Assembly (NCBI RefSeq): GCF_026723765.1
Contig: NZ_CP113524.1
Coordinates: 2,651,001-2,715,000 of the forward strand
Direction: 5' to 3'
DNA length: 64,000 nucleotides
From: Lacrimispora xylanolytica
Lineage (GTDB): Bacteria > Bacillota > Clostridia > Lachnospirales > Lachnospiraceae
Below, in pieces: positions 1 through 64,000 of this stretch; position 1 is the first letter of the stretch; the number at the start of each line of letters is the position of its first letter. A program made the position numbers and the translations under genes. Under the pieces are notes generated by a model. The model worked only from the letters and a program-made list of their open reading frames with translations. It searched no databases and had not been told where the DNA came from.

Positions 1-84
1 CGTTTTGTCCTTTCCTGGTTTACAGTCCAGGACTCTGGCTTCAAATATCTTTACATATGGGGTTTCATAAAACAATTTTTCCAT
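1..84 (-). CDS. Unknown small protein, N-terminal part only
   Basis: An open frame of 28 codons starts at the ATG at 84 and runs off the left edge without a stop. A good ribosome-binding site (GAGGTG, about 6 bases before the ATG) supports a real start. The visible part begins MEKLFYETPYVKIFEARVLD and then has a Cys-Lys-Pro-Gly stretch. I do not recognise a family. It is divergent from the Cys/Gly-rich gene that starts at 239. The rest of the gene lies outside the window, so length and function cannot be judged. Confidence 0.5.
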   Translation of the reverse strand, partial: MEKLFYETPYVKIFEARVLDCKPGKDKT

Positions 85-238
85 CTTCTGCACCTCATTT
101 TCCTGTTGTTACTAATTATACACAACAATGGGATAAGTTCAATCATATGAAATATAAATTTTTTCGAAAAATGTGGAAACAGTGGCAAGCTAATATTCAT
201 ACACTTACATTGTAAACAAAATATTTGGAGGAACCAAT

Positions 239-478
239 ATGAGTGATCTGGCAGCAACTAACTGTGGATGCGGATGCGACAACGGAGGATGTAATAGTGG
301 ATGTGGCTTTAATATTATTTGGCTTATCCTGATCCTTTGCTGCTGCGGCGGCAACAACAACGGTTGTGGTAATGGTTGCGGTGGTAACGATGGATGTGGT
401 AGTTGGATTTGGATCATCCTTCTCCTTTGCTGCTGCGGCGGTAATGGTTTTGGTGGCGGCAATAACTTCTGCTGCTAA
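239..478 (+). CDS. Cys/Gly-rich small protein (chorion-class high-cysteine type)
   Basis: A 79-residue protein with a strong ribosome-binding site (TTTGGAGG, 8 bases before the ATG). It consists of two copies of a module: a Cys/Gly/Asn-rich stretch followed by a hydrophobic run (IIWLILILCCCGG, then WIWIILLLCCCGG). About a quarter of residues are Cys. Similar proteins in Lachnospiraceae are auto-named 'chorion class high-cysteine HCB protein 13'; that name reflects composition, not function. The hydrophobic segments suggest membrane or surface association, and Cys-rich proteins of this size often belong to spore coats, but both ideas are inference. An intrinsic terminator follows directly. Confidence 0.8.
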   Translation: MSDLAATNCGCGCDNGGCNSGCGFNIIWLILILCCCGGNNNGCGNGCGGNDGCGSWIWIILLLCCCGGNGFGGGNNFCC

Positions 479-489
479 AAACGAACATA

Positions 490-528
490 AAACATGGGCC
501 CGATTCTTTATGGATCGGGCCCTGTTTT
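490..528. terminator. Intrinsic terminator between convergent genes
   Basis: A GC-rich hairpin (GGGCCCGAT at 496-504 paired with ATCGGGCCC at 514-522) is flanked by an A-tract on the left and TGTTTT on the right. It can serve both the Cys-rich gene at 239 and the convergent small gene ending at 535. Confidence 0.85.
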
Positions 529-534
529 CATCCT

Positions 535-684
535 TTAGCGGCTTTGGCTGTTTTCCTGGCCTGGCCTCATATACGGGCCCTGGTTGCCGCTTCCCTTTAC
601 GGGATTACGTGTCTGTTTTCTCTTCATACACTCATCATCAATTTCGTATACCGAATTACCATCTATAATTAATCGGCTTCTCAT
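535..684 (-). CDS. Conserved-looking small protein of unknown function
   Basis: A 49-residue protein beginning MRSRLIIDGNSVYEIDDECM, followed by a basic, Gly/Pro/Gln-rich tail. The ATG at 684 is chosen over a longer frame because an AGGAGA ribosome-binding site lies about 11 bases upstream and a good promoter (TTGACA, 17 bases, TATTAG) sits just beyond. It ends on the shared terminator at 490-528. No domain is recognised. The N-terminal half reads like a short folded segment, whereas the tail is low-complexity. Its promoter is filled by a perfect palindrome, so it is probably regulated. Confidence 0.6.
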   Translation of the reverse strand: MRSRLIIDGNSVYEIDDECMKRKQTRNPVKGSGNQGPYMRPGQENSQSR

Positions 685-707
685 ATCTACATCACTCTCC
701 TGTAATA

Positions 708-736
708 CTAATATATGCAGCTGCATATATTGTCAA
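708..736 (-). promoter_or_regulatory. Promoter with a 22-base palindrome in its spacer
   Basis: On the minus strand -35 TTGACA (736-731), a 17-base spacer and -10 TATTAG (713-708). Bases 710-731 are a perfect palindrome (core ATATATGCAGCTGCATATAT) that spans the spacer between the -35 and -10 boxes. It lies between two divergent genes (684 leftward, 761 rightward), which suits a repressor operator controlling one or both. Confidence 0.6.
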
Positions 737-760
737 CAAGAAAATCAAGGATCTTATGCT

Positions 761-1321
761 ATGAACAACGAACAAAATATGCGCGCTAATGATCTGGACT
801 CCCGCATCGAAAATAATCATCTTCAAATGATGAAGGCTGCCCTTCCTTTCATGAATGTTCCACAACAGCGTTTCATCTCTTACTTTGTTAAATTTAATGA
901 GCTGCAGCGTACCATTAACTTATTTGAAGATGAGGAAGTCGCTACCATGGGAATCTGCTCTGCAGGAGACCGTCAATCACCGGACTCTCCCATTGAAATG
1001 TTAAATACGATAAAGCCCTTTGCAAGCCAGAGTGAGCAAGACCAAATTGACCTGATCTTAAACTTTTTCCAGGGATTTCGAATTGCAGGGGCTTACCAGG
1101 ATTTTGTCCCCACTTCCAGCGTCCCGGTACAGGCACAGGCGCAGTCACAGACACCGAACCAATCCGATGGACAAAACAAGAACCAGAATCCCAGACGACA
1201 GAACAACAATCCATTAGGCAGAATGTCTTTCGATCAGCTAAAGAATTTTATTCCTCCAGAACAGCAATCCAGGTTTGAAACCATGCAGCTGATGATGTCC
1301 GCCATGCAGCAGATGAATTAA
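761..1321 (+). CDS. Hypothetical protein, paired with the next gene
   Basis: A 186-residue protein. The ATG at 761 is preferred because upstream in-frame codons run through the palindromic promoter region of the divergent gene. The first 110 residues are helical in character and rich in Met, Phe and Gln. A Gln/Asn/Pro-rich linker (about residues 125-155) follows, then a short C-terminal segment, IPPEQQSRFETMQLMMSAMQ. That tail resembles the C-terminus of the next gene (TPNERSRMETLRMLSKNL), so the two are probably related and act together. No catalytic motif, signal peptide or membrane segment is visible. Function unknown. Confidence 0.7.
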   Translation: MNNEQNMRANDLDSRIENNHLQMMKAALPFMNVPQQRFISYFVKFNELQRTINLFEDEEVATMGICSAGDRQSPDSPIEMLNTIKPFASQSEQDQIDLILNFFQGFRIAGAYQDFVPTSSVPVQAQAQSQTPNQSDGQNKNQNPRRQNNNPLGRMSFDQLKNFIPPEQQSRFETMQLMMSAMQQMN

Positions 1322-1371
1322 CCGTTACCAGATAAACCGATATATCCACACAGAAAGGAAGAATGCAATCC

Positions 1372-1659
1372 ATGAACGCAAACTGGAAACAGGACCCAAG
1401 GCTTAAAAAGATGAATCCCCAGAAAATTGCTTTACTAAATGAATTTGCCAACCGGGTAGAAAAAACTCCAAAAGACCAGCTTATGACAACCCTTCTGTCA
1501 TTGAATGCAGAAGCCAGCCAGAGAGGCATTCAGTTTAATGATGAGGAGACAGATCTTCTTATCTCTATTATGAGTGCCAACATGACCCCCAATGAACGGA
1601 GCCGCATGGAAACTCTGCGCATGCTTTCAAAAAATTTAATGAACCGGAATAAAAAATAA
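1372..1659 (+). CDS. Hypothetical helical protein, partner of the preceding gene
   Basis: About 95 residues, charged and helical (MNANWKQDPRLKKMNPQKIA onward), ending in a lysine-rich tail. Two in-frame ATGs compete. The one at 1372 leaves 10-12 bases after AAAGGAAG, while the one at 1363 leaves only 3, so 1372 is preferred weakly. It lies 50 bases after the preceding gene on the same strand and shares its C-terminal motif (ER/QQ-SR-ET-LML). The two form a two-gene operon ended by the hairpin at 1664. No known domain; function unknown. Confidence 0.7.
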   Translation: MNANWKQDPRLKKMNPQKIALLNEFANRVEKTPKDQLMTTLLSLNAEASQRGIQFNDEETDLLISIMSANMTPNERSRMETLRMLSKNLMNRNKK

Positions 1660-1663
1660 AACA

Positions 1664-1710
1664 AAGGACATTATGCATGATTATAACCTCAGGCATGATG
1701 TCCTTAATTT
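1664..1710. terminator. Bidirectional terminator carrying the AAGGACAT arm
   Basis: Stem AAGGACATTATGC (1664-1676) pairs with GCATGATGTCCTT (1693-1705). T-rich sequence follows on the plus strand and the minus strand reads into TGTTTTATTTTTTATT. It serves both the operon on the left and the convergent DedA gene. Confidence 0.85.
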
Positions 1711-1713
1711 CCT

Positions 1714-2340
1714 TTATTCTTCTACCTTCGTCTCTTTGATCCGTTTTTTTAGGAACAGAAGGAATGCCGCTCCGCATACACAAAGTACACCTGCACCAAT
1801 GATAGAGGTCGCAAATCCCAGTTTATGTACGATTGCTTCCCAGTTGTTTCCTGCCGCCGCTCCCAGATTTACCAAAATCAGATTCCAGATGAGGGAACCT
1901 ATGAAGGTAAATGCAATGAATACTGGCAGGTTCATTTTAGATGTACCGGCTGGCAGTGAGATCAGGCATCTTAAGACCGGAACGCATCTGCAAAACAACA
2001 CGGAATACTTCCCCTTTTTCTGAAACCATTCAGAGGATTTATAAATATCATCTTTTTTAAATCCAAGAAACCTTCCTACTCTGGTATCTACCAGAGCAGC
2101 CAGCCTATCTTCTGAGATAAAGCGGCCGATGCCATAAAGCCCAAGGGAACCTACCACAGACAGGATCGTAGCGTCTAAAATGACACCAGGTACTGTCATG
2201 GCTGACTGAGTCGTCATAAGCCCTGCAAAGGTAAGCACAAGTTCCGAAGGAACAAAAGGGAAAATGTTTTCCAGTACTACAAAAACCATGATCGCAAGAT
2301 ATCCATAATGATTCATGGCCTGAACAATAAATTGATCCAT
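1714..2340 (-). CDS. DedA family (SNARE-associated/VTT) membrane protein
   Basis: A 208-residue polytopic membrane protein with the DedA layout. A first hydrophobic segment is followed by the ENIFPFVPSE motif (about residues 23-33) typical of the family. A glycine-rich segment (VVGSLGLYGIGRF), the amphipathic F-x-R-C-x-P-x-x-R region (CRCVPVLRCLISLPAG, near residues 115-130) and two C-terminal membrane spans follow. The arginines and the E/P motif match those needed in DedA proteins, which act as lipid (undecaprenyl-phosphate or phosphatidyl) scramblases or proton-coupled transporters in the inner membrane. It ends in a Lys/Glu-rich cytoplasmic tail. The exact substrate cannot be read from the sequence. 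Confidence 0.9.
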   Translation of the reverse strand: MDQFIVQAMNHYGYLAIMVFVVLENIFPFVPSELVLTFAGLMTTQSAMTVPGVILDATILSVVGSLGLYGIGRFISEDRLAALVDTRVGRFLGFKKDDIYKSSEWFQKKGKYSVLFCRCVPVLRCLISLPAGTSKMNLPVFIAFTFIGSLIWNLILVNLGAAAGNNWEAIVHKLGFATSIIGAGVLCVCGAAFLLFLKKRIKETKVEE

Positions 2341-2360
2341 TTGAATGCCTTTCTATGAAT

Positions 2361-2400
2361 AAGGACATTATCAGCCATATTTCTATGACATAATGTCCTT
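2361..2400. repeat. Hairpin repeat with AAGGACAT arms
   Basis: AAGGACATTAT (2361-2371) pairs perfectly with ATAATGTCCTT (2390-2400). It shares its arms, and the inner sequence AGCCATAT, with the leuS terminator at 2957-2998. It has only a weak T-run on either strand, so it is a poorer terminator than its siblings. Confidence 0.6.
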
Positions 2401-2516
2401 ATTGAATGTTATTTGATGAAATGCAAGTAAACATTTCAAACGATATTCCAAGTATATGCTACCGGGAATCAATAGTCAAGGCTTAATGGATCGATATGGC
2501 AATGATACCCTATCCC

Positions 2517-2774
2517 TTAATTCTCATTTAACAGGCCAAACAGCTCCTTCTCATCGCAATACATACCGCTTCTGGAAAAATCATCAACCAATTTATTTAT
2601 CATATAAAGCTGAGCTTCTTTATCCCATTTGCTAAGTTCATTTCTTATCATGTCAAGTCCGCCTTGCTTTGCTCTGTAACGATCCTTTAGACACTCAAAA
2701 TAGTATTCGTATTGATTGACAAAATATTTATTACTTACATCCTTCATCTTCTCCAAGTCCTGTAATGTTTTCAT
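2517..2774 (-). CDS. Hypothetical small protein
   Basis: An 85-residue, highly charged helical protein (MKTLQDLEKMKDVSNKYFVN onward) with several Tyr and Lys and one Cys near the C-terminus. A clear GGGAGGG ribosome-binding site 5-6 bases before the ATG makes translation likely. It has no signal peptide, membrane segment or recognisable motif. It stands alone between the leuS terminator and DedA, on the same strand as both. Confidence 0.65.
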   Translation of the reverse strand: MKTLQDLEKMKDVSNKYFVNQYEYYFECLKDRYRAKQGGLDMIRNELSKWDKEAQLYMINKLVDDFSRSGMYCDEKELFGLLNEN

Positions 2775-2956
2775 TCGTACCCTCCCACATGTTTACATAT
2801 TAAATGAAATCAAACGTATGTTATCCGGATTTTAATGCAATCCTTGACAGCCAGTTCAATTATACTTCCTATCTTATTTTCATGCAATAATTTCCTAAAA
2901 AATGCCAAAAATTTTACAGTACCCCTTGAGACTCAAAGAAAAATAAGGCAAAAAAC

Positions 2957-2998
2957 AAGGACATCTTAAGCCATATGCTTACAGCTTAAAATGTCCTT
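2957..2998 (-). terminator. leuS terminator (AAGGACAT hairpin)
   Basis: Stem AAGGACATCTTAAGC with GCTTAAAATGTCCTT, one mismatch. On the minus strand it is followed by a T-rich run (TTGTTTTTTGCCTTATTTTTC). It is the third copy of the same hairpin arms within 1.3 kb. Confidence 0.8.
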
Positions 2999-3028
2999 AT
3001 CTCATAAATGACGTTCTATCTCTGATGA

Positions 3029-5443
3029 TTATTTACAAACAATATTGATGATTCTGCCTGGAACGTAAATTTCTTTCACAATGGTTCCTGTCATCTTATC
3101 AGCGATTAATTCCTTGCCTGCTAAAATTGCATCTTCCTTTGATACGTCAGCCGGAAGCGTTACTAAGGCTCTTGTCTTACCATTTACCTGTACTGCGATT
3201 TCAACTTCATCATCTTTCATGGCTTCCTGGTCACATTCCGGCCACTGAGCATGGAAAACAGAATCGGTTCCGCCAAGCTGTCTCCATAATTCTTCTCCGA
3301 TATGAGGTGCAAATGGAGCAAGAAGAACCACAAAGGTCTTAAGAGACTCTTTATCAATGCCACCCGTTTTCTTCGCAAGCTCGATAAATTTGTTGTTGTA
3401 TTCCATAAATCCGGATATGACTGTATTTAAGTTAAACTGGTTAAATCTCTGGTCAATATCAAAGATCAGCTTATTGCGAAGGCGGATCATCTCTCTGGTT
3501 GGCTCTACATCCTTTGTACTGCTTTCAGAAACCAGATTCCAGAAACGATTTAAGAAACGGCTCACACCCTCGATACCTCTGTCATCCCATTCTGCATCAA
3601 GCTCTGGCGGACCAACGAAAAGCTCATACATACGAAGGGAGTCACAGCCATAATCACGAACCAGCTCATCAGGAGAAACCACATTTCCCTTTGACTTGCT
3701 CATCTTAATGCCGTTCTTACCGGTAATCATACCCTGGTTGAACAGCTTTACAAACGGCTCATCAAAATCTACCACTCCGATGTCATTTAAGAATTTAGTG
3801 TAGAAACGGGAATACAGAAGATGAAGCACAGCATGCTCCACTCCACCAATATACATATCTACTGGAAGGTATTTGTCTGCTCTTTCTCTGGATACCAGCT
3901 CCTTGTCGTTGTGGCTGTCTACGTAGCGAAGGAAATACCAGGAAGAACCAGCCCACTGAGGCATGGTATTGGTCTCTCTTTTTGCTGCGCCGCCGCACTG
4001 AGGACAAGTGGTATTTACCCACTCCTCAATATCTGCCAGAGGTGATTCACCAGTTCCGGTAGGCTGATAGCTTTCTACCTCTGGTAAGGTAAGGGGAAGC
4101 TGATCTTCCGGCACCGGCACATTGCCGCAGTGCGGGCAGTGAATGATGGGAATTGGCTCGCCCCAGTAACGCTGTCTGGAGAATACCCAGTCACGAAGCT
4201 TGAAGTTTACGGTTTTCTTGCCAAGGCCTCTTTTTTCGATCATGGCAGGAGCTTCTTTTTTAAGAACAGAAGATTCCATTCCATTCCATTCTCCGGAATT
4301 GATCATGATTCCGCTGGCATCGGTATAAGCTTCTGTCATGTTTTCGATTTCTTCACCGTCTTTTGCAATGACCTGAACAATAGGAATCTCAAATTTCTTT
4401 GCAAATTCAAAATCTCTGTCATCATGAGCCGGTACACACATAATAGCGCCGGTACCATAATCAGCAAGGACGTAATCAGAAAGCCAGATTGGCACCTTGG
4501 CACCGTTTAAAGGATTGATGGCATAGCTGCCTGTAAAGACGCCTGTCTTTTCTTTGTCCTGAAGACGGTCTACGTTGGATTTCATGGAAGAATCATAAAT
4601 ATATGCTTCTACCGCTTCCCTTTTCTCTGGAGTGGCAAGGGAAGCAGCAAGTGCATGCTCTGGTGCCAATACCATAAAGGTAGCACCAAATAAGGTATCA
4701 GGTCTTGTGGTATATACGGTAATGGCGTCCTCTTTTCCCTCTACCTTGAAATCGATTTCAGCACCATAGGATTTGCCGATCCAGTCAGACTGCATCTTTT
4801 TAACCTTATCAGGCCAGTCAAGCTTATCTAAGTCATTTAACAATCTGTCTGCATAAGCAGTGATCTTTAACATCCACTGTCTTAAGTTCTTCTTCGTTAC
4901 AGCCGTTCCGCATCGTTCACAGCTGCCGTTTACTACTTCTTCGTTGGCAAGACCTGTCTTACAGGAAGGACACCAGTTGATCGGGAATTCCTTTTCATAA
5001 GCCAGTCCTTTTTTAAACATCTGAACAAAGATCCACTGGGTCCACTTATAGAATCCCGGATCCGTCGTATTCACTTCCATATCCCAGTCATACACTGCTG
5101 CAATTTCATTGATCTGGCGTTTGATATTGGAAACGTTTTCTGCTGTAGACTTTGCTGGATGGACTCCCATCTTAATCGCATAATTTTCCGCAGGAAGTCC
5201 AAAGGCATCCCAGCCCATGGGATGAATGACATAATGTCCTTTTAAAATCTGATAACGGCTCCATACATCAGAGATTACATATCCTCTCCAGTGACCTACG
5301 TGAAGGCCGCTGCCTGACGGATACGGAAACATATCCAGACAATAATATTTCGGTTTTTTTCCATCATTCACATTAATAGGGGCTTTTGCCCAGTTTTCCC
5401 GCCATTTCTTTTCAATGGCGCTATGGTTGTAAGATGCTGCCAT
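3029..5443 (-). CDS. leuS: Leucyl-tRNA synthetase
   Basis: Charges tRNA-Leu with leucine in the cytoplasm. The 804-residue length is normal for a bacterial LeuS. Visible landmarks are the HIGH-type motif (LHVGH near residue 46), a Cys-rich zinc-like insert (CPSC...CERC), the editing domain with TTRPDTLFGATFM, a second Cys-rich insert (CPHCG...CPQCGG), the KMSKS motif in GIKMSKSKGNVV and a C-terminal anticodon-binding domain. The start MAASYNHS at 5443 is chosen because AAAGGAGG lies just upstream; the seven extra codons to 5464 overlap that site. A leucine T-box leader controls it. The gene is transcribed alone and ends at the hairpin at 2957. Confidence 0.97.
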   Translation of the reverse strand: MAASYNHSAIEKKWRENWAKAPINVNDGKKPKYYCLDMFPYPSGSGLHVGHWRGYVISDVWSRYQILKGHYVIHPMGWDAFGLPAENYAIKMGVHPAKSTAENVSNIKRQINEIAAVYDWDMEVNTTDPGFYKWTQWIFVQMFKKGLAYEKEFPINWCPSCKTGLANEEVVNGSCERCGTAVTKKNLRQWMLKITAYADRLLNDLDKLDWPDKVKKMQSDWIGKSYGAEIDFKVEGKEDAITVYTTRPDTLFGATFMVLAPEHALAASLATPEKREAVEAYIYDSSMKSNVDRLQDKEKTGVFTGSYAINPLNGAKVPIWLSDYVLADYGTGAIMCVPAHDDRDFEFAKKFEIPIVQVIAKDGEEIENMTEAYTDASGIMINSGEWNGMESSVLKKEAPAMIEKRGLGKKTVNFKLRDWVFSRQRYWGEPIPIIHCPHCGNVPVPEDQLPLTLPEVESYQPTGTGESPLADIEEWVNTTCPQCGGAAKRETNTMPQWAGSSWYFLRYVDSHNDKELVSRERADKYLPVDMYIGGVEHAVLHLLYSRFYTKFLNDIGVVDFDEPFVKLFNQGMITGKNGIKMSKSKGNVVSPDELVRDYGCDSLRMYELFVGPPELDAEWDDRGIEGVSRFLNRFWNLVSESSTKDVEPTREMIRLRNKLIFDIDQRFNQFNLNTVISGFMEYNNKFIELAKKTGGIDKESLKTFVVLLAPFAPHIGEELWRQLGGTDSVFHAQWPECDQEAMKDDEVEIAVQVNGKTRALVTLPADVSKEDAILAGKELIADKMTGTIVKEIYVPGRIINIVCK

Positions 5444-5500
5444 AACATTTCCTCCTTTTAACAAGGGATAACCCTTTCATCTGATGCCTGGGGAACCAAT

Positions 5501-5786
5501 AAAAAAAGCGCCTCAGGCCATCTAAAAATCAGCCATAGAGACGCAGGTTCATCCGCGTGGTACCACTCTATTTCATACAATACTCGTATGCTCTCAAACG
5601 GATATGAGCTTCATATCCTCCCGCTATAACGGTCGGGTGTCCGGCAATACCTACACAAAAAATGTTTTTCCTTCAGTATGCTACTCAAAGGCGAGTTCGG
5701 CTGTCCTCCCCAACCGGCTCTCACCTGCCGCCGGCTCTCTGCATGTTTCAGACCGCTTACTATTCCTAATCACTGTATTTATGCTA
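5501..5786 (-). promoter_or_regulatory. T-box leader (leucine) of leuS
   Basis: On the minus strand the leader holds a stem I region and a specifier CTC (Leu, bases 5695-5693) in the context GAACTCGCCTTTGAGTAG. The conserved T-box bulge segment GAGTGGTACCACGCGG (5568-5553) follows. The last element is a GC-rich terminator stem (GCGTCTC with GAGGCGC) and a run of seven T (5507-5501). Uncharged tRNA-Leu should stabilise the antiterminator and turn leuS on. The codon assignment is from position and agrees with the downstream gene. Confidence 0.93.
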
Positions 5787-5792
5787 ACTGTA

Positions 5793-5821
5793 AATGTAAC
5801 ATAATTGGAGAATTGTGTCAA
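5793..5821 (-). promoter_or_regulatory. leuS promoter
   Basis: Consensus -35 TTGACA (5821-5816), 17-base spacer, -10 TACATT (5798-5793). It begins only 14 bases after the stop codon of the upstream CPBP gene. Confidence 0.85.
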
Positions 5822-5834
5822 CCGAATTTTACCG

Positions 5835-6752
5835 TTACCCTGATATCTGCGAAAGAACAAAGGTTACAGTAGAAATCAGAAAAAAGAAAATCATTCCGAA
5901 ATTTAAGAATAAGATTCGAACACTCCCCTTCCCCCAGGTCTCGTAAGGTCCTGACTGAAAGATAAGATTTTTACGGTTCTGGAAGAATACTACGATTCCG
6001 GCAGCTACTGCCATAAGCATGATAAGAGAATAAAAAGCAATCAGCCATGGAACCTCCTGAACCTTTAACCCAACGATGGAACCAATAAAATTGATTGCCA
6101 TATGAAAAAGGATTGTATAACGGAGTCTTCCCGTCCGTATATAAATATATGCAAATACAATGCCAAGAAAAAATGCATAAAAGAACTGATAAAAATTGCC
6201 ATGGCTCAGTCCAAAGATAAACGCTGATACGAGTATGGCTGCTTTGTCACCATATAACCGAATCCGGTCAATTAAAATCTTACGGAACAGAATTTCTTCA
6301 AATACAGGTGCCATCACTACCATAACGGCAAAAATAGCCCAGCCGCTTAAACCGTTTAAGATCTCCTCCACAGGATTTATCATGGGCCTTCCCTGCAGAA
6401 CTGAAATAACCTTCATCAATGCCAGCCCAATGAGATTCCCAAGATATAAGGCGCTTATACAGATCAAAAAGCCTGCAAGCAGCATTTTCCGGCTGGCTCT
6501 TTCTGAATTCGCTCTTTGAGCCACAGGCATATCCCGGATGATCAGGTACGATATGGCACCTCCCACCACATAATTAGCCAAAGAACTAAAGAATACGTAC
6601 CAGTTACCCAAGGGAATATTAATTCCAAATATTTGCAATACCCCTACGACGGTTCCAAAACCAAGCTGTAACAAAAGAGTTGTGGCTATGAATGCTCCGT
6701 ACCCGATGCCGATTCTGGAAAATGCTTTTACTATCATTTTTTTGTTTTCCAA
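5835..6752 (-). CDS. CPBP family intramembrane metalloprotease (Abi/CAAX type)
   Basis: A 305-residue multi-pass membrane protein with all three CPBP motifs: EEILFR (EExxxR, near residue 152), FGLSH (FxxxH, near 181) and HMAIN (HxxxN, near 218), which form the metal/glutamate active site. Bacterial members process or protect against small peptides (self-immunity for bacteriocins) or have unknown substrates. No bacteriocin gene is adjacent, so a housekeeping role is as likely. The start is a TTG at 6752 placed 10-11 bases after AGGAGGT; the next ATG (6737) is too far from that site. No terminator separates it from the leuS promoter. Confidence 0.9.
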   Translation of the reverse strand: MENKKMIVKAFSRIGIGYGAFIATTLLLQLGFGTVVGVLQIFGINIPLGNWYVFFSSLANYVVGGAISYLIIRDMPVAQRANSERASRKMLLAGFLICISALYLGNLIGLALMKVISVLQGRPMINPVEEILNGLSGWAIFAVMVVMAPVFEEILFRKILIDRIRLYGDKAAILVSAFIFGLSHGNFYQFFYAFFLGIVFAYIYIRTGRLRYTILFHMAINFIGSIVGLKVQEVPWLIAFYSLIMLMAVAAGIVVFFQNRKNLIFQSGPYETWGKGSVRILFLNFGMIFFFLISTVTFVLSQISG

Positions 6753-6845
6753 TTTTGCTTCTACCTCCTGCTAATTAAAAATAGTTTATCACAGCCAAGG
6801 AAAAAGCGCAATTCTGCAGAGGAATCAAAATCTATAAAGTACAGC

Positions 6846-6873
6846 AGGAGGCGGCATAAATATGCCGCCTCCT
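6846..6873 (-). terminator. Terminator-like hairpin after the EF-G gene
   Basis: A perfect GC-rich inverted repeat, AGGAGGCGGCATA with TATGCCGCCTCCT, follows the stop at 6903. The T-run on the minus strand is only moderate. Confidence 0.65.
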
Positions 6874-6902
6874 AATTAAATAATTCTTAGGATTTTATTG
6901 AT

Positions 6903-9005
6903 TTATACCGTTCCCTTATCAACCTTTGCTGCCCGCTCTTCCACCTCTTTCTTCTGGATATCACCAGGCGCAAGTTCGTAACGGCTGAATTCATATTCGA
7001 AGGTACCCATTCCGCCGGTCATGGACCGAAGGTCTGTATTATAACCAAACATCTCGGAAACCGGTATATCCGCTTCGATGATCTGTTTTCCGTGATGATC
7101 GGAATTCATGCCAAGCACACGGCCTCTTCTGCGGTTTAAATCTCCCATAACGTCTCCTGTAAATTTATCAGGAACTCTTACTTTCAGGGAAGCGATGGGT
7201 TCTAACAGAACAGGATTTGCATCCATAAAGCCTTTTTTAAAGGCCATGGTTGCCGCCATCTTAAAGGCCAGCTCTGAGGAGTCTACAGGATGATAGGAAC
7301 CATCAAGAAGCGTTGCCTTGATGCCAACCACCGGATACGCTGCCAGCGGGCCTTTTTGCACGCATTCTGCCACGCCCTTTTCAACAGCCGGGAAATAGTT
7401 TCTCGGCACCGCTCCGCCAAAGACTGTCTCTTCAAAGATATATGGCTTTTCCAGATCACCGGAGGGTTCAAAGGACATCTTAACATCTCCATACTGTCCA
7501 TGTCCTCCGGACTGCTTTTTATATTTCCCCTGAACTTCCACTTTTTTACGTATGGTCTCCCGGTACGCAAATTTAGGCTTGCTCAGTTCAATCTCTACTT
7601 TATAACGGTTTAACAGCTTGCTTACTGCTACTTCAAGCTGCTGGTCTCCGATGGCATATATAAGGGACTGACGGTTCTCTGTATCATTAACCACCTTTAA
7701 GGTCCAGTCTTCCTCTGTGAGCTTTGATAGGGCGTTGGATACCTTATCATCATCACCCTTTGTTTTCGTCTTGTAACGCATATAAGTATAAGGAGTTGAA
7801 ATCTCTGGCTTATGGTATACAATAGGCGCAGAACGAAGTGCTATGGTATCTCCTGTCTGAGTCACATTAAGCTTAGAAACGGCTCCGATGTCTCCTGCTT
7901 TTAACTCAGAAACTTCAATGGCTTCCTTTCCTCTTAACACATACAGTTTTCCGATCTTCTCCTCAGAATCCTTGTTGACGTTAAATATAACGGAATCAGG
8001 TTTTAATGTGCCGGTACAGATTTTAAGAAGAGAGTATTTACCGATAAAAGGATCCACAATGGTCTTAAATACCCGTGCCGATAAGGATACGTTGTCATTG
8101 TACTTGGCCGTGAACCGTTCTCCTGTGGAAATATCCACGCCAATGCATTCGTAGTGATCCGGCGATGGGAAGTATTTGTCAATTGCCTGAAGCACCATCT
8201 TGGCTCCCTGGGCGTAAAGACCTGATCCTAACATGACCGGAACAATATTACCTTCTGTCACATGCTCTCTCAATGCAGATGAAATCTCATCCAGTGTGAA
8301 TTCATCTCCTGTAAAATAACGCTCCATGTATTCTTCGCTTGTTTCAGCCACCGCTTCCATAAGAGCTTCACGGGCTATTCCCAAGTTCTTCTGACTGTAT
8401 TCCGGAATCTCACATTCCACATAGTCACTGTTGGTCGTGAACCGTCTTCCGGCCATTTTTACCACATTGACAAAACCTATGAACTTTTCATTTTCACGAA
8501 TGGGAAGATGGAACGGTGCTATCTTCCTTCCAAATTCCTTTTCCAGCTTTAGTAACAGTTCCCTGAAACTCGCCTGGTCGTCATCCATATTGGTTACAAA
8601 GAAAAGCCTTGGAAGCTTGTACTTCTCACACATCTCCCATGCCTTATATGTACCAACTTCGATTCCTGCTTTGCAGTTTACTACAATCACGGCTGCATCC
8701 GCCACACTGATGGCCTCTTCAACCTCTCCAACAAAATCAAAATACCCGGGAGTATCAAGTAAGTTGACCTTTATTGGCCCATCTTCTCCTTCATACTCCA
8801 AAGGAATCAGAGAAGTGGAGATAGAAAACTGTCTCTTTGTCTCTTCTTTGTCATAATCGCTGATGGTATTACCGTCGACGATTTTACCCATTCTGCCGAT
8901 GGCTCCGGTCACGAACGCCATTGCTTCTGCCAGGGTGGTTTTACCGGCTCCCCCGTGCCCGAGTAAGGCGACGTTACGGATCTGTTTGGTTCCATACACG
9001 TTCAT
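6903..9005 (-). CDS. Elongation factor G paralogue (EF-G_bact / FusA2-like GTPase)
   Basis: A 700-residue translational GTPase with five EF-G domains. The G domain shows P-loop GHGGAGKTT, G3 DTPG (in NLLDTPGYFDF) and G4 TNMD in place of the usual NKxD. The P-loop and short N-terminus match the second EF-G-like family found alongside canonical fusA in many Firmicutes. The conserved domain IV region (SGGHGQYGDVKM) and the C-terminal GYNTDLRSMTGG motif are intact. Its role may be ribosome recycling or stress translation rather than main elongation, but that is inference. The ATG at 9005 is chosen because AGGAGGA lies 7 bases upstream; the ATG at 9011 abuts it. Not next to str-operon genes, which also argues for a paralogue. 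Confidence 0.93.
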   Translation of the reverse strand: MNVYGTKQIRNVALLGHGGAGKTTLAEAMAFVTGAIGRMGKIVDGNTISDYDKEETKRQFSISTSLIPLEYEGEDGPIKVNLLDTPGYFDFVGEVEEAISVADAAVIVVNCKAGIEVGTYKAWEMCEKYKLPRLFFVTNMDDDQASFRELLLKLEKEFGRKIAPFHLPIRENEKFIGFVNVVKMAGRRFTTNSDYVECEIPEYSQKNLGIAREALMEAVAETSEEYMERYFTGDEFTLDEISSALREHVTEGNIVPVMLGSGLYAQGAKMVLQAIDKYFPSPDHYECIGVDISTGERFTAKYNDNVSLSARVFKTIVDPFIGKYSLLKICTGTLKPDSVIFNVNKDSEEKIGKLYVLRGKEAIEVSELKAGDIGAVSKLNVTQTGDTIALRSAPIVYHKPEISTPYTYMRYKTKTKGDDDKVSNALSKLTEEDWTLKVVNDTENRQSLIYAIGDQQLEVAVSKLLNRYKVEIELSKPKFAYRETIRKKVEVQGKYKKQSGGHGQYGDVKMSFEPSGDLEKPYIFEETVFGGAVPRNYFPAVEKGVAECVQKGPLAAYPVVGIKATLLDGSYHPVDSSELAFKMAATMAFKKGFMDANPVLLEPIASLKVRVPDKFTGDVMGDLNRRRGRVLGMNSDHHGKQIIEADIPVSEMFGYNTDLRSMTGGMGTFEYEFSRYELAPGDIQKKEVEERAAKVDKGTV

Positions 9006-9043
9006 AAACATTCCTCCTGTTCCGTATTTAAGTCTATGATAAT

Positions 9044-9072
9044 ATTTTACTAAAAATGTCGTATAATTGCAA
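9044..9072 (-). promoter_or_regulatory. Promoter of the EF-G paralogue
   Basis: -35 TTGCAA (9072-9067), 17-base spacer, -10 TAAAAT (9049-9044), followed by a short leader with AGGAGG. Confidence 0.55.
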
Positions 9073-9127
9073 GCATGTCATGCAATTTGTACAATTATTT
9101 TTCGACATTTTTCTTTTTATACAAAAG

Positions 9128-9150
9128 AAAAGAGGGCTCAGCCCTCTTTC
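9128..9150 (-). terminator. Intrinsic terminator after the cell-wall-binding gene
   Basis: Stem AAAGAGGGC with GCCCTCTTT (9129-9137 and 9141-9149), loop TCA. T-rich sequence follows on the minus strand. Confidence 0.85.
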
Positions 9151-9160
9151 TCCGTCAATC

Positions 9161-9553
9161 CTATTCATAAAAGCTTTTATCCAGCTTTCCACTTGATTCA
9201 AAATAATAGTATGTCTGCCCTACATAAGCTGGGCCCGTGACCATATGGCCGTCCTTCTCAAAATAATACCAGTCATTGCCCACCTGCTGCCACCCGGTTA
9301 CCATATAACCGTCCTGATCAAAATAATACCATATATTATCCACTGCACTAAAACAACCTTTTGCATAGGAACCGTCACTGTTTTTAAGTTTCCAGCCGTC
9401 CTGTTCCTGCTGCCACTCACACCACGAAACTACAGAGTCTGTCTGAGCCATTGCCTCAATCTGTACAGGGGACCCAGGAATCCATATCATGGCTCCAATA
9501 AAGAGCGCACAGCGTGTCCCGTAGGCGGCCAGTCTTTTCCATCGTGTTCTCAT
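9161..9553 (-). CDS. Secreted cell-wall-binding repeat protein
   Basis: A 130-residue protein with a signal peptide (basic MRTRWKR start, hydrophobic core, cleavage probably near residues 34-36) followed by three choline-binding-type (CW_binding_1) repeats. The repeats are recognised by D-G-x-M-V-T-G and the aromatic W-Y-Y-F motif: NIWYYFDQDGYMVTGW, NDWYYFEKDGHMVTG, QTYYYFESSGK. There is no catalytic domain, so it is only a wall-attachment module. ATG 9553 has GGAGGG 6 bases upstream. It starts 43 bases after the retron reverse transcriptase on the same strand but has its own promoter (9607-9578), so a shared function is uncertain. Confidence 0.85.
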   Translation of the reverse strand: MRTRWKRLAAYGTRCALFIGAMIWIPGSPVQIEAMAQTDSVVSWCEWQQEQDGWKLKNSDGSYAKGCFSAVDNIWYYFDQDGYMVTGWQQVGNDWYYFEKDGHMVTGPAYVGQTYYYFESSGKLDKSFYE

Positions 9554-9577
9554 ATCTTCCCTCCACCTGTTTTTTCT

Positions 9578-9607
9578 ATTATACCAGACAAGCCTCTTAT
9601 GTTTCAA
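9578..9607 (-). promoter_or_regulatory. Promoter of the cell-wall-binding gene
   Basis: -35 TTGAAA (9607-9602), 18-base spacer, -10 TATAAT (9583-9578). The -35 box lies inside the last codons of the reverse transcriptase gene. Confidence 0.6.
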
Positions 9608-10577
9608 GTATACTTTGTATTTTTCCCTTTGCTTTTGCAAACCATATATCATCAGGATTGATATAGAGAAGATACTGGATCTTTCCAAGAAGGGAACGAA
9701 GATACCGGCGCTCTCTTTCCTCATCCGGTTCCTCTCTTCCTGTCACTGCAATATGGGATTTGGCTCCATATTTTAAGCAGTAAAATACTTCCTGGCGCAG
9801 TTTTCTCCGGTATTCCGGAGAGACCTTAGGTTTTCGATTGACTACAATACCAGTAACCGTCTGTCTCCTTCCCCAGGAAATAATTCTTGTCTTTCCCTGA
9901 TTTAAGGAAAAGCCCATATCGTTTAAAAAACCAGATACCTTCCGTATCACCGGACCTGGCTGAAAATCTCCTGAGAATGTCATATCATCACAGTATCTGG
10001 TATAAGAAATATTCCTTTTTTTGCACCACACCTTCATATAATCATCAAACGGTCTCATAACAAGATTGGATATTGCAGGGGAAGAAGGTGCCCCCTGTGG
10101 CAGATAATCCCGATAACAGCACAGAGCCGTAAGCATAGTTCCCACGGATGGTGGAAAATACCGGCCTGAAAATGCACTGTTTAAGACCATGGGGAAGGTA
10201 ATGCTTCCAAAAAAGTCTTCAATATCCATTTTTAGCACCAATTTCTTTCCTGTATGGACTGATGCATTGGTAAGAACTGAAGTGCCCTTTCGGTAGGCAG
10301 CCGCACAGGAAGACACTTCAAATTCGGATAGCACATGTTTTGTTATGTTTCTCTGAATCATTTTTAATAGATCATCTGGTACAAGAAGCTTGCGCTTTGT
10401 TCCATCGCTTTTTGGTATCAGTACGGTATGATAATGACGCTCCGTATGATTGCTTATGGCATAGAGGCAGCCAATCGCCTTTTCATCCGGCCAATCCTCG
10501 CTAAGAAGTTTAAAAGACAATAGCATGTCCCGGCAATGCTCCGGCGTACTATATTTCCAAAGTTCTGTCCCATACAT
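9597..10577 (-). CDS. Retron-type reverse transcriptase
   Basis: A 326-residue RNA-directed DNA polymerase. In order it shows the finger region with LVLKMDIEDFFGSIT (motif A, first catalytic Asp), LPQGAPSSPAISNLV (motif B), RYCDDMTFSG (motif C, YxDD with Cys at x) and LNQGKTRIISWG. VTGIVVN follows near residue 250; VTG is the signature by which retron polymerases are told from group II intron or DGR enzymes. There is no maturase or endonuclease domain, and the length fits retron enzymes. GGAGG lies 9 bases before the ATG. Directly upstream is an RNA with retron architecture (10618-10812), which supports the call. Retrons make msDNA and usually act in phage defence with an effector; no recognised effector is fused or adjacent. 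Confidence 0.93.
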   Translation of the reverse strand: MYGTELWKYSTPEHCRDMLLSFKLLSEDWPDEKAIGCLYAISNHTERHYHTVLIPKSDGTKRKLLVPDDLLKMIQRNITKHVLSEFEVSSCAAAYRKGTSVLTNASVHTGKKLVLKMDIEDFFGSITFPMVLNSAFSGRYFPPSVGTMLTALCCYRDYLPQGAPSSPAISNLVMRPFDDYMKVWCKKRNISYTRYCDDMTFSGDFQPGPVIRKVSGFLNDMGFSLNQGKTRIISWGRRQTVTGIVVNRKPKVSPEYRRKLRQEVFYCLKYGAKSHIAVTGREEPDEERERRYLRSLLGKIQYLLYINPDDIWFAKAKGKIQSILET

Positions 10578-10617
10578 AGACCAATTCCTCCGCTTCGTCA
10601 GTCAACCAGAAGTATAT

Positions 10618-10812
10618 CAGCAGAAGCAATACTAAAATGATACCGTAAGATGCGAAGACGTACGCACGCATGTGTCCCGCACATGCGCATGCACATGCAA
10701 TGTGCGGTGGTACTTCGCAGCAGCTTGCGGTCTATTATGATCCTATGATGATCCGGACAGCGACTCGCTGCCCGGCCGAATGCTTAATCCGGAAAAACTA
10801 TTGCTTCTGCTG
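10618..10812 (-). ncRNA. Candidate retron msr-msd RNA
   Basis: The region between the reverse transcriptase and the aro promoter is bounded by a perfect 14-base inverted repeat, CAGCAGAAGCAATA and TATTGCTTCTGCTG (10618-10631 and 10799-10812), matching the a2/a1 repeats of retrons. Read on the minus strand, a1 is followed at once by a G (10798), where the branching guanosine lies in well-studied retrons such as Ec86. An msr-like hairpin comes next (10775-10753, CCGGGCAGC with GCTGTCCGG). Last is a long msd-like stem: CCGTAAG/CTTGCGG (10643-10649 and 10724-10730), TGCGAAG/CTTCGCA (10651-10657 and 10713-10719) and CCGCACAT/ATGTGCGG (10677-10684 and 10700-10707). The RT start is 40 bases beyond a2. 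Boundaries are read from base pairing only. Confidence 0.88.
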
Positions 10813-10922
10813 TTATGTGAAATATTTTATCACAGGATAAAATTTTAATCCATCCTTTTCATGGTAAATGCCCATAAAACGCCAATATACGTTAAAGTGT
10901 TAAACTTTAAAGTATAAAAGCG

Positions 10923-10951
10923 TTGACAACAAGAACCCTATCGGATACAAT
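10923..10951 (+). promoter_or_regulatory. Promoter of the aromatic biosynthesis operon
   Basis: -35 TTGACA (10923-10928), 17-base spacer, -10 TACAAT (10946-10951), followed by AAAGGGAG before the DAHP synthase start. No T-box or attenuator is visible in the short leader. Confidence 0.85.
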
Positions 10952-10988
10952 GGGGATTAAATATTTGAAAAAAGGGAGAACATAGTTT

Positions 10989-12005
10989 ATGATAATCATT
11001 ATGAAGCCTAATGCTTCCGAGGAAGCTGTACTTAAAATCAAGCAAATCATTGAGGAAAATGGCCTTCAGGCACATTTGTCCAAAGGGACTCAGGTTACCA
11101 TCGTAGGTGTTGTTGGTGACAAATCAAAGCTGCAAAGTGCAAATATTGAACTGATAGAAGGTGTTGATAAAATCGTATCAGTGACAGAAACTTACAAACT
11201 AGTAAACAAAAAGTTCCATCCCGACGATTCCGTGATTTCTGTTGGTACAGCAAAAATCGGACCGGGACATTTTACCATGATGGCAGGACCATGTGCCATT
11301 GAAAACCATGACATGCTCATGGAGACTGCTTTCGCTGTAAAAAAAGCTGGCGCCCAGTTTTTAAGAGGCGGTGCATACAAGCCAAGAACCTCACCTTACG
11401 CATTCCAGGGCCTGGAAGAAGAAGGCTTAAAGTTCATGAAGGAAGCAAGGGAAGCGACGGGACTTAATATTATTTGCGAAGCTACCAGTTTACGTGCACT
11501 GGAAACTGCAGTAAAATATGTTGATATGGTACAAATTGGAGCCCGGAACATGCAGAACTTTGAGCTTTTAAAAGAAGCAGGCAAGGCCGGTGTTCCTGTT
11601 CTTTTAAAAAGAGGATTATGTGCCACCATCGATGAATGGCTGAATGCAGCGGAGTACATTGCTTCTGAGGGAAATCCTAATATCGTTCTCTGCGAACGAG
11701 GCATCCGTACTTATGAGACTGCTACCAGAAACACGCTGGACATCAGTGCAGTACCAGTCATAAGGTCCAAGAGCCATTTACCAGTTATTATCGATCCAAG
11801 CCATGCCACAGGCGTACGTGCTTACATTGAGCCTATTTCAAAGGCATCACTGGCAGTTGGTGCTGACGGACTTATCGTAGAGGTTCATCCTTGCCCAGCC
11901 TGCGCATTGTCAGACGGTCCTCAGTCTCTGACCTTTGAACAGTTCGATCATCTTATGGATGAGCTTAAGCCTTATGCAGAACTTTCCGGGAGGAATATGA
12001 AATGA
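10989..12005 (+). CDS. aroF: 3-deoxy-7-phosphoheptulonate (DAHP) synthase, type I-beta
   Basis: Condenses phosphoenolpyruvate with erythrose-4-phosphate, the first step of the shikimate pathway. The 338-residue protein has an N-terminal ferredoxin-like regulatory domain (about residues 1-72), as in the Thermotoga/Bacillus form. A KDO8P/DAHP-type barrel follows, with MMAGPCAIE, LRGGAYKPRTSPYAFQG, LLKRG, CERGIRTYE and DPSHATG (PEP and metal ligands). The added domain is the usual site of tyrosine/phenylalanine feedback in this class. It overlaps tyrA by four bases (ATGA), so the two are translationally coupled. First gene of the aroF-tyrA-aroA operon. Confidence 0.96.
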   Translation: MIIIMKPNASEEAVLKIKQIIEENGLQAHLSKGTQVTIVGVVGDKSKLQSANIELIEGVDKIVSVTETYKLVNKKFHPDDSVISVGTAKIGPGHFTMMAGPCAIENHDMLMETAFAVKKAGAQFLRGGAYKPRTSPYAFQGLEEEGLKFMKEAREATGLNIICEATSLRALETAVKYVDMVQIGARNMQNFELLKEAGKAGVPVLLKRGLCATIDEWLNAAEYIASEGNPNIVLCERGIRTYETATRNTLDISAVPVIRSKSHLPVIIDPSHATGVRAYIEPISKASLAVGADGLIVEVHPCPACALSDGPQSLTFEQFDHLMDELKPYAELSGRNMK

Positions 12006-13099
12006 GTGAAGCTTCCATTGCCTTTATCGGGCTTGGTCTGATTGGTGGCTCCATTGCCAGGGGGATCAAGCGTATGAATCCTGATACTAAAATCATGGCA
12101 TATATGCGATCCAAATCCAGGCTTTTAAAGGCCAGAGAAGAAGGAATCGTAGATGTCATCTTAGATGGAATCGGGGAAGAACTGAATGAATGTGATTTGA
12201 TTTTTCTTTGTGCTCCTGTGGAATTCAATGCAGATTACTTAGATAAGATTAAGCCCTTTCTTAAGCCAGGGGCCATTATAACCGATGTTGGCAGCACCAA
12301 GACGGATATTCACGAAGCGGTTATTCGTCTTGGCCTGGAGCACTGCTTCATCGGAGGGCACCCAATGGCAGGCTCTGAAAAGACAGGATTTGAAAATTCC
12401 TCCGTCCATCTTCTTGAAAATGCTTATTATATCATTACTCCTACTGCCCTCTCCACAGAAGATCAGATCAATCGAATGGTGGATATCGGGAATGCCATCG
12501 GTTCCATTCCACTGGTACTGGATTATAAGGAGCACGACTTTGTGGTGGCGGCCATCAGCCATCTGCCTCATATTGTAGCTTCCAGTCTGGTCAATCTGGT
12601 GAAGGATTCCGATAACAGCCAGGAGCTGATGAAGCGCCTTTCTGCCGGCGGTTTCAAGGATATTACCCGAATCGCATCTTCTTCCCCAGAGATGTGGGAG
12701 CAGATCTGCATGACCAACAGTGGGAACCTTTCCCTCATCCTGAAACGCTACATTGATTCTCTAAATGATATCGTAAAGGTGCTGGAGGATAAGGATAATC
12801 AGTATATCCATCGGCTGTTTGAGACTTCCAGAGATTACAGGGATTCCTTTTCAGAAAAAGCCAGAGGTCTTATTGAACCTGATTATACCTTTACAGTCAA
12901 CATGGCGGATGAGGTGGGAGCTATTTCCACACTTGCCGTTATTTTAGCAGCTAAGGGCATCAGCATAAGGAACATCGGCATTAACCATAACAGAGAGCAC
13001 GGAGAAGGCACTCTAAGAATTGCATTTTACGATAAAGAAGCCATGGACAACGCTTGGAAGCAGTTGGAACGATATCATTATGACTTAATACCGAACTAA
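12002..13099 (+). CDS. tyrA: Prephenate dehydrogenase with ACT domain
   Basis: Oxidatively decarboxylates prephenate to 4-hydroxyphenylpyruvate for tyrosine synthesis. The 365 residues begin with a Rossmann dinucleotide site (GLGLIGGSIARG). DVGSTK and GGHPMAGSEKTGF, the substrate-binding motifs of TyrA, follow, then a helical domain and a C-terminal ACT domain (about residue 295 on: FTVNMADEVGAISTLAVIL). The ACT domain suggests feedback by tyrosine. There is no fused chorismate mutase. The start overlaps the aroF stop (ATGA). aroA follows after 13 bases. Confidence 0.96.
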   Translation: MSEASIAFIGLGLIGGSIARGIKRMNPDTKIMAYMRSKSRLLKAREEGIVDVILDGIGEELNECDLIFLCAPVEFNADYLDKIKPFLKPGAIITDVGSTKTDIHEAVIRLGLEHCFIGGHPMAGSEKTGFENSSVHLLENAYYIITPTALSTEDQINRMVDIGNAIGSIPLVLDYKEHDFVVAAISHLPHIVASSLVNLVKDSDNSQELMKRLSAGGFKDITRIASSSPEMWEQICMTNSGNLSLILKRYIDSLNDIVKVLEDKDNQYIHRLFETSRDYRDSFSEKARGLIEPDYTFTVNMADEVGAISTLAVILAAKGISIRNIGINHNREHGEGTLRIAFYDKEAMDNAWKQLERYHYDLIPN

Positions 13100-13112
13100 G
13101 AGAGGTTACTTT

Positions 13113-14390
13113 ATGAAATTTACAAAAGCCTCCCCATTAAAGGGAGAAATAACCATTCCAGGAGATAAATCCATATCTCACCGCAGCGTTATGTTTGGCT
13201 CCATTGCAAAAGGAACCACAGAAATCACCCATTTTCTATCTGGCGCTGATTGTCTCTCCACCATCTCCTGCTTTCAAAAAATGGGTGTTTCCATAGAGAT
13301 AAGCGGAGATTCCGTGATTGTAGAAGGAAGGGGCCTCAGAGGGTTAAGAAAGCCTTCCGACACTCTTGACTGCGGCAACAGCGGTACCACTACCCGTCTC
13401 ATTTCCGGCATTCTGGCTGCCCAGGATTTTGATGTTACACTGACCGGAGACGAATCCATAAGGAAACGGCCTATGAAGCGGATTATGGAGCCCCTTTCTC
13501 TCATGGGAGCCCATATAACAAGTATTAATAATAATGGTTGTGCCCCTCTTTCCTTAAGCGGAACGAAGCTTCACGGCATTCACTATACCAGCCAGGTGGC
13601 TTCTGCCCAGATAAAATCATCTATTTTATTAGCCGGCTTATATGCAGAAGGAGAAACAAAGGTTACGGAGCCTTATATTTCCAGAAACCATTCCGAAATC
13701 ATGTTAAAATACTTCGGTGCAGATGTGAGAACAGAAGGAACCACAGCCTGTATTGCTCCGCCTGAGGAATTATTCGGAAATAAAATCAATGTGCCGGGTG
13801 ACATCTCTTCTGCTGCTTTCTTTATTGCAGCAGGACTTATGGTTCCAGGCTCTGAAATCCTCATCCGAAATACAGGCATCAATCCCACCAGAGACGGCAT
13901 CCTTTCTGTATGCCGGGATATGGGCGCCGACATCACGCTGTTAAATGAAAACACGGATTCCGGCGAGCCAACTGCCGATATTCTTGTTAAATACTCTTCT
14001 CTTCATGGCACAACTATTGAAGGAGCTATCATACCAAGGCTTATCGATGAGCTGCCTATGATCGCTGCCATGGCTTGCTTTGCAGAGGGAGAAACCATTA
14101 TAAAGGATGCCGCAGAATTAAAAGTAAAGGAATCCAACCGGATTGAAGTCATGGTCAGGAATCTTACTGCCATGGGAGCTGATGTTACCGAGACAGAGGA
14201 TGGCATGATCATTCGTGGCGGCAAGCCCCTCCACGGGGCCGTCATCGACAGCCAGCTGGATCACAGGATTGCCATGACCTTTGCAGTTACCGGATTATGT
14301 GCAGGCGGTGAAACAGAGATTCTGGGGTCAGAATGCGTTAATATATCATATCCTGGCTTTTATAATGATCTGGAAATGCTGAGACGTTAA
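13113..14390 (+). CDS. aroA: 3-phosphoshikimate 1-carboxyvinyltransferase (EPSP synthase)
   Basis: Transfers the enolpyruvyl group of PEP to shikimate-3-phosphate. At 425 residues it has normal length. Motifs seen: GDKSISHRS near the N-terminus, GNSGTTTR (about residue 88), SAQIKS (about 165), SRNHSE, the catalytic DELPMIA (about 310), KVKESNRIEV and DHRIAM. The SAQxK and RxHxE motifs are those of the class II enzymes. Last gene of the aroF-tyrA-aroA operon. The other shikimate genes are not in this window. Confidence 0.96.
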   Translation: MKFTKASPLKGEITIPGDKSISHRSVMFGSIAKGTTEITHFLSGADCLSTISCFQKMGVSIEISGDSVIVEGRGLRGLRKPSDTLDCGNSGTTTRLISGILAAQDFDVTLTGDESIRKRPMKRIMEPLSLMGAHITSINNNGCAPLSLSGTKLHGIHYTSQVASAQIKSSILLAGLYAEGETKVTEPYISRNHSEIMLKYFGADVRTEGTTACIAPPEELFGNKINVPGDISSAAFFIAAGLMVPGSEILIRNTGINPTRDGILSVCRDMGADITLLNENTDSGEPTADILVKYSSLHGTTIEGAIIPRLIDELPMIAAMACFAEGETIIKDAAELKVKESNRIEVMVRNLTAMGADVTETEDGMIIRGGKPLHGAVIDSQLDHRIAMTFAVTGLCAGGETEILGSECVNISYPGFYNDLEMLRR

Positions 14391-14463
14391 AACACAACCT
14401 AGGAATGTAATATTGCGATACCTCTACTATGATAACAAACAAAACCAATGGTGCTTAATAAAT

Positions 14464-14519
14464 AAGATACGCATGGATTTGAGTTTACCCTATTGGAAAC
14501 TCAAATCCATGCGTATCTT
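14464..14519. terminator. Long perfect hairpin after aroA
   Basis: A 23-base perfect stem (14464-14486 with 14497-14519; arm begins AAGATACGCATGGATTTGAG) with a 10-base loop. A short T/C-rich tail follows. It lies between convergent genes aroA and the nicotinamidase gene. It is longer than a typical intrinsic terminator. Confidence 0.7.
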
Positions 14520-14564
14520 TCTTTGCCAATATTTAACTAGGGTGTGTTTTAAAAATGCACGTAA

Positions 14565-15077
14565 TCAGACTACCTCTATGTGACATACCTTCATAGCATT
14601 TAACGCATTCTCATGGCTTTGCGGGGTCACTCCTGCGCAACAGGAGGAATCCACACGAATAGGGGTCTCCGGTGAAAATGCCTTAAGGAGAAGCGCATTG
14701 GAAATGACACAAATATCGGTACAAAGCCCCACAAGCTCTATGGATTCATAATTCCTGCCTTTGATATATGCGCTTAATTCGTCACTCCCGAACGTTCTTT
14801 TTTCAAATCGCTTTCCTTCATAATCCTTCAGAGAGCTATGAAGTTCCCATCCTTCGCTTCCCCTGATGCAGTGTAGAACCGGCAGTTTTTTCCCTTCCTG
14901 TGTATCTAAGTAGTTTTCTTCATGAGTATCCAGGGTAAAAACCACATCGTCAGCCGTCGCCATATATTCTTCTATTTTTTCCTTTACCCTGGGGACAATG
15001 GACAAAGCTTCCCGGGTACCTAGAGAACCATCGATAAAATCCTTTTGCATATCCACTACAACCAGCAATCGTTTCAT
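14565..15077 (-). CDS. Cysteine hydrolase, nicotinamidase-like (isochorismatase fold)
   Basis: A 170-residue protein of the isochorismatase superfamily. The Asp is in VVVDMQKDFIDG near the start, and the nucleophilic Cys is in GLCTDICVISNALLLKA (about residue 126). A conserved basic region lies around FEKRTFGSD. The TDICV context and the D-T-H-E segment favour nicotinamidase (nicotinamide to nicotinate, NAD salvage), but other small amidases share the fold. ATG 15077 has GGAGG 9 bases upstream and is preferred over a TTG two codons earlier. Its own promoter lies at 15178-15149. Confidence 0.85.
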   Translation of the reverse strand: MKRLLVVVDMQKDFIDGSLGTREALSIVPRVKEKIEEYMATADDVVFTLDTHEENYLDTQEGKKLPVLHCIRGSEGWELHSSLKDYEGKRFEKRTFGSDELSAYIKGRNYESIELVGLCTDICVISNALLLKAFSPETPIRVDSSCCAGVTPQSHENALNAMKVCHIEVV

Positions 15078-15148
15078 AAGCAAAAACCTCCAGTCACAAT
15101 TTATATTTCTTTATCTTAAGCATGAAACATTCCATGTTATGTGCGTAT

Positions 15149-15178
15149 ATTATAACAAATTCCTTATGTATCATGCAA
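15149..15178 (-). promoter_or_regulatory. Promoter of the nicotinamidase-like gene
   Basis: -35 TTGCAT (15178-15173), 18-base spacer, consensus -10 TATAAT (15154-15149). Confidence 0.65.
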
Positions 15179-15236
15179 GTCTTCTAAGGGCTTCCAGATA
15201 TGGAAAATTACTTATTGAGGTTTTTTCAAATACATA

Positions 15237-15265
15237 TTGACAAAATGACTTTAACGCATTAAGAT
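15237..15265 (+). promoter_or_regulatory. Promoter of the tryptophan T-box operon
   Basis: -35 TTGACA (15237-15242), 17-base spacer, -10 TAAGAT (15260-15265), directly upstream of the T-box leader. Confidence 0.8.
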
Positions 15266-15271
15266 AGTGAC

Positions 15272-15553
15272 TAATAAAACAAACCGTTGAAAAAGAGAAG
15301 TAAGCTTTCCCTGCGATATTTCAGAGAGCCGCCGTTGGTGCGAGTGCGGTATAAAGCGGATAGCCGAATGGACTTTTGAGGGCGGCCCTGAACCTAATTG
15401 TTTGTAGGGGCTGACGGATTCCACAACCGTTATTACTGGTGGCATATATGTTAGTATATGAAAAGTGGGCTTTTTTTAAAGTCAATTTGAGTGGCACCGC
15501 GGATTGTATAATTCGTCTCAAGTATGTAGAACTACGTACTTGGGGCTTTTTTT
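15272..15553 (+). promoter_or_regulatory. T-box leader (tryptophan) of the ABC importer operon
   Basis: The leader has a stem I region with specifier TGG (Trp codon, 15369-15371) in the context CCGAATGGACTTTTGAGGG. The T-box sequence GAGTGGCACCGCGG (15489-15502) and a terminator stem CTCAAGTATGTA/TACGTACTTGGG (15517-15528 and 15533-15544) with a T-run at 15547-15553 follow. Uncharged tRNA-Trp would favour readthrough into trpXYZ. The specifier is read by position in the conserved GAA-NNN context; it is a tryptophan codon and agrees with the transporter family. Confidence 0.9.
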
Positions 15554-15617
15554 ATTTCCAGGAAACTTAATATTCATTGACTCTCTCAACGTAAATCAAT
15601 TTAGGAGGACATATTTT

Positions 15618-16631
15618 ATGAAAAAATCTGTTAAACTGTTAGTAATCACAGCGATTGCTGCCGCTGCACTCTCTGCCTGTTCCAAGGCTCCTGCAAAAGA
15701 CTCAGCCTCTTCTAACGAAGGAAACTATACCATTGGTATCGCTCAGTTTGCAGAGCACGGTTCTCTTGATAACTGCCGGGAAGGCTTTATCCAGGGCTTA
15801 AAGGAAGAAGGAATCGAGGACGGCAAAAACCTTACCATTATGTACGAAAATGCTCAGGCAGATGGAGGTACCGGAAGCCAGATCATCAATAACTTTATTG
15901 CAAAGAAAACAGATCTTATCTGTGCCATTGCAACTCCTATGGCACAGGCTGCTTACAGCGGTGCAAAAAAGACTGACATTCCAGTCATCTACACTGCTGT
16001 CACTGATCCAGTTGCCGCAGCACTGGCGAAGGAAGACGGAAGCTCTGTGGGAGAAGTAACAGGAACCAGCGATAAGCTTCCAGTGGAAAAACAGCTTGAG
16101 ATGATCCGCAAAATTCTTCCTGACGCAAAGACCATTGGTATTCTTTACAGCACGAGCGAAGTAAACTCAGAGGCTGCCATTGCAGAATACAAGAAGGCTG
16201 CTTCCAATTACGGCTTTGAAATTGTGGAAGGACCAGTCTCTGCTACTGCTGACATTCCTCTTGCAACAGATAATCTTTTAGGAAAAGTTGACTGTTTAAA
16301 TAATTTAACTGATAATACAGTAGTAAGCTCCCTTCCTCTTATTTTAGACAAAGCAGGTAAGAAAAACATTCCTGTTTTTGGAAGTGAAATTGAACAGGTT
16401 AAAATCGGCTGTATCGCTGCCATGGGCCTTGATTATGTGGATTTAGGAAAACAGACTGGTAAAATGGCTGCAAAAGTATTAAAAGGCGAAGCAAAAGCAA
16501 GCGAATTAAAGTATGAAGTGATCAAAGACGCAGCATTCTACGGAAATACAAAAGTAGCAGAAAATCTGGGAATCACCTTACCGTCTGAACTTACAGATTC
16601 CGCAGCTGAGCTTTTTAAAGAAATCAAATAA
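15618..16631 (+). CDS. trpX: ABC transporter substrate-binding lipoprotein, TrpX type
   Basis: Captures substrate outside the membrane for the importer encoded next. ATG 15618 follows TTAGGAGGACAT and gives a lipoprotein signal with lipobox LSAC (Cys 20); the longer frame runs back into the T-box. About 337 residues of the PF04392 family (ABC_sub_bind), with GIAQFAEHGSLDNCREGFIQ at the mature N-terminus. This family with its permease and ATPase, under a Trp T-box, is the predicted tryptophan importer TrpXYZ of Firmicutes. Substrate is inferred from the TGG specifier, not from binding residues. Confidence 0.9.
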   Translation: MKKSVKLLVITAIAAAALSACSKAPAKDSASSNEGNYTIGIAQFAEHGSLDNCREGFIQGLKEEGIEDGKNLTIMYENAQADGGTGSQIINNFIAKKTDLICAIATPMAQAAYSGAKKTDIPVIYTAVTDPVAAALAKEDGSSVGEVTGTSDKLPVEKQLEMIRKILPDAKTIGILYSTSEVNSEAAIAEYKKAASNYGFEIVEGPVSATADIPLATDNLLGKVDCLNNLTDNTVVSSLPLILDKAGKKNIPVFGSEIEQVKIGCIAAMGLDYVDLGKQTGKMAAKVLKGEAKASELKYEVIKDAAFYGNTKVAENLGITLPSELTDSAAELFKEIK

Positions 16632-16671
16632 AGAGATTGATGAATAGGAACATATTGGAGGAAGTTATATC

Positions 16672-17556
16672 ATGTCAATTATACTTGGCGTTTTAGAAGA
16701 AGGCCTGGTCTATGCCATTATGGCACTGGGCGTATACATTACCTATAAGATCCTGGATTTTCCGGATCTGTCCGTAGATGGCACCTTTCCCTTAGGAGGC
16801 GCACTCACTGCAGTTTTAGTTCTGGCTGGTGTCAGTCCTTTAACCGCTCTGCTCCTTGCGTTTGTTGCAGGTGCCCTGGCCGGGTGTATTACGGGTATCA
16901 TCCATGTCAAATTAAAGGTAAGAGATCTTTTATCCGGTATTATTGTCATGACAGCACTTTACTCCGTTAATTTAAGGCTGGCAGGAAAGTCCAACGTCCC
17001 GTTTTTTAACAATGATACTATTTTTGAGAATTCTTTTATTAACAACGTGATTCCACAGGGACTTTCTGATGTAAGCGTCATTGTCATACTGGCTGTTATC
17101 GTACTGATCGTAAAGGTTCTCCTTGATCTGTATTTAAAGACCAGATCCGGCTATCTGTTAAGAGCTGTGGGTGATAACGAGACCCTTGTCACCTCTCTTG
17201 CCAAAGACAAGGGAACCGTTAAGATTCTTGGCCTTGCCATTGCTAACGGCCTTGCTGCTCTTGCTGGTTCTGTATATTGTCAGCAAAAGGGATTTTTTGA
17301 AATCAGTATGGGTACTGGTACCATCGTCATCGGCCTTGCCAATGTTATCATTGGTACAAAGCTTCTGAAACGGTTTGGAGCTATTAAAGCAACCACTGCT
17401 GTTATTATCGGCTCCATCGTATACAAGGCCTGTGTATCCATAGCAATCTTTTTTGGAATGGAAGCTTCCGACTTAAAGATCATTACTTCTGCTCTGTTTT
17501 TAGGAATCCTGGTAATAAGCAACGGAAGAGAAAAGAAGGTGAAAAAACATGCTTGA
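16672..17556 (+). CDS. trpY: ABC transporter permease, TrpY type
   Basis: A 294-residue integral membrane protein with about eight hydrophobic segments. It belongs to the branched-chain-permease-like family (BPD_transp_2) that partners with PF04392 binding proteins. The motif SVDGTFPLGGALTAVL near residues 37-52 is typical. It forms the membrane channel with TrpX and TrpZ. An AGGAGG-like site lies ahead of the ATG, and its 3' end overlaps the ATPase gene by eight bases, as expected for one operon. Confidence 0.9.
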   Translation: MSIILGVLEEGLVYAIMALGVYITYKILDFPDLSVDGTFPLGGALTAVLVLAGVSPLTALLLAFVAGALAGCITGIIHVKLKVRDLLSGIIVMTALYSVNLRLAGKSNVPFFNNDTIFENSFINNVIPQGLSDVSVIVILAVIVLIVKVLLDLYLKTRSGYLLRAVGDNETLVTSLAKDKGTVKILGLAIANGLAALAGSVYCQQKGFFEISMGTGTIVIGLANVIIGTKLLKRFGAIKATTAVIIGSIVYKACVSIAIFFGMEASDLKIITSALFLGILVISNGREKKVKKHA

Positions 17557-18322
17557 GCTTCGTGACATTAACAAATACTACAATCAGGGAACCGTCAATG
17601 AGATGTGCCTGTTTCAGAATTTTAATCTGACGATTCAGGATCAGCAATTTGTGTCTGTGGTCGGGAGCAATGGTTCCGGAAAGACTTCTCTGTTAAATAT
17701 TATTTGCGGAAGCATTCCATTAGACAGCGGTTCCATTGAAATCAATGGCTCAGACATTACCAATATGGCCGAGCACAAGCGTCTCCGCCGGATTGGAAGA
17801 GTCTACCAGAATCCTTCCATGGGAACCTGCCCCAATATGACTATCCTTGAAAATATGGCAATTGCCGATACCAAGGGAAAGCCCTTTAATCTTCTTCCGG
17901 GCACCAGTAAGAACCGAATTGATTTTTATAGAGATCAGCTCCGTACCCTGGGGCTTGGCCTTGAAGACAAGCTGCATGTTAAGGTAGGCGTATTATCCGG
18001 AGGACAAAGACAGGCCATGGCCCTTTTAATGTCCACTATGACCCCCATTGAATTCCTCATTTTAGATGAACATACCGCAGCTCTGGATCCTAAAACAGCT
18101 GAAATCATCATGGAACTGACGGACCAGATTGTTAAGGAAAAGCAGCTGACTACTATCATGGTTACTCACAACCTGCGTTATGCAGTGGAGTATGGAAACC
18201 GTCTCCTCATGATGCACCAGGGCAATGCCGTGGTGGATAAGGCCAATGAGGAGAAAAGCAGCTTAAATATCGAATTCATTTTAGATAAGTTCAATGAAAT
18301 AAGCATTGAATGCGGAAATTAA
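17549..18322 (+). CDS. trpZ: ABC transporter ATP-binding protein, TrpZ type
   Basis: A 257-residue ATPase powering the TrpXY importer. Walker A GSNGSGKTS (about residue 38), signature LSGGQRQA (about 149), Walker B FLILDEHTAALD, and the switch His in MVTHN. The Walker B glutamate is followed by His rather than the commoner Pro/Ala. It starts inside the end of trpY and is the last gene before a strong terminator. Confidence 0.93.
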   Translation: MLELRDINKYYNQGTVNEMCLFQNFNLTIQDQQFVSVVGSNGSGKTSLLNIICGSIPLDSGSIEINGSDITNMAEHKRLRRIGRVYQNPSMGTCPNMTILENMAIADTKGKPFNLLPGTSKNRIDFYRDQLRTLGLGLEDKLHVKVGVLSGGQRQAMALLMSTMTPIEFLILDEHTAALDPKTAEIIMELTDQIVKEKQLTTIMVTHNLRYAVEYGNRLLMMHQGNAVVDKANEEKSSLNIEFILDKFNEISIECGN

Positions 18323-18351
18323 TCAAATAGAAAAAGCCTGAACCATGTATC

Positions 18352-18412
18352 TGAACTGGCCTCCATTCATTAGACGAATCAGTCTAACATATGGAGGGCC
18401 AGTTCATTTTTT
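18352..18412 (+). terminator. Terminator of the trpXYZ operon
   Basis: Stem TGAACTGGCCTCCAT (18352-18366) with ATGGAGGGCCAGTTCA (18391-18406), one bulged base, then six T. Confidence 0.88.
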
Positions 18413-18445
18413 GATTCAGCCTTATCCTTGATTCTTTTATTTCTT

Positions 18446-20392
18446 TTAATCCTTTTCTCTCATCCAGACAATCATCTCTCCTTCGCCCCGGTTATTCCAG
18501 GAGGAGTAAGGGACTGCTTTAAATTCTGCTTCCTTATAGACAGGCCTCTCCGCCTCATAAAGGGAGCTTCCTGTTTTCCCATAGTCAATACGTGCCCCTT
18601 TTATTCTGGCGCATAAAGTCCCCTTTAAGAGCTGATGATCAAACTCTTCCTTTGGCTCTATCCTGGTATCAATGACTGCGGTTGAAAGATAATCCCCGTT
18701 ATCGGCCTCTTCCAGGCAATAGACCACCGGCCCTTTCATCAGGCTGATTCTTCCAATATTATGACGTACCCTGGGATTGGATCTTACGTAACGGAAGGGA
18801 ACCTTCAGTTCAATCACTACCTCCTCTTCCTTTTTCCACAGCCGTCTTATATGTACATATCCTTTTTCTGGCTGCGGGGATTCTTCTTTTCCATTGATTC
18901 TCAGAACGGCCTCCTTACAGTAGGTTGGAATTCGTATTGCAAGAGTAAATTCGCTGCCCTCTTCCTGAGGCTTTACAAAGAGAGTTACCTTTCCACTTTC
19001 AGGATAGTTGGACTCCTGCCTTACATTTACGTTTCTACCTGAAAGCTGGCAGTCAATGCTGCTCTGTATGAAAAGATTGACATAGATGGTATGTTCGTCC
19101 ACCGCGTATATGTAATTTCCAAGGGAAGCAAGGGTTCTTGCAATGTTGGGAGGACAGCAGGCCACACCAAACCATAACTGTCTGGTTGTTTTTACGTGGC
19201 GATAGGTGGGATTTTTCTTTACTGTCTCCGGCACCATTTCCAAAGGATTTACGTAAAAGAAATGCTTTCCATCCATTGCAATTCCAGAAAGAAGGGTGTT
19301 ATATAAGGCTTTTTCTACGATATCCATGTACTTTCCATCTCTGGTGAGATGAAACATTCGGTTGGAAAACATGGCAAGACCTACCGTTGCACAGGATTCT
19401 GAGTAATTCGTATCATTGGGCAGGTCGTAATCACCAGTGAAGCGCTCTCCATAAGACGCGGACCCAATGCTGCCGGTTATATACATCCTCTTGTTTACAA
19501 TATTATCCCAGAGCGTTTCACACTGACGAAGAAGATCTTCATCCTGGTATTCATAGGCCAGATCAGCCATTGCGCTGTATAAATAAACAGCTCGGACTCC
19601 ATGGCCTTCCGCAGTCATTTGTTCACTTAACGGCATATGCGACTGATTATAATCCAGGTCGAAATCTTTAAATTCAGGGAAAATGTAATTGCCATTTTTG
19701 ATACAATCCTCATTTAGAAAATAACAGGGTCTTTCCCCTCTTGTTCTTACAAAATAATCCGCCAGACAAAGATAGTTGTTATTTCCTGTAATCCGGTATA
19801 GCTTTACCAGGGCAAGCTCCACTTCAGGGTGACCGGGATAACCATGAATCTTCCCTTCCTCCGGTCCAAAGACCTGGCAGATATAATCAGCAAGCTTGCA
19901 TACAACATCCAGAAACTTTCTTTTCCCGGTTGCCTGATAATAGGCCACTGCTGCCTCAATCATATGGCCTGCGGTATAAAGCTCATGTCCTTCAAATAAA
20001 TTTGACCATCTTTGATTGCCGGTAATGGTATAATACGTGTTTAAATACCCATCTTCACATTGAGCTTCTGCAATCAGATCAATGGTTTGATCTGCTGCCT
20101 CCTCCAGCCTGGAATTTCTATTTTTATTTAAAGAATAAGCAACTGCCTCCAGCCACTTTGCAGCGTCTGTATCCTGAAACACCATGCCCTTATGCTCTCC
20201 GGTTTCTTTCCCTGCTGCGATACGGAAATTCCTGATACAATAGCTTTTTTCTGCACCTTCCACTCTGTCATTAATAAGTTCCCACTGAAATGGTAAGATC
20301 ACCTCATCCACAAGATTGATATATTTTCCCCAAAATGAATCTTGTATTTCAATATGTTTTAAATCCACACTTGTCAGTTTATTTCCCTCCAT
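18446..20392 (-). CDS. GH127 beta-L-arabinofuranosidase family protein (DUF1680)
   Basis: A 648-residue cytoplasmic glycoside hydrolase with no signal peptide. The (alpha/alpha)6-type barrel carries GH127 landmarks: QDTDAAKWLEAVAY near residue 93, GHELYTAGHMIEAA, SIGSASYGERF, ESCATVGLAMFSNRM and WFGVACCPPNIART. The adjacent cysteines in VACCPPN correspond to the metal-bound catalytic Cys of GH127, and the Glu of SESC to its zinc ligand. The family removes beta-L-arabinofuranose from short oligosaccharides. As the last gene behind a sugar importer and LacI regulator, it probably hydrolyses the imported oligosaccharide. Confidence 0.9.
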   Translation of the reverse strand: MEGNKLTSVDLKHIEIQDSFWGKYINLVDEVILPFQWELINDRVEGAEKSYCIRNFRIAAGKETGEHKGMVFQDTDAAKWLEAVAYSLNKNRNSRLEEAADQTIDLIAEAQCEDGYLNTYYTITGNQRWSNLFEGHELYTAGHMIEAAVAYYQATGKRKFLDVVCKLADYICQVFGPEEGKIHGYPGHPEVELALVKLYRITGNNNYLCLADYFVRTRGERPCYFLNEDCIKNGNYIFPEFKDFDLDYNQSHMPLSEQMTAEGHGVRAVYLYSAMADLAYEYQDEDLLRQCETLWDNIVNKRMYITGSIGSASYGERFTGDYDLPNDTNYSESCATVGLAMFSNRMFHLTRDGKYMDIVEKALYNTLLSGIAMDGKHFFYVNPLEMVPETVKKNPTYRHVKTTRQLWFGVACCPPNIARTLASLGNYIYAVDEHTIYVNLFIQSSIDCQLSGRNVNVRQESNYPESGKVTLFVKPQEEGSEFTLAIRIPTYCKEAVLRINGKEESPQPEKGYVHIRRLWKKEEEVVIELKVPFRYVRSNPRVRHNIGRISLMKGPVVYCLEEADNGDYLSTAVIDTRIEPKEEFDHQLLKGTLCARIKGARIDYGKTGSSLYEAERPVYKEAEFKAVPYSSWNNRGEGEMIVWMREKD

Positions 20393-20422
20393 ACCTTTCC
20401 CTCGCTCTGCTATCTTTTTTCC

Positions 20423-21454
20423 TTATTTCAGTTTTTTTACAGACTCTCCTTCAATCAGAGCACAAGGAAGCGTTATGCTCACTTCCCCCACACTGGCCCC
20501 GCTTATGCTCTCAAGCAAAAGCTCCATGGAGCGGTACCCCATCTCCTGCAAAGGTCTTTCCACCGTTGTGATTCGTGGCGTTACGTATTGAATGATATCT
20601 GCGTTATCAAAACCGGTAACAGATACATCATCCGGAATCTTAAGCCCCAGCTCTTTTGCCGCATCACAGACACCAACTGCCATATCATCATTCATGGCTA
20701 CGATTGCGGTGGGGTGATTGTCCTTATCCAGCAGTTTCTTCGCTGCTTCTTTTCCTTCCCGGTAGTTCCAGTTTCCACAGGTTATATTCTCCTCTTTCAA
20801 GGTGATACCAGCTTCGTTAAGGGCTTTTAGAAGGCCACGATATCTAAGTGCAGCTGGTTCTGACTCCTTTAATCCGTTAATCACCCCAAACTCTCTGTGA
20901 CCATGTTCGATCAGCATCTGCGTCATTTGATAAACGGTCTTTTCATTGCTGTAACGAACCGATGACCCTTCTCCGTCTGTATAACAGTAGCAGTAGACCA
21001 CTGGTTTTTTAACATTTCGCAGAATATGGCTGATCTTCCGGTCGTGCATCCCTACGTAAATAATGCCATCAACCTGCATTCCGACCATGACATCCAGTGC
21101 TTTATCAATATCCTTTTGATAATTGGAAATGTGATCGAATTGAGATTCAATTTTATTTAACAGCCTTAAATTGCTCAGTACAGTATTGTATCCTCTTGCC
21201 TCTGCAATTTCGTTGATTCCGTCAATAATATAAGCGGTATGCCATACCGTTACATCCTCTACAATGACACCTACCAAAAAGGATTCATTCCTTCTTAAAC
21301 TCTTTGCCAGGATATTGGAACGGTATCCGGTTTCCTTAATGATTTTCTCTACCTTTTTTCTGGTCTCATCGCTCACCTGTGCCGTATTATTCAGTACATA
21401 CGAAACAGTTGCTACTGACACACCGGCCATGGATGCAATTTCTTTTAATGTCAT
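20423..21454 (-). CDS. LacI family transcriptional regulator
   Basis: A 343-residue regulator with an N-terminal helix-turn-helix (TLKEIASMAGVSVATVSYVL) and hinge helix, then a periplasmic-binding-like sugar-sensing domain. It lies within the importer-GH127 gene set, 33 bases after the second permease and 30 bases before GH127. Three TTTAAA-N2-TTTAAA-type palindromes around the promoter of the set (24607-24825) are the likely operators, so it probably represses its own operon until an arabinoside binds. Effector identity is inference. Confidence 0.93.
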   Translation of the reverse strand: MTLKEIASMAGVSVATVSYVLNNTAQVSDETRKKVEKIIKETGYRSNILAKSLRRNESFLVGVIVEDVTVWHTAYIIDGINEIAEARGYNTVLSNLRLLNKIESQFDHISNYQKDIDKALDVMVGMQVDGIIYVGMHDRKISHILRNVKKPVVYCYCYTDGEGSSVRYSNEKTVYQMTQMLIEHGHREFGVINGLKESEPAALRYRGLLKALNEAGITLKEENITCGNWNYREGKEAAKKLLDKDNHPTAIVAMNDDMAVGVCDAAKELGLKIPDDVSVTGFDNADIIQYVTPRITTVERPLQEMGYRSMELLLESISGASVGEVSITLPCALIEGESVKKLK

Positions 21455-21487
21455 GGGGCTCCCTACTCTCTCTTTCCTTTTTCCTGT

Positions 21488-22339
21488 TTATCCCTTCAAA
21501 CCTGACGTTTTAATGCCTTCCACTAAGAATCTGGACCCAAATAAGTAAAGAAACATAGGTGGCAGAATCATTAATGTAGAGGCAGCCATAATGGAAGGCC
21601 AGTTGATTACAAATGCATTACCAGAAGTATACATAAATGTGGTCATAAGTGCAATGGTCAGAGTCCTCCATTTATCACTGTTTATATAAAAAACCGGCTG
21701 AGTCAGTTCATTCCACCAGAATACACAGGATAACACACCAATGGTGGTAAAGGTGGATTTAGACAGAGGAATCAGTATACGAAAAAAAATCCCTATTCTG
21801 CTGCATCCATCCATAGTAGCAGCCTCATCTAGTTCCCTTGGAATGGAACGGAAAAACTGACGGAATAAAAATACGTTATATGGATAGGCAAAAAATGCCG
21901 GAACAATCATGGGAAGCAGAGAATCCAGCCAGCCGACCTTACCAAACATAATATACTGAGGAACAATCAAAGCGATATTAGGAATCATCATAGTTCCTAC
22001 AATAAGAGAAAATATGAGATTTTTCCCTGGAAACTCCATTCTCGCAAGAGGATAAGCCACCAGTGAGGAGGATAATAACGTTCCCAGAGTGGTTCCTGCC
22101 ATCAGAAGCACTGTATTTCTAATATAGAGCAAGTAATTAGAATGATAGAAAATATATTTAAAATTTTCCAGCGTTCCCTTTTGGGGTAAGAGCTCTGAAG
22201 ATGTGGTAAATTCAGTTAAGGTTTTAAAGGAACCAGTGCTTACCCATATAATTGGAGAAAACATTATAATTCCAACCAGAAGTTTCAAAGTGAAAATCAA
22301 AATCCGGCCAGCTCTTTTTCTTGTTTTTGCTGATTTCAT
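21488..22339 (-). CDS. Carbohydrate ABC transporter permease (MalG type)
   Basis: A 283-residue membrane protein with six predicted spans and the cytoplasmic EAA loop DEAATMDGCSRIGIFFRILI (about residues 180-200), which docks on the ATPase. It is the second permease of a CUT1 sugar importer. No ATPase gene is in the operon. CUT1 systems in this group usually share an MsmX/UgpC-like ATPase encoded elsewhere. AGGAGAGG precedes the ATG. Confidence 0.93.
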   Translation of the reverse strand: MKSAKTRKRAGRILIFTLKLLVGIIMFSPIIWVSTGSFKTLTEFTTSSELLPQKGTLENFKYIFYHSNYLLYIRNTVLLMAGTTLGTLLSSSLVAYPLARMEFPGKNLIFSLIVGTMMIPNIALIVPQYIMFGKVGWLDSLLPMIVPAFFAYPYNVFLFRQFFRSIPRELDEAATMDGCSRIGIFFRILIPLSKSTFTTIGVLSCVFWWNELTQPVFYINSDKWRTLTIALMTTFMYTSGNAFVINWPSIMAASTLMILPPMFLYLFGSRFLVEGIKTSGLKG

Positions 22340-22351
22340 GCCCTCTCCTCC

Positions 22352-23272
22352 TTAAGTTTCATAATATACAATCTTCTTTGAGATTGCAAATATACCAATT
22401 CCAAAACAACAGGCAATCAGGAACAGTATGACTGACATGGCGCAGGCATAGCCCACCTTCATATTGCTAAAGGCTTCCTTGTAAATTAAAAGGCTCAGCA
22501 CCTGAGACATTCCATTGGGATCACCATTTTCTCCGGTCAGAGGGTATAAAAGAGCAAAGGAGCCATTTAATGCGCTGATACAGCCCATAACTGCATTAAA
22601 AAGCACAATCGGTGATATCATGGGCAAGGTGATCTTAATAAACTTCTGCAACGGATTGGCTCCGTCTATATCGCATGCCTCATAAAGTTCTCTGGGCACA
22701 TCATTCAATCCAGAACGAAATATGAGCATCATCTGACCGGTATTATATGTAAATAACGTGATGAAAAACAGCGCCACATAGACTGTACGGCTGTCATACA
22801 ACCAATTGACCATAACATTTTTACCTGTTATTGCAGAAATGATTCCATTTAAAAGCCCTGCTTCTTTTCCAAATATGGTACGAAACGTATAGGCAAGTGC
22901 TACCGTCGGAATTACCGACGGTAGAAAATAGCAAAATTGAAACAAACCATTGAGCTTTTGCTTGTAATTAAGGAGCAGTGCCATAACCACTGCCCAAATG
23001 GTAGTTACAATCATCATAACTATTGTAAAAAACAAGGTAACCCAAAGGGAATTCCAGAAGGTACTGCTTTGAAACATATTGATATAATTTGCAAGGCCTA
23101 TGTATTTTGAAACACCATTGAGCTTCCGGTTGGTCAGGCTGACAGCAAATAAAAAAATGATTGGAAACAGGGTAAAACATACAAAGCCAATCATCCACGG
23201 AGCGCAAAAAGCATAAGCTGTCAAATGATTGGCAAGCCTTTTCTTTGCCGCCTTACTGCTTATTTTTTCCAT
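22352..23272 (-). CDS. Carbohydrate ABC transporter permease (MalF/UgpA type)
   Basis: A 306-residue membrane protein. A cytoplasmic basic N-terminus is followed by six spans and the EAA loop YEACDIDGANPLQKFIKITL (about residues 196-215). It is the first permease of the CUT1 importer, placed between the binding protein and the MalG-type partner with 12 bases between the permease genes. The ribosome-binding site before the ATG is weak. Confidence 0.93.
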   Translation of the reverse strand: MEKISSKAAKKRLANHLTAYAFCAPWMIGFVCFTLFPIIFLFAVSLTNRKLNGVSKYIGLANYINMFQSSTFWNSLWVTLFFTIVMMIVTTIWAVVMALLLNYKQKLNGLFQFCYFLPSVIPTVALAYTFRTIFGKEAGLLNGIISAITGKNVMVNWLYDSRTVYVALFFITLFTYNTGQMMLIFRSGLNDVPRELYEACDIDGANPLQKFIKITLPMISPIVLFNAVMGCISALNGSFALLYPLTGENGDPNGMSQVLSLLIYKEAFSNMKVGYACAMSVILFLIACCFGIGIFAISKKIVYYET

Positions 23273-23294
23273 GTTCTTTCACTTACCTCCCAGA

Positions 23295-24578
23295 CTAGTA
23301 ACCAATGGTTTCCCGTGCATAGGCATCCGCTTTTTTCACTGCCTCTTCTGGAGTTTTCTGTCCCAGAACTGCTGCATTAAATTCACTGATCGCATTATTG
23401 GTGACTCCTGACGGAAGACAGGTATATCCAAATACTCCGGCCTTTAAGGAATCGGTCATGGCTTCCCAGTTTTTTACAGAGGAAGCGCTCTCCACCTTCC
23501 AAGCCCCCTTTTCTGCAATGGACTTGATGGCAGAAGGATTGCCGCTGGCCTTTGAGTTAATGGTCTGTCCCTCTTCCCCCATAAGATATTCAATCACCCG
23601 GAATGCTGCATCCTTGTTTTTGCTCTTTGAATTAATGCTGTAAAAGCCGGTATGAAGGGTATTGTATTTTACCTGATCCGTTGGTATGGTTGCAATATCC
23701 CACTGAAAGGAAAGGCTGCTGCCATAGGTTCCTATATTCCAGCTTCCCTGCCAGCTCATAGCGGCTTTCCCTGAGGCAAATATATCTGCTGTATCAGAAG
23801 AAGGTTCTGGCATGATTCCGTTCTTTGTCATAGCCGCCACGTCTGTGACAAAGGAGACTGCTCCGTCTCCAATTACCATCTCTCCCTTGGAAGGATCGTA
23901 TACCTTATCTCCTGCCCCTCCGATTCCGGCCCACCAGGTCTGTGTATTGGGAAGTGCAGAGCCATATTGCTCTGTGGTGCCGTCAGCCTTCTTTTTCGTC
24001 AGTTTTTCTGCTGCGGACTTATAATCTTCATAGGACCAGTCATTTCCCGGGTATGGAATCCCGGCTGCATCAAACATATCTTTGTTATAGAAAAGAAGCT
24101 CTGTAGCCGCACACCATGGCAGACCGTAGGTTCCCCCAAGCCCCGCTGATAAGGAAGATACCGCATCAATAAAATCTCCGGTCTGAATCGAAGAGCTCTT
24201 TAAGTAATCGTCCATGGGAATGATGCCTCCTGCCTTGGCAAAATTGGCAATATCATTCTCCCAGATTACATAGATATCAGCGGAATCATCGCCTGTGGAA
24301 ACCATCTGGTTTAACTTTGAAGAATAATCACTTTCCGGAATCACCGTCACTTCCACCTTAATTCCAGTTGCTTTTTCCGCCTGCGCATACATATTCAGCG
24401 CCTCATTCTTATTCGGTTCATTCCATACTGCTATGGTAACCTTCTGTCCTTCCTCTTTTTTCGTTTTTTCTACTGATGATGCCCCAGTCGTTTCCCCTCC
24501 TTTTGAGCTGCATCCGGCCAATACCCCCACGATTGCCGCTGCCAGAAAAATACGTCCCCATAATTTCTTCCTTCTCAT
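23295..24578 (-). CDS. Extracellular sugar-binding lipoprotein of a CUT1 ABC importer
   Basis: A 427-residue solute-binding protein with a basic N-terminus, hydrophobic core and lipobox VLAGC (Cys 23), followed by a Ser/Gly/Thr/Lys/Glu-rich linker. The mature part begins KVTIAVWNEPNKNE and has the family-1 binding fold. It catches an oligosaccharide, probably an arabinoside given the GH127 enzyme downstream. First gene of the operon (binding protein, two permeases, LacI, GH127). TTGGAGG precedes the ATG closely. Confidence 0.93.
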   Translation of the reverse strand: MRRKKLWGRIFLAAAIVGVLAGCSSKGGETTGASSVEKTKKEEGQKVTIAVWNEPNKNEALNMYAQAEKATGIKVEVTVIPESDYSSKLNQMVSTGDDSADIYVIWENDIANFAKAGGIIPMDDYLKSSSIQTGDFIDAVSSLSAGLGGTYGLPWCAATELLFYNKDMFDAAGIPYPGNDWSYEDYKSAAEKLTKKKADGTTEQYGSALPNTQTWWAGIGGAGDKVYDPSKGEMVIGDGAVSFVTDVAAMTKNGIMPEPSSDTADIFASGKAAMSWQGSWNIGTYGSSLSFQWDIATIPTDQVKYNTLHTGFYSINSKSKNKDAAFRVIEYLMGEEGQTINSKASGNPSAIKSIAEKGAWKVESASSVKNWEAMTDSLKAGVFGYTCLPSGVTNNAISEFNAAVLGQKTPEEAVKKADAYARETIGY

Positions 24579-24606
24579 TCATCTGTCCTCCAAAAATTAT
24601 TTTTTA

Positions 24607-24825
24607 TTTAATCGTTTAAACTGACAGGTTTTTAATTCGCCGAAAGAGAATAACGATTCTATCAGCGGATTTTTATAGTTTAAACGTTTAAATTGATATT
24701 TATATGATATTTGTTGAACATTTTATCTAGTATCACTATATTATATTATCCATATTTTGTCAATTATGTATTATTATTTGATCGCAAATCTTTTAAATTA
24801 TATCTTATTAATTTAAAGGTTTAAA
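24607..24825 (-). promoter_or_regulatory. Promoter and three LacI-type operators of the arabinoside operon
   Basis: The minus-strand promoter has -35 TTGACA (24763-24758), 17-base spacer and -10 TATAGT (24740-24735). Around it lie TTTAAAGGTTTAAA (24812-24825, upstream), the perfect palindrome TTTAAACGTTTAAA (24679-24692, downstream) and the near match TTTAATCGTTTAAA (24607-24620, next to the start codon). Spacings of about 72 and 133 bases would suit looping by a tetrameric LacI-family protein. Confidence 0.75.
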
Positions 24826-24918
24826 TAGCACAGGCAAAATCAATAAGTCGCCATAGTCTCACTTGCCCTTATAAAACACGTCCTTTCATGAAACAATTAT
24901 TCTGAATACCACAAAACA

Positions 24919-24950
24919 GGCGGGTAAGAGTCTAAAAACTCTTCTCCGCC
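24919..24950 (-). terminator. Hairpin after the distal PfkB kinase gene
   Basis: GGCGGGTAAGAGT pairs with ACTCTTCTCCGCC around a short A-rich loop, 20 bases beyond the stop at 24971. The minus-strand tail is CTGTTTTGTGG, a modest T-run. The remaining interval 24826-24918 shows nothing else. Confidence 0.7.
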
Positions 24951-24970
24951 AGTTTCATGGTATTACTATC

Positions 24971-25996
24971 TTATCGGCTCATTTCGCTCTGAGGCCCTTT
25001 ATCATTGTGTTCCCGGATAACCGTATTTACTTCGCTTAAATCTGAGGTAGGCAGATCACCTGGTATGGTATTCTTTAAGGCTGCTGTGGCATTGCCATAC
25101 TGAACTGCCTTCATACAGTCTCCACCACTGCTTAAAAGGCCATATAAAGCTCCTGCAATATAAGCATCTCCGCTTCCAATTCGGTCAACTACATCAATGT
25201 TGTGGTATGGTTCCTCTTCATAGTATTCATCTCTCGAAGCATCATATATAACAGACCCAAAGGTATGACTCTTGGGGCTATGTACGATTCTTTGAGTAGA
25301 TGCTACAATCGAAATAGGATAATCCTTTGTAAAGCTCTTCATCATCTCTTTGACCGTTCCCTCTTTTTTAAAGGTCAGTCTTGCCGTATCTTCCGAGCAG
25401 AAGAATATATCCACATAAGGGAGAATCTCCTCTATGCAGGCTTTCGCCTCCTCACCGGTCCATAAATTTCCACGGAAATTTACATCAAAGGAAATGATTG
25501 TTCCTGATTCCTTAAATTTACGGATCATATCAATGGCAGTCTTCCTGGTATTCTCACAAAGGGCAAGGGTAATGCCCGTAGTATGAAAGCAGGTAGTTGC
25601 CTTATACATTTCGTCAGGAAATGAATCCTCATTAATATAGACAAAGGAACTGTTTTTTCTGTCATAAACAACCTTTGGTTTTCTTGGATAAGCCCCATAC
25701 TCATAATAATAAAGCCCCAGCCTTGCGTTGGAACTCTGATCATATACAAAATAATCATCACTGATTCCATAGGAACGGACTTTATTCTTTGCAAACTTTC
25801 CCATATCATGAGCTGGAAGCTGGGTAACCAATCCGGTATGAAGTCCTAAAAGAGCAGCACCTACTGCAACGTTCAACTCCGCTCCCCCAACCTGTTTCTG
25901 AAAGGAATCGCCTCTGACAAGCCTCTCCACGCCTGCCGGAGACAGACGCAAAAGCAATTCACCAAGGGTTAATAAATCAAATGGTCTGTCGCTCAT
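24971..25996 (-). CDS. PfkB family sugar kinase (2-keto-3-deoxygluconate kinase-like)
   Basis: A 341-residue ribokinase-fold enzyme. The ATG at 25996 (MSDRPFDLLTLGELLLRLSP) has GGAGGAAATAT in front and is preferred to a longer frame that runs back into the upstream kinase gene. The PfkB signatures are VGGAELNVAVGAALLGL near the start and DVVDRIGSGDAYIAG with the catalytic Asp near residue 290. It is a paralogue of the kinase at 26094, and both resemble KdgK. A strong terminator separates the two, so it is probably expressed less or differently. Which of the two phosphorylates ketodeoxygluconate cannot be told here. Confidence 0.88.
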   Translation of the reverse strand: MSDRPFDLLTLGELLLRLSPAGVERLVRGDSFQKQVGGAELNVAVGAALLGLHTGLVTQLPAHDMGKFAKNKVRSYGISDDYFVYDQSSNARLGLYYYEYGAYPRKPKVVYDRKNSSFVYINEDSFPDEMYKATTCFHTTGITLALCENTRKTAIDMIRKFKESGTIISFDVNFRGNLWTGEEAKACIEEILPYVDIFFCSEDTARLTFKKEGTVKEMMKSFTKDYPISIVASTQRIVHSPKSHTFGSVIYDASRDEYYEEEPYHNIDVVDRIGSGDAYIAGALYGLLSSGGDCMKAVQYGNATAALKNTIPGDLPTSDLSEVNTVIREHNDKGPQSEMSR

Positions 25997-26026
25997 ACTG
26001 ATATTTCCTCCATAAGTTTTAAAAAA

Positions 26027-26049
26027 GGGGGTCATTCTACATGACCCCC
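26027..26049 (-). terminator. Terminator between the two kinase genes
   Basis: GGGGGTCAT with ATGACCCCC, five-base loop, followed on the minus strand by TTTTTTAAAAC. It lies between the upstream (26094) and downstream (24971) kinase genes, so the second gene depends on readthrough or an unseen promoter. Confidence 0.85.
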
Positions 26050-26093
26050 GATGTCTTTTATCCCTTTTTAATGGCAGGAATCCGTTCCGATCA

Positions 26094-27125
26094 TTATCTC
26101 TGAACGCGTCCTGATCCGTCTCCGCCTGCCAGAGTCTCAACATCTTCTCTTGTAACCAGGTTAAAGTCTCCAGGAATTGTGTGCTTTAATGCAGAAGCTG
26201 CTACTGCATATTCAAGAGCACCCTTGAAGTCTTTTTTATCTACCATTCCGCAGATTACGCCTGCTGCGAAGGAATCTCCGCCGCCTACACGGTCTACGAT
26301 TGGTGTTACATGATATTTTCTGGAGTGATAGAACTCACGAGTTGCACCATCCATGATACAAGCTGACCATCCATTGTCAGATGCAGAGCGGCTCTCACGT
26401 AAGGAGCTTACTACATACTTAAAGCCGAACTTGTCGATCATCTGATTGAAGATATCTACATAGCCCTGTAACTCAAGCTCTCCGCTGGTTACATCAGTGT
26501 TGCCTGGCTTAAATCCAAGAACCTTTTCCGCATCCTCTTCATTACCGATACAAACATCAACGTACTGCATTAAGTTTGTCATAACCTTCTGAGCTTTTTC
26601 AGAAGACCATAATTTCTTACGGAAGTTTAAGTCAACAGAAACTGTTACGCCGTGAGCCTTAGCTGCCTTTAAGGCAGCCTCAGTAAGCTCTGCTGCGCCG
26701 TCACTTACTGCTGGTGTAATTCCGGTAAAGTGAAACCAGTCAGCGCCTTCAAAGATCTCATCAAAGTTGAAATCAGAAGCTTTTGCAGTAGAAATAGAGG
26801 AATGTGCTCTATCATAAACAACAGTAGAAGCTCTCATAGCAGAACCTGTCTCTAAGAAATAGATACCAAGTCTTTCTCCGCCTCTTGCAATGTGCTTTGT
26901 TCCTACATTATATTTTCTAAGCGCTGCAACTGCACACTCACCGATTGGATTCTTCGGTACAGCAGATACAAACTCAGCTTCATGTCCGTAATTTGCTAAA
27001 GAAACTGCTACGTTAGCTTCTCCGCCGCCGTAGTTTACATCAAACTCATCTGCCTGAATAAATTTTTCATTGTTCGGGGTAGATAATCTTAACATGATCT
27101 CGCCCATGGTTACGATCTTTGCCAT
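26094..27125 (-). CDS. kdgK: 2-dehydro-3-deoxygluconokinase (PfkB family)
   Basis: Phosphorylates 2-keto-3-deoxygluconate to KDPG. 343 residues with VNYGGGEANVAVSLANYGHE near residue 30 and the PfkB signature TPIVDRVGGGDSFAAGV (catalytic Asp near 286). It lies 34 bases after the KDPG aldolase gene (eda), in the order of the pathway. Together with UxaC nearby and UxuAB at 57.6-60.4 kb it completes glucuronate breakdown. AAGGAGAG precedes the ATG. Function is assigned from family and context. Confidence 0.9.
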   Translation of the reverse strand: MAKIVTMGEIMLRLSTPNNEKFIQADEFDVNYGGGEANVAVSLANYGHEAEFVSAVPKNPIGECAVAALRKYNVGTKHIARGGERLGIYFLETGSAMRASTVVYDRAHSSISTAKASDFNFDEIFEGADWFHFTGITPAVSDGAAELTEAALKAAKAHGVTVSVDLNFRKKLWSSEKAQKVMTNLMQYVDVCIGNEEDAEKVLGFKPGNTDVTSGELELQGYVDIFNQMIDKFGFKYVVSSLRESRSASDNGWSACIMDGATREFYHSRKYHVTPIVDRVGGGDSFAAGVICGMVDKKDFKGALEYAVAASALKHTIPGDFNLVTREDVETLAGGDGSGRVQR

Positions 27126-27159
27126 TTTGTACTCTCCTTAATTCTTAAGTTAGTTTTAA

Positions 27160-27810
27160 TTATTTGCGTGCTGCTGCTACTGCTTCAACAAATTCTTTTG
27201 CCTTAGCGGTAATTGCTGCGAAATCGCCTGTTTTAGCGCCCTGTGTTAAACTGCTGCCTGTACCAACTGCATATGCGCCAGCTTTGATCCATTTGTCAAC
27301 GTTATCAACATCAACACCACCGGATGGCATGAAATCACCCTGTGGAAGAGGTCCTTTGAAGGAACTGATTGCAGATGGTCCCATGATATTGCCTGGGAAG
27401 ATCTTGATGATGTCACAACCAGCTTCTAATGCTGTGATTGCTTCGGTTGGTGTCATAACGCCTGGAAGCATTGGTACTCTGTAACGGTTGCAAAGTTTGA
27501 TTGTATCTACGTTTAAGCCAGGGCTTACTACGTAGTTTGCACCTGCAAGGATTGCTGCTCTTGCTGTCTCAGGATCAAGTACAGTACCTGCGCCAATGAC
27601 AACATCCTCATTACTCTTATATTTTTCAGACATTTTTGCGATGAATTCGATTGGATTTCCTTCATCCATAGTCATAGTGATCTCAATAAAGTTAATACCG
27701 CCTGCGATGATTGCGTCAACTACTTTTTCACCCTGCTCCAAGTTCTTAGCACGAACAACAGCTACGAGGCAGTCTTTTTTCATCTTAGATAAAACCTGTT
27801 CTTTTTTCAT
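27160..27810 (-). CDS. eda: KDPG / 4-hydroxy-2-oxoglutarate aldolase
   Basis: Splits KDPG to pyruvate and glyceraldehyde-3-phosphate. 216-residue class I aldolase barrel with FIEITMTMD (about residue 41), VIGAGTVLDPETARAAI (about 71-87), FVVSP-like NYVVSPGLN, the Schiff-base Lys in CDIIKIFPGN (about 140) and MPSGGVDVDNV. Directly followed by kdgK. A consensus promoter (27909-27881) and palindrome TTCGTATATACGAA (27836-27849) sit upstream, so it is probably controlled by the adjacent IclR-type protein. Confidence 0.95.
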   Translation of the reverse strand: MKKEQVLSKMKKDCLVAVVRAKNLEQGEKVVDAIIAGGINFIEITMTMDEGNPIEFIAKMSEKYKSNEDVVIGAGTVLDPETARAAILAGANYVVSPGLNVDTIKLCNRYRVPMLPGVMTPTEAITALEAGCDIIKIFPGNIMGPSAISSFKGPLPQGDFMPSGGVDVDNVDKWIKAGAYAVGTGSSLTQGAKTGDFAAITAKAKEFVEAVAAARK

Positions 27811-27835
27811 GATTCTTGCTCTCTCCTTCTCTTAA

Positions 27836-27849
27836 TTCGTATATACGAA
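27836..27849. promoter_or_regulatory. Candidate IclR operator upstream of eda
   Basis: Perfect 14-base palindrome TTCGTATATACGAA between the eda promoter and its start codon. The identical sequence occurs upstream of the IclR-family gene (28743-28756). Confidence 0.75.
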
Positions 27850-27880
27850 ACAACTTCATATTTACGATTCTTATACTTGA

Positions 27881-27909
27881 ATATTAATCGTTTCTACTGA
27901 TTTTGTCAA
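27881..27909 (-). promoter_or_regulatory. Promoter of eda-kdgK
   Basis: -35 TTGACA (27909-27904), 17-base spacer, -10 TAATAT (27886-27881). It lies between the IclR stop codon and the palindrome at 27836. Confidence 0.8.
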
Positions 27910-27919
27910 CAGGTATTCC

Positions 27920-28681
27920 TCATATTTTTCCAAGATATCCTAATAACCTGGAAACCTCCATTGCCTTTTGGGAAATCAGTTTTCCAAGTGCTTCATAATC
28001 CTCCACAGGCTTATAAAGGGTGGACATACTAATCGCTCCCAGCACATTGCCGTCCCTGTCAAAAACCGGAGCGCCAACGCACTGCATATGCTCTTCCATC
28101 TCTCTTGCGTCAAAGGCATATCCCCTCTCCCTCACTTCTTCAAGTTCTTTAAGGAGCTGGTCTCTGTCCTTTATGGTGCGCTCAGTAAATTGGGTGAATT
28201 TAATCCGGCTGATCATCTGTTCCCTTTTTTCATCCTCGCTGTAAGCAAGAATGACTTTTCCAAGAGAGGTACAGTACATAGGATTCTTTGATCCCACAGT
28301 TGCTGTGGTGATGATCGGATTTTCCGGCTCAAATTTACATATGTACACGACATGATGATCGGAAGGTACTCCGAAGAAGACTGTTTTCCCCACTTCTTTT
28401 GCAAATGCCTTAAGAATCGGTTCAATGGTGCCTATAAAATTAAGATTATTCGTATAATTGACTCCAATCCGGTAAGACATTAAGCCTATGGTGTAATTCT
28501 GCTTCTGCCCCCGCTTTACATTTACCATACCCATCTCTGCTAAGGTAGTAACAATATCATAGGCGCTTGTTTTTGGCAGATCCAGCTTTTCACAGAGATC
28601 ATCTAATGTGGCACCTTCCGGTGACCGGGAAATAAGTTTTAAAATATCCACTGTTCTTTGAGTGGTCCGATTGAGTTTCAT
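27920..28681 (-). CDS. IclR family transcriptional regulator (KdgR-like)
   Basis: A 253-residue protein with an N-terminal winged helix (RTTQRTVDILKLISRSPEGATL, helix-turn-helix through about residue 45) and the C-terminal IclR ligand-binding domain (GKTVFFGVPSDHHVVYICKF; CTSLGKVILAY; YAFDAREMEEHMQCVGAPVF). Members of this family sense ketodeoxygluconate (KdgR) or related acids. Its own upstream region and that of eda share the palindrome TTCGTATATACGAA, pointing to autoregulation and control of eda-kdgK. GGAGG precedes the ATG. The ligand is inference. Confidence 0.93.
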   Translation of the reverse strand: MKLNRTTQRTVDILKLISRSPEGATLDDLCEKLDLPKTSAYDIVTTLAEMGMVNVKRGQKQNYTIGLMSYRIGVNYTNNLNFIGTIEPILKAFAKEVGKTVFFGVPSDHHVVYICKFEPENPIITTATVGSKNPMYCTSLGKVILAYSEDEKREQMISRIKFTQFTERTIKDRDQLLKELEEVRERGYAFDAREMEEHMQCVGAPVFDRDGNVLGAISMSTLYKPVEDYEALGKLISQKAMEVSRLLGYLGKI

Positions 28682-28742
28682 GGCTTGCCTCCGTTTCTAC
28701 TTCTTAGTATACTCCTGAAAAACAAAAAAATGCAAGTCAATT

Positions 28743-28756
28743 TTCGTATATACGAA
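28743..28756. promoter_or_regulatory. Candidate IclR operator upstream of its own gene
   Basis: Second copy of TTCGTATATACGAA, upstream of a possible minus-strand promoter (TTGCAT, 18 bases, TATACT). It could also affect the divergent LacI gene at 28896. Confidence 0.75.
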
Positions 28757-28824
28757 GATTTTGAAAGCATTTACATTATAATCCACTTTTATTGGGTTAT
28801 TTCTACAAAAAAATAAATCAGGGA

Positions 28825-28853
28825 TTGTATTATTTATCATAATTAGGTATAAT
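28825..28853 (+). promoter_or_regulatory. Promoter of the LacI-uxaC operon
   Basis: -35 TTGTAT (28825-28830), 17-base spacer, consensus -10 TATAAT (28848-28853). Confidence 0.55.
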
Positions 28854-28895
28854 AAGTGAGGTATGTAAATACTTACAATTACGGAGGTGCTGCTT

Positions 28896-29897
28896 TTGAA
28901 TATCTATGATGTTTCCAAACATGCCCACGTTTCGATCGCCACCGTTTCCCGAGTTATCAACGGAAATCCCAATGTCAGTGAAAAGACCAGAATGCGGGTA
29001 CTTGCTGTTATGGATGAGCTGGGATATACCCCTAATGTATTCGCCAGGAGCCTGGGGCTTAATACCATGAAGACCATTGGAATCATGTGTTCTGACTCTT
29101 CTGACCCATGGCTTGCAGAGGCCATCTCCTACTTAGAAAAGGAGCTTAGAAAGAACGGATACGATTCCATTCTCTGCTGCAGCGGCTATTTGCCTGAAAC
29201 AAAGAAGAAATACTTAGAACTGCTATGTTCCAAGCGGGTGGATGCCATTATACTCACTGGTTCCCATTATATAGAAGCAAAAGCAAAGGACAATGCCTAT
29301 CTTTTAGAGGCTGCCAAAGATATTCCGATTATGCTGGTCAACGGACATCTTGACGGGGAACAGATTTACAGTACTGTCTGTGACGACCAGGCTGCTGTAT
29401 ACGATGCTGTCTCAAAACTGATTAAGGCAGGACGTTCCTCCATACTTTATCTTTATTCCGGAAACTCTTACAGCAATTTATTAAAGCTTTCCGGTTACCG
29501 TAAGGCATTGACTGATTCCGGTCTGCCCATTCGTGATGAACTTCTGGTTATTTCTCCAAAGGATATTGATTCCGCCATGGAGCATCTTAAGCTCCTCTCT
29601 TTAAAAGGTATCCATTTTGACGCTGTCTTTGCAGCCGAAGATATTCTGGCCGTGGGTGCTGTCAAATATGGAGAGCAGGCCGGACTTAAAATACCTGAGG
29701 ATATTAATATTATTGGTTATAATAACTCCATTCTTTCAAGATGTACGACTCCAGAGCTCACCTCTGTGGACAATAAAGTGGAGTCCATCTGCACCACCAC
29801 TGTCCATACCCTGATGAAGGTGTTGAACAATGGAAACGTACCGGCAAAGACAACTATAACTTCGGAGTTAATCAAACGAGGTACTACTAATTTTTAA
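28896..29897 (+). CDS. LacI family transcriptional regulator
   Basis: A 333-residue regulator with helix-turn-helix IYDVSKHAHVSIATVSRVIN and a sugar-binding C-terminal domain. The start is a TTG at 28896, eight bases after GGAGG. The GTG at 28887 overlaps that site and cannot be right. It sits 28 bases before uxaC in the same direction, so it probably regulates uronate isomerase and perhaps the divergent IclR/eda genes. It is a second regulator in the locus beside the IclR protein. Confidence 0.92.
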   Translation: MNIYDVSKHAHVSIATVSRVINGNPNVSEKTRMRVLAVMDELGYTPNVFARSLGLNTMKTIGIMCSDSSDPWLAEAISYLEKELRKNGYDSILCCSGYLPETKKKYLELLCSKRVDAIILTGSHYIEAKAKDNAYLLEAAKDIPIMLVNGHLDGEQIYSTVCDDQAAVYDAVSKLIKAGRSSILYLYSGNSYSNLLKLSGYRKALTDSGLPIRDELLVISPKDIDSAMEHLKLLSLKGIHFDAVFAAEDILAVGAVKYGEQAGLKIPEDINIIGYNNSILSRCTTPELTSVDNKVESICTTTVHTLMKVLNNGNVPAKTTITSELIKRGTTNF

Positions 29898-29924
29898 TCA
29901 TATATACAAGGAGGACTCACTAAC

Positions 29925-31322
29925 ATGAAACAATTTATGGACCAGGATTTCTTACTGTCTACCGATTCCGCAAAATCACTTTACCACACCTATGCAAAGA
30001 ATATGCCCATCGTAGACTACCATTGCCACATCAATCCTCAGGAGATTTTTGAAGACCGCAAGTTCGACAACATCACTCAGGTTTGGTTAGGCGGCGACCA
30101 TTATAAATGGCGTCAGATGCGCTCTAACGGTGTGGATGAAAAATATATAACCGGTGATGCTTCCGATCGTGAGAAATTCCAGAAATGGGCAGAGACACTT
30201 TCTAAGCTCATTGGTAACCCGCTCTATCACTGGAGTCATCTGGAACTTCAGAGATACTTTGGCTATACCGGCTATTTAAATGGCGATACTGCTGAAGAAG
30301 TATGGAATCTCTGCAACGAAAAGCTTCATGAGGCATCCATGAGCGCACGTAATATCATTAAGCAGTCCAACGTTACTCTGATCTGCACCACCGACGATCC
30401 AGCTGATTCCTTGGAATGGCATCAGAAGATCGCAGCAGATACTTCTTTTGACGTAAAGGTGCTTCCTGCCTGGAGACCGGACAAGGCAATGAACGTAGAA
30501 AAGCCTGATTTCGCTTCCTACATCGGAAAATTATCAGAGGTCAGCGGAATGGAAATTAAAGATTTCTCTTCCTTAAAGGCTGCTCTTAAAAACCGTATGG
30601 AATTCTTTAAGAACCAGGGTTGTTCTGTATCTGACCATGCTCTTGAATATGTGATGTACGTTCCGGCAGACGACGCTGAGCTGGAAGCAATCTTTGCAAA
30701 AGGACTTGCTGGAAAAGCCATTTCCAAAGAAGAAGAACTGAAATTTAAAACTGCATTTATGTTATTCGTAGCAAAGGAATACAATCGTATGGGTTGGGTG
30801 ATGCAGCTTCATTATGGCTGTAAGCGTGATAATAACGCTATGATGTTTGAAAAACTTGGTGCTGATACCGGCTTTGACTGCATCAACAACTATGCTCCAT
30901 CCGCTCAGATGGCTGACTTTTTAAATGCATTAAGTGCTACCAACGAGATTCCGAAAACCATTCTTTATTCCTTAAACCCTAACGACAATGCTTCCATCGG
31001 AACCATTCTTGGCTGCTTCCAGAGCGAGTATCCTGGAAAAATTCAGCAGGGTTCTGCCTGGTGGTTTAACGATCACAAGGTAGGAATGACCGAGCAGATG
31101 ACCTCACTTGCAAACCTTGGCTGCCTTGGCAATTTCATTGGTATGCTTACTGACTCCAGAAGCTTCTTATCTTACACAAGACACGAATACTTCCGCAGAA
31201 TCCTTTGCGAATTAATCGGAGGCTGGGTAGATAACGGAGAATATCCAGATGACCAGAAGGCATTAAAGGAAATCATCGAAGGAATTTCTTATAACAACGC
31301 AATCAAATACTTTAATTTCTAA
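29925..31322 (+). CDS. uxaC: Uronate (glucuronate) isomerase
   Basis: Converts D-glucuronate to D-fructuronate, or galacturonate to tagaturonate. At 465 residues it has normal length. The metal-site motif VDYHCHINPQEI is near residue 27, with KWRQMRSNGV, TTDDPADSLEWH and the C-terminal DSRSFLSYTRHEYFRRILCE all typical of UxaC (amidohydrolase superfamily). It follows a LacI regulator with ACAAGGAGG ahead of the ATG and ends at a strong terminator. Its product feeds UxuB (57650) and UxuA (59285). Confidence 0.97.
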   Translation: MKQFMDQDFLLSTDSAKSLYHTYAKNMPIVDYHCHINPQEIFEDRKFDNITQVWLGGDHYKWRQMRSNGVDEKYITGDASDREKFQKWAETLSKLIGNPLYHWSHLELQRYFGYTGYLNGDTAEEVWNLCNEKLHEASMSARNIIKQSNVTLICTTDDPADSLEWHQKIAADTSFDVKVLPAWRPDKAMNVEKPDFASYIGKLSEVSGMEIKDFSSLKAALKNRMEFFKNQGCSVSDHALEYVMYVPADDAELEAIFAKGLAGKAISKEEELKFKTAFMLFVAKEYNRMGWVMQLHYGCKRDNNAMMFEKLGADTGFDCINNYAPSAQMADFLNALSATNEIPKTILYSLNPNDNASIGTILGCFQSEYPGKIQQGSAWWFNDHKVGMTEQMTSLANLGCLGNFIGMLTDSRSFLSYTRHEYFRRILCELIGGWVDNGEYPDDQKALKEIIEGISYNNAIKYFNF

Positions 31323-31326
31323 TAGT

Positions 31327-31368
31327 AAAAACCCCCTGGTATGCGGTTAGCCGCACCAGGGGGTTTTA
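31327..31368. terminator. Bidirectional terminator between uxaC and the rnf operon
   Basis: AAAACCCCCTGGT with ACCAGGGGGTTTT and a GCGGTTAGCCGC inner hairpin, flanked by A and T runs. It directly follows both convergent stop codons. Confidence 0.92.
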
Positions 31369-31371
31369 TGT

Positions 31372-31653
31372 TTAATTTTGATTCATAATTTCACGGATTT
31401 TATCCGCTGTCTTATCCCTGCCTACAGGACAGCCCGTAACAGGGGCACTGCCTTCTGCAATGGCCTTCGCCAGTGCATCACAGCCTGCATAGCCGCACCG
31501 TCCGCAGTTGATTCCGGGCAGTGCGCCTCTAACCAAGATTTCTATTTTATCAGTCTCTACTTTGAATTTCTCACTGGCAACCCCAAGGAATAGACCAACT
31601 AAAATACCCGTTCCTCCTAAAACAGCAGCCGCAGATAACATTCCAATTATCAT
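31372..31653 (-). CDS. rnfB: Short RnfB: membrane anchor plus one 4Fe-4S domain only
   Basis: A 93-residue protein matching only the N-terminus of RnfB. One membrane helix (GMLSAAAVLGGTGILVGLFL) is followed by the 4Fe-4S motif GINCGRCGYAGCDALAKAI and GCPVGRD. The two C-terminal ferredoxin-type domains present in standard RnfB are absent, and the stop is followed within four bases by the operon terminator. This is therefore an intact short gene or an old deletion, not a frameshift within the window. Last gene of rnfCDGEAB. The ATG at 31653 is used; a TTG two codons earlier is better spaced from AGGAAG. How electrons enter this Rnf is unclear. Confidence 0.85.
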   Translation of the reverse strand: MIIGMLSAAAVLGGTGILVGLFLGVASEKFKVETDKIEILVRGALPGINCGRCGYAGCDALAKAIAEGSAPVTGCPVGRDKTADKIREIMNQN

Positions 31654-31671
31654 GAGCAATCTTCTTCCTTT

Positions 31672-32247
31672 CTATATAAGCCCTGCAAACCCCAAAAAAG
31701 CAATTGCCATAAGTCCCGCAGTAATTAAAATAATGGGAGAACCCTTGAAGGATTCTGGGATGTCATTATATTTAATCCTTTCCCGGATTCCAGCCAGCAT
31801 AACAATTGCAATGGTAAATCCCGCGGAGATACCGATTCCATTTACAACGCTTTGTAAGATTCCATAGCTTTTGGAAACATTGGTAAGAGCAGCTCCAAGC
31901 ACGGCACAGTTGGTGGTGATCAGGGGCAGGTAAATACCCATGGTCTTATGAAGAGGCGGCATGCTTTTTTTCATAAATAGTTCGACAAATTGAACCAGAG
32001 CCGCTATTACCAGAATAAATACCATGGTCTGGAGATATTCTAGGTGAAGATTAACCAAAATCCCATTATAAATCATACTGGTAACCAGAGAAGAAATGGT
32101 GATAACAAAGACCACTGCACCACCCATCCCCGCAGCCGTTTTTACATTCTTTGACACCCCAAGAAAGGGGCATAAGCCTAGAAACTGGCTAAGTACCACG
32201 TTATTTACCAGGGCAGCGCCCACGGCAATTAACAACAGTTCTTTCAT
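31672..32247 (-). CDS. rnfA: Rnf electron transport complex subunit A
   Basis: A 191-residue integral membrane subunit with six spans and no soluble domain. NNVVLSQFLGLCPFLGVS near the start and ITTNCAVLGAALTN in the middle are conserved in RnfA/NqrE and carry the paired cysteines that hold an intramembrane Fe-S cluster with RnfE. It is part of the ferredoxin:NAD+ oxidoreductase that pumps sodium or protons. It lies 11 bases after rnfE and 18 bases before rnfB. Confidence 0.96.
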   Translation of the reverse strand: MKELLLIAVGAALVNNVVLSQFLGLCPFLGVSKNVKTAAGMGGAVVFVITISSLVTSMIYNGILVNLHLEYLQTMVFILVIAALVQFVELFMKKSMPPLHKTMGIYLPLITTNCAVLGAALTNVSKSYGILQSVVNGIGISAGFTIAIVMLAGIRERIKYNDIPESFKGSPIILITAGLMAIAFLGFAGLI

Positions 32248-32258
32248 CCTTTAACCTC

Positions 32259-32963
32259 CTATTCTTTTCCTTGTCCTTGTTTTCCTTTTCCACTTTTAGG
32301 CACTTTATGGTTGGAAAGCTCTCCACAAGAGCCACAGCCAGCACCGCAGGCACCAGAAGCACCATTCGTCGCAGATGGAGCCTTGAATTTATTTTGTAAG
32401 GCAGTCAGTACAGCAAGGGCAAAGAACGCACCAGGAGCCAGTACAAACGCAGTAATGTGATATCTCTCTGGTATCACCATCATGCCAAGGACAGATCCTG
32501 CACCTAGTATTTCACGGACAAAACCGATTAAGGACAGAGCAATGGTAAAACCGATTCCCATTCCCAGTCCATCAAATGCAGATACTACAATACCATTTTT
32601 AGATGCAAAGGACTCGGCTCTTCCTAAAATGATACAGTTTACCACAATGAGGGGAATATAGATTCCCAGTGCTGTGTAAAGGGAAGGGACATACGCCTGC
32701 AACAGCATCTGAACGGTTGTTACAAGAGCGGCAACGATAACGATATAAGCCGGGATCCGGATATTATCTGAAATAATCTTGCGAAGAAGGGAAATTAGGA
32801 TATTGGAAAATATCAATACCAGAGCTGTTGAAATTCCCATTGCAAAACCGTTGATTACAGAAGTGGTAACAGCCAGTGTGGGACACATTCCAAGCATCAT
32901 TACAAAGGTTGGATTCTCCTTCCAGATGCCGTTCCATATTCGTTCCATATTATGATTCTTCAT
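32259..32963 (-). CDS. rnfE: Rnf electron transport complex subunit E
   Basis: A 234-residue membrane subunit paired with RnfA, with LGMCPTLAVTTSVINGFAMG and IVVNCIILGRAESFASKNG carrying the conserved Cys residues. It has an extra C-terminal tail rich in Cys and Gly (GACGAGCGSCGEL) and then Lys/Gly/Gln. The tail is not part of the core family and could bind metal; this is unverified. It sits between rnfG and rnfA. Confidence 0.95.
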   Translation of the reverse strand: MKNHNMERIWNGIWKENPTFVMMLGMCPTLAVTTSVINGFAMGISTALVLIFSNILISLLRKIISDNIRIPAYIVIVAALVTTVQMLLQAYVPSLYTALGIYIPLIVVNCIILGRAESFASKNGIVVSAFDGLGMGIGFTIALSLIGFVREILGAGSVLGMMVIPERYHITAFVLAPGAFFALAVLTALQNKFKAPSATNGASGACGAGCGSCGELSNHKVPKSGKGKQGQGKE

Positions 32964-32974
32964 CTCTTCACCTC

Positions 32975-33589
32975 CTATTGGTCAACGTTTTGATACATAA
33001 GGTATAGTGCAGCATTCACTGCATTGGTAACTGCACGGGAGGTAATGGTGGCTCCGCTTATGGCATTAATTTCACCCTCACCTGCATTGCCAGACTTTGT
33101 TACGGTCAGACTTTCTCCTGACTTACCTGCAAACTGGCCCTTAAACTCCGGCTCCTCTGCTCTTTGACCAAGACCAGGAGTATCATTTAGTTCCAGCATT
33201 TCAATTCCTTTAATCGTCTTATCAGCATTGATTCCAACCAGGATCTGTACCAGTCCATCATAGCTGTCATTGGAATGAGAAGTAACTACATACCCGAGAA
33301 CTGATCCGCTTTTATCCACAGCCTGCAATGCCTGATCTAAGCCAACATTACCGTAATCCTGTGATGGAAGCTCTTCATTGCTCTTTTTTAATGCATCCGT
33401 AAGTTTATCATCAGCTTTGAAATCAACCGCATCAGGAAATACAGTTTTGTAGGCTTCCAGATGAGCTGCAATCGCTGACTTATTAATCGTATCTCTGGTC
33501 AGCTCATGAACACCACCAAGAATCAAACCGGATATTACAGTAATTGCAAATAAAATTAAAGCATCTTTTAAAATTTGTCCATATTTCAT
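32975..33589 (-). CDS. rnfG: Rnf electron transport complex subunit G (FMN-binding)
   Basis: A 204-residue protein with one N-terminal membrane anchor (LILFAITVISGLILGGV) and an extracytoplasmic FMN-binding domain. The flavin attachment motif is ISGATITSRAV near residue 182, where a Thr would carry covalent FMN. It sits one base after rnfD on the same strand. A TPGLGQRAEE segment matches the FMN-binding domain family. Confidence 0.95.
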   Translation of the reverse strand: MKYGQILKDALILFAITVISGLILGGVHELTRDTINKSAIAAHLEAYKTVFPDAVDFKADDKLTDALKKSNEELPSQDYGNVGLDQALQAVDKSGSVLGYVVTSHSNDSYDGLVQILVGINADKTIKGIEMLELNDTPGLGQRAEEPEFKGQFAGKSGESLTVTKSGNAGEGEINAISGATITSRAVTNAVNAALYLMYQNVDQ

Positions 33590-33590
33590 C

Positions 33591-34514
33591 TTATCTTTTC
33601 TCCCTTCCTAATGGAATCGGGAAAGAAATTTCCTCAATTAACGGTACCAATAGGTTACTAAGGATAATAGCATAAGATACTCCTTCCGGAGATCCTCCAA
33701 ATAACCGGAATAAGCCGGTTAAAATTCCCAGAAGTATTCCAAATAGTATCTGCCCTTTACTTGTGATTGGACTAGAGGAATAATCTGTTGCCATAAAAAA
33801 TGCACCAAAGATGACTCCGCCCCCACATAAATGGGCAAGAACATAGCTTATATCCTGCTGTCCGAAAATAAATACAAACAAGGCAAAGGTAATGAGATAA
33901 GCTGCTGGAATTCTTAAGGTAATTACCTTGCGAATCAACATATAAACAGCACCGATCAACAGGGCAATTACAGATACTTCCCCCATGGATCCAGGTATTT
34001 TTCCAATGAACATGGCGGTTAAATCAACCGATTGTCCCGCTTTTAAAGCAGCAAGTGGAGTTGGGCTTACAACCGCGTCATGGTATGTAAACGTAGTCAT
34101 CTCCCCTGCAAAAGATATCAGTAGAAAACATCTGGCAGCCAGGGCCGGATTCATAAAATTCTGACCGATGCCGCCGTAAAGCTGCTTTACAACAATTATC
34201 GCAAATATACCGCCTAAAAATGGAATCCATAAGGATATGGACGGCGGCATATTAAGTCCAAGAATCATACCCGTGACCAGAGCGCTTCCGTCACTTACCG
34301 TAACTGGCCTGTCCATCAGGGATTGATAGACAAATTCACTGAGCACACAGGAGATTACACTGATAAATAAAATAAGTGCTGCTTTTATACCAAACTGGTA
34401 AACGCCATATGCAGATGCAGGAATCAAGGCAATTGCAACATCAAACATAATGTTTGGAGTCGTTACCTGGGACCTAGTATGTGGTGATGATGATATCGTT
34501 AATGATTGAGTCAT
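33591..34514 (-). CDS. rnfD: Rnf electron transport complex subunit D
   Basis: A 307-residue membrane subunit with about eight to ten spans. VSPTPLAALKAG near residue 155 corresponds to the flavin-attachment loop of RnfD/NqrB; its Thr is the candidate covalent FMN site. RPVTVSDGSALVTGMILGLN is conserved. Its start overlaps the rnfC stop by four bases, which points to coupling. Confidence 0.95.
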   Translation of the reverse strand: MTQSLTISSSPHTRSQVTTPNIMFDVAIALIPASAYGVYQFGIKAALILFISVISCVLSEFVYQSLMDRPVTVSDGSALVTGMILGLNMPPSISLWIPFLGGIFAIIVVKQLYGGIGQNFMNPALAARCFLLISFAGEMTTFTYHDAVVSPTPLAALKAGQSVDLTAMFIGKIPGSMGEVSVIALLIGAVYMLIRKVITLRIPAAYLITFALFVFIFGQQDISYVLAHLCGGGVIFGAFFMATDYSSSPITSKGQILFGILLGILTGLFRLFGGSPEGVSYAIILSNLLVPLIEEISFPIPLGREKR

Positions 34515-35848
34515 TTTTTCTTCCTCCTGACCGCTGTTTCTGCCTCAGACAGCCTTCGATTCATGTTTATGAAGGTCTCAGTAAGCGGGATTCTGGCCGG
34601 GCAGATATAGGAACAGCTTCCGCATTCACAGCAATCTGTTCCTTTTAATTTTAAATACCGTTCGGTGTCTGAGTGGACCGCAGCAATTACCATTTGCTGA
34701 GGGACGATTCGGCCTGGACAGACACTTACACATCTGGCACAGCGAATACAAGACGTTACAGGATCAAGGGTTCCCTCATCATCTGCCATACAAACTAGTG
34801 ATGACGTTACCTTCGTAACGGGGATATCTATATCCTCCAGAGCCTTTCCTGTCATCGGGCCACCAGAAATCAGCTTTTTAGGCTCCATTTTAAATCCACC
34901 CGAAGCTTCAACCAGCTGTTCATAGCTGCTTCCAATTCTTACATTATAGTTTTGGGGATTTTCAATCGCGTCTCCGGTAACAGTTATGATTCTCCGAATC
35001 AGAGGCGTGCTTTCTGCCACCGCGTTGTAAATGGAAATCACGGTGTCAACATTGTCTACAATACAGCCAACCTCCGCAGGAAGCATGTCTGCGCTTACTC
35101 TTCTTCCGGTCACACTCTGGATAAGAGTTCGCTCCCAGCCCTGGGGATACTTAGTCGACAACGGACATACGGTGATTCCAGGCTCGTCCTGAACCAGCTC
35201 TTTCAGTCTTTTGATTGCTTCCGGCTTGTTATTTTCAATGGCGATGACGCCCTTTGCATGTTCAAACAAACGAAGAATGATACGAAGCCCTTTTATAAGC
35301 TTCTCCGGTTCTTCCATCAGCATACGGTAATCCGAAGTGAGGTATGGCTCACATTCTGCTCCATTTACAATGACCGTATCAATTTTGGCGTCATCTCTTG
35401 GTGTTAGTTTTACATAGGTAGGAAATCCTGCCCCTCCAAGACCCACAATACCAGATTCTTTTATAATATTCCGGATCTCTTCCTTTGATAAGGCTTCAGG
35501 ATCCCTTTTTATGCCGAAGGATTCCACAGACTTGTCCTCACCATCATTTTCAATAATGATGGACGGAACCATGGAACCACCTGCTGTTTTTCTTGGTTCA
35601 ATGCCTTTTACAGTTCCTGATACAGAACTAATAATACAGGCTGAAATAGCGCCATCCATTTCACCAATCTTCTGACCCATTAAAACCTTATCCCCTGTTT
35701 CTACCAAAGGTTTTGCGGGAGCACCGATATGCTGGGACAAAGGAAATACCATCTCTCCCTTTGGTTGAAGCAAGACCACCGGTTTATTTTCAGACAATTC
35801 TTTTCCTTCATAAGGATGAACGCCGCCTTTAAATGTAGGCAAACCCAT
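34511..35848 (-). CDS. rnfC: Rnf electron transport complex subunit C (NADH-binding)
   Basis: A 445-residue peripheral subunit that passes electrons to NAD+. It has an N-terminal barrel-like domain, a flavin/NADH domain with GIVGLGGAGFPTYVKL near residue 134, an SLBB segment, and two 4Fe-4S motifs, CIRCARCVSVCPG (about 368) and CCECGSCSYICPA (about 407). First gene of the rnfCDGEAB operon, the usual clostridial order. AAAGGGG lies seven bases before the ATG. In acetogens and clostridia Rnf couples ferredoxin oxidation to ion export. Confidence 0.96.
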   Translation of the reverse strand: MGLPTFKGGVHPYEGKELSENKPVVLLQPKGEMVFPLSQHIGAPAKPLVETGDKVLMGQKIGEMDGAISACIISSVSGTVKGIEPRKTAGGSMVPSIIIENDGEDKSVESFGIKRDPEALSKEEIRNIIKESGIVGLGGAGFPTYVKLTPRDDAKIDTVIVNGAECEPYLTSDYRMLMEEPEKLIKGLRIILRLFEHAKGVIAIENNKPEAIKRLKELVQDEPGITVCPLSTKYPQGWERTLIQSVTGRRVSADMLPAEVGCIVDNVDTVISIYNAVAESTPLIRRIITVTGDAIENPQNYNVRIGSSYEQLVEASGGFKMEPKKLISGGPMTGKALEDIDIPVTKVTSSLVCMADDEGTLDPVTSCIRCARCVSVCPGRIVPQQMVIAAVHSDTERYLKLKGTDCCECGSCSYICPARIPLTETFINMNRRLSEAETAVRRKKK

Positions 35849-35887
35849 CTAACTACCCCTTTCTCTGCAAACACTTTTAATTTCACC

Positions 35888-35916
35888 AGTATACCATAAT
35901 TTGTCATTCGAAACAA
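35888..35916 (-). promoter_or_regulatory. Promoter of the rnf operon
   Basis: -35 TTGTTT (35916-35911), 17-base spacer, -10 TATACT (35893-35888). The rest of the interval, 35917-36164, is AT-rich and shows no gene or clear structure. Confidence 0.6.
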
Positions 35917-36164
35917 CGAAAAATCTAACGTCAAAAAATGACACTATTGTTCCTATCTTACCATTATATTTTATTTCATACTTATTTTTCTATTCCTTTT
36001 TTCTCAAAAACAGTTATTTTCTTTAAAAATTGCGAGCCTGGCATGACGTGAATCATCATTAATTTGTTGATGGGTTATTGATAATTTTTCCTTATTTATG
36101 TCCTGTGCTTCCTAACTGGTAAGATTTTTTATGTAACATGACCCAATTTCCATTAAAACAAAAA

Positions 36165-36201
36165 ATCAGGAGCATGGTAAAATTATCTCCATGCTCCTGA
36201 T
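36165..36201 (-). terminator. Terminator of the ABC exporter operon
   Basis: ATCAGGAGCATGG with CCATGCTCCTGAT, then TTTTTGTTTTAATGG on the minus strand. Confidence 0.9.
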
Positions 36202-36221
36202 GTCAGACAGTCATAACTGTA

Positions 36222-38084
36222 TTAATCCAGTTCTACTGCTCCTGTATAAAGTTGGTAATAACGGCCTTTTTGAGCCAATAAATCCTCATGATCTCCCCGC
36301 TCAATGATCTCACCATTTTCCAGCACCATAATGGCATCGGAATTTCGAACGGTTGACAAACGGTGAGCTATGATAAAGGTGGTCCGATCGGCCATCAACC
36401 GGTCCATTCCTGTTTCAATATGCTTTTCTGTTCTGGTATCTACAGAACTGGTAGCTTCGTCAAGGATAAGAATCGGTGCCTTCGAAATAGCAGCCCTTGC
36501 TATGTTTAAAAGCTGCCTCTGTCCCTGGCTTAAATTTGCTCCATCTCCCTCTAGCACCGTGTCGAAACCGGAGGGAAGCCGCATGATAAAGGAATAAGCG
36601 GAAGCTGTTTTTGCAGCTTCGATGACTTCTTCATCGGTGGCATCCAGTCTTCCGTAGCGGATATTTTCCATAACAGTTCCGGTAAATAAATGAGTGTCCT
36701 GGAGAACCATGGCAATATTCTGTCGCAGATTCTCCTTTTTTAAATGACGGATATTCTTGCCGTCAATGGTGATTTCACCACCCTGAATATCGTAAAATCG
36801 GTTAACCAGATTGGTGATGGTAGTTTTTCCAGCTCCCGTCGATCCTACAAAGGCAATCTTCTGGCCGGGTTTTGCATAAAGACTGATGTCTTTTAGTATC
36901 ACCTTATCCGGGTTATATCCGAAGGTAACGTTCTTTAACTCTACAAAACCTTTCATTGGCTCCAGAACCTCAGCATCCTTATCATCTTCTGGTTCCGGCT
37001 CTTCATCCATGATGGCAAACACACGCTCTGCTCCTGCAAGTGCAGAGAAAACATTGCTGAGCTGCATGGATATTTCATTGATTGGACGGCTGAATTGTCT
37101 GGAGAAGGATAAAAATACGGTGAGACCACCCACATCAAAGCCACGGAGCACGCATAAGAGTCCGCCTACGCATGCAGTCAGGGTATAGTTAAGCTGGCTT
37201 AAATTTCCCATAACAGGCATAATGACTCCGCCGAAAAACTGAGCATGTATCATGTTATTTCTTAAATCTTCGTTTAAAATTTCAAATTCTTCTTCCGCCA
37301 CATCCTCATGACAGAACACCTTTACTACCTTCTGGCCGCTGATTGTCTCTTCAATATATCCGTTTACAGCTCCTAAAGAAGCCTGCTGGGCTGAGAAGTA
37401 TTTCTGGCTCCTCATTGCGATTGCCTTACCCGCATTGATCATAATGGGAACAAGGACAACCGTTACAAGGGTCAGCCAGATATTGGTATATATCATAAGA
37501 AGCAGAGTTCCTACAATACTAAGCGCTCCTGAAAAAAGCTGAACCAGGGTAGAGCTTAACATCTGTCCAATGGTATCCACATCGTTGCTGAAACGGCTGA
37601 TGAGATCACCATTGTTATTGGTGTCATAAAACCGTACCGGCAATGTCTGCATTTTACCAAAAAGATCTTCTCTTATTTTCTGCAATGCATTCTGGGCAAC
37701 GGTCAGCATAAGCCTGGCCTGTACATAGTTTGCCGCTACACCGATCAGCATCACTGCTGCCATTAACAGAATTCCTCTTAACAGACCTGGTACATCACCT
37801 GGGCTTCCATCGGTTGGTGCAATGAACTGATTAATAATAGGCCTTAGCATGTAGGCTCCTGAAAGCTGTGCCAGGGTTCCAACTACAACGGCAAAAAGAG
37901 CCGCACCCATTCTGATTTTGAATTCATTTAAATAGGACAGGAGTCGTTTGATGGTTGCTTTTGTATTCTTAGGCGTTCCAGTCTTCATCATTTTTTTCCC
38001 GCCCATGCCGCCTTTATGTTTTGCAGGAGGCAGAGAACGTCCATAACGCCGCTTTAAACTTTCAACTCTTTGTGCATTATCCAT
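36222..38084 (-). CDS. ABC exporter half-transporter, catalytically complete subunit
   Basis: A 620-residue fused membrane/ATPase protein: a Lys/Gly-rich N-terminal tail, six membrane spans (about residues 55-340) and a nucleotide-binding domain. Walker A is GSTGAGKTT, the signature NLSQGQRQL, Walker B ILILDEATSSVD with the catalytic Glu, and the switch His is in IIAHRLSTV. Its start abuts the stop of the preceding half-transporter (TAAATG), so the two form a heterodimer. Relatives such as BmrCD, TM287/288 and LmrCD export drugs or lipids. A MarR regulator leads the operon. Confidence 0.93.
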   Translation of the reverse strand: MDNAQRVESLKRRYGRSLPPAKHKGGMGGKKMMKTGTPKNTKATIKRLLSYLNEFKIRMGAALFAVVVGTLAQLSGAYMLRPIINQFIAPTDGSPGDVPGLLRGILLMAAVMLIGVAANYVQARLMLTVAQNALQKIREDLFGKMQTLPVRFYDTNNNGDLISRFSNDVDTIGQMLSSTLVQLFSGALSIVGTLLLMIYTNIWLTLVTVVLVPIMINAGKAIAMRSQKYFSAQQASLGAVNGYIEETISGQKVVKVFCHEDVAEEEFEILNEDLRNNMIHAQFFGGVIMPVMGNLSQLNYTLTACVGGLLCVLRGFDVGGLTVFLSFSRQFSRPINEISMQLSNVFSALAGAERVFAIMDEEPEPEDDKDAEVLEPMKGFVELKNVTFGYNPDKVILKDISLYAKPGQKIAFVGSTGAGKTTITNLVNRFYDIQGGEITIDGKNIRHLKKENLRQNIAMVLQDTHLFTGTVMENIRYGRLDATDEEVIEAAKTASAYSFIMRLPSGFDTVLEGDGANLSQGQRQLLNIARAAISKAPILILDEATSSVDTRTEKHIETGMDRLMADRTTFIIAHRLSTVRNSDAIMVLENGEIIERGDHEDLLAQKGRYYQLYTGAVELD

Positions 38085-39824
38085 TTATGCGCCCACCTCC
38101 TTTTTCCGGTCTCTCTGGGAAAAGTAAATCTCCTGATATGCCTCACAAGACTTCATTAAGTCATCGTGTGAACCCATGCCAACGATTTCCCCTTCATCTA
38201 ACACAATTATCTTATCTGCTTTTTCTACGGAACCAATTCTTTGAGCTATAATAAACTTTGTCGTATCCTTTAAAGTAGTCTGAAAGCATTCGCGTATTTT
38301 AGCTTCTGTTGCCGTGTCCACTGCAGAGGTGCTGTCATCTAAAATGAGTATTTTAGGTCTTTTTAACAGGGCTCTAGCAATACAAAGCCTTTGTTTTTGT
38401 CCGCCGGATACATTGGAGCCGCCTTGCCCAAGATCGGTCTCATAACCATCTTTAAAGTTTGTAATAAACCCGTTGGCCTGGGCGCTTTCAGCCATCTCTA
38501 TAATATCTTCCATGGTGGCACTCTCGTCTCCCCACCTTAAGTTCTCTTCTATGGTACCTGAGAATAAGACATTCTGCTGTAAAACCATGGCAACACTTTC
38601 TCTTAGATTTCTAAGAGAATAATCCTTCACATCGATGCCATCCACCAGTACTTTACCCTCATCAGCGTCATAAAGCCTTGGAATCATCTGCACCAGAGAC
38701 GTTTTACCGCTTCCTGTGGACCCGATAATACCAATAGTCTCCCCCGGTTCTGCAGTAAAACTTATTTTCTTTAAGACCATATCTTCCTTACCTTTAAGAT
38801 ACTGGAAGCTCACATCCCTAAATTCGACTCTGCCCTCTGTTACGGTAGCAGCTTTATATGCTGCGTCTTCATCAGATAAATCAATCTCTGTACTTAGAAC
38901 TTCATTGACACGTTTTAAGGATGCCATGGCGCGTGAAGCCTGTAAAAATACCATGGACAGCATCATAAGGGACATTAATATCTGTACAATATAAATTGTA
39001 AATGCAGTTAAATCACCTACCGGCATCTTACCTGCAATAATTAAATTTCCCCCATACCAAACAACGGCGATGGTCGTGATATTCATAGCCAGCATCATGA
39101 CCGGAAAAGCTGTAATTACAACCTGCATGGCTGCAAGGCTGCCTTCCTTTAAATCCCGGTTGGTATCGCTGAATTTTTCTTTTTCAAAATCTTCCCGAAC
39201 AAATGATTTGATGACCCGGACATTGGTAAGGGCTTCCTGTACACCAGAATTTAACCGGTCGATTTTCTTTTGCATTGCCTGGAAGCGGGGATATGCCACT
39301 GTTAATATAATGGCAATCGCAATCAAAAGAAGGGGAATTACCACAAGCAGTATCATCACCAGCTGACGGTTCATTAAATATGCCATAATCAGACCGCCGA
39401 TCAGCATACCAGGTGCACGAAACAAAAGACGAAGGCTCATCATGATTACATTCTGTATCTGCTGAATGTCATTGGTCAACCTGGTAATCAGTGATCCTGT
39501 GCTGAAATCATCAATATTCTTAAAGGAAAACTGCTGGACCTTATGAAAGATGTCCCTTCTCAAATCCGTACTAAAGCTAATGGAGGCCTTAGCAGAAAAA
39601 TAAGCTCCTCCGATTCCTCCCAAAGCCATCACTGCCGCAATACCTACCATGATGGCTCCTGCCCGCATGATATAACCGATATCCCTGCCGGCAACCCCAT
39701 TGTTGATGATCATAGAAGTGAGCTTAGGAAGTATAATTTCTCCCAAGACCTCTGTAAGCATCAAGATGGGAGCCAGTATAAATGCCGCAAGATAGGGTTT
39801 TATATATTTCCAATATTTCTTCAA
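38085..39824 (-). CDS. ABC exporter half-transporter, degenerate-site subunit
   Basis: A 579-residue fused membrane/ATPase protein with six spans and one ATPase domain: Walker A GSTGSGKTS, signature NVSGGQKQR. Its Walker B is ILILDDSTSAVD, with Asp in place of the catalytic Glu, and its switch residue is Gln (IIAQRIGSV) instead of His. This is the pattern of the degenerate site in heterodimeric exporters, and the next gene supplies the active site. The start is a TTG at 39824, four bases after the marR stop, with GAGAGG about 10 bases upstream. Confidence 0.92.
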   Translation of the reverse strand: MKKYWKYIKPYLAAFILAPILMLTEVLGEIILPKLTSMIINNGVAGRDIGYIMRAGAIMVGIAAVMALGGIGGAYFSAKASISFSTDLRRDIFHKVQQFSFKNIDDFSTGSLITRLTNDIQQIQNVIMMSLRLLFRAPGMLIGGLIMAYLMNRQLVMILLVVIPLLLIAIAIILTVAYPRFQAMQKKIDRLNSGVQEALTNVRVIKSFVREDFEKEKFSDTNRDLKEGSLAAMQVVITAFPVMMLAMNITTIAVVWYGGNLIIAGKMPVGDLTAFTIYIVQILMSLMMLSMVFLQASRAMASLKRVNEVLSTEIDLSDEDAAYKAATVTEGRVEFRDVSFQYLKGKEDMVLKKISFTAEPGETIGIIGSTGSGKTSLVQMIPRLYDADEGKVLVDGIDVKDYSLRNLRESVAMVLQQNVLFSGTIEENLRWGDESATMEDIIEMAESAQANGFITNFKDGYETDLGQGGSNVSGGQKQRLCIARALLKRPKILILDDSTSAVDTATEAKIRECFQTTLKDTTKFIIAQRIGSVEKADKIIVLDEGEIVGMGSHDDLMKSCEAYQEIYFSQRDRKKEVGA

Positions 39825-39828
39825 GCAA

Positions 39829-40332
39829 TCAATCCTCTCTTTCTGTCATATCCTTATCCATAGGAATTTCAGTTAAATTTTTGTAAATTCGATTCATAAA
39901 TTGTTCCATGACAGTCAATTCATCTTCTGAAAAATCATGAAACATCTGGGACTCTACGTTCTTAAAAAATTCTCTGCTGATCTTGACCATATGCCTGCCT
40001 TCTTCTGTCAGGCAAAGTTTGTTGATACGATTATCATTCTGATCAACAATCCGGGTAATATATCCTCCCTTTTCCAACTTCTTTACTGTCACCGCTATGG
40101 TGGCAGTTGATACATACAGGCGCTCGGCCAGCTCCTTTTGTGATAGATTGGTATGGTCTGCCAGTATCATTAATATCTGATGCTGGCTGCGATATACACC
40201 GGTATATTTTAAACGCATCTCCAGAATGCAGCGGTGCAGTTTCATGATCTTCATATAGCTGTGCATTACACTTCTCCGCTTGGAATGAGGGTTTTCGATG
40301 TGTTCGTCCTCAGTTCCGCCTACTGGTTTCAT
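39829..40332 (-). CDS. MarR family transcriptional regulator
   Basis: A 167-residue winged-helix regulator. QHQILMILADHTNLSQKELA is the recognition-domain start, TATIAVTVKKLEKGGYITRI the recognition helix and wing, and DNRINKLCLTEEG the MarR wing signature with conserved Asp-Arg. Transcribed with the two exporter genes. Its promoter is followed by repeats of TTAGCT-N-ATTAA, so it probably represses its own operon until a compound binds. GGGAGG precedes the ATG. Confidence 0.93.
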   Translation of the reverse strand: MKPVGGTEDEHIENPHSKRRSVMHSYMKIMKLHRCILEMRLKYTGVYRSQHQILMILADHTNLSQKELAERLYVSTATIAVTVKKLEKGGYITRIVDQNDNRINKLCLTEEGRHMVKISREFFKNVESQMFHDFSEDELTVMEQFMNRIYKNLTEIPMDKDMTERED

Positions 40333-40350
40333 TTGATCCTCCCCTTTCCG

Positions 40351-40415
40351 TTAGCTGATTAATAATTAGCTAATTAACTATATCAGAGTATAGCACTGTC
40401 TATATTTATTTGCAA
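40351..40415 (-). promoter_or_regulatory. Promoter and MarR operator repeats
   Basis: -35 TTGCAA (40415-40410), 17-base spacer, -10 TATACT (40392-40387). Downstream are two direct copies of TTAGCT-N-ATTAA (40351-40362 and 40366-40377) 15 bases apart, the second within the palindrome ATTAGCTAAT. This is a typical place for MarR binding. The stretch 40416-40645 shows no credible gene. Confidence 0.7.
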
Positions 40416-40645
40416 CTGTTTATTTACTGGAAAATAAATGAAAATTTTTATCAGTTTTTGTCACTATTACCTATATAGAGTCATTCTGACTTGCCATAGA
40501 TCTATCATTCCCAGAATTTTAAAGTATGATGTTATTAAGTCATTTGGATGTTTTAAGAATTTCCTATAAAGACATGATTTTGAAACATTTGAAAGAACAA
40601 ATGATATGTATGCCTTGTCCTGCTTATTTATAGAATCACAAAAAT

Positions 40646-40696
40646 AAAAGGGGAATGTACGGTCATCCTGAAAGATAAACATACTATTCCCCTTTT
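40646..40696 (-). terminator. Terminator overlapping the end of the 69-aa gene
   Basis: AAAAGGGGAAT (40646-40656) with ATTCCCCTTTT (40686-40696), followed on the minus strand by ATTTTTG. The upstream arm includes the last coding bases of the 69-aa gene. Confidence 0.75.
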
Positions 40697-40893
40697 AATA
40701 GTTTTAATGCCTCTATTTCTGTAATCACTTCATAGCAGTCGAATTCCGGAGCATCCGGATAAAAGTATCCAAGGGAGAGGCCGCGTCTAACCCATGAGCC
40801 TTGCTCATAACCAAAGAACTGCCTTCCTTCCTGCTTAATTACAGTTCCCTGGTTTTCATAATCGGTCAATTTCAAAAATCTGATTTCATTCAT
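40684..40893 (-). CDS. Small acidic protein, likely partner or antidote of the overlapping RelA/SpoT-like gene
   Basis: A 69-residue protein, MNEIRFLKLTDYENQGTVIK onward, with acidic and aromatic residues (GYFYPDAPEFDCYEVITEIE). Its start lies within the last codons of the RelA/SpoT-like gene, an eight-base overlap that implies translational coupling. A terminator follows at once. The layout (larger catalytic-fold gene first, small acidic gene second, tightly overlapped) resembles toxin/immunity or toxin/antitoxin pairs. I do not recognise its family; the antidote role is inferred from position alone. Confidence 0.65.
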   Translation of the reverse strand: MNEIRFLKLTDYENQGTVIKQEGRQFFGYEQGSWVRRGLSLGYFYPDAPEFDCYEVITEIEALKLLKGE

Positions 40894-41545
40894 GAGTTTT
40901 CACCTTTTCTATGCCCTTCGGAATTTCCATAGAATCAGAGAGTTCAAACATCTTGTCACCCAATTCTATGTACTCTTTACTGCTTACATCTCTCATAGGC
41001 CTTTGTTTTTCGTATAGTTCATGCATCTTCCCATTTTTTATCTCAAAACTCTCAGGAGTGTGGTACTGGAGTTCAAAGGTCAGTCCATCAGGGGACCGCA
41101 TAATGGTATTGATTCCATTGTAGGGATTCTGCCTGTCAAGCCAGTAGTTTTTAATCTCAACCGTATTATAACCTGAATCTGTGTACAGCTCAATCACTTT
41201 TGAGATTTTTTCTACCAGTTCTTCTCCGGAGGCGGTATAGGTATATCTTAAGATATCCTTTACCTCATATCTGCTTGCCTTTGGTCCGCTTTTTCTCCGA
41301 ATTTTCTTTAGATAAGATTTTCTTGATTTGATCCTGCATTCAGTCCCTGCCATGCTCATCCCAGCTTCTCTGGCTGCTTTTGAGACTTGCTTTGTGATTT
41401 CAGGCTCCTTTTTAATGGTTCGGTTGTAATATAAGATTCCTTTCATTTGGGCTGCAATACTCCCTCTTTCCTTTGATGATTCTCTGTAATGGCTACACAT
41501 CATGATATCCAGTGAACATTTATGCAACTTTTTTTCTCTTCGCAT
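40886..41545 (-). CDS. RelA/SpoT nucleotidyltransferase-fold protein, putative toxin
   Basis: A 219-residue protein. After a basic N-terminal helical part it has RIKSRKSYLKKIRRKSG (near residue 92), like the R-x-K-S-x-x-S-x-x-x-K loop of alarmone synthetases. A DILRYT segment stands where they have D-x-x-G-x-R, followed by PYNGINTI (like Y-x-G-x-H) and LTFELQYHTPESF (like V-E-I-Q-x-R-T), then K...HELYEKQR. The order and spacing fit the RelA_SpoT fold, with non-canonical active-site residues. No hydrolase, TGS or ACT domain is present. Small stand-alone proteins of this fold include toxSAS toxins. Alternatively it is a remnant of a polymorphic-toxin tip. An A7 tract lies just after the start. 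Confidence 0.65.
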   Translation of the reverse strand: MRREKKLHKCSLDIMMCSHYRESSKERGSIAAQMKGILYYNRTIKKEPEITKQVSKAAREAGMSMAGTECRIKSRKSYLKKIRRKSGPKASRYEVKDILRYTYTASGEELVEKISKVIELYTDSGYNTVEIKNYWLDRQNPYNGINTIMRSPDGLTFELQYHTPESFEIKNGKMHELYEKQRPMRDVSSKEYIELGDKMFELSDSMEIPKGIEKVKTHE

Positions 41546-41666
41546 TGCTTTGTAATTCCTTTGGCATTTTTATCATATGATTCAGAATATGCAGGAAATT
41601 CGAAAATGTGAAAAGTATTTTAAATTTATAACAACAAAGGCCTTAGAGTATAGATTCTTTCAATAT

Positions 41667-41709
41667 AAAAACCGCAAGCGAATTATGATATGTCCGCTTA
41701 CGGTTTTTT
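41667..41709 (-). terminator. Terminator of tdk
   Basis: AAAACCG-C-AAGCG with CGCTT-ACGGTTTT, T-rich after the stem on the minus strand. Confidence 0.85.
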
Positions 41710-41723
41710 GTACATCCTATCTT

Positions 41724-42296
41724 TTAAATATCTTCTTTTATTTTATTTTCATTATAATGCTTCCTGCAAAGAGAAACATACTTATCATTTGCTCCCAGAA
41801 GTATCTGTTCCCCATTTCTAAGAATGTTTCCATTCTGATCGAGCCTGGCGTTCATAATTGCATTATTGCCGCACCAGCAGGCAGTCTTTAATTCCTCCAC
41901 CTCATCGGCCAGCTCTAAGAGGCGAGTGGATCCAGGAAAGAGATGGGAAGTAAAATCAGTTCTAAGCCCATAACAAAATACGGTGATATTATAATTGTCA
42001 ACAATGTATGCTAAAAAATCAATGTCTGATTCCATAAGAAATTGAGCTTCATCTACTATAATTACATCATATCCCTTTATTACTTCCGGTTCAAAGCCCT
42101 TAAGCTGGGAAAATAAGATGCACTCAGCCTCAAGTCCTACTCTTGACTTGATCTTTTTAATATCATCACGGGTTTCGATGTCTGGCTTTATCAGTAATGC
42201 CTTTTTCCCCTTTTCTATGAAATTGTATCTGGTCATCAGCGCATTGGCCGTCTTTGAACTTCCCATTGCACCATATTTAAAATATAATTTTGCCAC
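41724..42296 (-). CDS. tdk: Thymidine kinase
   Basis: Phosphorylates thymidine for nucleotide salvage. 190 residues. P-loop GAMGSSKTANAL (about residue 9), VIIVDEAQFL (Walker B with catalytic Glu, about 78), CYGLRTDF lid region. The zinc site is reduced: CWCG is present, but the second Cys pair of the family is replaced (a single Cys in SLCRKHY). Close to tdk of other clostridia. Single gene with its own terminator. Confidence 0.95.
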   Translation of the reverse strand: MAKLYFKYGAMGSSKTANALMTRYNFIEKGKKALLIKPDIETRDDIKKIKSRVGLEAECILFSQLKGFEPEVIKGYDVIIVDEAQFLMESDIDFLAYIVDNYNITVFCYGLRTDFTSHLFPGSTRLLELADEVEELKTACWCGNNAIMNARLDQNGNILRNGEQILLGANDKYVSLCRKHYNENKIKEDI

Positions 42297-42367
42297 CTTT
42301 TCCTCCTTATGCCATCTCTTTTGAAGTAAAATTCTACGTTTTATCCCCTAATATCTTCTTATGTAGT

Positions 42368-42856
42368 TTAACGCCTGAGCCTAGCCGAATTTTCTAACAG
42401 CCTGGCGATTCTGGATTTACTGAAATTGACTTTCACCAATCGCCTCATAAATTCAAAAAGGGGGTAAGACAATCTGACGTAGTAATAATTAATATATTCT
42501 AAAATGGAAAAGATGTAAACAGCTATGCCAAATATTAACCTCTTTTCCGTAACTTCTGCACCAAGGAGGACTACAATGTATGCGATTAAAATACCTCCGT
42601 CAATGATACGAAATAAGCGGTATATGTTTGCTATCGGCTCCATATTAAGTGCTCTTCCATTGATTCCCCATAGAGTGATACCCCAAAATATACTTCCCTG
42701 TATCAGTATGATGCTGCAGCATAAAATAGGATAAAAGGCCACCATTGAAAATGAGAGTTGAAATTTTCGAATCCAGATCATATACAAAATCAAAAAAGAG
42801 ATTCCAGAAAAGCCTTCCAAAATAATAAGTTCCTTTAACTCATTTTTTACGTTCAA
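42368..42856 (-). CDS. Hypothetical membrane protein, four predicted spans
   Basis: A 162-residue protein with hydrophobic segments at about residues 12-30, 37-62, 88-104 and 107-125. A basic C-terminal tail (VKVNFSKSRIARLLENSARL) is likely cytoplasmic. No motif identifies a family. It stands between tdk and a divergent membrane protein gene; AAAGGAGG lies ahead of the start. Confidence 0.7.
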   Translation of the reverse strand: MNVKNELKELIILEGFSGISFLILYMIWIRKFQLSFSMVAFYPILCCSIILIQGSIFWGITLWGINGRALNMEPIANIYRLFRIIDGGILIAYIVVLLGAEVTEKRLIFGIAVYIFSILEYINYYYVRLSYPLFEFMRRLVKVNFSKSRIARLLENSARLRR

Positions 42857-42993
42857 CGATTAAACCTCCTTTCAATCAAAGATTATACCATGAATACCAT
42901 AGAATCGTAAGCATCTGACTCATTTTATATAATTCCACTTGTAATTACATACTTTCTCTGTAATCGCACATACTTAAATTGCGAGGTGATGAT

Positions 42994-43596
42994 ATGAAAC
43001 TTATGTATCTCTTACAAATTATTTTTCGTTGCACTTTACTTGCTTTAGCCGTATATCATGGGGCAAAACGAGAAGCCAGATTCATGAAATCGGCTCTTCT
43101 TGTGTTTGCCATGACCTTTCTGCCTGCACTGATTCATGTTATCTTACGTGTGGAAATAGATTCGTTCAGCATACTTATTTATCTGGTCATCCTGTTTATG
43201 ACTTTATATCTTGGTGGCTCCTTAGGTTATTATGACAGATTCAGCTGGTGGGACCGCATCACTCATTTTCTCTCCGGAGCAGCATTCGTAGGCTTTGGAA
43301 TCGCCACAATTCGTGCAGGGTCTGATATAACAAAAATACTTGTCATTTTATTTGGATTTAATTTTTCCATCACACTTCACGTCTTTTGGGAAGTGTTGGA
43401 ATACGTAAGCGATTGTGTCCTCCACGGAAATGCTCAACGATGGCAGAAATTTCATATTAATAAAAACCATGTATCTAATATTCACTTATCAGAGAAGGCA
43501 ATTCAGCCTGCCGGACTGGTGGATACGATGAACGATTTTAACTGTTGTATAGTTGGCGCTGTATTGGCCTCGGCGGTCTGGTGGTTTTTCTTATAA
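42994..43596 (+). CDS. DUF2238-like membrane protein
   Basis: About 200 residues with five to six membrane spans. Conserved polar segments fit the YjdF/DUF2238 group: WWDRITHFLSGAAFVGFG (about residues 84-101), FWEVLEYVSDCVLHGNAQRW (about 130-150) and GLVDTMNDFNCCIVGA near the end. Function of the group is unknown. The ATG at 42994 with GAGGTGAT in front is chosen over a TTG five codons earlier. The promoter of the cold-shock gene starts nine bases after its stop. Confidence 0.8.
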   Translation: MKLMYLLQIIFRCTLLALAVYHGAKREARFMKSALLVFAMTFLPALIHVILRVEIDSFSILIYLVILFMTLYLGGSLGYYDRFSWWDRITHFLSGAAFVGFGIATIRAGSDITKILVILFGFNFSITLHVFWEVLEYVSDCVLHGNAQRWQKFHINKNHVSNIHLSEKAIQPAGLVDTMNDFNCCIVGAVLASAVWWFFL

Positions 43597-43604
43597 ATAA
43601 CCGA

Positions 43605-43633
43605 TTGACTTTTATTGTGCATTATGATATAAT
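43605..43633 (+). promoter_or_regulatory. Promoter of the cold-shock gene
   Basis: -35 TTGACT (43605-43610), 17-base spacer, consensus -10 TATAAT (43628-43633). Confidence 0.85.
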
Positions 43634-43639
43634 CCATTT

Positions 43640-43762
43640 GTATTTTAAATAAAGTTTTGATTTCGCATATATTTGTAAGTCATTATTTATTGATGATTTA
43701 CAAGTATATGCGATTTTTTTATCTTCGCAGAAATACATTATAATTTTAAGGAGGTATCTTTT
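43640..43762 (+). promoter_or_regulatory. 5' leader of the cold-shock gene with a terminator-like hairpin
   Basis: About 123 untranslated bases. TCGCATAT (43663-43670) pairs with ATATGCGA (43706-43713), continued inside by TTGTAA with TTTACAA, and a run of seven T follows (43714-43720). It looks like an intrinsic terminator between promoter and ribosome-binding site (AAGGAGG), so transcription may be attenuated or the leader may refold with temperature. Confidence 0.6.
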
Positions 43763-43963
43763 ATGAAAAAAGGTACAGTTAAATGGTTTAACGCACAAAA
43801 GGGATTCGGCTTTATCTGTGATGAAGAAGGAAACGATGTATTCGTTCATTTCTCTGGTCTCGCTATGGAAGGTTTTAAGTCTTTAGAAGATGGTCAGTCA
43901 GTTGTATTTGAAACTACCCAGGGCAATCGTGGCCTTCAGGCTGTTAATGTTCACATCGCATAA
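43763..43963 (+). CDS. Cold-shock protein (CspA family)
   Basis: A 66-residue OB-fold nucleic-acid chaperone. RNP1 KGFGFI (about residues 13-18), RNP2 VFVHF (about 27-31), and the usual start [14 protein letters not shown]. It binds single-stranded RNA and DNA, melting structures at low temperature or acting as an antiterminator. TAAGGAGG precedes the ATG. A long leader with a terminator-like hairpin suggests post-initiation control. Confidence 0.96.
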
Positions 43964-44203
43964 TCTCTCACCTATTTTAATTCATCACATCTAACTTATT
44001 TATCTTGTTCAAAATACCAAATTGATAAGTGAATATGTTTCAAGACTGATTATTAAATAGTCAGAGCAATGTTAATAATTACAGCTAAGTCAGCAGGGTT
44101 TATATCCATATTCCTTGCTGACTCAACCTAAAAATAACATATTAATGGTATCATAATATAAACTATGGGCTAACATGTTAGCTGGTAGTCTTTTTGCGTC
44201 CTT
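43964..44203. other. Intergenic region with an imperfect hairpin
   Basis: AT-rich stretch between the cold-shock gene and the convergent methyltransferase. An inverted repeat, AGTCAGCAGG with CCTTGCTGACT (44088-44123, one bulge), is the only structure; it lacks a clear T-run. Confidence 0.4.
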
Positions 44204-44902
44204 CTATTTGTTGGTACATGTTAAGAAATATTGAATCATAGGGCCAACTTTTTCTTTTTTCTCTATTTTAAAATAATCCCGGATGTATTGCTCAAATTCT
44301 TCCGGTGATAAATCATACTTATCTTCTCTACCTAAATACGCTTCAATCTTCATGGTAATTGAGAATTCAGGAGACCCTAAGTCTGGAACGTCCAGAACGA
44401 ATTTTCCGTCAGGCTTTATAATCCTGTGCGCCTCCAAAATCACTTTCTCCACAAAATCTTTTTCAAAGTACTCCAGGGAACCAATACACGCTCCAATATC
44501 AAAAAAGCTTGTTTCAAATGGAGTTTGATGCATGCTGCAGCATTGAAAGGAACCTACTGATAACTGTTTTTTTTCAGTGAGCTTCTGCAATAATTCAATG
44601 GTCTTACTGCTTATATCTACCCCATGATAGGTGGAGGGCCAATCTTTATATCCGCCATACAAAAAATTCAAGCAACAGCCAAGATCAATAAAATTCATTT
44701 TGCTGGACGGAGATAAAAAATCAACGATTTCCGTACGGCTGCTGTCTGAGAGGCCTACTTCTTGTCTCATTTTTAGAAACAGCTCATATTCAGGATCTTT
44801 TGTTATGTATTCCGGAAAATTCTCATAAGAGTCAATGCCTTTTCTCCCAAGTTCAATGCCTTTATCATAAGATGCCGCCACTAATTCTAACTGCTTGTTC
44901 AC
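44204..44902 (-). CDS. SAM-dependent methyltransferase (class I)
   Basis: A 232-residue protein with a Rossmann methyltransferase fold: motif I MNFIDLGCCLNFLYGG (near residue 70, slightly degenerate for the usual GxGxG), acidic loop YHGVDISSK, FFDIGACIGSLEYF (motif IV-like) and RIIKPDGKFVLDVPDLG (post-motif). Substrate unknown. Starts with GTG at 44902 after AAGGGGG. It stands alone and shows no link to its neighbours. Confidence 0.82.
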   Translation of the reverse strand: MNKQLELVAASYDKGIELGRKGIDSYENFPEYITKDPEYELFLKMRQEVGLSDSSRTEIVDFLSPSSKMNFIDLGCCLNFLYGGYKDWPSTYHGVDISSKTIELLQKLTEKKQLSVGSFQCCSMHQTPFETSFFDIGACIGSLEYFEKDFVEKVILEAHRIIKPDGKFVLDVPDLGSPEFSITMKIEAYLGREDKYDLSPEEFEQYIRDYFKIEKKEKVGPMIQYFLTCTNK

Positions 44903-45179
44903 TATATTTTCCCCCTTATTACATTTTGTTTTATGATTGATTTAGAATACCATATTTCCCCAGACAGTCAAATTTCCATATCTAAAAATATTTACTATAA
45001 GAATCCGAGGGAAAAGGAGTTTCCAGCCCCAGTACTCTTGGCCATAGTTTGGCATCATCTATTACAAATCCCATTATCATTCCCATATGTGTATGAAGAT
45101 GGCGGTGCTGCGCTAATATTAAAGTAAATCTGATTGCTCCATATACTTCCTCACCGGGATTATTTGTAGATGGTTACGC

Positions 45180-46634
45180 TTAATCGTCTTTTAAACGGGT
45201 AGTGTTTGCAATGTATAAAAACCATGTAATACATGTGGTTAACAACGCCAGTGATATGATCGCTGTAAGAATACTATATGTCTGCCAGACAAGTATCATC
45301 GACCACCTATTTCCGATTAGCAGAGGAATAACCCAAATCAATACTGTAACTACCAGACAACTGGCGGTTGTTATTATGCCATTTTGGGTCATTTTCTGAT
45401 GATAGTACTTATTCTTTCTATACAATCCTAAAAAGAAGAACAGGCCGGCAAACAGACAGCATATAATTGTGGCTAATGACAAAGCGATATCAAGCAACTG
45501 CGAGCTGCTGATTTTATAGGTTTGAGACTGTTTCCCCTCTAATATTTCTTCTACTTGCATCACAAGATTGGTGTTCGTATTTACACCATTGGTCAACAGG
45601 CATACGGCGATGTTTTTCTTTGGCAAGAGTAACACTTTCGTGGAGAAATTGGGGTTGCCTCCCGGGTGCTCCAAATAAGATTGGTCGGAATTTACATACC
45701 AGCCCGCCCCATAAAACATACCGTTATCATCCGTGACTGACAGATTTCCTTGATGGGATTTTTTGATTACCTTATGAAATACTTCAGGTATATCCTCCAC
45801 CGCTCCCATCTGTATGTTCATCCAGCGTGCCATATCTTTGGTGCAGGAAATGATATAACCCGCTGGCTTATTTCCTGCAAAATCCGGCGCATCGTACGGA
45901 ACTGTAATGAAGAATGACGAGCGGTAGCCCTGTGCCAATTCTCCGGTGGCTTCGGCCTCTGTCTTATAAACATATGTTTGATGTAAACCTAATGGTTGAA
46001 GCACTTGTTCTTTCATGTAATCTTCGTAGCTCTGACCCGAAACGGTTTCCATAACCAGTCCCAACACGTCATAATTAACAGTTCCATATCGACACTGCTC
46101 GCCAGGAGAAAATGACAACTCAGCTCCTGAAAGCATTTCCACTGTCTTACGCAGCATATCCGGCGTGTTCCCTTGTGGAATGTATTGACTGTGACCGCTA
46201 TTCGTTAAACCGCTGGTATGGTGCAGAAAGTCATTGAGTGTAATATTTTGCATATCAATGGGCCTCCCCTGATACTTTAACGTAAACCAAGGTAAATACT
46301 TTTGAATGGAATCGCTCATTGACAGCATCCCTTTTTCTTCCATCAGTAAAATCCCCATACCAGTAAAGGCTTTACTGACCGAAGCAAGCTCATAGAGAGT
46401 ATTTTCACTGGCAAGCAATCTCTTTTCACGGTCCGCGTACCCGGATGAAAAATAGAATACCTCATTATTTTCCAGTATTGTCATTGACATTCCCGGAACA
46501 CCGGATATACGGCAGGCATCATTAAGCAATGTTTGTATGGAATCAGATTCGGAATCCGACAATGCGTAACTTATCATTGGGAATTTCGAGATAAGAATAA
46601 GTGCTGTCATTATAAGAATAATAATTTTTTTCAT
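45180..46634 (-). CDS. Serine hydrolase, beta-lactamase/PBP family, with C-terminal membrane domain
   Basis: A 484-residue secreted then membrane-held enzyme. N-terminal signal (KKIIILIMTALILISKFPM). The catalytic domain has SVSK (SxxK, near residue 88), YGTVNYDVLG (the YxN motif, near 188) and a GLTNSGH loop after HHTSG. Three to four hydrophobic segments follow (about 385-475). The architecture resembles class C beta-lactamase-like hydrolases (Beta-lactamase PF00144) that act as peptidases or esterases, and clostridial relatives have unknown substrates. It need not give antibiotic resistance. The intergenic stretch 44903-45179 downstream shows nothing recognisable. Confidence 0.88.
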   Translation of the reverse strand: MKKIIILIMTALILISKFPMISYALSDSESDSIQTLLNDACRISGVPGMSMTILENNEVFYFSSGYADREKRLLASENTLYELASVSKAFTGMGILLMEEKGMLSMSDSIQKYLPWFTLKYQGRPIDMQNITLNDFLHHTSGLTNSGHSQYIPQGNTPDMLRKTVEMLSGAELSFSPGEQCRYGTVNYDVLGLVMETVSGQSYEDYMKEQVLQPLGLHQTYVYKTEAEATGELAQGYRSSFFITVPYDAPDFAGNKPAGYIISCTKDMARWMNIQMGAVEDIPEVFHKVIKKSHQGNLSVTDDNGMFYGAGWYVNSDQSYLEHPGGNPNFSTKVLLLPKKNIAVCLLTNGVNTNTNLVMQVEEILEGKQSQTYKISSSQLLDIALSLATIICCLFAGLFFFLGLYRKNKYYHQKMTQNGIITTASCLVVTVLIWVIPLLIGNRWSMILVWQTYSILTAIISLALLTTCITWFLYIANTTRLKDD

Positions 46635-46654
46635 AGACTCTCCGTTTTAGAAAA

Positions 46655-47182
46655 TTAACATTTAATCCAGTATCGATGTGTGATTTTCCCATTGTAAGGA
46701 ACTTCATTTTCCAATATTGCTCCATTCTTTTTCATTGTTGCAATGGAGGCTAAGTTATCACTATCGACGGTTAGAAGAACCTTATCTAATCCGATTTTTC
46801 TGGCTTCAAACAATGCCAGCCTTAACATTTCAGCGGCATAACCTTTTTTTCGTTCTGATTTTCGGACACAATATCCGATATTTCCATAATATAGATACAT
46901 CTCTTTTTTTAGATTATACCTAACATTAATCATTCCAATTAACTTTCCATCACACTCTCTTATAGCCATGAACTCATAAGAAGGGGCTTTTCCTGGTTCT
47001 ACTGTTTCTTCCCTTTGATTATTATGTACTTTTAAAAGCCATTCCTCAATATTACTCATTGACTGTAAGTTCTCTGTGCCGTATAAGGTATCACCGCTTT
47101 TACAAAACTCTTCTTTGAATTCCAGTATCTTATCCTTATATTCTTCGGACGGCAACACCAGAAATAGTTCAGATTGATTCAT
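46655..47182 (-). CDS. GNAT family N-acetyltransferase
   Basis: About 175 residues with a Gcn5-type fold. YEFMAIRECDGKLIGMINVR forms the central strands, and IGYCVRKSERKKGYAAEMLR is the acetyl-CoA motif A (R/K-x-x-G-Y/A). LLTVDSDNLASIATMKKNGAI is the usual tail motif (N-x-x-S-x-x-x-x-x-K-x-G). The ATG at 47182 has GGAGG 11 bases upstream; an earlier ATG at 47215 has none. Substrate unknown. Same strand as the serine hydrolase 20 bases downstream, so the two may be cotranscribed. Confidence 0.9.
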   Translation of the reverse strand: MNQSELFLVLPSEEYKDKILEFKEEFCKSGDTLYGTENLQSMSNIEEWLLKVHNNQREETVEPGKAPSYEFMAIRECDGKLIGMINVRYNLKKEMYLYYGNIGYCVRKSERKKGYAAEMLRLALFEARKIGLDKVLLTVDSDNLASIATMKKNGAILENEVPYNGKITHRYWIKC

Positions 47183-47374
47183 ATGATTCTTTACCTCCAA
47201 TACGCCCATCTCCATTCTAATTATTATCTTTATTATAGATTTGGCAGAGTAATTTTACAAGTTAATTAAACAGCAAAAAATAATCCGAATATTTTTTTCA
47301 AATTCAATACTAAGTTACATTATCTCTAACTATATTTATATTTTTTTTTACTTATCATATTGCTACTACTTTAT

Positions 47375-47417
47375 AAAGAAAACACCTATCGACCATAAAT
47401 CGACAGGTGTTTTCTTT
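47375..47417. terminator. Bidirectional-looking terminator
   Basis: AAAGAAAACACCT-A-TCGA with TCGA-C-AGGTGTTTTCTTT, between the RidA gene (stop 47465) and the GNAT gene. The flanks are A/T-rich. Confidence 0.8.
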
Positions 47418-47464
47418 AGCATTGTATTTGCTTATAATATTAAATCAGGAATAAAAAAACCAAA

Positions 47465-47860
47465 TTATTTTGCTGCCCATATTTCAATTTCTAATTTTAT
47501 CTCTTCTAATCCTAAGGCATTAACATAAGCAACCGTCATAGAAGGATAAGGCGTACCAAAAAAATCATCATAAACCTTATAAAAATAATTCCAGTCTATT
47601 GCTTCAGTTGACCATATATTGACCTTGACCACATGATCTGGGATGAGATCTATACTCTTTAATAAATTGGATATATTTAAAAATGTATTATTTACTTGCT
47701 GATTAAACTCATCAGGAAAGTTACCATCTAAATCCGCTCCGACTTGTCCGGAAAAAGTGTAAAATGTTGCATTTGGCTCAATTTTTGTTATATGAGTATA
47801 ATTCCCTACTGCTTTACTCACTCCTGAGGAATCTAGTCTACTAACTACATTATTGTTCAC
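47465..47860 (-). CDS. RidA/YjgF family protein
   Basis: A 131-residue member of the Rid family (trimeric enamine/imine deaminases). FYTFSGQVGADLDGNFPDEF corresponds to the strand and loop around the substrate pocket, and the conserved C-terminal part has VNALGLEEIKLEIEIWA. The active-site Arg of canonical RidA, normally in the A-R-x-x-V region, is not seen; VAYVNAL stands there instead, so it may be a Rid subfamily without deaminase activity. Starts with GTG 47860 after AAAGGA. Stand-alone gene. Confidence 0.85.
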   Translation of the reverse strand: MNNNVVSRLDSSGVSKAVGNYTHITKIEPNATFYTFSGQVGADLDGNFPDEFNQQVNNTFLNISNLLKSIDLIPDHVVKVNIWSTEAIDWNYFYKVYDDFFGTPYPSMTVAYVNALGLEEIKLEIEIWAAK

Positions 47861-47901
47861 TTTAATAATCCTTTCTGTTTAGGGATAAAATAATTTCTAC
47901 C

Positions 47902-47927
47902 ATTATATATTGCACATAATATATAAT
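47902..47927. repeat. Inverted repeat upstream of the RidA gene
   Basis: ATTATATATT (47902-47911) pairs perfectly with AATATATAAT (47918-47927) around GCACAT. It lies about 40 bases upstream of the GTG start, and could be an operator or a leader hairpin. Confidence 0.45.
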
Positions 47928-48095
47928 TATCCGTTGATAGAAATTTATTTATCAAAAACAGAGATGGAATTTTTATGATGTTCAATACTTCTTGAACATA
48001 AGAATTGTATCATTCCGCCACCTCCCACGCCCCCATTGTATCGATTAATAAGGGCTTTGTCAAGTTGTGTTCTAGAACCAGTAATAGGTTAATTT

Positions 48096-48734
48096 TTATA
48101 TCTTAGGTTTTGCAGCTTCTAATTGCTTTTGTTTGATTTCATGCCGGATGTCATTATCGATCTCGTTCAAATCTTTGACCGTTGAACTTGTATAACCCTG
48201 ATAGTCAAACTGTAAAGCTCTATATTCTTCGCCTTGTAAAATAAAAAAAGTTAAACTAAAACTGGATTCCGTGAAATCATATTTATAACCATCAGACGTA
48301 GAAGATGCCTTGGAGAATACATAATATCGATATCCATCGTGATCAATTTCACAAATTTTTGATAAATCCTTATTCAATTGATTTTTGTCATTTGATATTT
48401 TTCCATAAACAAATAAATCTTCATCAAACCCAAGTAAGGCTTCATCATCCATTTCACTAATATTAACCTTAGCAATTACGTAAGGTGTATAAGTATCATT
48501 ATCATCTGATTTTTCCTGATACAGTTCACATGATAAATACGGAAGAGTATACTTCTTGTATTCCATGTCATATGGAAAACTTCTCAAAGTAAATGTGACT
48601 CTCTTATCTTCCTCGTAAAACGTAGCTTCGCCCATGGATTCAGCTATAATTTGTGATACCTTGCTATCTTTTGAACAGCCTGTGATGCAAATAACACCTA
48701 GAGTCAGTGCTATTGTTAAAAGGTACTTTTTCAT
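48096..48734 (-). CDS. Putative lipoprotein of unknown function
   Basis: About 212 residues. The ATG at 48734 (MKKYLLTIALTLGVICITGC) gives a lipoprotein signal with lipobox ITGC (Cys 20) and a GGGGG site upstream; the longer frame adds 46 implausible residues. The mature part is acidic and Tyr-rich with no recognised domain (RVTFTLRSFPYDMEYKKYTL onward). It is probably anchored on the outer face of the membrane. No partner gene is visible. Confidence 0.75.
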   Translation of the reverse strand: MKKYLLTIALTLGVICITGCSKDSKVSQIIAESMGEATFYEEDKRVTFTLRSFPYDMEYKKYTLPYLSCELYQEKSDDNDTYTPYVIAKVNISEMDDEALLGFDEDLFVYGKISNDKNQLNKDLSKICEIDHDGYRYYVFSKASSTSDGYKYDFTESSFSLTFFILQGEEYRALQFDYQGYTSSTVKDLNEIDNDIRHEIKQKQLEAAKPKI

Positions 48735-48912
48735 CGTACGCCCCCTAATAATAAATTTCCCGTGTGATATCACGTGACACTTATAGGTTTTATTATGCTC
48801 TATTTGGTAAATTGTTTCAACTAATAAAAAAAGAGCCCCTGGAAATAGGAGCATTTTCAAATGATACAACACGTAAATTAAAAAAGCCTAGCATATGCTA
48901 GACTTTTTTTAG

Positions 48913-49251
48913 TGGAGCAGACGGGAGTTGAACCCGTGTCCAAAAACCAATTCCCTGTTCTTCTACTATCATAGTCAGTCTATTGACATTCCCTCCGCTG
49001 CACGGGAACTGACACCCTTACAGCTTCAGTAGCTTCATAATACGTCCGTGTACTCAAAGCTTTGTACACGTCGTTTCTCACATAGTCGATGCCGGGATCT
49101 TAAAGTGTGAGTGCCTTAAGGCCGACAAGCAGCTTACGCTGCTAAAGCTAATTTATTATTGTTAGCGTTTATATTTAGGTTTGCCATTTGACGCATCGCA
49201 TACGGATAGCTTCACCAGCTGCATAGCCCCTGTCGAAACCAGTACTGCCCC
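48913..49251 (-). ncRNA. ssrA: tmRNA
   Basis: Rescues stalled ribosomes by trans-translation. The 5' end GGGGCAG pairs with CTGCTCC at the 3' end (acceptor stem, one G-U), and GGTTCAACTCC near the 3' end is the T-arm. The tag frame lies at 49166-49134 and encodes ANNNKLALAA followed by a stop, ending in the usual LALAA degron. The downstream pseudoknot region is present. The CCA end is not encoded (CTA follows the discriminator A), so it must be added. The gene is followed by an A/T-rich stretch on the left. Confidence 0.95.
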
Positions 49252-49339
49252 TGACTGGTACTCTCTACAGAGTATTATCATATTAACACGAAAAAAAATG
49301 TTTGTCAAGGTCAGTACTTTTGCTGGATTCAATCTCCTG

Positions 49340-50383
49340 TTATAAGTCATCGATGAGCGCACTGCTCTTTGCGTATGCGGTACTTCTGGCTTCGAAGAAG
49401 TCTGTTTTAATCAGATTGGCGTTGCTGTACTGGCTGACCCAGGACATGCTTTCCGGCTCTCTTTCATGGCCTTCATATACGGGGTCCCAGCCGAGGCTAT
49501 GGCATCGTAAATTCCCAAGATACTTGATATAATCCGTAATCATCTGAGATGTCAGGCCAGGCACCTCATCTCCAATGGCATAACAGCCCCATTCGATTTC
49601 CTGCTCACAGCCCTCACGAATCATGTTTCGGTAGATTTCCACACATTCCTTAGTAAAAAGCTGGGGTTCTTCTTTTTTCAGTTCCAGTATCATACTGCGA
49701 AACAGCCACAAATGAGTATTCTCATCCCGGTTGATATAACGGATTTCCTGAGAAGAGCCTGTCATCTTTTGATTTCTTCCTAAATTATAAAAGAACATGA
49801 AACCGCTGTAGAAATAGATTCCCTCCAGTATAAAATTGGCAATCACTACCTTTAAAAAAGCAAAAGGACTTTTGTCATTTTGAAATTCGTTATAAAGATT
49901 CCCGATAAAAGTATTGCGTTTCAGCAGATAGGGATCGCTTTTCCACTGATATAACACTTCATTTCTTGTCTGTGGCTCACAGATGGTATCAAGCATGTAG
50001 CTGTAGCTTTGACTGTGAACCGCCTCCTGAAAGGTCTGAATGGAAAGGCAGAGGTTGATTTCATTTGCAGTCACATACTCTCCGATGGCCGGTAGATTTG
50101 CCGTCTGTATGCTGTCTAAAAACACCAGAAATGACAATATCTTATCGTAAGCTCTCCGCTCTGACTTACTAAGCAGGGGATAGTCCTTGGTATCTCTGCC
50201 TAAATTGATTTCTTCGGGTATCCAGAAATTATTCATGGCCTGTCGGTACCAGTCACTTACCCAGGAGTATTTCATATTGTTAAAATCATTGAGATTTGTG
50301 GTATTGCCGTTAATCATTCGGCGGTTCCTTACATCAATATCACCGTCCGGATTAAACAAAGGCCGTTTCTTTAATTGTTCCAT
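49340..50383 (-). CDS. nrdB: Ribonucleotide reductase class I, beta subunit
   Basis: Houses the di-metal/tyrosyl radical that starts ribonucleotide reduction. 347 residues. Metal ligands and radical are visible: LDSIQ (Asp, about residue 90), EAVHSQSY (Glu, His and radical Tyr, about 120-127), LEGIYFYSGF (Glu) and RDENTHLW (Glu and His). The C-terminal tail is acidic (SSALIDDL), as needed to dock on NrdA. It follows nrdA by 52 bases. No nrdI is nearby, which argues against class Ib. Confidence 0.95.
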   Translation of the reverse strand: MEQLKKRPLFNPDGDIDVRNRRMINGNTTNLNDFNNMKYSWVSDWYRQAMNNFWIPEEINLGRDTKDYPLLSKSERRAYDKILSFLVFLDSIQTANLPAIGEYVTANEINLCLSIQTFQEAVHSQSYSYMLDTICEPQTRNEVLYQWKSDPYLLKRNTFIGNLYNEFQNDKSPFAFLKVVIANFILEGIYFYSGFMFFYNLGRNQKMTGSSQEIRYINRDENTHLWLFRSMILELKKEEPQLFTKECVEIYRNMIREGCEQEIEWGCYAIGDEVPGLTSQMITDYIKYLGNLRCHSLGWDPVYEGHEREPESMSWVSQYSNANLIKTDFFEARSTAYAKSSALIDDL

Positions 50384-50435
50384 AAAGGTTTTACCAACTC
50401 CTTTTCCTTTTTCTTTGTCTGCTTAGATTGATACA

Positions 50436-52694
50436 TTAACTGGAGCAGGCTTCACATTCCTCTACTTCCAGACTCTTGGATCTTACATAATAGATGGTCT
50501 TTACCCCGGATTCCCAGGCCAGAATGTAAAGATTTAACACCTGGCGCAGGGTGTAATCGTTGGTAATGTAAAGATTCATGCTTTGGGCCTGGTCCACATG
50601 CCTCTGGCGGACACCAGCGGCCCGAATGGACCATTTCTGATCGATTAAGTGAGCATTTTTATATCTCCAAAATGTTTCAGGTGTCAAGTCAGGGGCCACA
50701 CGGGGAACAAGGCCATGTTTCTTTTCTTCCAGATAGTAACGGCTCATAACAGGATCAAGGCCTGCTGTCGTGCCGGCGATCATGCTGGTACTGCTGGTGG
50801 GCGCAATCGCCATTAACCAGCCATTTCTCATACCAGAGGAAGCAACCCTTTTACGCAGGTGTTCCCATTCTGGTGAATCATAGCGGCGTTTGGAAAAATA
50901 GGCTCCTGTCTGCCAGTCACTGCCATCAAACCTTTCATAGCTGCCCTTCTCCGCCGCAAAATCACTGCTGGCTTCAATCGCAGCAAAATTAATGGTCTCA
51001 AAAATGCGGTCTGCAAACTTAAGATGGTCTTCTGACTCCCATGCAATCTGATTCTTTGCCAGCATGTGGTGATATCCGCTTACCCCAAGGCCAATGGGAC
51101 GATAACGAAGATTGTTAAGCTTTGCATAAGGCACTGGAAAGAAATTTAAATCAATGACATTGTCAAGGGCTCTCACTGCACTTCTGGTAAGCTGAGTCAG
51201 CTCTTGCGGGTCACTTAGATCAATATTACCAAGGGAGAGGCTGGCCAGGTTACATACCACAAAATCTCCAGGTTTTGTAACCGTAACCACTACCGTTTCT
51301 CCGTTGATGGTCTCGTAGCGCTGCTCAATTTCTTCTACTCCACTCATATTTTGAGCAATTTCCGTACAGAGGTTGCTGCAATAAATGATTCCGCTGTGTC
51401 CATTTGGATTGGCTTCATTTACAATATCCCGGTTAAAGGCAAATGGAGTTCCTGTCTCTACCGCACTTTTCAATATAAGGCGGATTATATCTTTGATAGG
51501 AATGACCCGTTTCTGAATGCGGCTGTCACTTATACAGTCCAAGTACCGTTCCTCCCAAAGAGCGCCATAGGAGTCCTCCAGTGACCAGCCCTTTACAGAT
51601 AGAATCTCGTGGGGGCACATAAGATGCCAGTCCCCTTCTATATTCTCCTTTACCATCTTCCAGAAGAGATTGGGATAGCAGACAGCTGGAAAAACATCAT
51701 GGGCCTTCATACGGTCATCTCCATTGTTGGTCCTGATGGCCAGAAACTCCGGCAGATCTTTATGCCAGGCATCCAGATATACGGCTACCGCTCCCTGACG
51801 TACCCCTAACTGATCTACCGCTACCGCAGTGTCATTGGCAAGCTTGATCCAGCGAATCACCCCGCCTGCTGCTCCCTTAAACCCACGAATGGTACTTCCT
51901 GCCGCACGAACCTTACCGAAATAAAGGCCCATGCCACCTCCAAATTTACTTACTTTAGCAAAGCTGTCTATACTCCGGTATATTCCGTCAAGGCTGTCCG
52001 GTACTGTGTCAATAAAACAGGAAGAAAGCTGATGATAAGGCTTTCTGGCGTTGGATAGTGTTGGAGTTGCCATGGTCACTTTTAAAGAGCTGAGCATATC
52101 GTAAAAGCGTTTTACCCAAGCCTCCCGGTCGCTCTTCTCTTCCATAGCCAGATGCATGGCGATGCCCATAAACATCTCCTGGGGCGTTTCCATGGGGACA
52201 TTCTGGCGACTTCTGATTACATACCGGCTAAGAAGAAGCTCCAGCCCAGAGTAATTAAGGCAATGATTTCTTGACGGATCTATGTACGCCTCATAGCGGT
52301 CAATTTCATTCTTAGTGTAATGTTTTAGTATATAATCCCCGTAAAGCTCTTCCTTTGTTAGAACACATATCTTCTGGTAAAAGCTTTCAATCTTCTGCAG
52401 CTTCAGCTCTTTTTTCAGGCCCAGCTCAAATTGTAGCATTAATAGCCTGGCACTAATGTATTCCCAGTCGGGTGCTTCCTGTGTGGTCAGCTCCACGGCT
52501 GCCTGAATAAGCACTTTAAACCGGTCAGAAATGGTTTCCTCCCCTTTATAAAATGCCATAAATTTATCATATAAATGAACAAGGCCATAGGATGGGTCCT
52601 GCCACTTTTCCTCGATGCCCTTTAGCACTGCTAAAAGCTCCGGCACATCTTGAAATAATTGTAAAAGCTCTTTGTTTTTGTCTCTTATATCCAT
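50436..52694 (-). CDS. nrdA: Ribonucleotide reductase class I, alpha subunit
   Basis: Reduces ribonucleoside diphosphates. 752 residues. PTLSNA and SSCFIDTVPDS (first redox Cys), GGGMGLYFGKVRAAGS, NLCTEI (thiyl radical Cys with Asn and Glu), FVVCNLASL (second redox Cys), the MAIAPTSSTSMIAGTTAGLDP loop, and a CxxC tail (CEACSS). The N-terminus has no recognisable ATP-cone, so overall activity control by dATP may be missing. Cotranscribed with nrdB downstream. Its promoter overlaps an NrdR-like box. Confidence 0.95.
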   Translation of the reverse strand: MDIRDKNKELLQLFQDVPELLAVLKGIEEKWQDPSYGLVHLYDKFMAFYKGEETISDRFKVLIQAAVELTTQEAPDWEYISARLLMLQFELGLKKELKLQKIESFYQKICVLTKEELYGDYILKHYTKNEIDRYEAYIDPSRNHCLNYSGLELLLSRYVIRSRQNVPMETPQEMFMGIAMHLAMEEKSDREAWVKRFYDMLSSLKVTMATPTLSNARKPYHQLSSCFIDTVPDSLDGIYRSIDSFAKVSKFGGGMGLYFGKVRAAGSTIRGFKGAAGGVIRWIKLANDTAVAVDQLGVRQGAVAVYLDAWHKDLPEFLAIRTNNGDDRMKAHDVFPAVCYPNLFWKMVKENIEGDWHLMCPHEILSVKGWSLEDSYGALWEERYLDCISDSRIQKRVIPIKDIIRLILKSAVETGTPFAFNRDIVNEANPNGHSGIIYCSNLCTEIAQNMSGVEEIEQRYETINGETVVVTVTKPGDFVVCNLASLSLGNIDLSDPQELTQLTRSAVRALDNVIDLNFFPVPYAKLNNLRYRPIGLGVSGYHHMLAKNQIAWESEDHLKFADRIFETINFAAIEASSDFAAEKGSYERFDGSDWQTGAYFSKRRYDSPEWEHLRKRVASSGMRNGWLMAIAPTSSTSMIAGTTAGLDPVMSRYYLEEKKHGLVPRVAPDLTPETFWRYKNAHLIDQKWSIRAAGVRQRHVDQAQSMNLYITNDYTLRQVLNLYILAWESGVKTIYYVRSKSLEVEECEACSS

Positions 52695-52760
52695 AGATCA
52701 TTCCCGCCATTCTGTCATATATAAATTAATACCAATAACTGTTATCAGATGTACTATAAG

Positions 52761-52789
52761 AATATACCACAAGATATAGTTTAATTCAA
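52761..52789 (-). promoter_or_regulatory. nrdAB promoter with an NrdR-like box in the spacer
   Basis: -35 TTGAAT (52789-52784), 17-base spacer, -10 TATATT (52766-52761). The spacer and edges read AAACTATATCTTGTGG, 12 of 16 bases like the NrdR consensus ACACTATATATAGTGT. A second box at the usual spacing is not clear. Confidence 0.5.
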
Positions 52790-52797
52790 CTATCCAA

Positions 52798-53745
52798 TCA
52801 CAAAATGTTCCATTTTAATTCCAATTCTTCAAACAGGGATTCTACTGCATTTTTATAATCCAGCAGGTTCTGGGACTTACGGATCTTTTTAGCATGCTTA
52901 TCCCCTTCTAAAAAAATCTGTATCATATAGGCCCAAAGCTCCTTCATTTTAAACAGGACATTTCTATCCCCGGAAATGATTTCTACATACCCGGACAACA
53001 CCTCATCATGGAAGGCCTTTAATCGTTTTTTATCTGGCTTGTCCCCACGTTTAAAGTCTCCTGCCAGTCCAGGATTCACAATCAATCCTCTTCCCATCAT
53101 GACCCGGTCAATGGAAGGGAAGTCCCTGATAAACGTTTCATATTCTCTGGTCACAGATAAATTGCCATTATAACAAAGGGGATTTTTACTGGAAATGAGA
53201 GCTTCTTTAAATACTAAGAGGTTCGGCTCATTTCTATAAAAATCTTTTTGGACTCTGGGATGAATAATCAGCTCGCTTAAGGGATATTTATTAAAGATTT
53301 CCATTAGATGGGAAAACTCATCGGGATGGTCTTTTCCAATTCTTGTTTTGATGGAAATTTTTATATCAAGAGCTGCAAAAATCTCTTCCAGAAAATGATC
53401 CAGTTTATCCGGCTCACCAATAAAACCGGAGCCTTTGCCTTTTGACACAACCGTTGCAGACGGACAGCCTAAGTTTAAATTAACCTCCTGGTAGCCGTAC
53501 TGTTTCAGTTCTCCTGCTGCCCATACAAAGTCTTCCCACTTATTCGTTAGAATCTGAGGAATGACTTCCAGACCCTGATTGTGCTCCGGCAGAAAATCAT
53601 TTTTCTCTCTGGAAGAGAACACCCGGTGCTGGGTCGGCACGATAAAAGGGGTAAAATATACATCTATGTCCTTAAAATACTTACGGTGGGCATTCCGGTA
53701 AATGTAACCGGTAATCCCCTCCATAGGTGCGAAATAATATTTCAT
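52798..53745 (-). CDS. tRNA-dihydrouridine synthase family protein
   Basis: FMN enzyme that reduces uridines in the tRNA D-arm. 315 residues, TIM barrel plus helical C-terminus. MEGITGYIYRNAHRKY opens the barrel, with EVNLNLGCPSATVVSKGKGS (catalytic Cys in GCPS), SIKTRIGKDH, IIHPR (phosphate/FMN-binding His) and VMMGRGLIVNPGL. It fits the Dus family common in Firmicutes; which uridine is modified cannot be told. GAGAGAGG precedes the ATG. Confidence 0.93.
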   Translation of the reverse strand: MKYYFAPMEGITGYIYRNAHRKYFKDIDVYFTPFIVPTQHRVFSSREKNDFLPEHNQGLEVIPQILTNKWEDFVWAAGELKQYGYQEVNLNLGCPSATVVSKGKGSGFIGEPDKLDHFLEEIFAALDIKISIKTRIGKDHPDEFSHLMEIFNKYPLSELIIHPRVQKDFYRNEPNLLVFKEALISSKNPLCYNGNLSVTREYETFIRDFPSIDRVMMGRGLIVNPGLAGDFKRGDKPDKKRLKAFHDEVLSGYVEIISGDRNVLFKMKELWAYMIQIFLEGDKHAKKIRKSQNLLDYKNAVESLFEELELKWNIL

Positions 53746-53822
53746 TTTATAAGCCTCTCTCTCCTGCTTTTTTTCAACGATTCCATTTTATCATAACAGG
53801 GAAAGAAATCAAAGAAGACCAT

Positions 53823-53851
53823 TTACAAATTCTTTCCAGTAGTGCTATAAT
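53823..53851 (+). promoter_or_regulatory. Promoter of the amidase gene
   Basis: -35 TTACAA (53823-53828), 17-base spacer, consensus -10 TATAAT (53846-53851). Confidence 0.7.
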
Positions 53852-53886
53852 ATGAGATAAAATGCTAATATTCGGGAGGATCTGTC

Positions 53887-54804
53887 ATGATCAATTTTAA
53901 AAACGTATTAACGGCCTCTGCCAGTGCCTTATTACTGGCAACTATTATCTCCACTGCCGCCATTACTACCGCATATGCGGAAGAAGAAACAGGGCCAGCG
54001 TTTGCTCCTCCAATTACAAAAATAAGCGGACCGGAAATCGGGCCAGGCGCTAACCGTTCATCGAAGCTGGTGGTGGTTTTAGATCCAGGCCACGGCAAAG
54101 TTGACGGACATTATTCCGGTTGCAATTTTGAATATAACGGAACCAAGTATTACGAAGATGAAATCAATATGAAAATTTCTACCTATACAAAAAAATACTT
54201 AGAAGAGAATACGGACTATGCAGTCTATTTAACAAAGGACAGCGTGGAGAAAACCGTTCCATTAGAGCAAAGAGCTGCATTTGCGGCTTCTGTCCATGCG
54301 GATCTCTTTGTCAGTCAGCATGTGGATTCAGCTCCGGGCAATGGAGTAACTAAAAATGCCTATGGAGTAAGCTCCATGGCACCGAAAACAGGCCGCTTCA
54401 ACAACGAACTTGCCCTTCAGTCCCAGGAAGCCGCCAATACCATTTTAGGACAGCTCAGCTCTATAGGGCTTCATAACAGAGGTCTGATCCTTAGAGATTC
54501 TCAAAATGGAACCATGTTTCCAGACGGAAGCCTGGCGGATTACTATGCAATTCCTCGTTACTCCCAGATGTATGGCATCAGAGGATTTATCATTGAGCAC
54601 GGATTTATTAATCACACCAGCGATTTGACCTTGTATCTCTCCACGGAAGAGTCTTATAAAGCCCTTGGAGAAGCAGATGCCAAGGGAATTATAGAATATT
54701 TAAAGAAAGCCGGTAAGTCAACCTTTACCACAACGACAGAAGCTGCACAAGTACCTCCAGTTGAGGGAGCACCCGCAAGCGTACCTGCAGGACCAGCTGC
54801 TTAA
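53887..54804 (+). CDS. N-acetylmuramoyl-L-alanine amidase (Amidase_3)
   Basis: A 305-residue secreted peptidoglycan amidase. Signal peptide (hydrophobic residues about 8-28, cleavage near TAYA). Zinc ligands and catalytic residues are in LDPGHG (His, about 70), YYEDEINMKI (Glu), FVSQHVDS (His) and FIIEHGFINH (catalytic Glu, about 238). The C-terminus is a Thr/Pro/Ala-rich tail (EAAQVPPVEGAPASVPAGPA) without wall-binding repeats. It cuts the amide bond between muramic acid and the peptide stem. GGGAGGATC lies before the ATG. Confidence 0.93.
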   Translation: MINFKNVLTASASALLLATIISTAAITTAYAEEETGPAFAPPITKISGPEIGPGANRSSKLVVVLDPGHGKVDGHYSGCNFEYNGTKYYEDEINMKISTYTKKYLEENTDYAVYLTKDSVEKTVPLEQRAAFAASVHADLFVSQHVDSAPGNGVTKNAYGVSSMAPKTGRFNNELALQSQEAANTILGQLSSIGLHNRGLILRDSQNGTMFPDGSLADYYAIPRYSQMYGIRGFIIEHGFINHTSDLTLYLSTEESYKALGEADAKGIIEYLKKAGKSTFTTTTEAAQVPPVEGAPASVPAGPAA

Positions 54805-54840
54805 GCACCACAAACAGACAACCAAAACTCATAATCTAAG

Positions 54841-54888
54841 CCCCTCTGCATAATATATAGCATATACTTTGCTAAATTGGCAGGGGGG
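54841..54888 (+). promoter_or_regulatory. Hairpin covering the ribosome-binding site of the subtilisin-like gene
   Basis: CCCCTCTGC (54841-54849) pairs with GCAGGGGGG (54880-54888), one G-T pair. The downstream arm is the Shine-Dalgarno sequence of the gene starting at 54895. It may limit translation or act as a weak terminator for the amidase gene. Confidence 0.5.
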
Positions 54889-54894
54889 TTGATT

Positions 54895-56568
54895 TTGTCC
54901 AAAATTCTAGATAATGGTTACTACGACTTAATGATCACTACAGCTCTGGCTCCCACTTATGATACGGGTGACAACATTACATATTTGAACCGTCAAAACT
55001 CGCTGCTCCATATTCCCATTGGAACCCCAAACCCCTGTGATTTAGGACGGCATTCATCCAGCAGTTTCCCGGCTTTGTATACCCAAACTTCCACGGTCAG
55101 CCTTGAAAAATCCGGTGTTACTACAGTTCAGAACAATCCTGACCTTGCTCTTTTTGGAAGCGGAGTGTTAGTGGCCGTTATTGATACGGGCATTGATTAC
55201 AGGCATAAAGCATTTAGAAACAGCGATGGAACCACACGAATTGTTTCCATCTGGGATCAGACCATACAGACCGGCACCATTCCTGAAGAATTTACTTTTG
55301 GATCTGAATATAGCAGAGAAGTGATTAATACTGCCTTAAGTTCAGAAGATCCTCTTTCCATTGTTCCAACAACAGATACCAATGGGCATGGTACAGCGAT
55401 CGCAAGCATTTTGGCTGGAAGCCCTGATGAAGAGCAGGACTTTAGGGGAGTTGCTCCGCAGGCGGAATATATTATCATAAAGCTTAAGGAAGCGAAGGAA
55501 AGCCTAAAAACTATCTTCTTTGTGCCTCAGGATAAGAAATGTTATCAGGAGTCTGATCTTATTCTTGGCACTCGCTATGCTGTAACTGTTGCGGCTCGCT
55601 ACAATCGTCCCGTTGTCATATGCATTGCCATGGGCAGCAGCCAGGGAGGGCATACAGGCAGAGGGCCAATCAGTGATTATCTGGACCACCTTACACTTCT
55701 TCCAGGCACTGGAGTCTCTGTATCTGCTGGGAATGAAGGAAATGATCAGAGGCATTATTTTAATTCCACTGCCGCTCCTCCGTTCTATAATGATGTGGAA
55801 CTTAGAATCGGAGAGGATGACACCATGTTCTCCATGGAAATCTGGTCCTTTTCTCCAGCCAGGCTTACCATTGATATATCTTCTCCAAACCGCGAATCCA
55901 CACAGCCCATTTTTCCCACGTTGAACCAATGCAGGAGATTTACCTTCATATTCAACCAAACTGCAATCTATGTAAATAACACGATCTTTGAAGAAAAAAC
56001 CGGAGATCAAATGATTCTACTTCGTTTCAGTAACCCTCTTCCCGGCATCTGGTATCTACGCATTCAGGCAACTGATAATGAGCCCTTTTCGTTTCATTCC
56101 TGGCTCCCTGCCGGAGACCTTATATCAAACGGAACCTTTTTCTTAAACTCTAACCCGGATACGACCATTACTTCGCCTGGAAATACAAGACACACCTTGG
56201 CGGTCACTGCCTATAATCAAAATAACGATAGCATTCTTCCTACCTCCAGCAGAGGTTATACAAGAACCGGCCAGATCAAGCCAGATATTGCAGCACCAGG
56301 GTATCAGCTTACATGTGCTGTACCAGGAAATCTATACGGCACAGCCACAGGTACAGGCGCTGCTGCTGCCCATGCTGCAGGAATTCTTGCCATGGTCTTT
56401 GAATGGGCTATTGTAAGAGGAAATTATTTAAGAATGACCGGAAATGATGCCAATCGTCTTATGATAAGCGGAGCGGTCCGCAATCCTGCCTACTCATATC
56501 CCAATAATATCTGGGGATACGGTCAGGTAGAGGTAAATCGTCTGTTTGAACGGCTTTTAGCCCCCTAA
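54895..56568 (+). CDS. Csp-like subtilisin-family protein lacking the catalytic Ser
   Basis: A 557-residue S8-family protein of the clostridial Csp type, with no signal peptide. The catalytic Asp is in VAVIDTGID (about residue 93) and the His in TNGHGTAIASILAG (about 163). An insertion domain typical of this group lies between the His and Ser regions. In place of the G-T-S-x-A motif it reads ATGTGAAAAHAAG, with Gly where the nucleophilic Ser should be; the codon is GGC at 56365-56367. It is therefore probably a pseudoprotease, as CspA and CspC of C. difficile are. The TTG at 54895 after GGGGGG is the likely start. Confidence 0.88.
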   Translation: MSKILDNGYYDLMITTALAPTYDTGDNITYLNRQNSLLHIPIGTPNPCDLGRHSSSSFPALYTQTSTVSLEKSGVTTVQNNPDLALFGSGVLVAVIDTGIDYRHKAFRNSDGTTRIVSIWDQTIQTGTIPEEFTFGSEYSREVINTALSSEDPLSIVPTTDTNGHGTAIASILAGSPDEEQDFRGVAPQAEYIIIKLKEAKESLKTIFFVPQDKKCYQESDLILGTRYAVTVAARYNRPVVICIAMGSSQGGHTGRGPISDYLDHLTLLPGTGVSVSAGNEGNDQRHYFNSTAAPPFYNDVELRIGEDDTMFSMEIWSFSPARLTIDISSPNRESTQPIFPTLNQCRRFTFIFNQTAIYVNNTIFEEKTGDQMILLRFSNPLPGIWYLRIQATDNEPFSFHSWLPAGDLISNGTFFLNSNPDTTITSPGNTRHTLAVTAYNQNNDSILPTSSRGYTRTGQIKPDIAAPGYQLTCAVPGNLYGTATGTGAAAAHAAGILAMVFEWAIVRGNYLRMTGNDANRLMISGAVRNPAYSYPNNIWGYGQVEVNRLFERLLAP

Positions 56569-56580
56569 TTAATACAAAAA

Positions 56581-56630
56581 ATAAAACCTTCAAGTCAGCT
56601 GACTGCTCATCAACTGCTTGAAGGTTTTAT
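56581..56630. terminator. Bidirectional terminator between the subtilisin-like and rubredoxin genes
   Basis: ATAAAACCTTCAAG (56581-56594) with CTTGAAGGTTTTAT (56617-56630), perfect, with A/T-rich flanks. Confidence 0.88.
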
Positions 56631-56632
56631 CT

Positions 56633-56794
56633 TTATTCTTCTACTACGAACATATCTTTACCTACACCACAAACTGGGCAAACCCAATCATCTGGAATAT
56701 CCTCAAATGCTGTACCTGGCTCGATTCCGGAATCTGGATCACCGATTTCAGGATCATATACATATCCGCATGGCTCACAAACATACTTTGCCAT
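56633..56794 (-). CDS. Rubredoxin
   Basis: A 53-residue iron protein that carries single electrons, often to peroxide- or oxygen-detoxifying enzymes in anaerobes. The two Cys-x-x-Cys-Gly knuckles are [13 protein letters not shown] (residues 5-17) and [10 protein letters not shown] (37-46), separated by the usual acidic loop and DDW. GGAGGTGACTAG precedes the ATG at 56794. Monocistronic, ending on the shared terminator. Confidence 0.97.
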
Positions 56795-56888
56795 TCTAGT
56801 CACCTCCTTTATTCACAATGTGTATCATTTATAGCATATTATACCATTTTTATCAATAGGTTTATACATTTTTTCATGGACACACTGT

Positions 56889-57233
56889 TTATAAGAAGTC
56901 TTCCCTCATAGGAGTGAAAATATCAACCAGGATTCCTTTTTCTAAACAAACGCAGCCATGGACGATGCCATCCTGCTTTAACAGGGTGTCTCCGACCTTT
57001 ACAACTTTTGTCTCTTCCCCAATGGTAAACTCAAAAACTCCGCTTGCCACATAAGTGATCTGAGTGTGGGGGTGATGATGAAGCTTACCAATGGCACCCG
57101 TTTCAAAGTGATTTTCCACGCACATCATCTCATCGCAATATGCCAGTAACTTTCGCTCCACACCTTCTGAAGCCTGCTCGCCCCTGATTTCCTCATTAAA
57201 TACCCATTTCTGTCCCTTTTCCGGTTTTCTCAT
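56889..57233 (-). CDS. Cupin-domain protein
   Basis: A 114-residue single-domain beta-barrel. The cupin motifs are GKLHHHPHTQITYVASG (three His in a row, metal site) and GDTLLKQDGIVHGCVCLE (last His). It may bind a metal and sense or modify a small molecule; function is otherwise open. The ATG at 57233 has GGAGATC upstream; the longer frame overlaps the neighbouring gene. It follows the ArsC/Spx-like gene by 10 bases on the same strand. Confidence 0.85.
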   Translation of the reverse strand: MRKPEKGQKWVFNEEIRGEQASEGVERKLLAYCDEMMCVENHFETGAIGKLHHHPHTQITYVASGVFEFTIGEETKVVKVGDTLLKQDGIVHGCVCLEKGILVDIFTPMREDFL

Positions 57234-57243
57234 TACGATCTCC

Positions 57244-57585
57244 TTATTCCCAGCCCTTCCAAATCTCTGGTTGATACCCCACGGTTGCCATCTTTCCATT
57301 CCTTACAATAGGGGTTTTTAAAACCTGCTGGTTTTCCAGAATCTTTTCGTCCTTGTCTTCCTCCGCGGTGTACTTAATGAGAAGAAGGGTATCCTGATCC
57401 CGGCAATCGGTGCAAAGCAAGGCATCCCTGCCTCCTACTGCCTGTCTCACACTTTGATATTCCCCTTTGCTCAAACCCTTTTCCTTTAAGTCTATGAACT
57501 GGTATTTGACGCCCCGCTCTTTAAAATACCGCTCCGCCTTTTTGGTGTCAAAGCATTTTCTGGTTCCAAAGATTTGTATATTCAT
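57244..57585 (-). CDS. ArsC/Spx-like thioredoxin-fold protein
   Basis: A 113-residue ArsC-family protein: MNIQIFGTRKCFDTKKAERY with the N-terminal Cys, FIDLKEKGLSKGE, and LKTPIVRNGKMATVGY with the conserved cis-Pro region. The CxDT sequence replaces the C-x-x-C of Spx. The ATG at 57585 is used, because upstream codons lack a site. It may be a thiol reductase or a stress adaptor. It is followed directly by the cupin gene. Confidence 0.82.
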   Translation of the reverse strand: MNIQIFGTRKCFDTKKAERYFKERGVKYQFIDLKEKGLSKGEYQSVRQAVGGRDALLCTDCRDQDTLLLIKYTAEEDKDEKILENQQVLKTPIVRNGKMATVGYQPEIWKGWE

Positions 57586-57649
57586 GGTCTGTCTGCCTTT
57601 CAAACATGTTCTGATTCATGTCCTATTTTAGCACAGAGAATCATCAAAT

Positions 57650-59272
57650 TCAATGAGAGGACTCTAAATATTCATGCAGCGTCCGACGCACTGCACCTGG
57701 TCCGGCAATCATCTTATGAAGCATTGTTTCTATTTTATCGGAAAGCCCAGCGTTTACAAGGTCGGTGCCAAAAAGTACGGGATTTGAAAGGACTCCTTGT
57801 AATCCATCTTTCATGGAATCTGGCTCCCCAAATTTTATATCCTTTAACTGCTCTTTCAGCTCAGGAAGCATAGGATCGCTGCTGATTTCCATGGTATTTC
57901 CTTCGTCATCCACTTCCAGAAGATAGCGAAGCCAGCCGGCAATGGCAAGAGGAATGGCTGTTAAATCATCCACATTCAACGTCTCATCCTCCATATAGGC
58001 TTTAATGGTCTCACCAAAGCGGATGGGGATCTTCTGGCTGGTATCCGTAGCAATTCTCTGAGGAGTATCTGGAATAAATGGATTGGGAAGTCGATACTCA
58101 ATGACCTCTTTTAAGAAATCCACTGGCTTTAAGATACCAGGATTAGTCACTACCGGCATACCCTCCACATATCCAATCCGCTCAACAAGGGCTTTTAAGT
58201 CCTCATCCTTCATCTCTGCTGCAATGCTGTTGTATCCAAGAAGACAGCCGTATACAGCTAATGCCGTATGAAGTGGATTTAAACAGGTAGTAACCTTCAT
58301 TCGCTCTGTTTTGTTCACCGTATCCCGGTCAGTCATATAGACCCCAGCCTTTTCAAGGGCAGGTCTGCCAGCTGGAAAACGGTCTTCTACTACAAGATAC
58401 TGTGGAACCTCTGCATTCACGAAAGGAGCAATATAGGTGTTCTTGCTGGTGATAACAGGTGCCATATCCTCAATTCCGTCTGCTTTCAGTGCCTTTTCTA
58501 CTACTTCAGCCGGTCTTGGTGTGATTTTATCAATCATGGACCATGGATAGGATACTTTGGATTCATCCTCTGCCCATGCCTTAAACTCTGTTGGTGCAAA
58601 GCCTGCTTTTACCCATGCTTCTGCAATCGTTACCACGCTGGATTTCAGTTTTTCACCATTATGGCTGCAATTATCCATGCTCACAAGGGCAAGGGGATAG
58701 CCGCCTGCCTGATAACGTTTTAAAAGAAGGGCTGTTACTACGCTCATGGCGTGAGATGCTTTTTCCGGTCCTTCCTCCATATCCTTTTTCACAAATGGGA
58801 AAAATTCGCCTTTAAAGTCAGTAAGGGCATAGCCTTTTTCTGTTATGGTAAAGCTTACCATCTGAAGAGACGGCTTTTCAAAGGCTTTGACCAGATAACC
58901 AAAATCTTCTGAATTTTTAGTATCCGCTTTCACCCCTTTTGCAATGCTGGCGATTACCTCCCGCTCCATGGTGCCATCGGGCTTTAAACGCACCATCATG
59001 GTCATGTTGTCGTAAGGGTGGTATATTTTATCAATGATATCAAAATCAAAGGTATCTGCTGCAATGATACCGGTCTCTTCCAGTCCTTCTTCTAAAAGAC
59101 GCTGCTGCAGTTCTGCAATAAAACCTCTGAAAATATTACCTGCACCAAAATGGATCCATCTTGGCGCCTCCTCCGTAGCCTGTACCATACGATCCCAATC
59201 GTACTCAGGGAGCTTTACGGAAATCTGTTCAAAGGCTTCCCGGTTCTTTAGACATGAACGATTCAGCTTCAT
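57650..59272 (-). CDS. uxuB: Fructuronate reductase (mannitol dehydrogenase family)
   Basis: Reduces D-fructuronate to D-mannonate with NADH. The 540 residues comprise an N-terminal Rossmann-type domain (WIHFGAGNIFRGFIAELQQR near residue 39), SFTITEKGYAL, LVSMDNCSHNGEKL, and the catalytic K-x-x-x-x-N-x-x-H stretch, seen as MKVTTCLNPLHTALAVYG (about 332). It lies 12 bases after uxuA with AGGAGG in front. Downstream end of the uxuAB operon. Confidence 0.94.
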   Translation of the reverse strand: MKLNRSCLKNREAFEQISVKLPEYDWDRMVQATEEAPRWIHFGAGNIFRGFIAELQQRLLEEGLEETGIIAADTFDFDIIDKIYHPYDNMTMMVRLKPDGTMEREVIASIAKGVKADTKNSEDFGYLVKAFEKPSLQMVSFTITEKGYALTDFKGEFFPFVKKDMEEGPEKASHAMSVVTALLLKRYQAGGYPLALVSMDNCSHNGEKLKSSVVTIAEAWVKAGFAPTEFKAWAEDESKVSYPWSMIDKITPRPAEVVEKALKADGIEDMAPVITSKNTYIAPFVNAEVPQYLVVEDRFPAGRPALEKAGVYMTDRDTVNKTERMKVTTCLNPLHTALAVYGCLLGYNSIAAEMKDEDLKALVERIGYVEGMPVVTNPGILKPVDFLKEVIEYRLPNPFIPDTPQRIATDTSQKIPIRFGETIKAYMEDETLNVDDLTAIPLAIAGWLRYLLEVDDEGNTMEISSDPMLPELKEQLKDIKFGEPDSMKDGLQGVLSNPVLFGTDLVNAGLSDKIETMLHKMIAGPGAVRRTLHEYLESSH

Positions 59273-59284
59273 AATATATTCCTC

Positions 59285-60367
59285 CTATCTTTTGTTTTTA
59301 TGGGATTTGTCAATGGCTTCCCATAATCCCAGCAGGTAATTTGCTCCGATCGCCCGGTCATAAAGGCCATAGCCTGGACGGGCCTGCTCTCCCCAAATCA
59401 TTCGTCCATGATCAGGCCGGATATATCCCTCAAATCCAGATTCATAAAGAGCGTTTACAATCTCATACATATCCAGATCGCCGCAGGAAGAAAGATGTGC
59501 CGCTTCGTCAAAATCCTTTTCGGAAATATGCTTTACATTGCGAAGATGGGCAAAATGAATCCGCTTCATTCCGCCGAATTCTCTCATCATTGCCGGCAAA
59601 TCATTGCTTAGATCGCTTCCCAAGCTTCCTGTACATAAGGTGAGTCCGTTATATGGGCTTTCATTTAATGAAAGGAAGGTGCGGATGTTCTCTGCATTTG
59701 TTATGACTTTTGGAAGTCCGTACAGCGGCCAGGGCGGATCGTCGGGATGAATGGCCATCTTAATATCGTATTTCTCCGCATAAGGAATGACTGCATCCAG
59801 AAAATACTTCATATTATCCCAATACTGCTCTCTTGTCATGCTCTGATAGAATTCAATGTCCTGAGCCATGGCATGAAGACGTTCCGGTTCCCAGCCCGGC
59901 AGAGAATAGCCTCTTGCTTTTCCTTCCATGGCTTTTGCCATCTTTTCCGGATTCATCTGAAGCACTTCTTCATGGCGGTAGGCCATGACGCTGCTTCCGT
60001 CTTCCGTCACATAGGACAAATCACTTCTAGCCCAGTCCATGACCGGCATGAAGTTATAGCAAAGGCATTTCACCCCTACATCTCTTAGATGCTCCAGGGT
60101 CTTTTGATAGGCTTCAATGTACTTATCCCTGGTGGGCAGGCCCTTTTTAATATCTTCATGGATGTTTACACTTTCAATTACCTCCATCTCAAGACCAGCC
60201 TCATGAATCTCATCTCTCAGGGACTTAAGTATCGGAAGCGGCCAGACCTCTCCTACCGGTATCTTTGGAAGGCAGGTGGCTACACCCGAAACACCTGGGG
60301 TCTGACGGATCTGGGCCAGAGTAACGCTGTCATCCCCAAAAGGGAACCAACGCATGATCATTTTCAT
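59285..60367 (-). CDS. uxuA: Mannonate dehydratase
   Basis: Converts D-mannonate to 2-keto-3-deoxygluconate. 360 residues, TIM barrel. Starts MKMIMRWFPFGDDSVTLAQI; metal and substrate segments include CYNFMPVMDWARSDLSY, MAIHPDDPPWPLYGLPKV and HLRNVKHISEKDFDE, then GYIRPDHGRMIWGE. Followed by uxuB in the reverse of reaction order. Its promoter spacer holds a palindrome-like CTTGTATACTAG, probably bound by the adjacent GntR regulator. Product goes to KdgK. Confidence 0.96.
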   Translation of the reverse strand: MKMIMRWFPFGDDSVTLAQIRQTPGVSGVATCLPKIPVGEVWPLPILKSLRDEIHEAGLEMEVIESVNIHEDIKKGLPTRDKYIEAYQKTLEHLRDVGVKCLCYNFMPVMDWARSDLSYVTEDGSSVMAYRHEEVLQMNPEKMAKAMEGKARGYSLPGWEPERLHAMAQDIEFYQSMTREQYWDNMKYFLDAVIPYAEKYDIKMAIHPDDPPWPLYGLPKVITNAENIRTFLSLNESPYNGLTLCTGSLGSDLSNDLPAMMREFGGMKRIHFAHLRNVKHISEKDFDEAAHLSSCGDLDMYEIVNALYESGFEGYIRPDHGRMIWGEQARPGYGLYDRAIGANYLLGLWEAIDKSHKNKR

Positions 60368-60412
60368 GGTCTATATCCTCCATTTCTAACATAGATTTTA
60401 TAACTTGTCTTA

Positions 60413-60441
60413 AGTATATAACTTGTATACTAGTATTTCAA
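60413..60441 (-). promoter_or_regulatory. uxuAB promoter with GntR-type operator in the spacer
   Basis: -35 TTGAAA (60441-60436), 17-base spacer, -10 TATACT (60418-60413). CTTGTATACTAG (60422-60433) lies in the spacer and differs at two of 12 positions from CTGGTATACCAG upstream of the GntR gene. Confidence 0.7.
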
Positions 60442-60565
60442 TCTTTATTTTAAATAAATTTTAAAATAATTTTTATCTAACCTGCACAAATTGGAATGGG
60501 TACAAAAAACGGTAATAGAAGGAATGTTCCTTTTATTACCGCATTCATTTTTAGTATGGGAAAAA

Positions 60566-61240
60566 TTACTTAAAATATCCAGGATACTCGTTTCGCAATG
60601 CTTCTTCATCAAATTTATATCTGGACAGATGCTTTTCCATTAAGCGTTTTGCCTCTTCTCCATTTTTCGCAGCGATCGCCTCTACGATTTCCCAGTGGTC
60701 AGAGATTGTCTTTAGATCCTTAACTGCTGACAGGGACATACTGCGCACCCGGTCAAAGTGTATGGTGATGCTGTCCATGAGATGGTAGACCTGATCCTTG
60801 CTGGTGATATGAAACAGCATTTGGTGGAATTCATTATCCAGCTCCAAAAGCTTCTGAGGAAAGCGGTTTTCCATATAAAACTCCTGAAGCCTCACGTTCT
60901 CGGTAAGAGCAGCGATATCCTGCTCCGTCGCCATACGACAGGCCAGCTCGACCACAGCCCCCTCCAGTACATCCCGCATAAACCGTGCTTCTTCAACCAG
61001 CTCATAATCTATAAAAGCAACCGCACTGCCCTTTTGCGGATACACCTCGACGATTTTCACCCGGGAAAGCTCAATCAAAGCTTCCCGCACCGGAGTCCGG
61101 GATAAATTCATCTCAGCAGATAATTCATTCTCACTTAACATGCTGCCTGGGATCAGATCCAGGTTAATGATATTCTCCTTTAACATACGAAGAGCGTACT
61201 CCCGCCCAGTTTCTTTTACGTTTCGTTCTGTTAGCCTCAT
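60566..61240 (-). CDS. GntR family regulator, FadR subfamily (FCD domain)
   Basis: A 224-residue regulator. N-terminal winged helix GSMLSENELSAEMNLSRTPVREALIELSR (about residues 32-60) and helical FCD ligand-binding domain with the metal-binding pattern D...H...H (ELDNEFHQMLFHITSKDQVY, later SDHWEIVEAI and KHLSRYKF). E. coli ExuR/UxuR of the same subfamily sense uronates. Palindromes CTGGTATACCAG upstream of its own gene and the near match at uxuA fit autoregulation and uxuAB control. GGGGG precedes the ATG. Confidence 0.93.
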   Translation of the reverse strand: MRLTERNVKETGREYALRMLKENIINLDLIPGSMLSENELSAEMNLSRTPVREALIELSRVKIVEVYPQKGSAVAFIDYELVEEARFMRDVLEGAVVELACRMATEQDIAALTENVRLQEFYMENRFPQKLLELDNEFHQMLFHITSKDQVYHLMDSITIHFDRVRSMSLSAVKDLKTISDHWEIVEAIAAKNGEEAKRLMEKHLSRYKFDEEALRNEYPGYFK

Positions 61241-61269
61241 TGTCAGCCCCCTTTTTTTTCATCTATTTT

Positions 61270-61313
61270 AGAATAAGCGAAATGAGGACGGCTGTCAAGC
61301 ACTGGTATACCAG
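61270..61313 (-). promoter_or_regulatory. GntR gene promoter with adjacent operator
   Basis: -35 TTGACA (61298-61293), 17-base spacer, -10 TATTCT (61275-61270). The perfect palindrome CTGGTATACCAG (61302-61313) sits three bases upstream of the -35 box. Confidence 0.75.
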
Positions 61314-61326
61314 CTGTTCAAAAGAA

Positions 61327-61363
61327 AAAGTGCTTCAGGAGCCTGGCTCTCATGCAGCACTTT
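61327..61363 (-). terminator. Terminator of the MetE-like gene
   Basis: AAAGTGCT (61327-61334) with AGCACTTT (61356-61363), then a T-rich stretch on the minus strand (TTTCTTTTG). Confidence 0.75.
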
Positions 61364-61376
61364 CTTACGTTTTTAT

Positions 61377-62495
61377 TTACCAGATTTCTTCTGAAATCTC
61401 TTTTACCAGTCTTAACTTATTCCACTGATCTTCCTCTGTTAATATATTGCCCTCCTCGGTAGATGCAAAGCCACACTGAGGACTTAAGGCAAGACGCTCA
61501 AGAGGAACGTATTTGGAGGCCTTTCTGATCTTTGCAATGATCTCTTGTTTTTCCTCCAGCTTTGGAGATTTTGAAGTAATGAGGCCAAGAACTACCTGCT
61601 TGTCACCATCTACATACTTTAAGGGCTCAAAGTCGCCAGAGCGGTCATCGTCATATTCCAAATAATATGCAGATACATGCTCCTCTCCAAATAAGAGGGG
61701 CGCAATGGGAGCATATCCGCCGGAAGAAGCCCAGGTAGAGTGATAATTTCCTCTGCACACATGGGTGTTGATGACCAGATCTTCTGGCTGGCCCTCTATG
61801 GCAAGATTATTGACTCTGACATACTTTTTAGCTTCCTCTTCCACAGATTTTTTTCCGCTCTGTCTGGCCTCCCAGTATTTTGTATCGCAGAACATTCCCC
61901 AGGTGCAATCATCAAACTGTACATTTCTGCATCCTGCCTCATAGAGATCAGCAAGGACAGTCCGGTAAGCTGCCGCAATATCCTGAATCAGACTTTCCTC
62001 GTCTTCATAAATGGCTTTGGTTCTTTCCAGATTGTCTCCCCTTTCAAGCTCTGCCAAAAACTGAGCCGGAGCAGGTATGGTCTGCCTGGCTGTTACATTA
62101 TCATCTTCAAACAGCTTTACAAACTTGAAATGCTCCACAAAGGGATGATTTTCTCCAGAAATTTTTCCTAAAAGGCCTGCGGACTCTCCTCTCGTCACCT
62201 CATCGTGAAATGTATAACCATGGGACAGTTCCAGCTTTTCTACGCCTTTAAGCCCCCACATAAAATCAAGATGCCACCAGCTTCTTCGAAATTCTCCATC
62301 TGTAATTACGGGAAGTCCAACTTCCTTCTGCTTTTCAATCAGTTCCTTAATGGCTTTGTCTTCCGTTGCTCTTAATTCCTCTGCAGTAACAGTTCCATTT
62401 TTAAAACCTTCTCTTGCTTCTTTTAAATACTCCGGTCTTAAGAAGCTTCCAATAATATCAAATTTAAAAGGGGCTCTATTTTTTATCTGACTCAT
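61377..62495 (-). CDS. Cobalamin-independent methionine synthase-like protein (C-terminal MetE domain)
   Basis: A 372-residue stand-alone MetE C-terminal-type barrel, as in the YxjG/YxjH proteins of Bacillus. It begins IGSFLRPEYLKEAREGFKNG, then ITDGEFRRSWWHLDFMWGL. The zinc site is seen as NTHVCRGNY (His and Cys) and LALSPQCGFAS (last Cys), with QFDDCTWGMF between. Such proteins use short folate or other methyl donors to make methionine; the donor is unknown. It lies divergent from a LysR-type gene, with a 17-base palindrome between. Confidence 0.9.
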   Translation of the reverse strand: MSQIKNRAPFKFDIIGSFLRPEYLKEAREGFKNGTVTAEELRATEDKAIKELIEKQKEVGLPVITDGEFRRSWWHLDFMWGLKGVEKLELSHGYTFHDEVTRGESAGLLGKISGENHPFVEHFKFVKLFEDDNVTARQTIPAPAQFLAELERGDNLERTKAIYEDEESLIQDIAAAYRTVLADLYEAGCRNVQFDDCTWGMFCDTKYWEARQSGKKSVEEEAKKYVRVNNLAIEGQPEDLVINTHVCRGNYHSTWASSGGYAPIAPLLFGEEHVSAYYLEYDDDRSGDFEPLKYVDGDKQVVLGLITSKSPKLEEKQEIIAKIRKASKYVPLERLALSPQCGFASTEEGNILTEEDQWNKLRLVKEISEEIW

Positions 62496-62580
62496 ATTTT
62501 AATCCTCCATGTTTTCTTCTCTTTCCTAAATAATATCTTATGATGGAGAATCTGTAAAATTCTATTAAATTATAGCCTGA

Positions 62581-62597
62581 TATAGTTTTAAACTATA
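62581..62597. promoter_or_regulatory. Candidate LysR operator
   Basis: Perfect 17-base palindrome TATAGTTTTAAACTATA between the divergent MetE-like and LysR genes. It contains the T-N11-A pattern of LysR-type sites. Confidence 0.75.
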
Positions 62598-62643
62598 GCG
62601 ATCTGTGGTAAACTACAAAAAACCCCAAAAGGAAAGGACCCCC

Positions 62644-63573
62644 ATGACCTTACAACAGCTTCGCTACATCATAACCATTGTCAACTGCGGTTCCATATCA
62701 GAAGCAGCCAAACAACTGTATATCACTCAGCCCAGCCTTTCAAATGCTGTGAAGGAGCTGGAACAGGAGTATGGTATCTCTATCTTTAACAGAACCTCCA
62801 AGGGCATTTCTTTATCCTCCGATGGGACGGAATTTCTTTCCTATGCCAGACAGGTGCTGGAACAGACGGATTTAATGGAGCAGCATTACTTACACAAAAA
62901 ACCTTTGAAACGAATCTGTTCTATTTCCACTCAGCATTATGCCTTTGCCGTAAATGCGTTTGTAAATCTGGTGTCCAGGCAGGATCATGAGGAATACGAA
63001 TTTACCCTTCGGGAAGCCAGGACTTATGAAATCATTGAAGATGTGAAAAATTTCAGAAGTGAGCTTGGAATCTTATATCTGAACGATTTCAATGAAAAGG
63101 TTTTAAGAAAATTGTTTAAAGAAAGCGGAATTTTATTTCATCCTTTATTTGACGCATCTCCTCATGTATTTATAAGCTCTTCTCATCCTCTCTCTTCCAG
63201 GGAGTTTGTTACAATGAATGATTTGGATCCATTCCCATTTCTGGCCTTTGAACAGGGAGAAAAGAACTCCTTTTATTTTTCTGAAGAAATACTTAGTACG
63301 GTTCCCCGTAAAAAAATCATCTATGTCAGCGACCGTGCCACCCTCTTTAACCTGCTCATTGGCTTAAATGGCTATACCATATGCAGCGGAATCTTAAACA
63401 GCAATTTAAACGGAGATAACATCATAGCCATTCCATTAAAGACCACTGAATATATGAGGATTGGCTGGATTGAAAATCCCAGAGTTCATTTAAGCATCTT
63501 TGCGGAAAATTATCTGGAAGAACTGAAACGCCTGATTCTGTGTGACGGCCTTCAACTGTGTAATGAGGAATGA
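62644..63573 (+). CDS. LysR family transcriptional regulator
   Basis: A 309-residue regulator. Helix-turn-helix TLQQLRYIITIVNCGSISEA to LYITQPSLSNAVKELEQEYG, then the effector-binding domain. The ATG at 62644 has AAAGGAAAGGA in front and removes 13 upstream residues that run into the operator region. It probably controls the divergent MetE-like gene, and by analogy with MetR could sense homocysteine or a methionine-related signal; that is inference. Ends at the terminator at 63581. Confidence 0.93.
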   Translation: MTLQQLRYIITIVNCGSISEAAKQLYITQPSLSNAVKELEQEYGISIFNRTSKGISLSSDGTEFLSYARQVLEQTDLMEQHYLHKKPLKRICSISTQHYAFAVNAFVNLVSRQDHEEYEFTLREARTYEIIEDVKNFRSELGILYLNDFNEKVLRKLFKESGILFHPLFDASPHVFISSSHPLSSREFVTMNDLDPFPFLAFEQGEKNSFYFSEEILSTVPRKKIIYVSDRATLFNLLIGLNGYTICSGILNSNLNGDNIIAIPLKTTEYMRIGWIENPRVHLSIFAENYLEELKRLILCDGLQLCNEE

Positions 63574-63580
63574 TACGATA

Positions 63581-63616
63581 AAAAGCAGCATTGCCTTTTT
63601 TGACAATGCTGCTTTT
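63581..63616. terminator. Bidirectional terminator between lysR and the shell-protein gene
   Basis: AAAAGCAGCATTG with CAATGCTGCTTTT, loop CCTTTTTGA, then a T-run. Confidence 0.88.
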
Positions 63617-64000
63617 TTATCGCTCCGTTACCGGGCAGGTCTTATATTTAAGTTCTTCTTTAAAGTAAGTCACAATTTCTTCCACAGCCGTTTTAACTTC
63701 AATCCGGGGGCCGGTAAGTATTAAAGTTCCACTGAACCGATCCAGGAAGCCAATGGTAACATCTGCACTTTTCACCCCGATATCTGCCCCTATCACAGCG
63801 GATTCCGGAGGTGTTATATTAATGGTCCCTATGGACATACCAGTAAAATCAACATCAGCATTGGTACCGATGTCAAGTCCCAGATTCCTATATACCGACG
63901 CCTCGGAAACACCAATTACATGGGCCAGAGAAATCTCCCGTCCTGCCACAGTCATATTAACCACGCGCCGCCGTCTGGTACTTGCAGATCCATTTCCCTG
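63617..64000 (-). CDS. Bacterial microcompartment shell protein, EutS/PduU type, 5' end outside window
   Basis: The visible 127 codons run to the right edge in frame. RRVVNMTVAGREISLAHVIG matches the start region of EutS/PduU (normally VPGKQVTLAHLI), so the GTG at 63964 is not the start. ITPPESAVIGADIGVKSADV and IGFLDRFSGTLILTG are the circularly permuted BMC domain of this group. It would build shell facets of an ethanolamine, propanediol or glycyl-radical compartment; which one depends on genes beyond the window. Ends next to the lysR terminator. Confidence 0.88.
   Translation of the reverse strand, partial: QGNGSASTRRRRVVNMTVAGREISLAHVIGVSEASVYRNLGLDIGTNADVDFTGMSIGTINITPPESAVIGADIGVKSADVTIGFLDRFSGTLILTGPRIEVKTAVEEIVTYFKEELKYKTCPVTER

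Follow-up and report, generated by a model that had tools for sequence, protein, structure and literature searches.

The analysed window is a 64,000-nucleotide stretch of the Lacrimispora xylanolytica chromosome (contig NZ_CP113524.1, positions 2,651,001 to 2,715,000). It contains, on the minus strand, a retron that comprises a reverse transcriptase (RT) gene and an upstream msr-msd RNA. The features of the locus, in window coordinates, are as follows.

9597 to 10577, minus strand: retron RT of the Ec107 family, a single open reading frame of 326 amino acids with YCDD, NASVH and VTG motifs
10618 to 10812, minus strand: msr-msd non-coding RNA, 195 bases from a1 to a2, defined by sequence, fold and covariation
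10799 to 10812, minus strand: a1 arm of the inverted repeat, CAGCAGAAGCAATA, 14 bases, covarying with a2
10798, minus strand: predicted branching G (2'-5' priming site), directly after a1
10776 to 10792, minus strand: first msr hairpin, 6 bp, from the fold
10754 to 10774, minus strand: second msr hairpin, 9 bp, with a conserved GCGAGTCGC tip, from fold and covariation
10633 to 10741, minus strand: predicted template of the reverse-transcribed DNA (RT-DNA), the msd, deduced in part from chromosomal copies
10618 to 10631, minus strand: a2 arm of the inverted repeat, the perfect complement of CAGCAGAAGCAATA

The coordinates given in the original prediction are correct, and RVT_1 is the only domain in the 326-residue protein. 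The original prediction named YCDD and VTG motifs; both are present, the catalytic YCDD being intact, together with NASVH, which fits the retron NAXXH motif. Among the PADLOC RT families, the RT_Ec107-like model scores 475.7 bits and the runner-up, RT_III-A, 318.2 bits; the top-scoring families, among the best 25 of 72, are those of retron RTs. The solved structures that match the protein best are also retron RTs, and it is among solved structures only that Ec86 is the top match. The G directly after a1 at 10798, for which Ec86 was cited originally, is present, but the nearest known retron is Ec107.

The Ec107 replacement site of E. coli lies between slmA and pyrE. Of 5374 matched records of this species, 373 have the slmA-pyrE site split, a record being counted as split when no single place covers 80% of the site. 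This site was chosen as the Ec107 reference because PMC6868368 describes Ec107 as replacing 34 bp of an intergenic region; the same review reports the absence of a mobile element nearby and a YCDD motif in RT-Eco5. Two split records were inspected, and each has one annotated RT gene and its RNA between slmA and pyrE and nothing else. The Ec107 RNA is carried by 373 E. coli genomes. The E. coli RT from this site scores 437.4 bits with the PADLOC RT_Ec107-like model, also bears YCDD and is 48% identical to the window RT over 313 amino acids.

In agreement with the original assignment to the retrons, a tree of 51 RTs places the window RT inside a retron clade of 34 rows that it shares with the E. 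coli Ec107 RT (support 100/99), the branching order within this clade being mostly unresolved. The rows L058, L009, L060 and L073, typed as III-A by PADLOC, fall outside the clade; one clade member, L074, scores equally with the III-A and the Ec107-like models. YCDD is found in 32 of the 34 rows, and L071 and L074 have YSDD. The RT is under purifying selection, with dN/dS values of 0.055–0.194 across seven pairs. The type strain of [Clostridium] aerotolerans has a closely similar retron, with 97% identity in the RT and 99% in the RNA. A pattern search of viral contigs yielded no relative of the RT, and phage records contain distant RTs only, the best among the matches listed standing at 43.8%. 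Judged by its sequence, the window element is a retron of the long-known Ec107 (Eco5) family and no new kind.

The 195-base RNA that was proposed originally is indeed bounded by a perfect 14-base inverted repeat, located at 10812–10799 and 10631–10618. The segment 10830–10598 folds with an energy of −84.3 kcal/mol compared with a mean of −63.97 for shuffled sequences (z −4.93), and none of the 200 shuffles reached this stability. The computed fold contains the expected 9-bp msr hairpin and long msd stem; the earlier description of the msr missed a smaller hairpin at 10792–10776, which precedes the 9-bp one.

Both the arms and the msr hairpin covary across relatives above the level of shuffled partners, so these stems of the original prediction are borne out. 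For the arms at 23 loci, which were picked as the best complementary stretches and are thereby biased towards pairing, 303 of 322 cells are paired and 60 double changes are seen, compared with maxima of 262 and 32 in 500 partner shuffles. For the msr hairpin at 29 loci, anchored by its tip alone and with 3 of its 13 columns lying beyond the helix, the corresponding values are 280 of 377 cells and 44 double changes, with shuffled-partner maxima of 254 and 33. Counts of pair types are no higher than in the shuffles (46 against a maximum of 46, and 44 against a maximum of 44). The arm test omits 11 of the 34 upstream regions, namely L004, L006 and the second Ec107 as near-identical, and L021, L049, L052, L053, L056, L069, L070 and L073 on account of unclear arms. 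A further control with mismatched arms gave a mean of 9.1 compared with 13.7 observed; however, it was not relied on because its maximum of 19.3 equals the level of good real arms, perhaps due to related loci. The arms stay complementary in relatives while their sequence differs, and thus the structure is not a product of chance; pairing and double changes above those of the shuffles imply that the RNA structure is kept by selection.

A G directly follows a1 at all 23 loci with clear arms, the end of a1 having been placed by eye at three of them (Ec107, L048 and L054). The GCGAGTCGC tip or a near variant lies upstream of 29 of the 34 Ec107-clade RTs (24 exact) and of 1 of the 17 RTs outside the clade, and we propose the shared msr hairpin with this tip as a candidate feature of the Ec107 family. 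At one locus of the host genus (L021, genome G008), the msr is enlarged by ~ 100 extra hairpin-like bases between a1 and the conserved hairpin.

A close relative of the RT occurs in 12 of 25 genomes of the host genus, one of them (G019) with a broken gene, the retron being no more than 8 kb from aroF in each of the 12. Both genomes of a second genus of the family (g47) also have the RT by the aro genes. The distance from aroF to the EF-G-like gene is ~ 290 bp in G012, which lacks the RT, compared with ~ 1,980 bp in the window. The broken RT gene of G019 (L024/L029) implies that the retron is not indispensable; the RNA and one older msd copy (L228) persist in this genome. Elsewhere in the window lie two T-box leaders (5534–5782, minus strand, and 15278–15523, plus strand), one preceding a leucyl-tRNA synthetase gene and the other ABC transporter genes, a tmRNA gene (48910–49251, minus strand) with the tag ANNNKLALAA, and a short Gly/Cys-rich open reading frame (239–478, plus strand) in which two hydrophobic stretches were recognized by eye.

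With 326 amino acids and RVT_1 alone, the RT carries no fused effector. Neighbour genes were clustered at 37 loci, and every gene family within 1.5 kb of the RT is limited to at most 2 of the 22 context groups, which represent loci outside the host genus and g47. Two neighbour families are shared by two context groups; one of them is the PRTase gene of the type III-A loci L107 and L110. At L110 PADLOC names the partner gene PRTase, and a winged-helix gene adjoins. Since the clustering recovers the PRTase partner of III-A retrons, the method detects a true retron partner, and the lack of a recurrent neighbour in the presence of this control indicates the absence of a cis effector, in keeping with the E. 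coli site. The original statement that no standard effector is fused or adjacent is therefore upheld. A small protein of 130 amino acids with choline-binding repeats is encoded next to the RT (9161–9553, minus strand). It was considered as a partner and rejected: its gene is present at the same site in G011 (L143), which has neither the RT nor the retron, and its cluster is found at 2 of the 37 loci.

A search of the host chromosome with the msr-msd RNA as the query yielded a second match, at chromosome positions 3227763–3227857, which is identical to window positions 10727–10633 over 95 of 95 bp and extends no further. It ends a single base away from a2, at the expected start of reverse transcription from G10798. 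It is flanked by a fragment of an uncharacterised gene (no Pfam match) and by the start of a cold-shock gene (PF00313) in reversed orientation; because both are same-strand neighbours in G014, the copy fills a rearrangement junction. The stretch that holds it, next to a GMP synthase gene, cannot be aligned between two strains of the same species (L161 5488–9427 and L251 2311–12384). As the copy is unmutated, it is probably recent. Two more msd pieces are present in the host genome, both diverged.

The survey was extended to the 25 genomes of the host genus using two RNA queries. Extra msd pieces with E < 1e-5 occur in 8 of the 12 genomes with the RT (G000, G001, G005, G006, G019, G020, G021 and G023), compared with none of the 13 without it (Fisher test p 0.00046, kinship ignored). 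The RT-bearing G002, G008, G010 and G018 have no extra piece at this threshold, and the RT-less genomes show weak matches only, at 9.0e-4 in G009 and 1.1e-3 in G004. G001 has seven msd-piece places, one of them doubtful. In G006, 82 of 82 bp of the copy match the msd of that same genome, which differs from the msd of the window, and two pieces in G001 agree fully with its own RNA, over 57 and 42 bp. Many of the other pieces are diverged relative to the RNA of their own genome, and several form hairpins whose tips vary.

The table of 20 copy loci includes each orthologous place a single time and omits matches above E 0.001. When compared with the 233-base RNA query from their own genome, 18 of the 20 lie inside the 109 bases of the msd; the pieces at L163 and L215 extend into the msr, past the predicted RT-DNA. 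Three independent loci begin at the same msd base, 27 positions after the start of the tip (window 10741), and at the nine loci that reach the far side the match ends 2 to 16 positions short of where a2 begins. No msd copies were found on viral contigs by a pattern search or on plasmids by blastn. For the Ec107 RNA, each of the 373 E. coli genomes that carry it yields one place only at E ≤ 1e-5, and the two searched g47 genomes have no match besides the retron itself; thus capture of this kind is not general to the Ec107 family.

Clean empty sites were found for two inserts. A 42-bp insert in G001 has an empty counterpart in G000 and G023, and an insert of ~ 32–35 bp in G005 has one in G020, G021 and G006. 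Inspection by eye indicates 1–3 bp of microhomology at the junctions and no evident target duplication at the two clean sites. Both clean inserts also abut terminator-like palindromes by eye. Preferential insertion next to palindromes was rejected after two tests without an excess, with 1 of 17 inserts within 15 bp against 7.5% expected, and 8 of 17 against 6.4 expected under looser rules. L163 aligns with a replaced stretch rather than a clean empty site, L216 sits within a larger insert, and clean empty sites were not found for L161, L224, L237 and L239; L215, L218, L220, L223, L226, L228 and L241 have no usable counterpart. At L219 (606–849, G001) the tip is expanded to a GT-rich stretch of ~ 150 bases, with an older partner in G000. 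L221 and the site of L222 are present with the same length in G000 and G023, as judged from the alignment of L221 with G000 and otherwise from flank spacing; these two are thus old or due to chance. Overall, some msd pieces are old, common to several species, or doubtful.

We regard it as probable that the locus is a working stand-alone Ec107 (Eco5) retron without a cis effector, whose RT-DNA the chromosome occasionally captures. The RNA would fold from 10812 to 10618 with a1 paired to a2, and the RT, in line with retron biochemistry, would prime from the 2'-OH of G10798 and copy the msd inward. The RT-DNA would start opposite 10633 and end at about 10741–10727, its outer limits being suggested by the recurrent start at 10741 and by the exact 95-bp copy at 10727. 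Taken together with this biochemistry, the copies suggest a hairpin DNA product of ~ 95–109 nt. In the E. coli Ec107 RNA, 107 bases (the length in the Ec107 name) counted from the same start end 21–22 bases after the start of the tip, which is near but not equal to the +27 limit of the genus copies. Most likely this msDNA, with its free 3' end, is at times ligated into breaks of the chromosome that share hardly any homology with it or none. Msd pieces, intact or broken, would then land at unrelated places, and fresh ones would equal the msd of their own genome. The matches to the own msd and the empty sites point to msDNA that is made natively and sometimes captured by the chromosome, and we infer both that msDNA is synthesized and that captured RT-DNA is the source of the copies.

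The origin of the copies could be explained in two other ways, both of which fit the data less well than the capture of RT-DNA. The retron locus might have been copied at the DNA level, for instance by template switching during break repair, and the pieces at L163 and L215 that reach into the msr as well as the 1–3 bp of junction microhomology seen by eye are compatible with such copying. Yet it would have to confine itself to the 109 msd bases of a 233-base query at 18 of 20 loci, begin at the same base (tip start +27) at three independent loci, and in the exact copy stop a single base from a2, at the expected start of reverse transcription; we therefore consider it unlikely. Alternatively, the pieces might belong to an independent small repeat of the MITE or REP type that was the source of the msd and not its product. 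The hairpin form of several pieces, with tips that vary, and the age of some, which are common to several species, agree with a repeat of this sort, but none is found in the 13 RT-less genomes at E < 5e-4, fresh pieces equal the msd of their own genome though msds differ between species, the outer ends are variable rather than fixed termini, and inspection of the two clean sites by eye revealed no target duplication. This origin is very unlikely.

The other alternatives concern the retron itself. It might be a tripartite anti-phage system whose effector is encoded elsewhere in the genome, with the RT-msDNA complex restraining a toxin in trans. Described retrons act as systems of RT, RNA and effector, the RT is under purifying selection, and the patchy presence in 12 of 25 genomes fits a defence gene; on the other hand, no more than 2 of the 22 context groups share any one family within 1.5 kb of the RT, although the PRTase control was recovered, and the E. 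coli Ec107 site consists of RT and RNA alone in the two records inspected. An effector in trans is thus a real possibility, albeit one that we hold to be somewhat doubtful. A domesticated or decaying RT that makes msDNA no longer is very unlikely: the dN/dS range of 0.055–0.194, the intact catalytic motif, the covarying RNA and the unmutated, hence probably recent, 95-bp copy all speak against it, whereas the stable chromosomal site near aroF, the broken gene in G019 and the ~ 100 extra msr bases in G008 could be reconciled with it. More speculatively, and with little expectation that it will prove correct, the Ec107-type retrons of the genus may act toxin-free, with msDNA as the acting product that is used by, or leaks into, chromosome repair and forms a standing source of small insertions. 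If so, msDNA would undergo a slow natural retrotransposition and the chromosomal remains would record retron activity.

A stand-alone Ec107 retron with occasional capture of its RT-DNA, which is the reading that we favour, extends a classical family to the clostridia, together with a telling RNA hairpin. The msd copies would be physical traces of native retron DNA synthesis, hint at the ends of the RT-DNA with no experiment needed, and suggest that retron DNA can enter a chromosome without designed homology, which is relevant to genome editing with retrons as in-cell DNA makers. The route of msDNA into genomes and a role of effector-less retrons in repair or mutation are thereby made testable. 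What seems to be new is the combination of copies in several species, identity to the own msd, recurrent ends, empty sites and absence from RT-less relatives. The open-licence literature searched contains no paper that combines a retron with Lacrimispora and none titled on scattered msDNA copies in Bacillota.

The closest known system is Ec107 (Eco5). The two RTs are 48% identical and share YCDD, both RNAs follow the order a1, G, hairpins, GCGAGTCGC hairpin, msd and a2, with lengths of 188 bases in Ec107 and 195 in the window when both arms are taken as 14 bases, and no other gene is present at the site in the two E. coli records. The window retron differs in that its host belongs to another phylum, its msd sequence and arms are distinct, and scattered copies are absent at E ≤ 1e-5 from 373 of 373 E. 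coli genomes. Type III-A retrons (PADLOC RT_III-A) are the next-best RT family at 318.2 bits; their nearest typed rows, e.g. L058, lie outside the Ec107 clade, and the III-A loci L107 (whose RT is that of L058) and L110 share an RT-adjacent gene whereas Ec107-like loci share none. Scattered retron sequences have a precedent in Nannocystis exedens (Retron-Nex1, Ne160): the review PMC6868368, citing Lampson and Rice 1997 and Lampson et al. 2002, describes msr/msd repeats in the Nannocystis chromosome with no RT nearby, proposed to be retrotransposed msDNA. Both cases feature retron sequences in the chromosome without an adjacent RT. In contrast to Nannocystis, the copies in the host genus mostly comprise the msd alone, derive from an Ec107-family source in another phylum, and are found in several species with empty-site counterparts.
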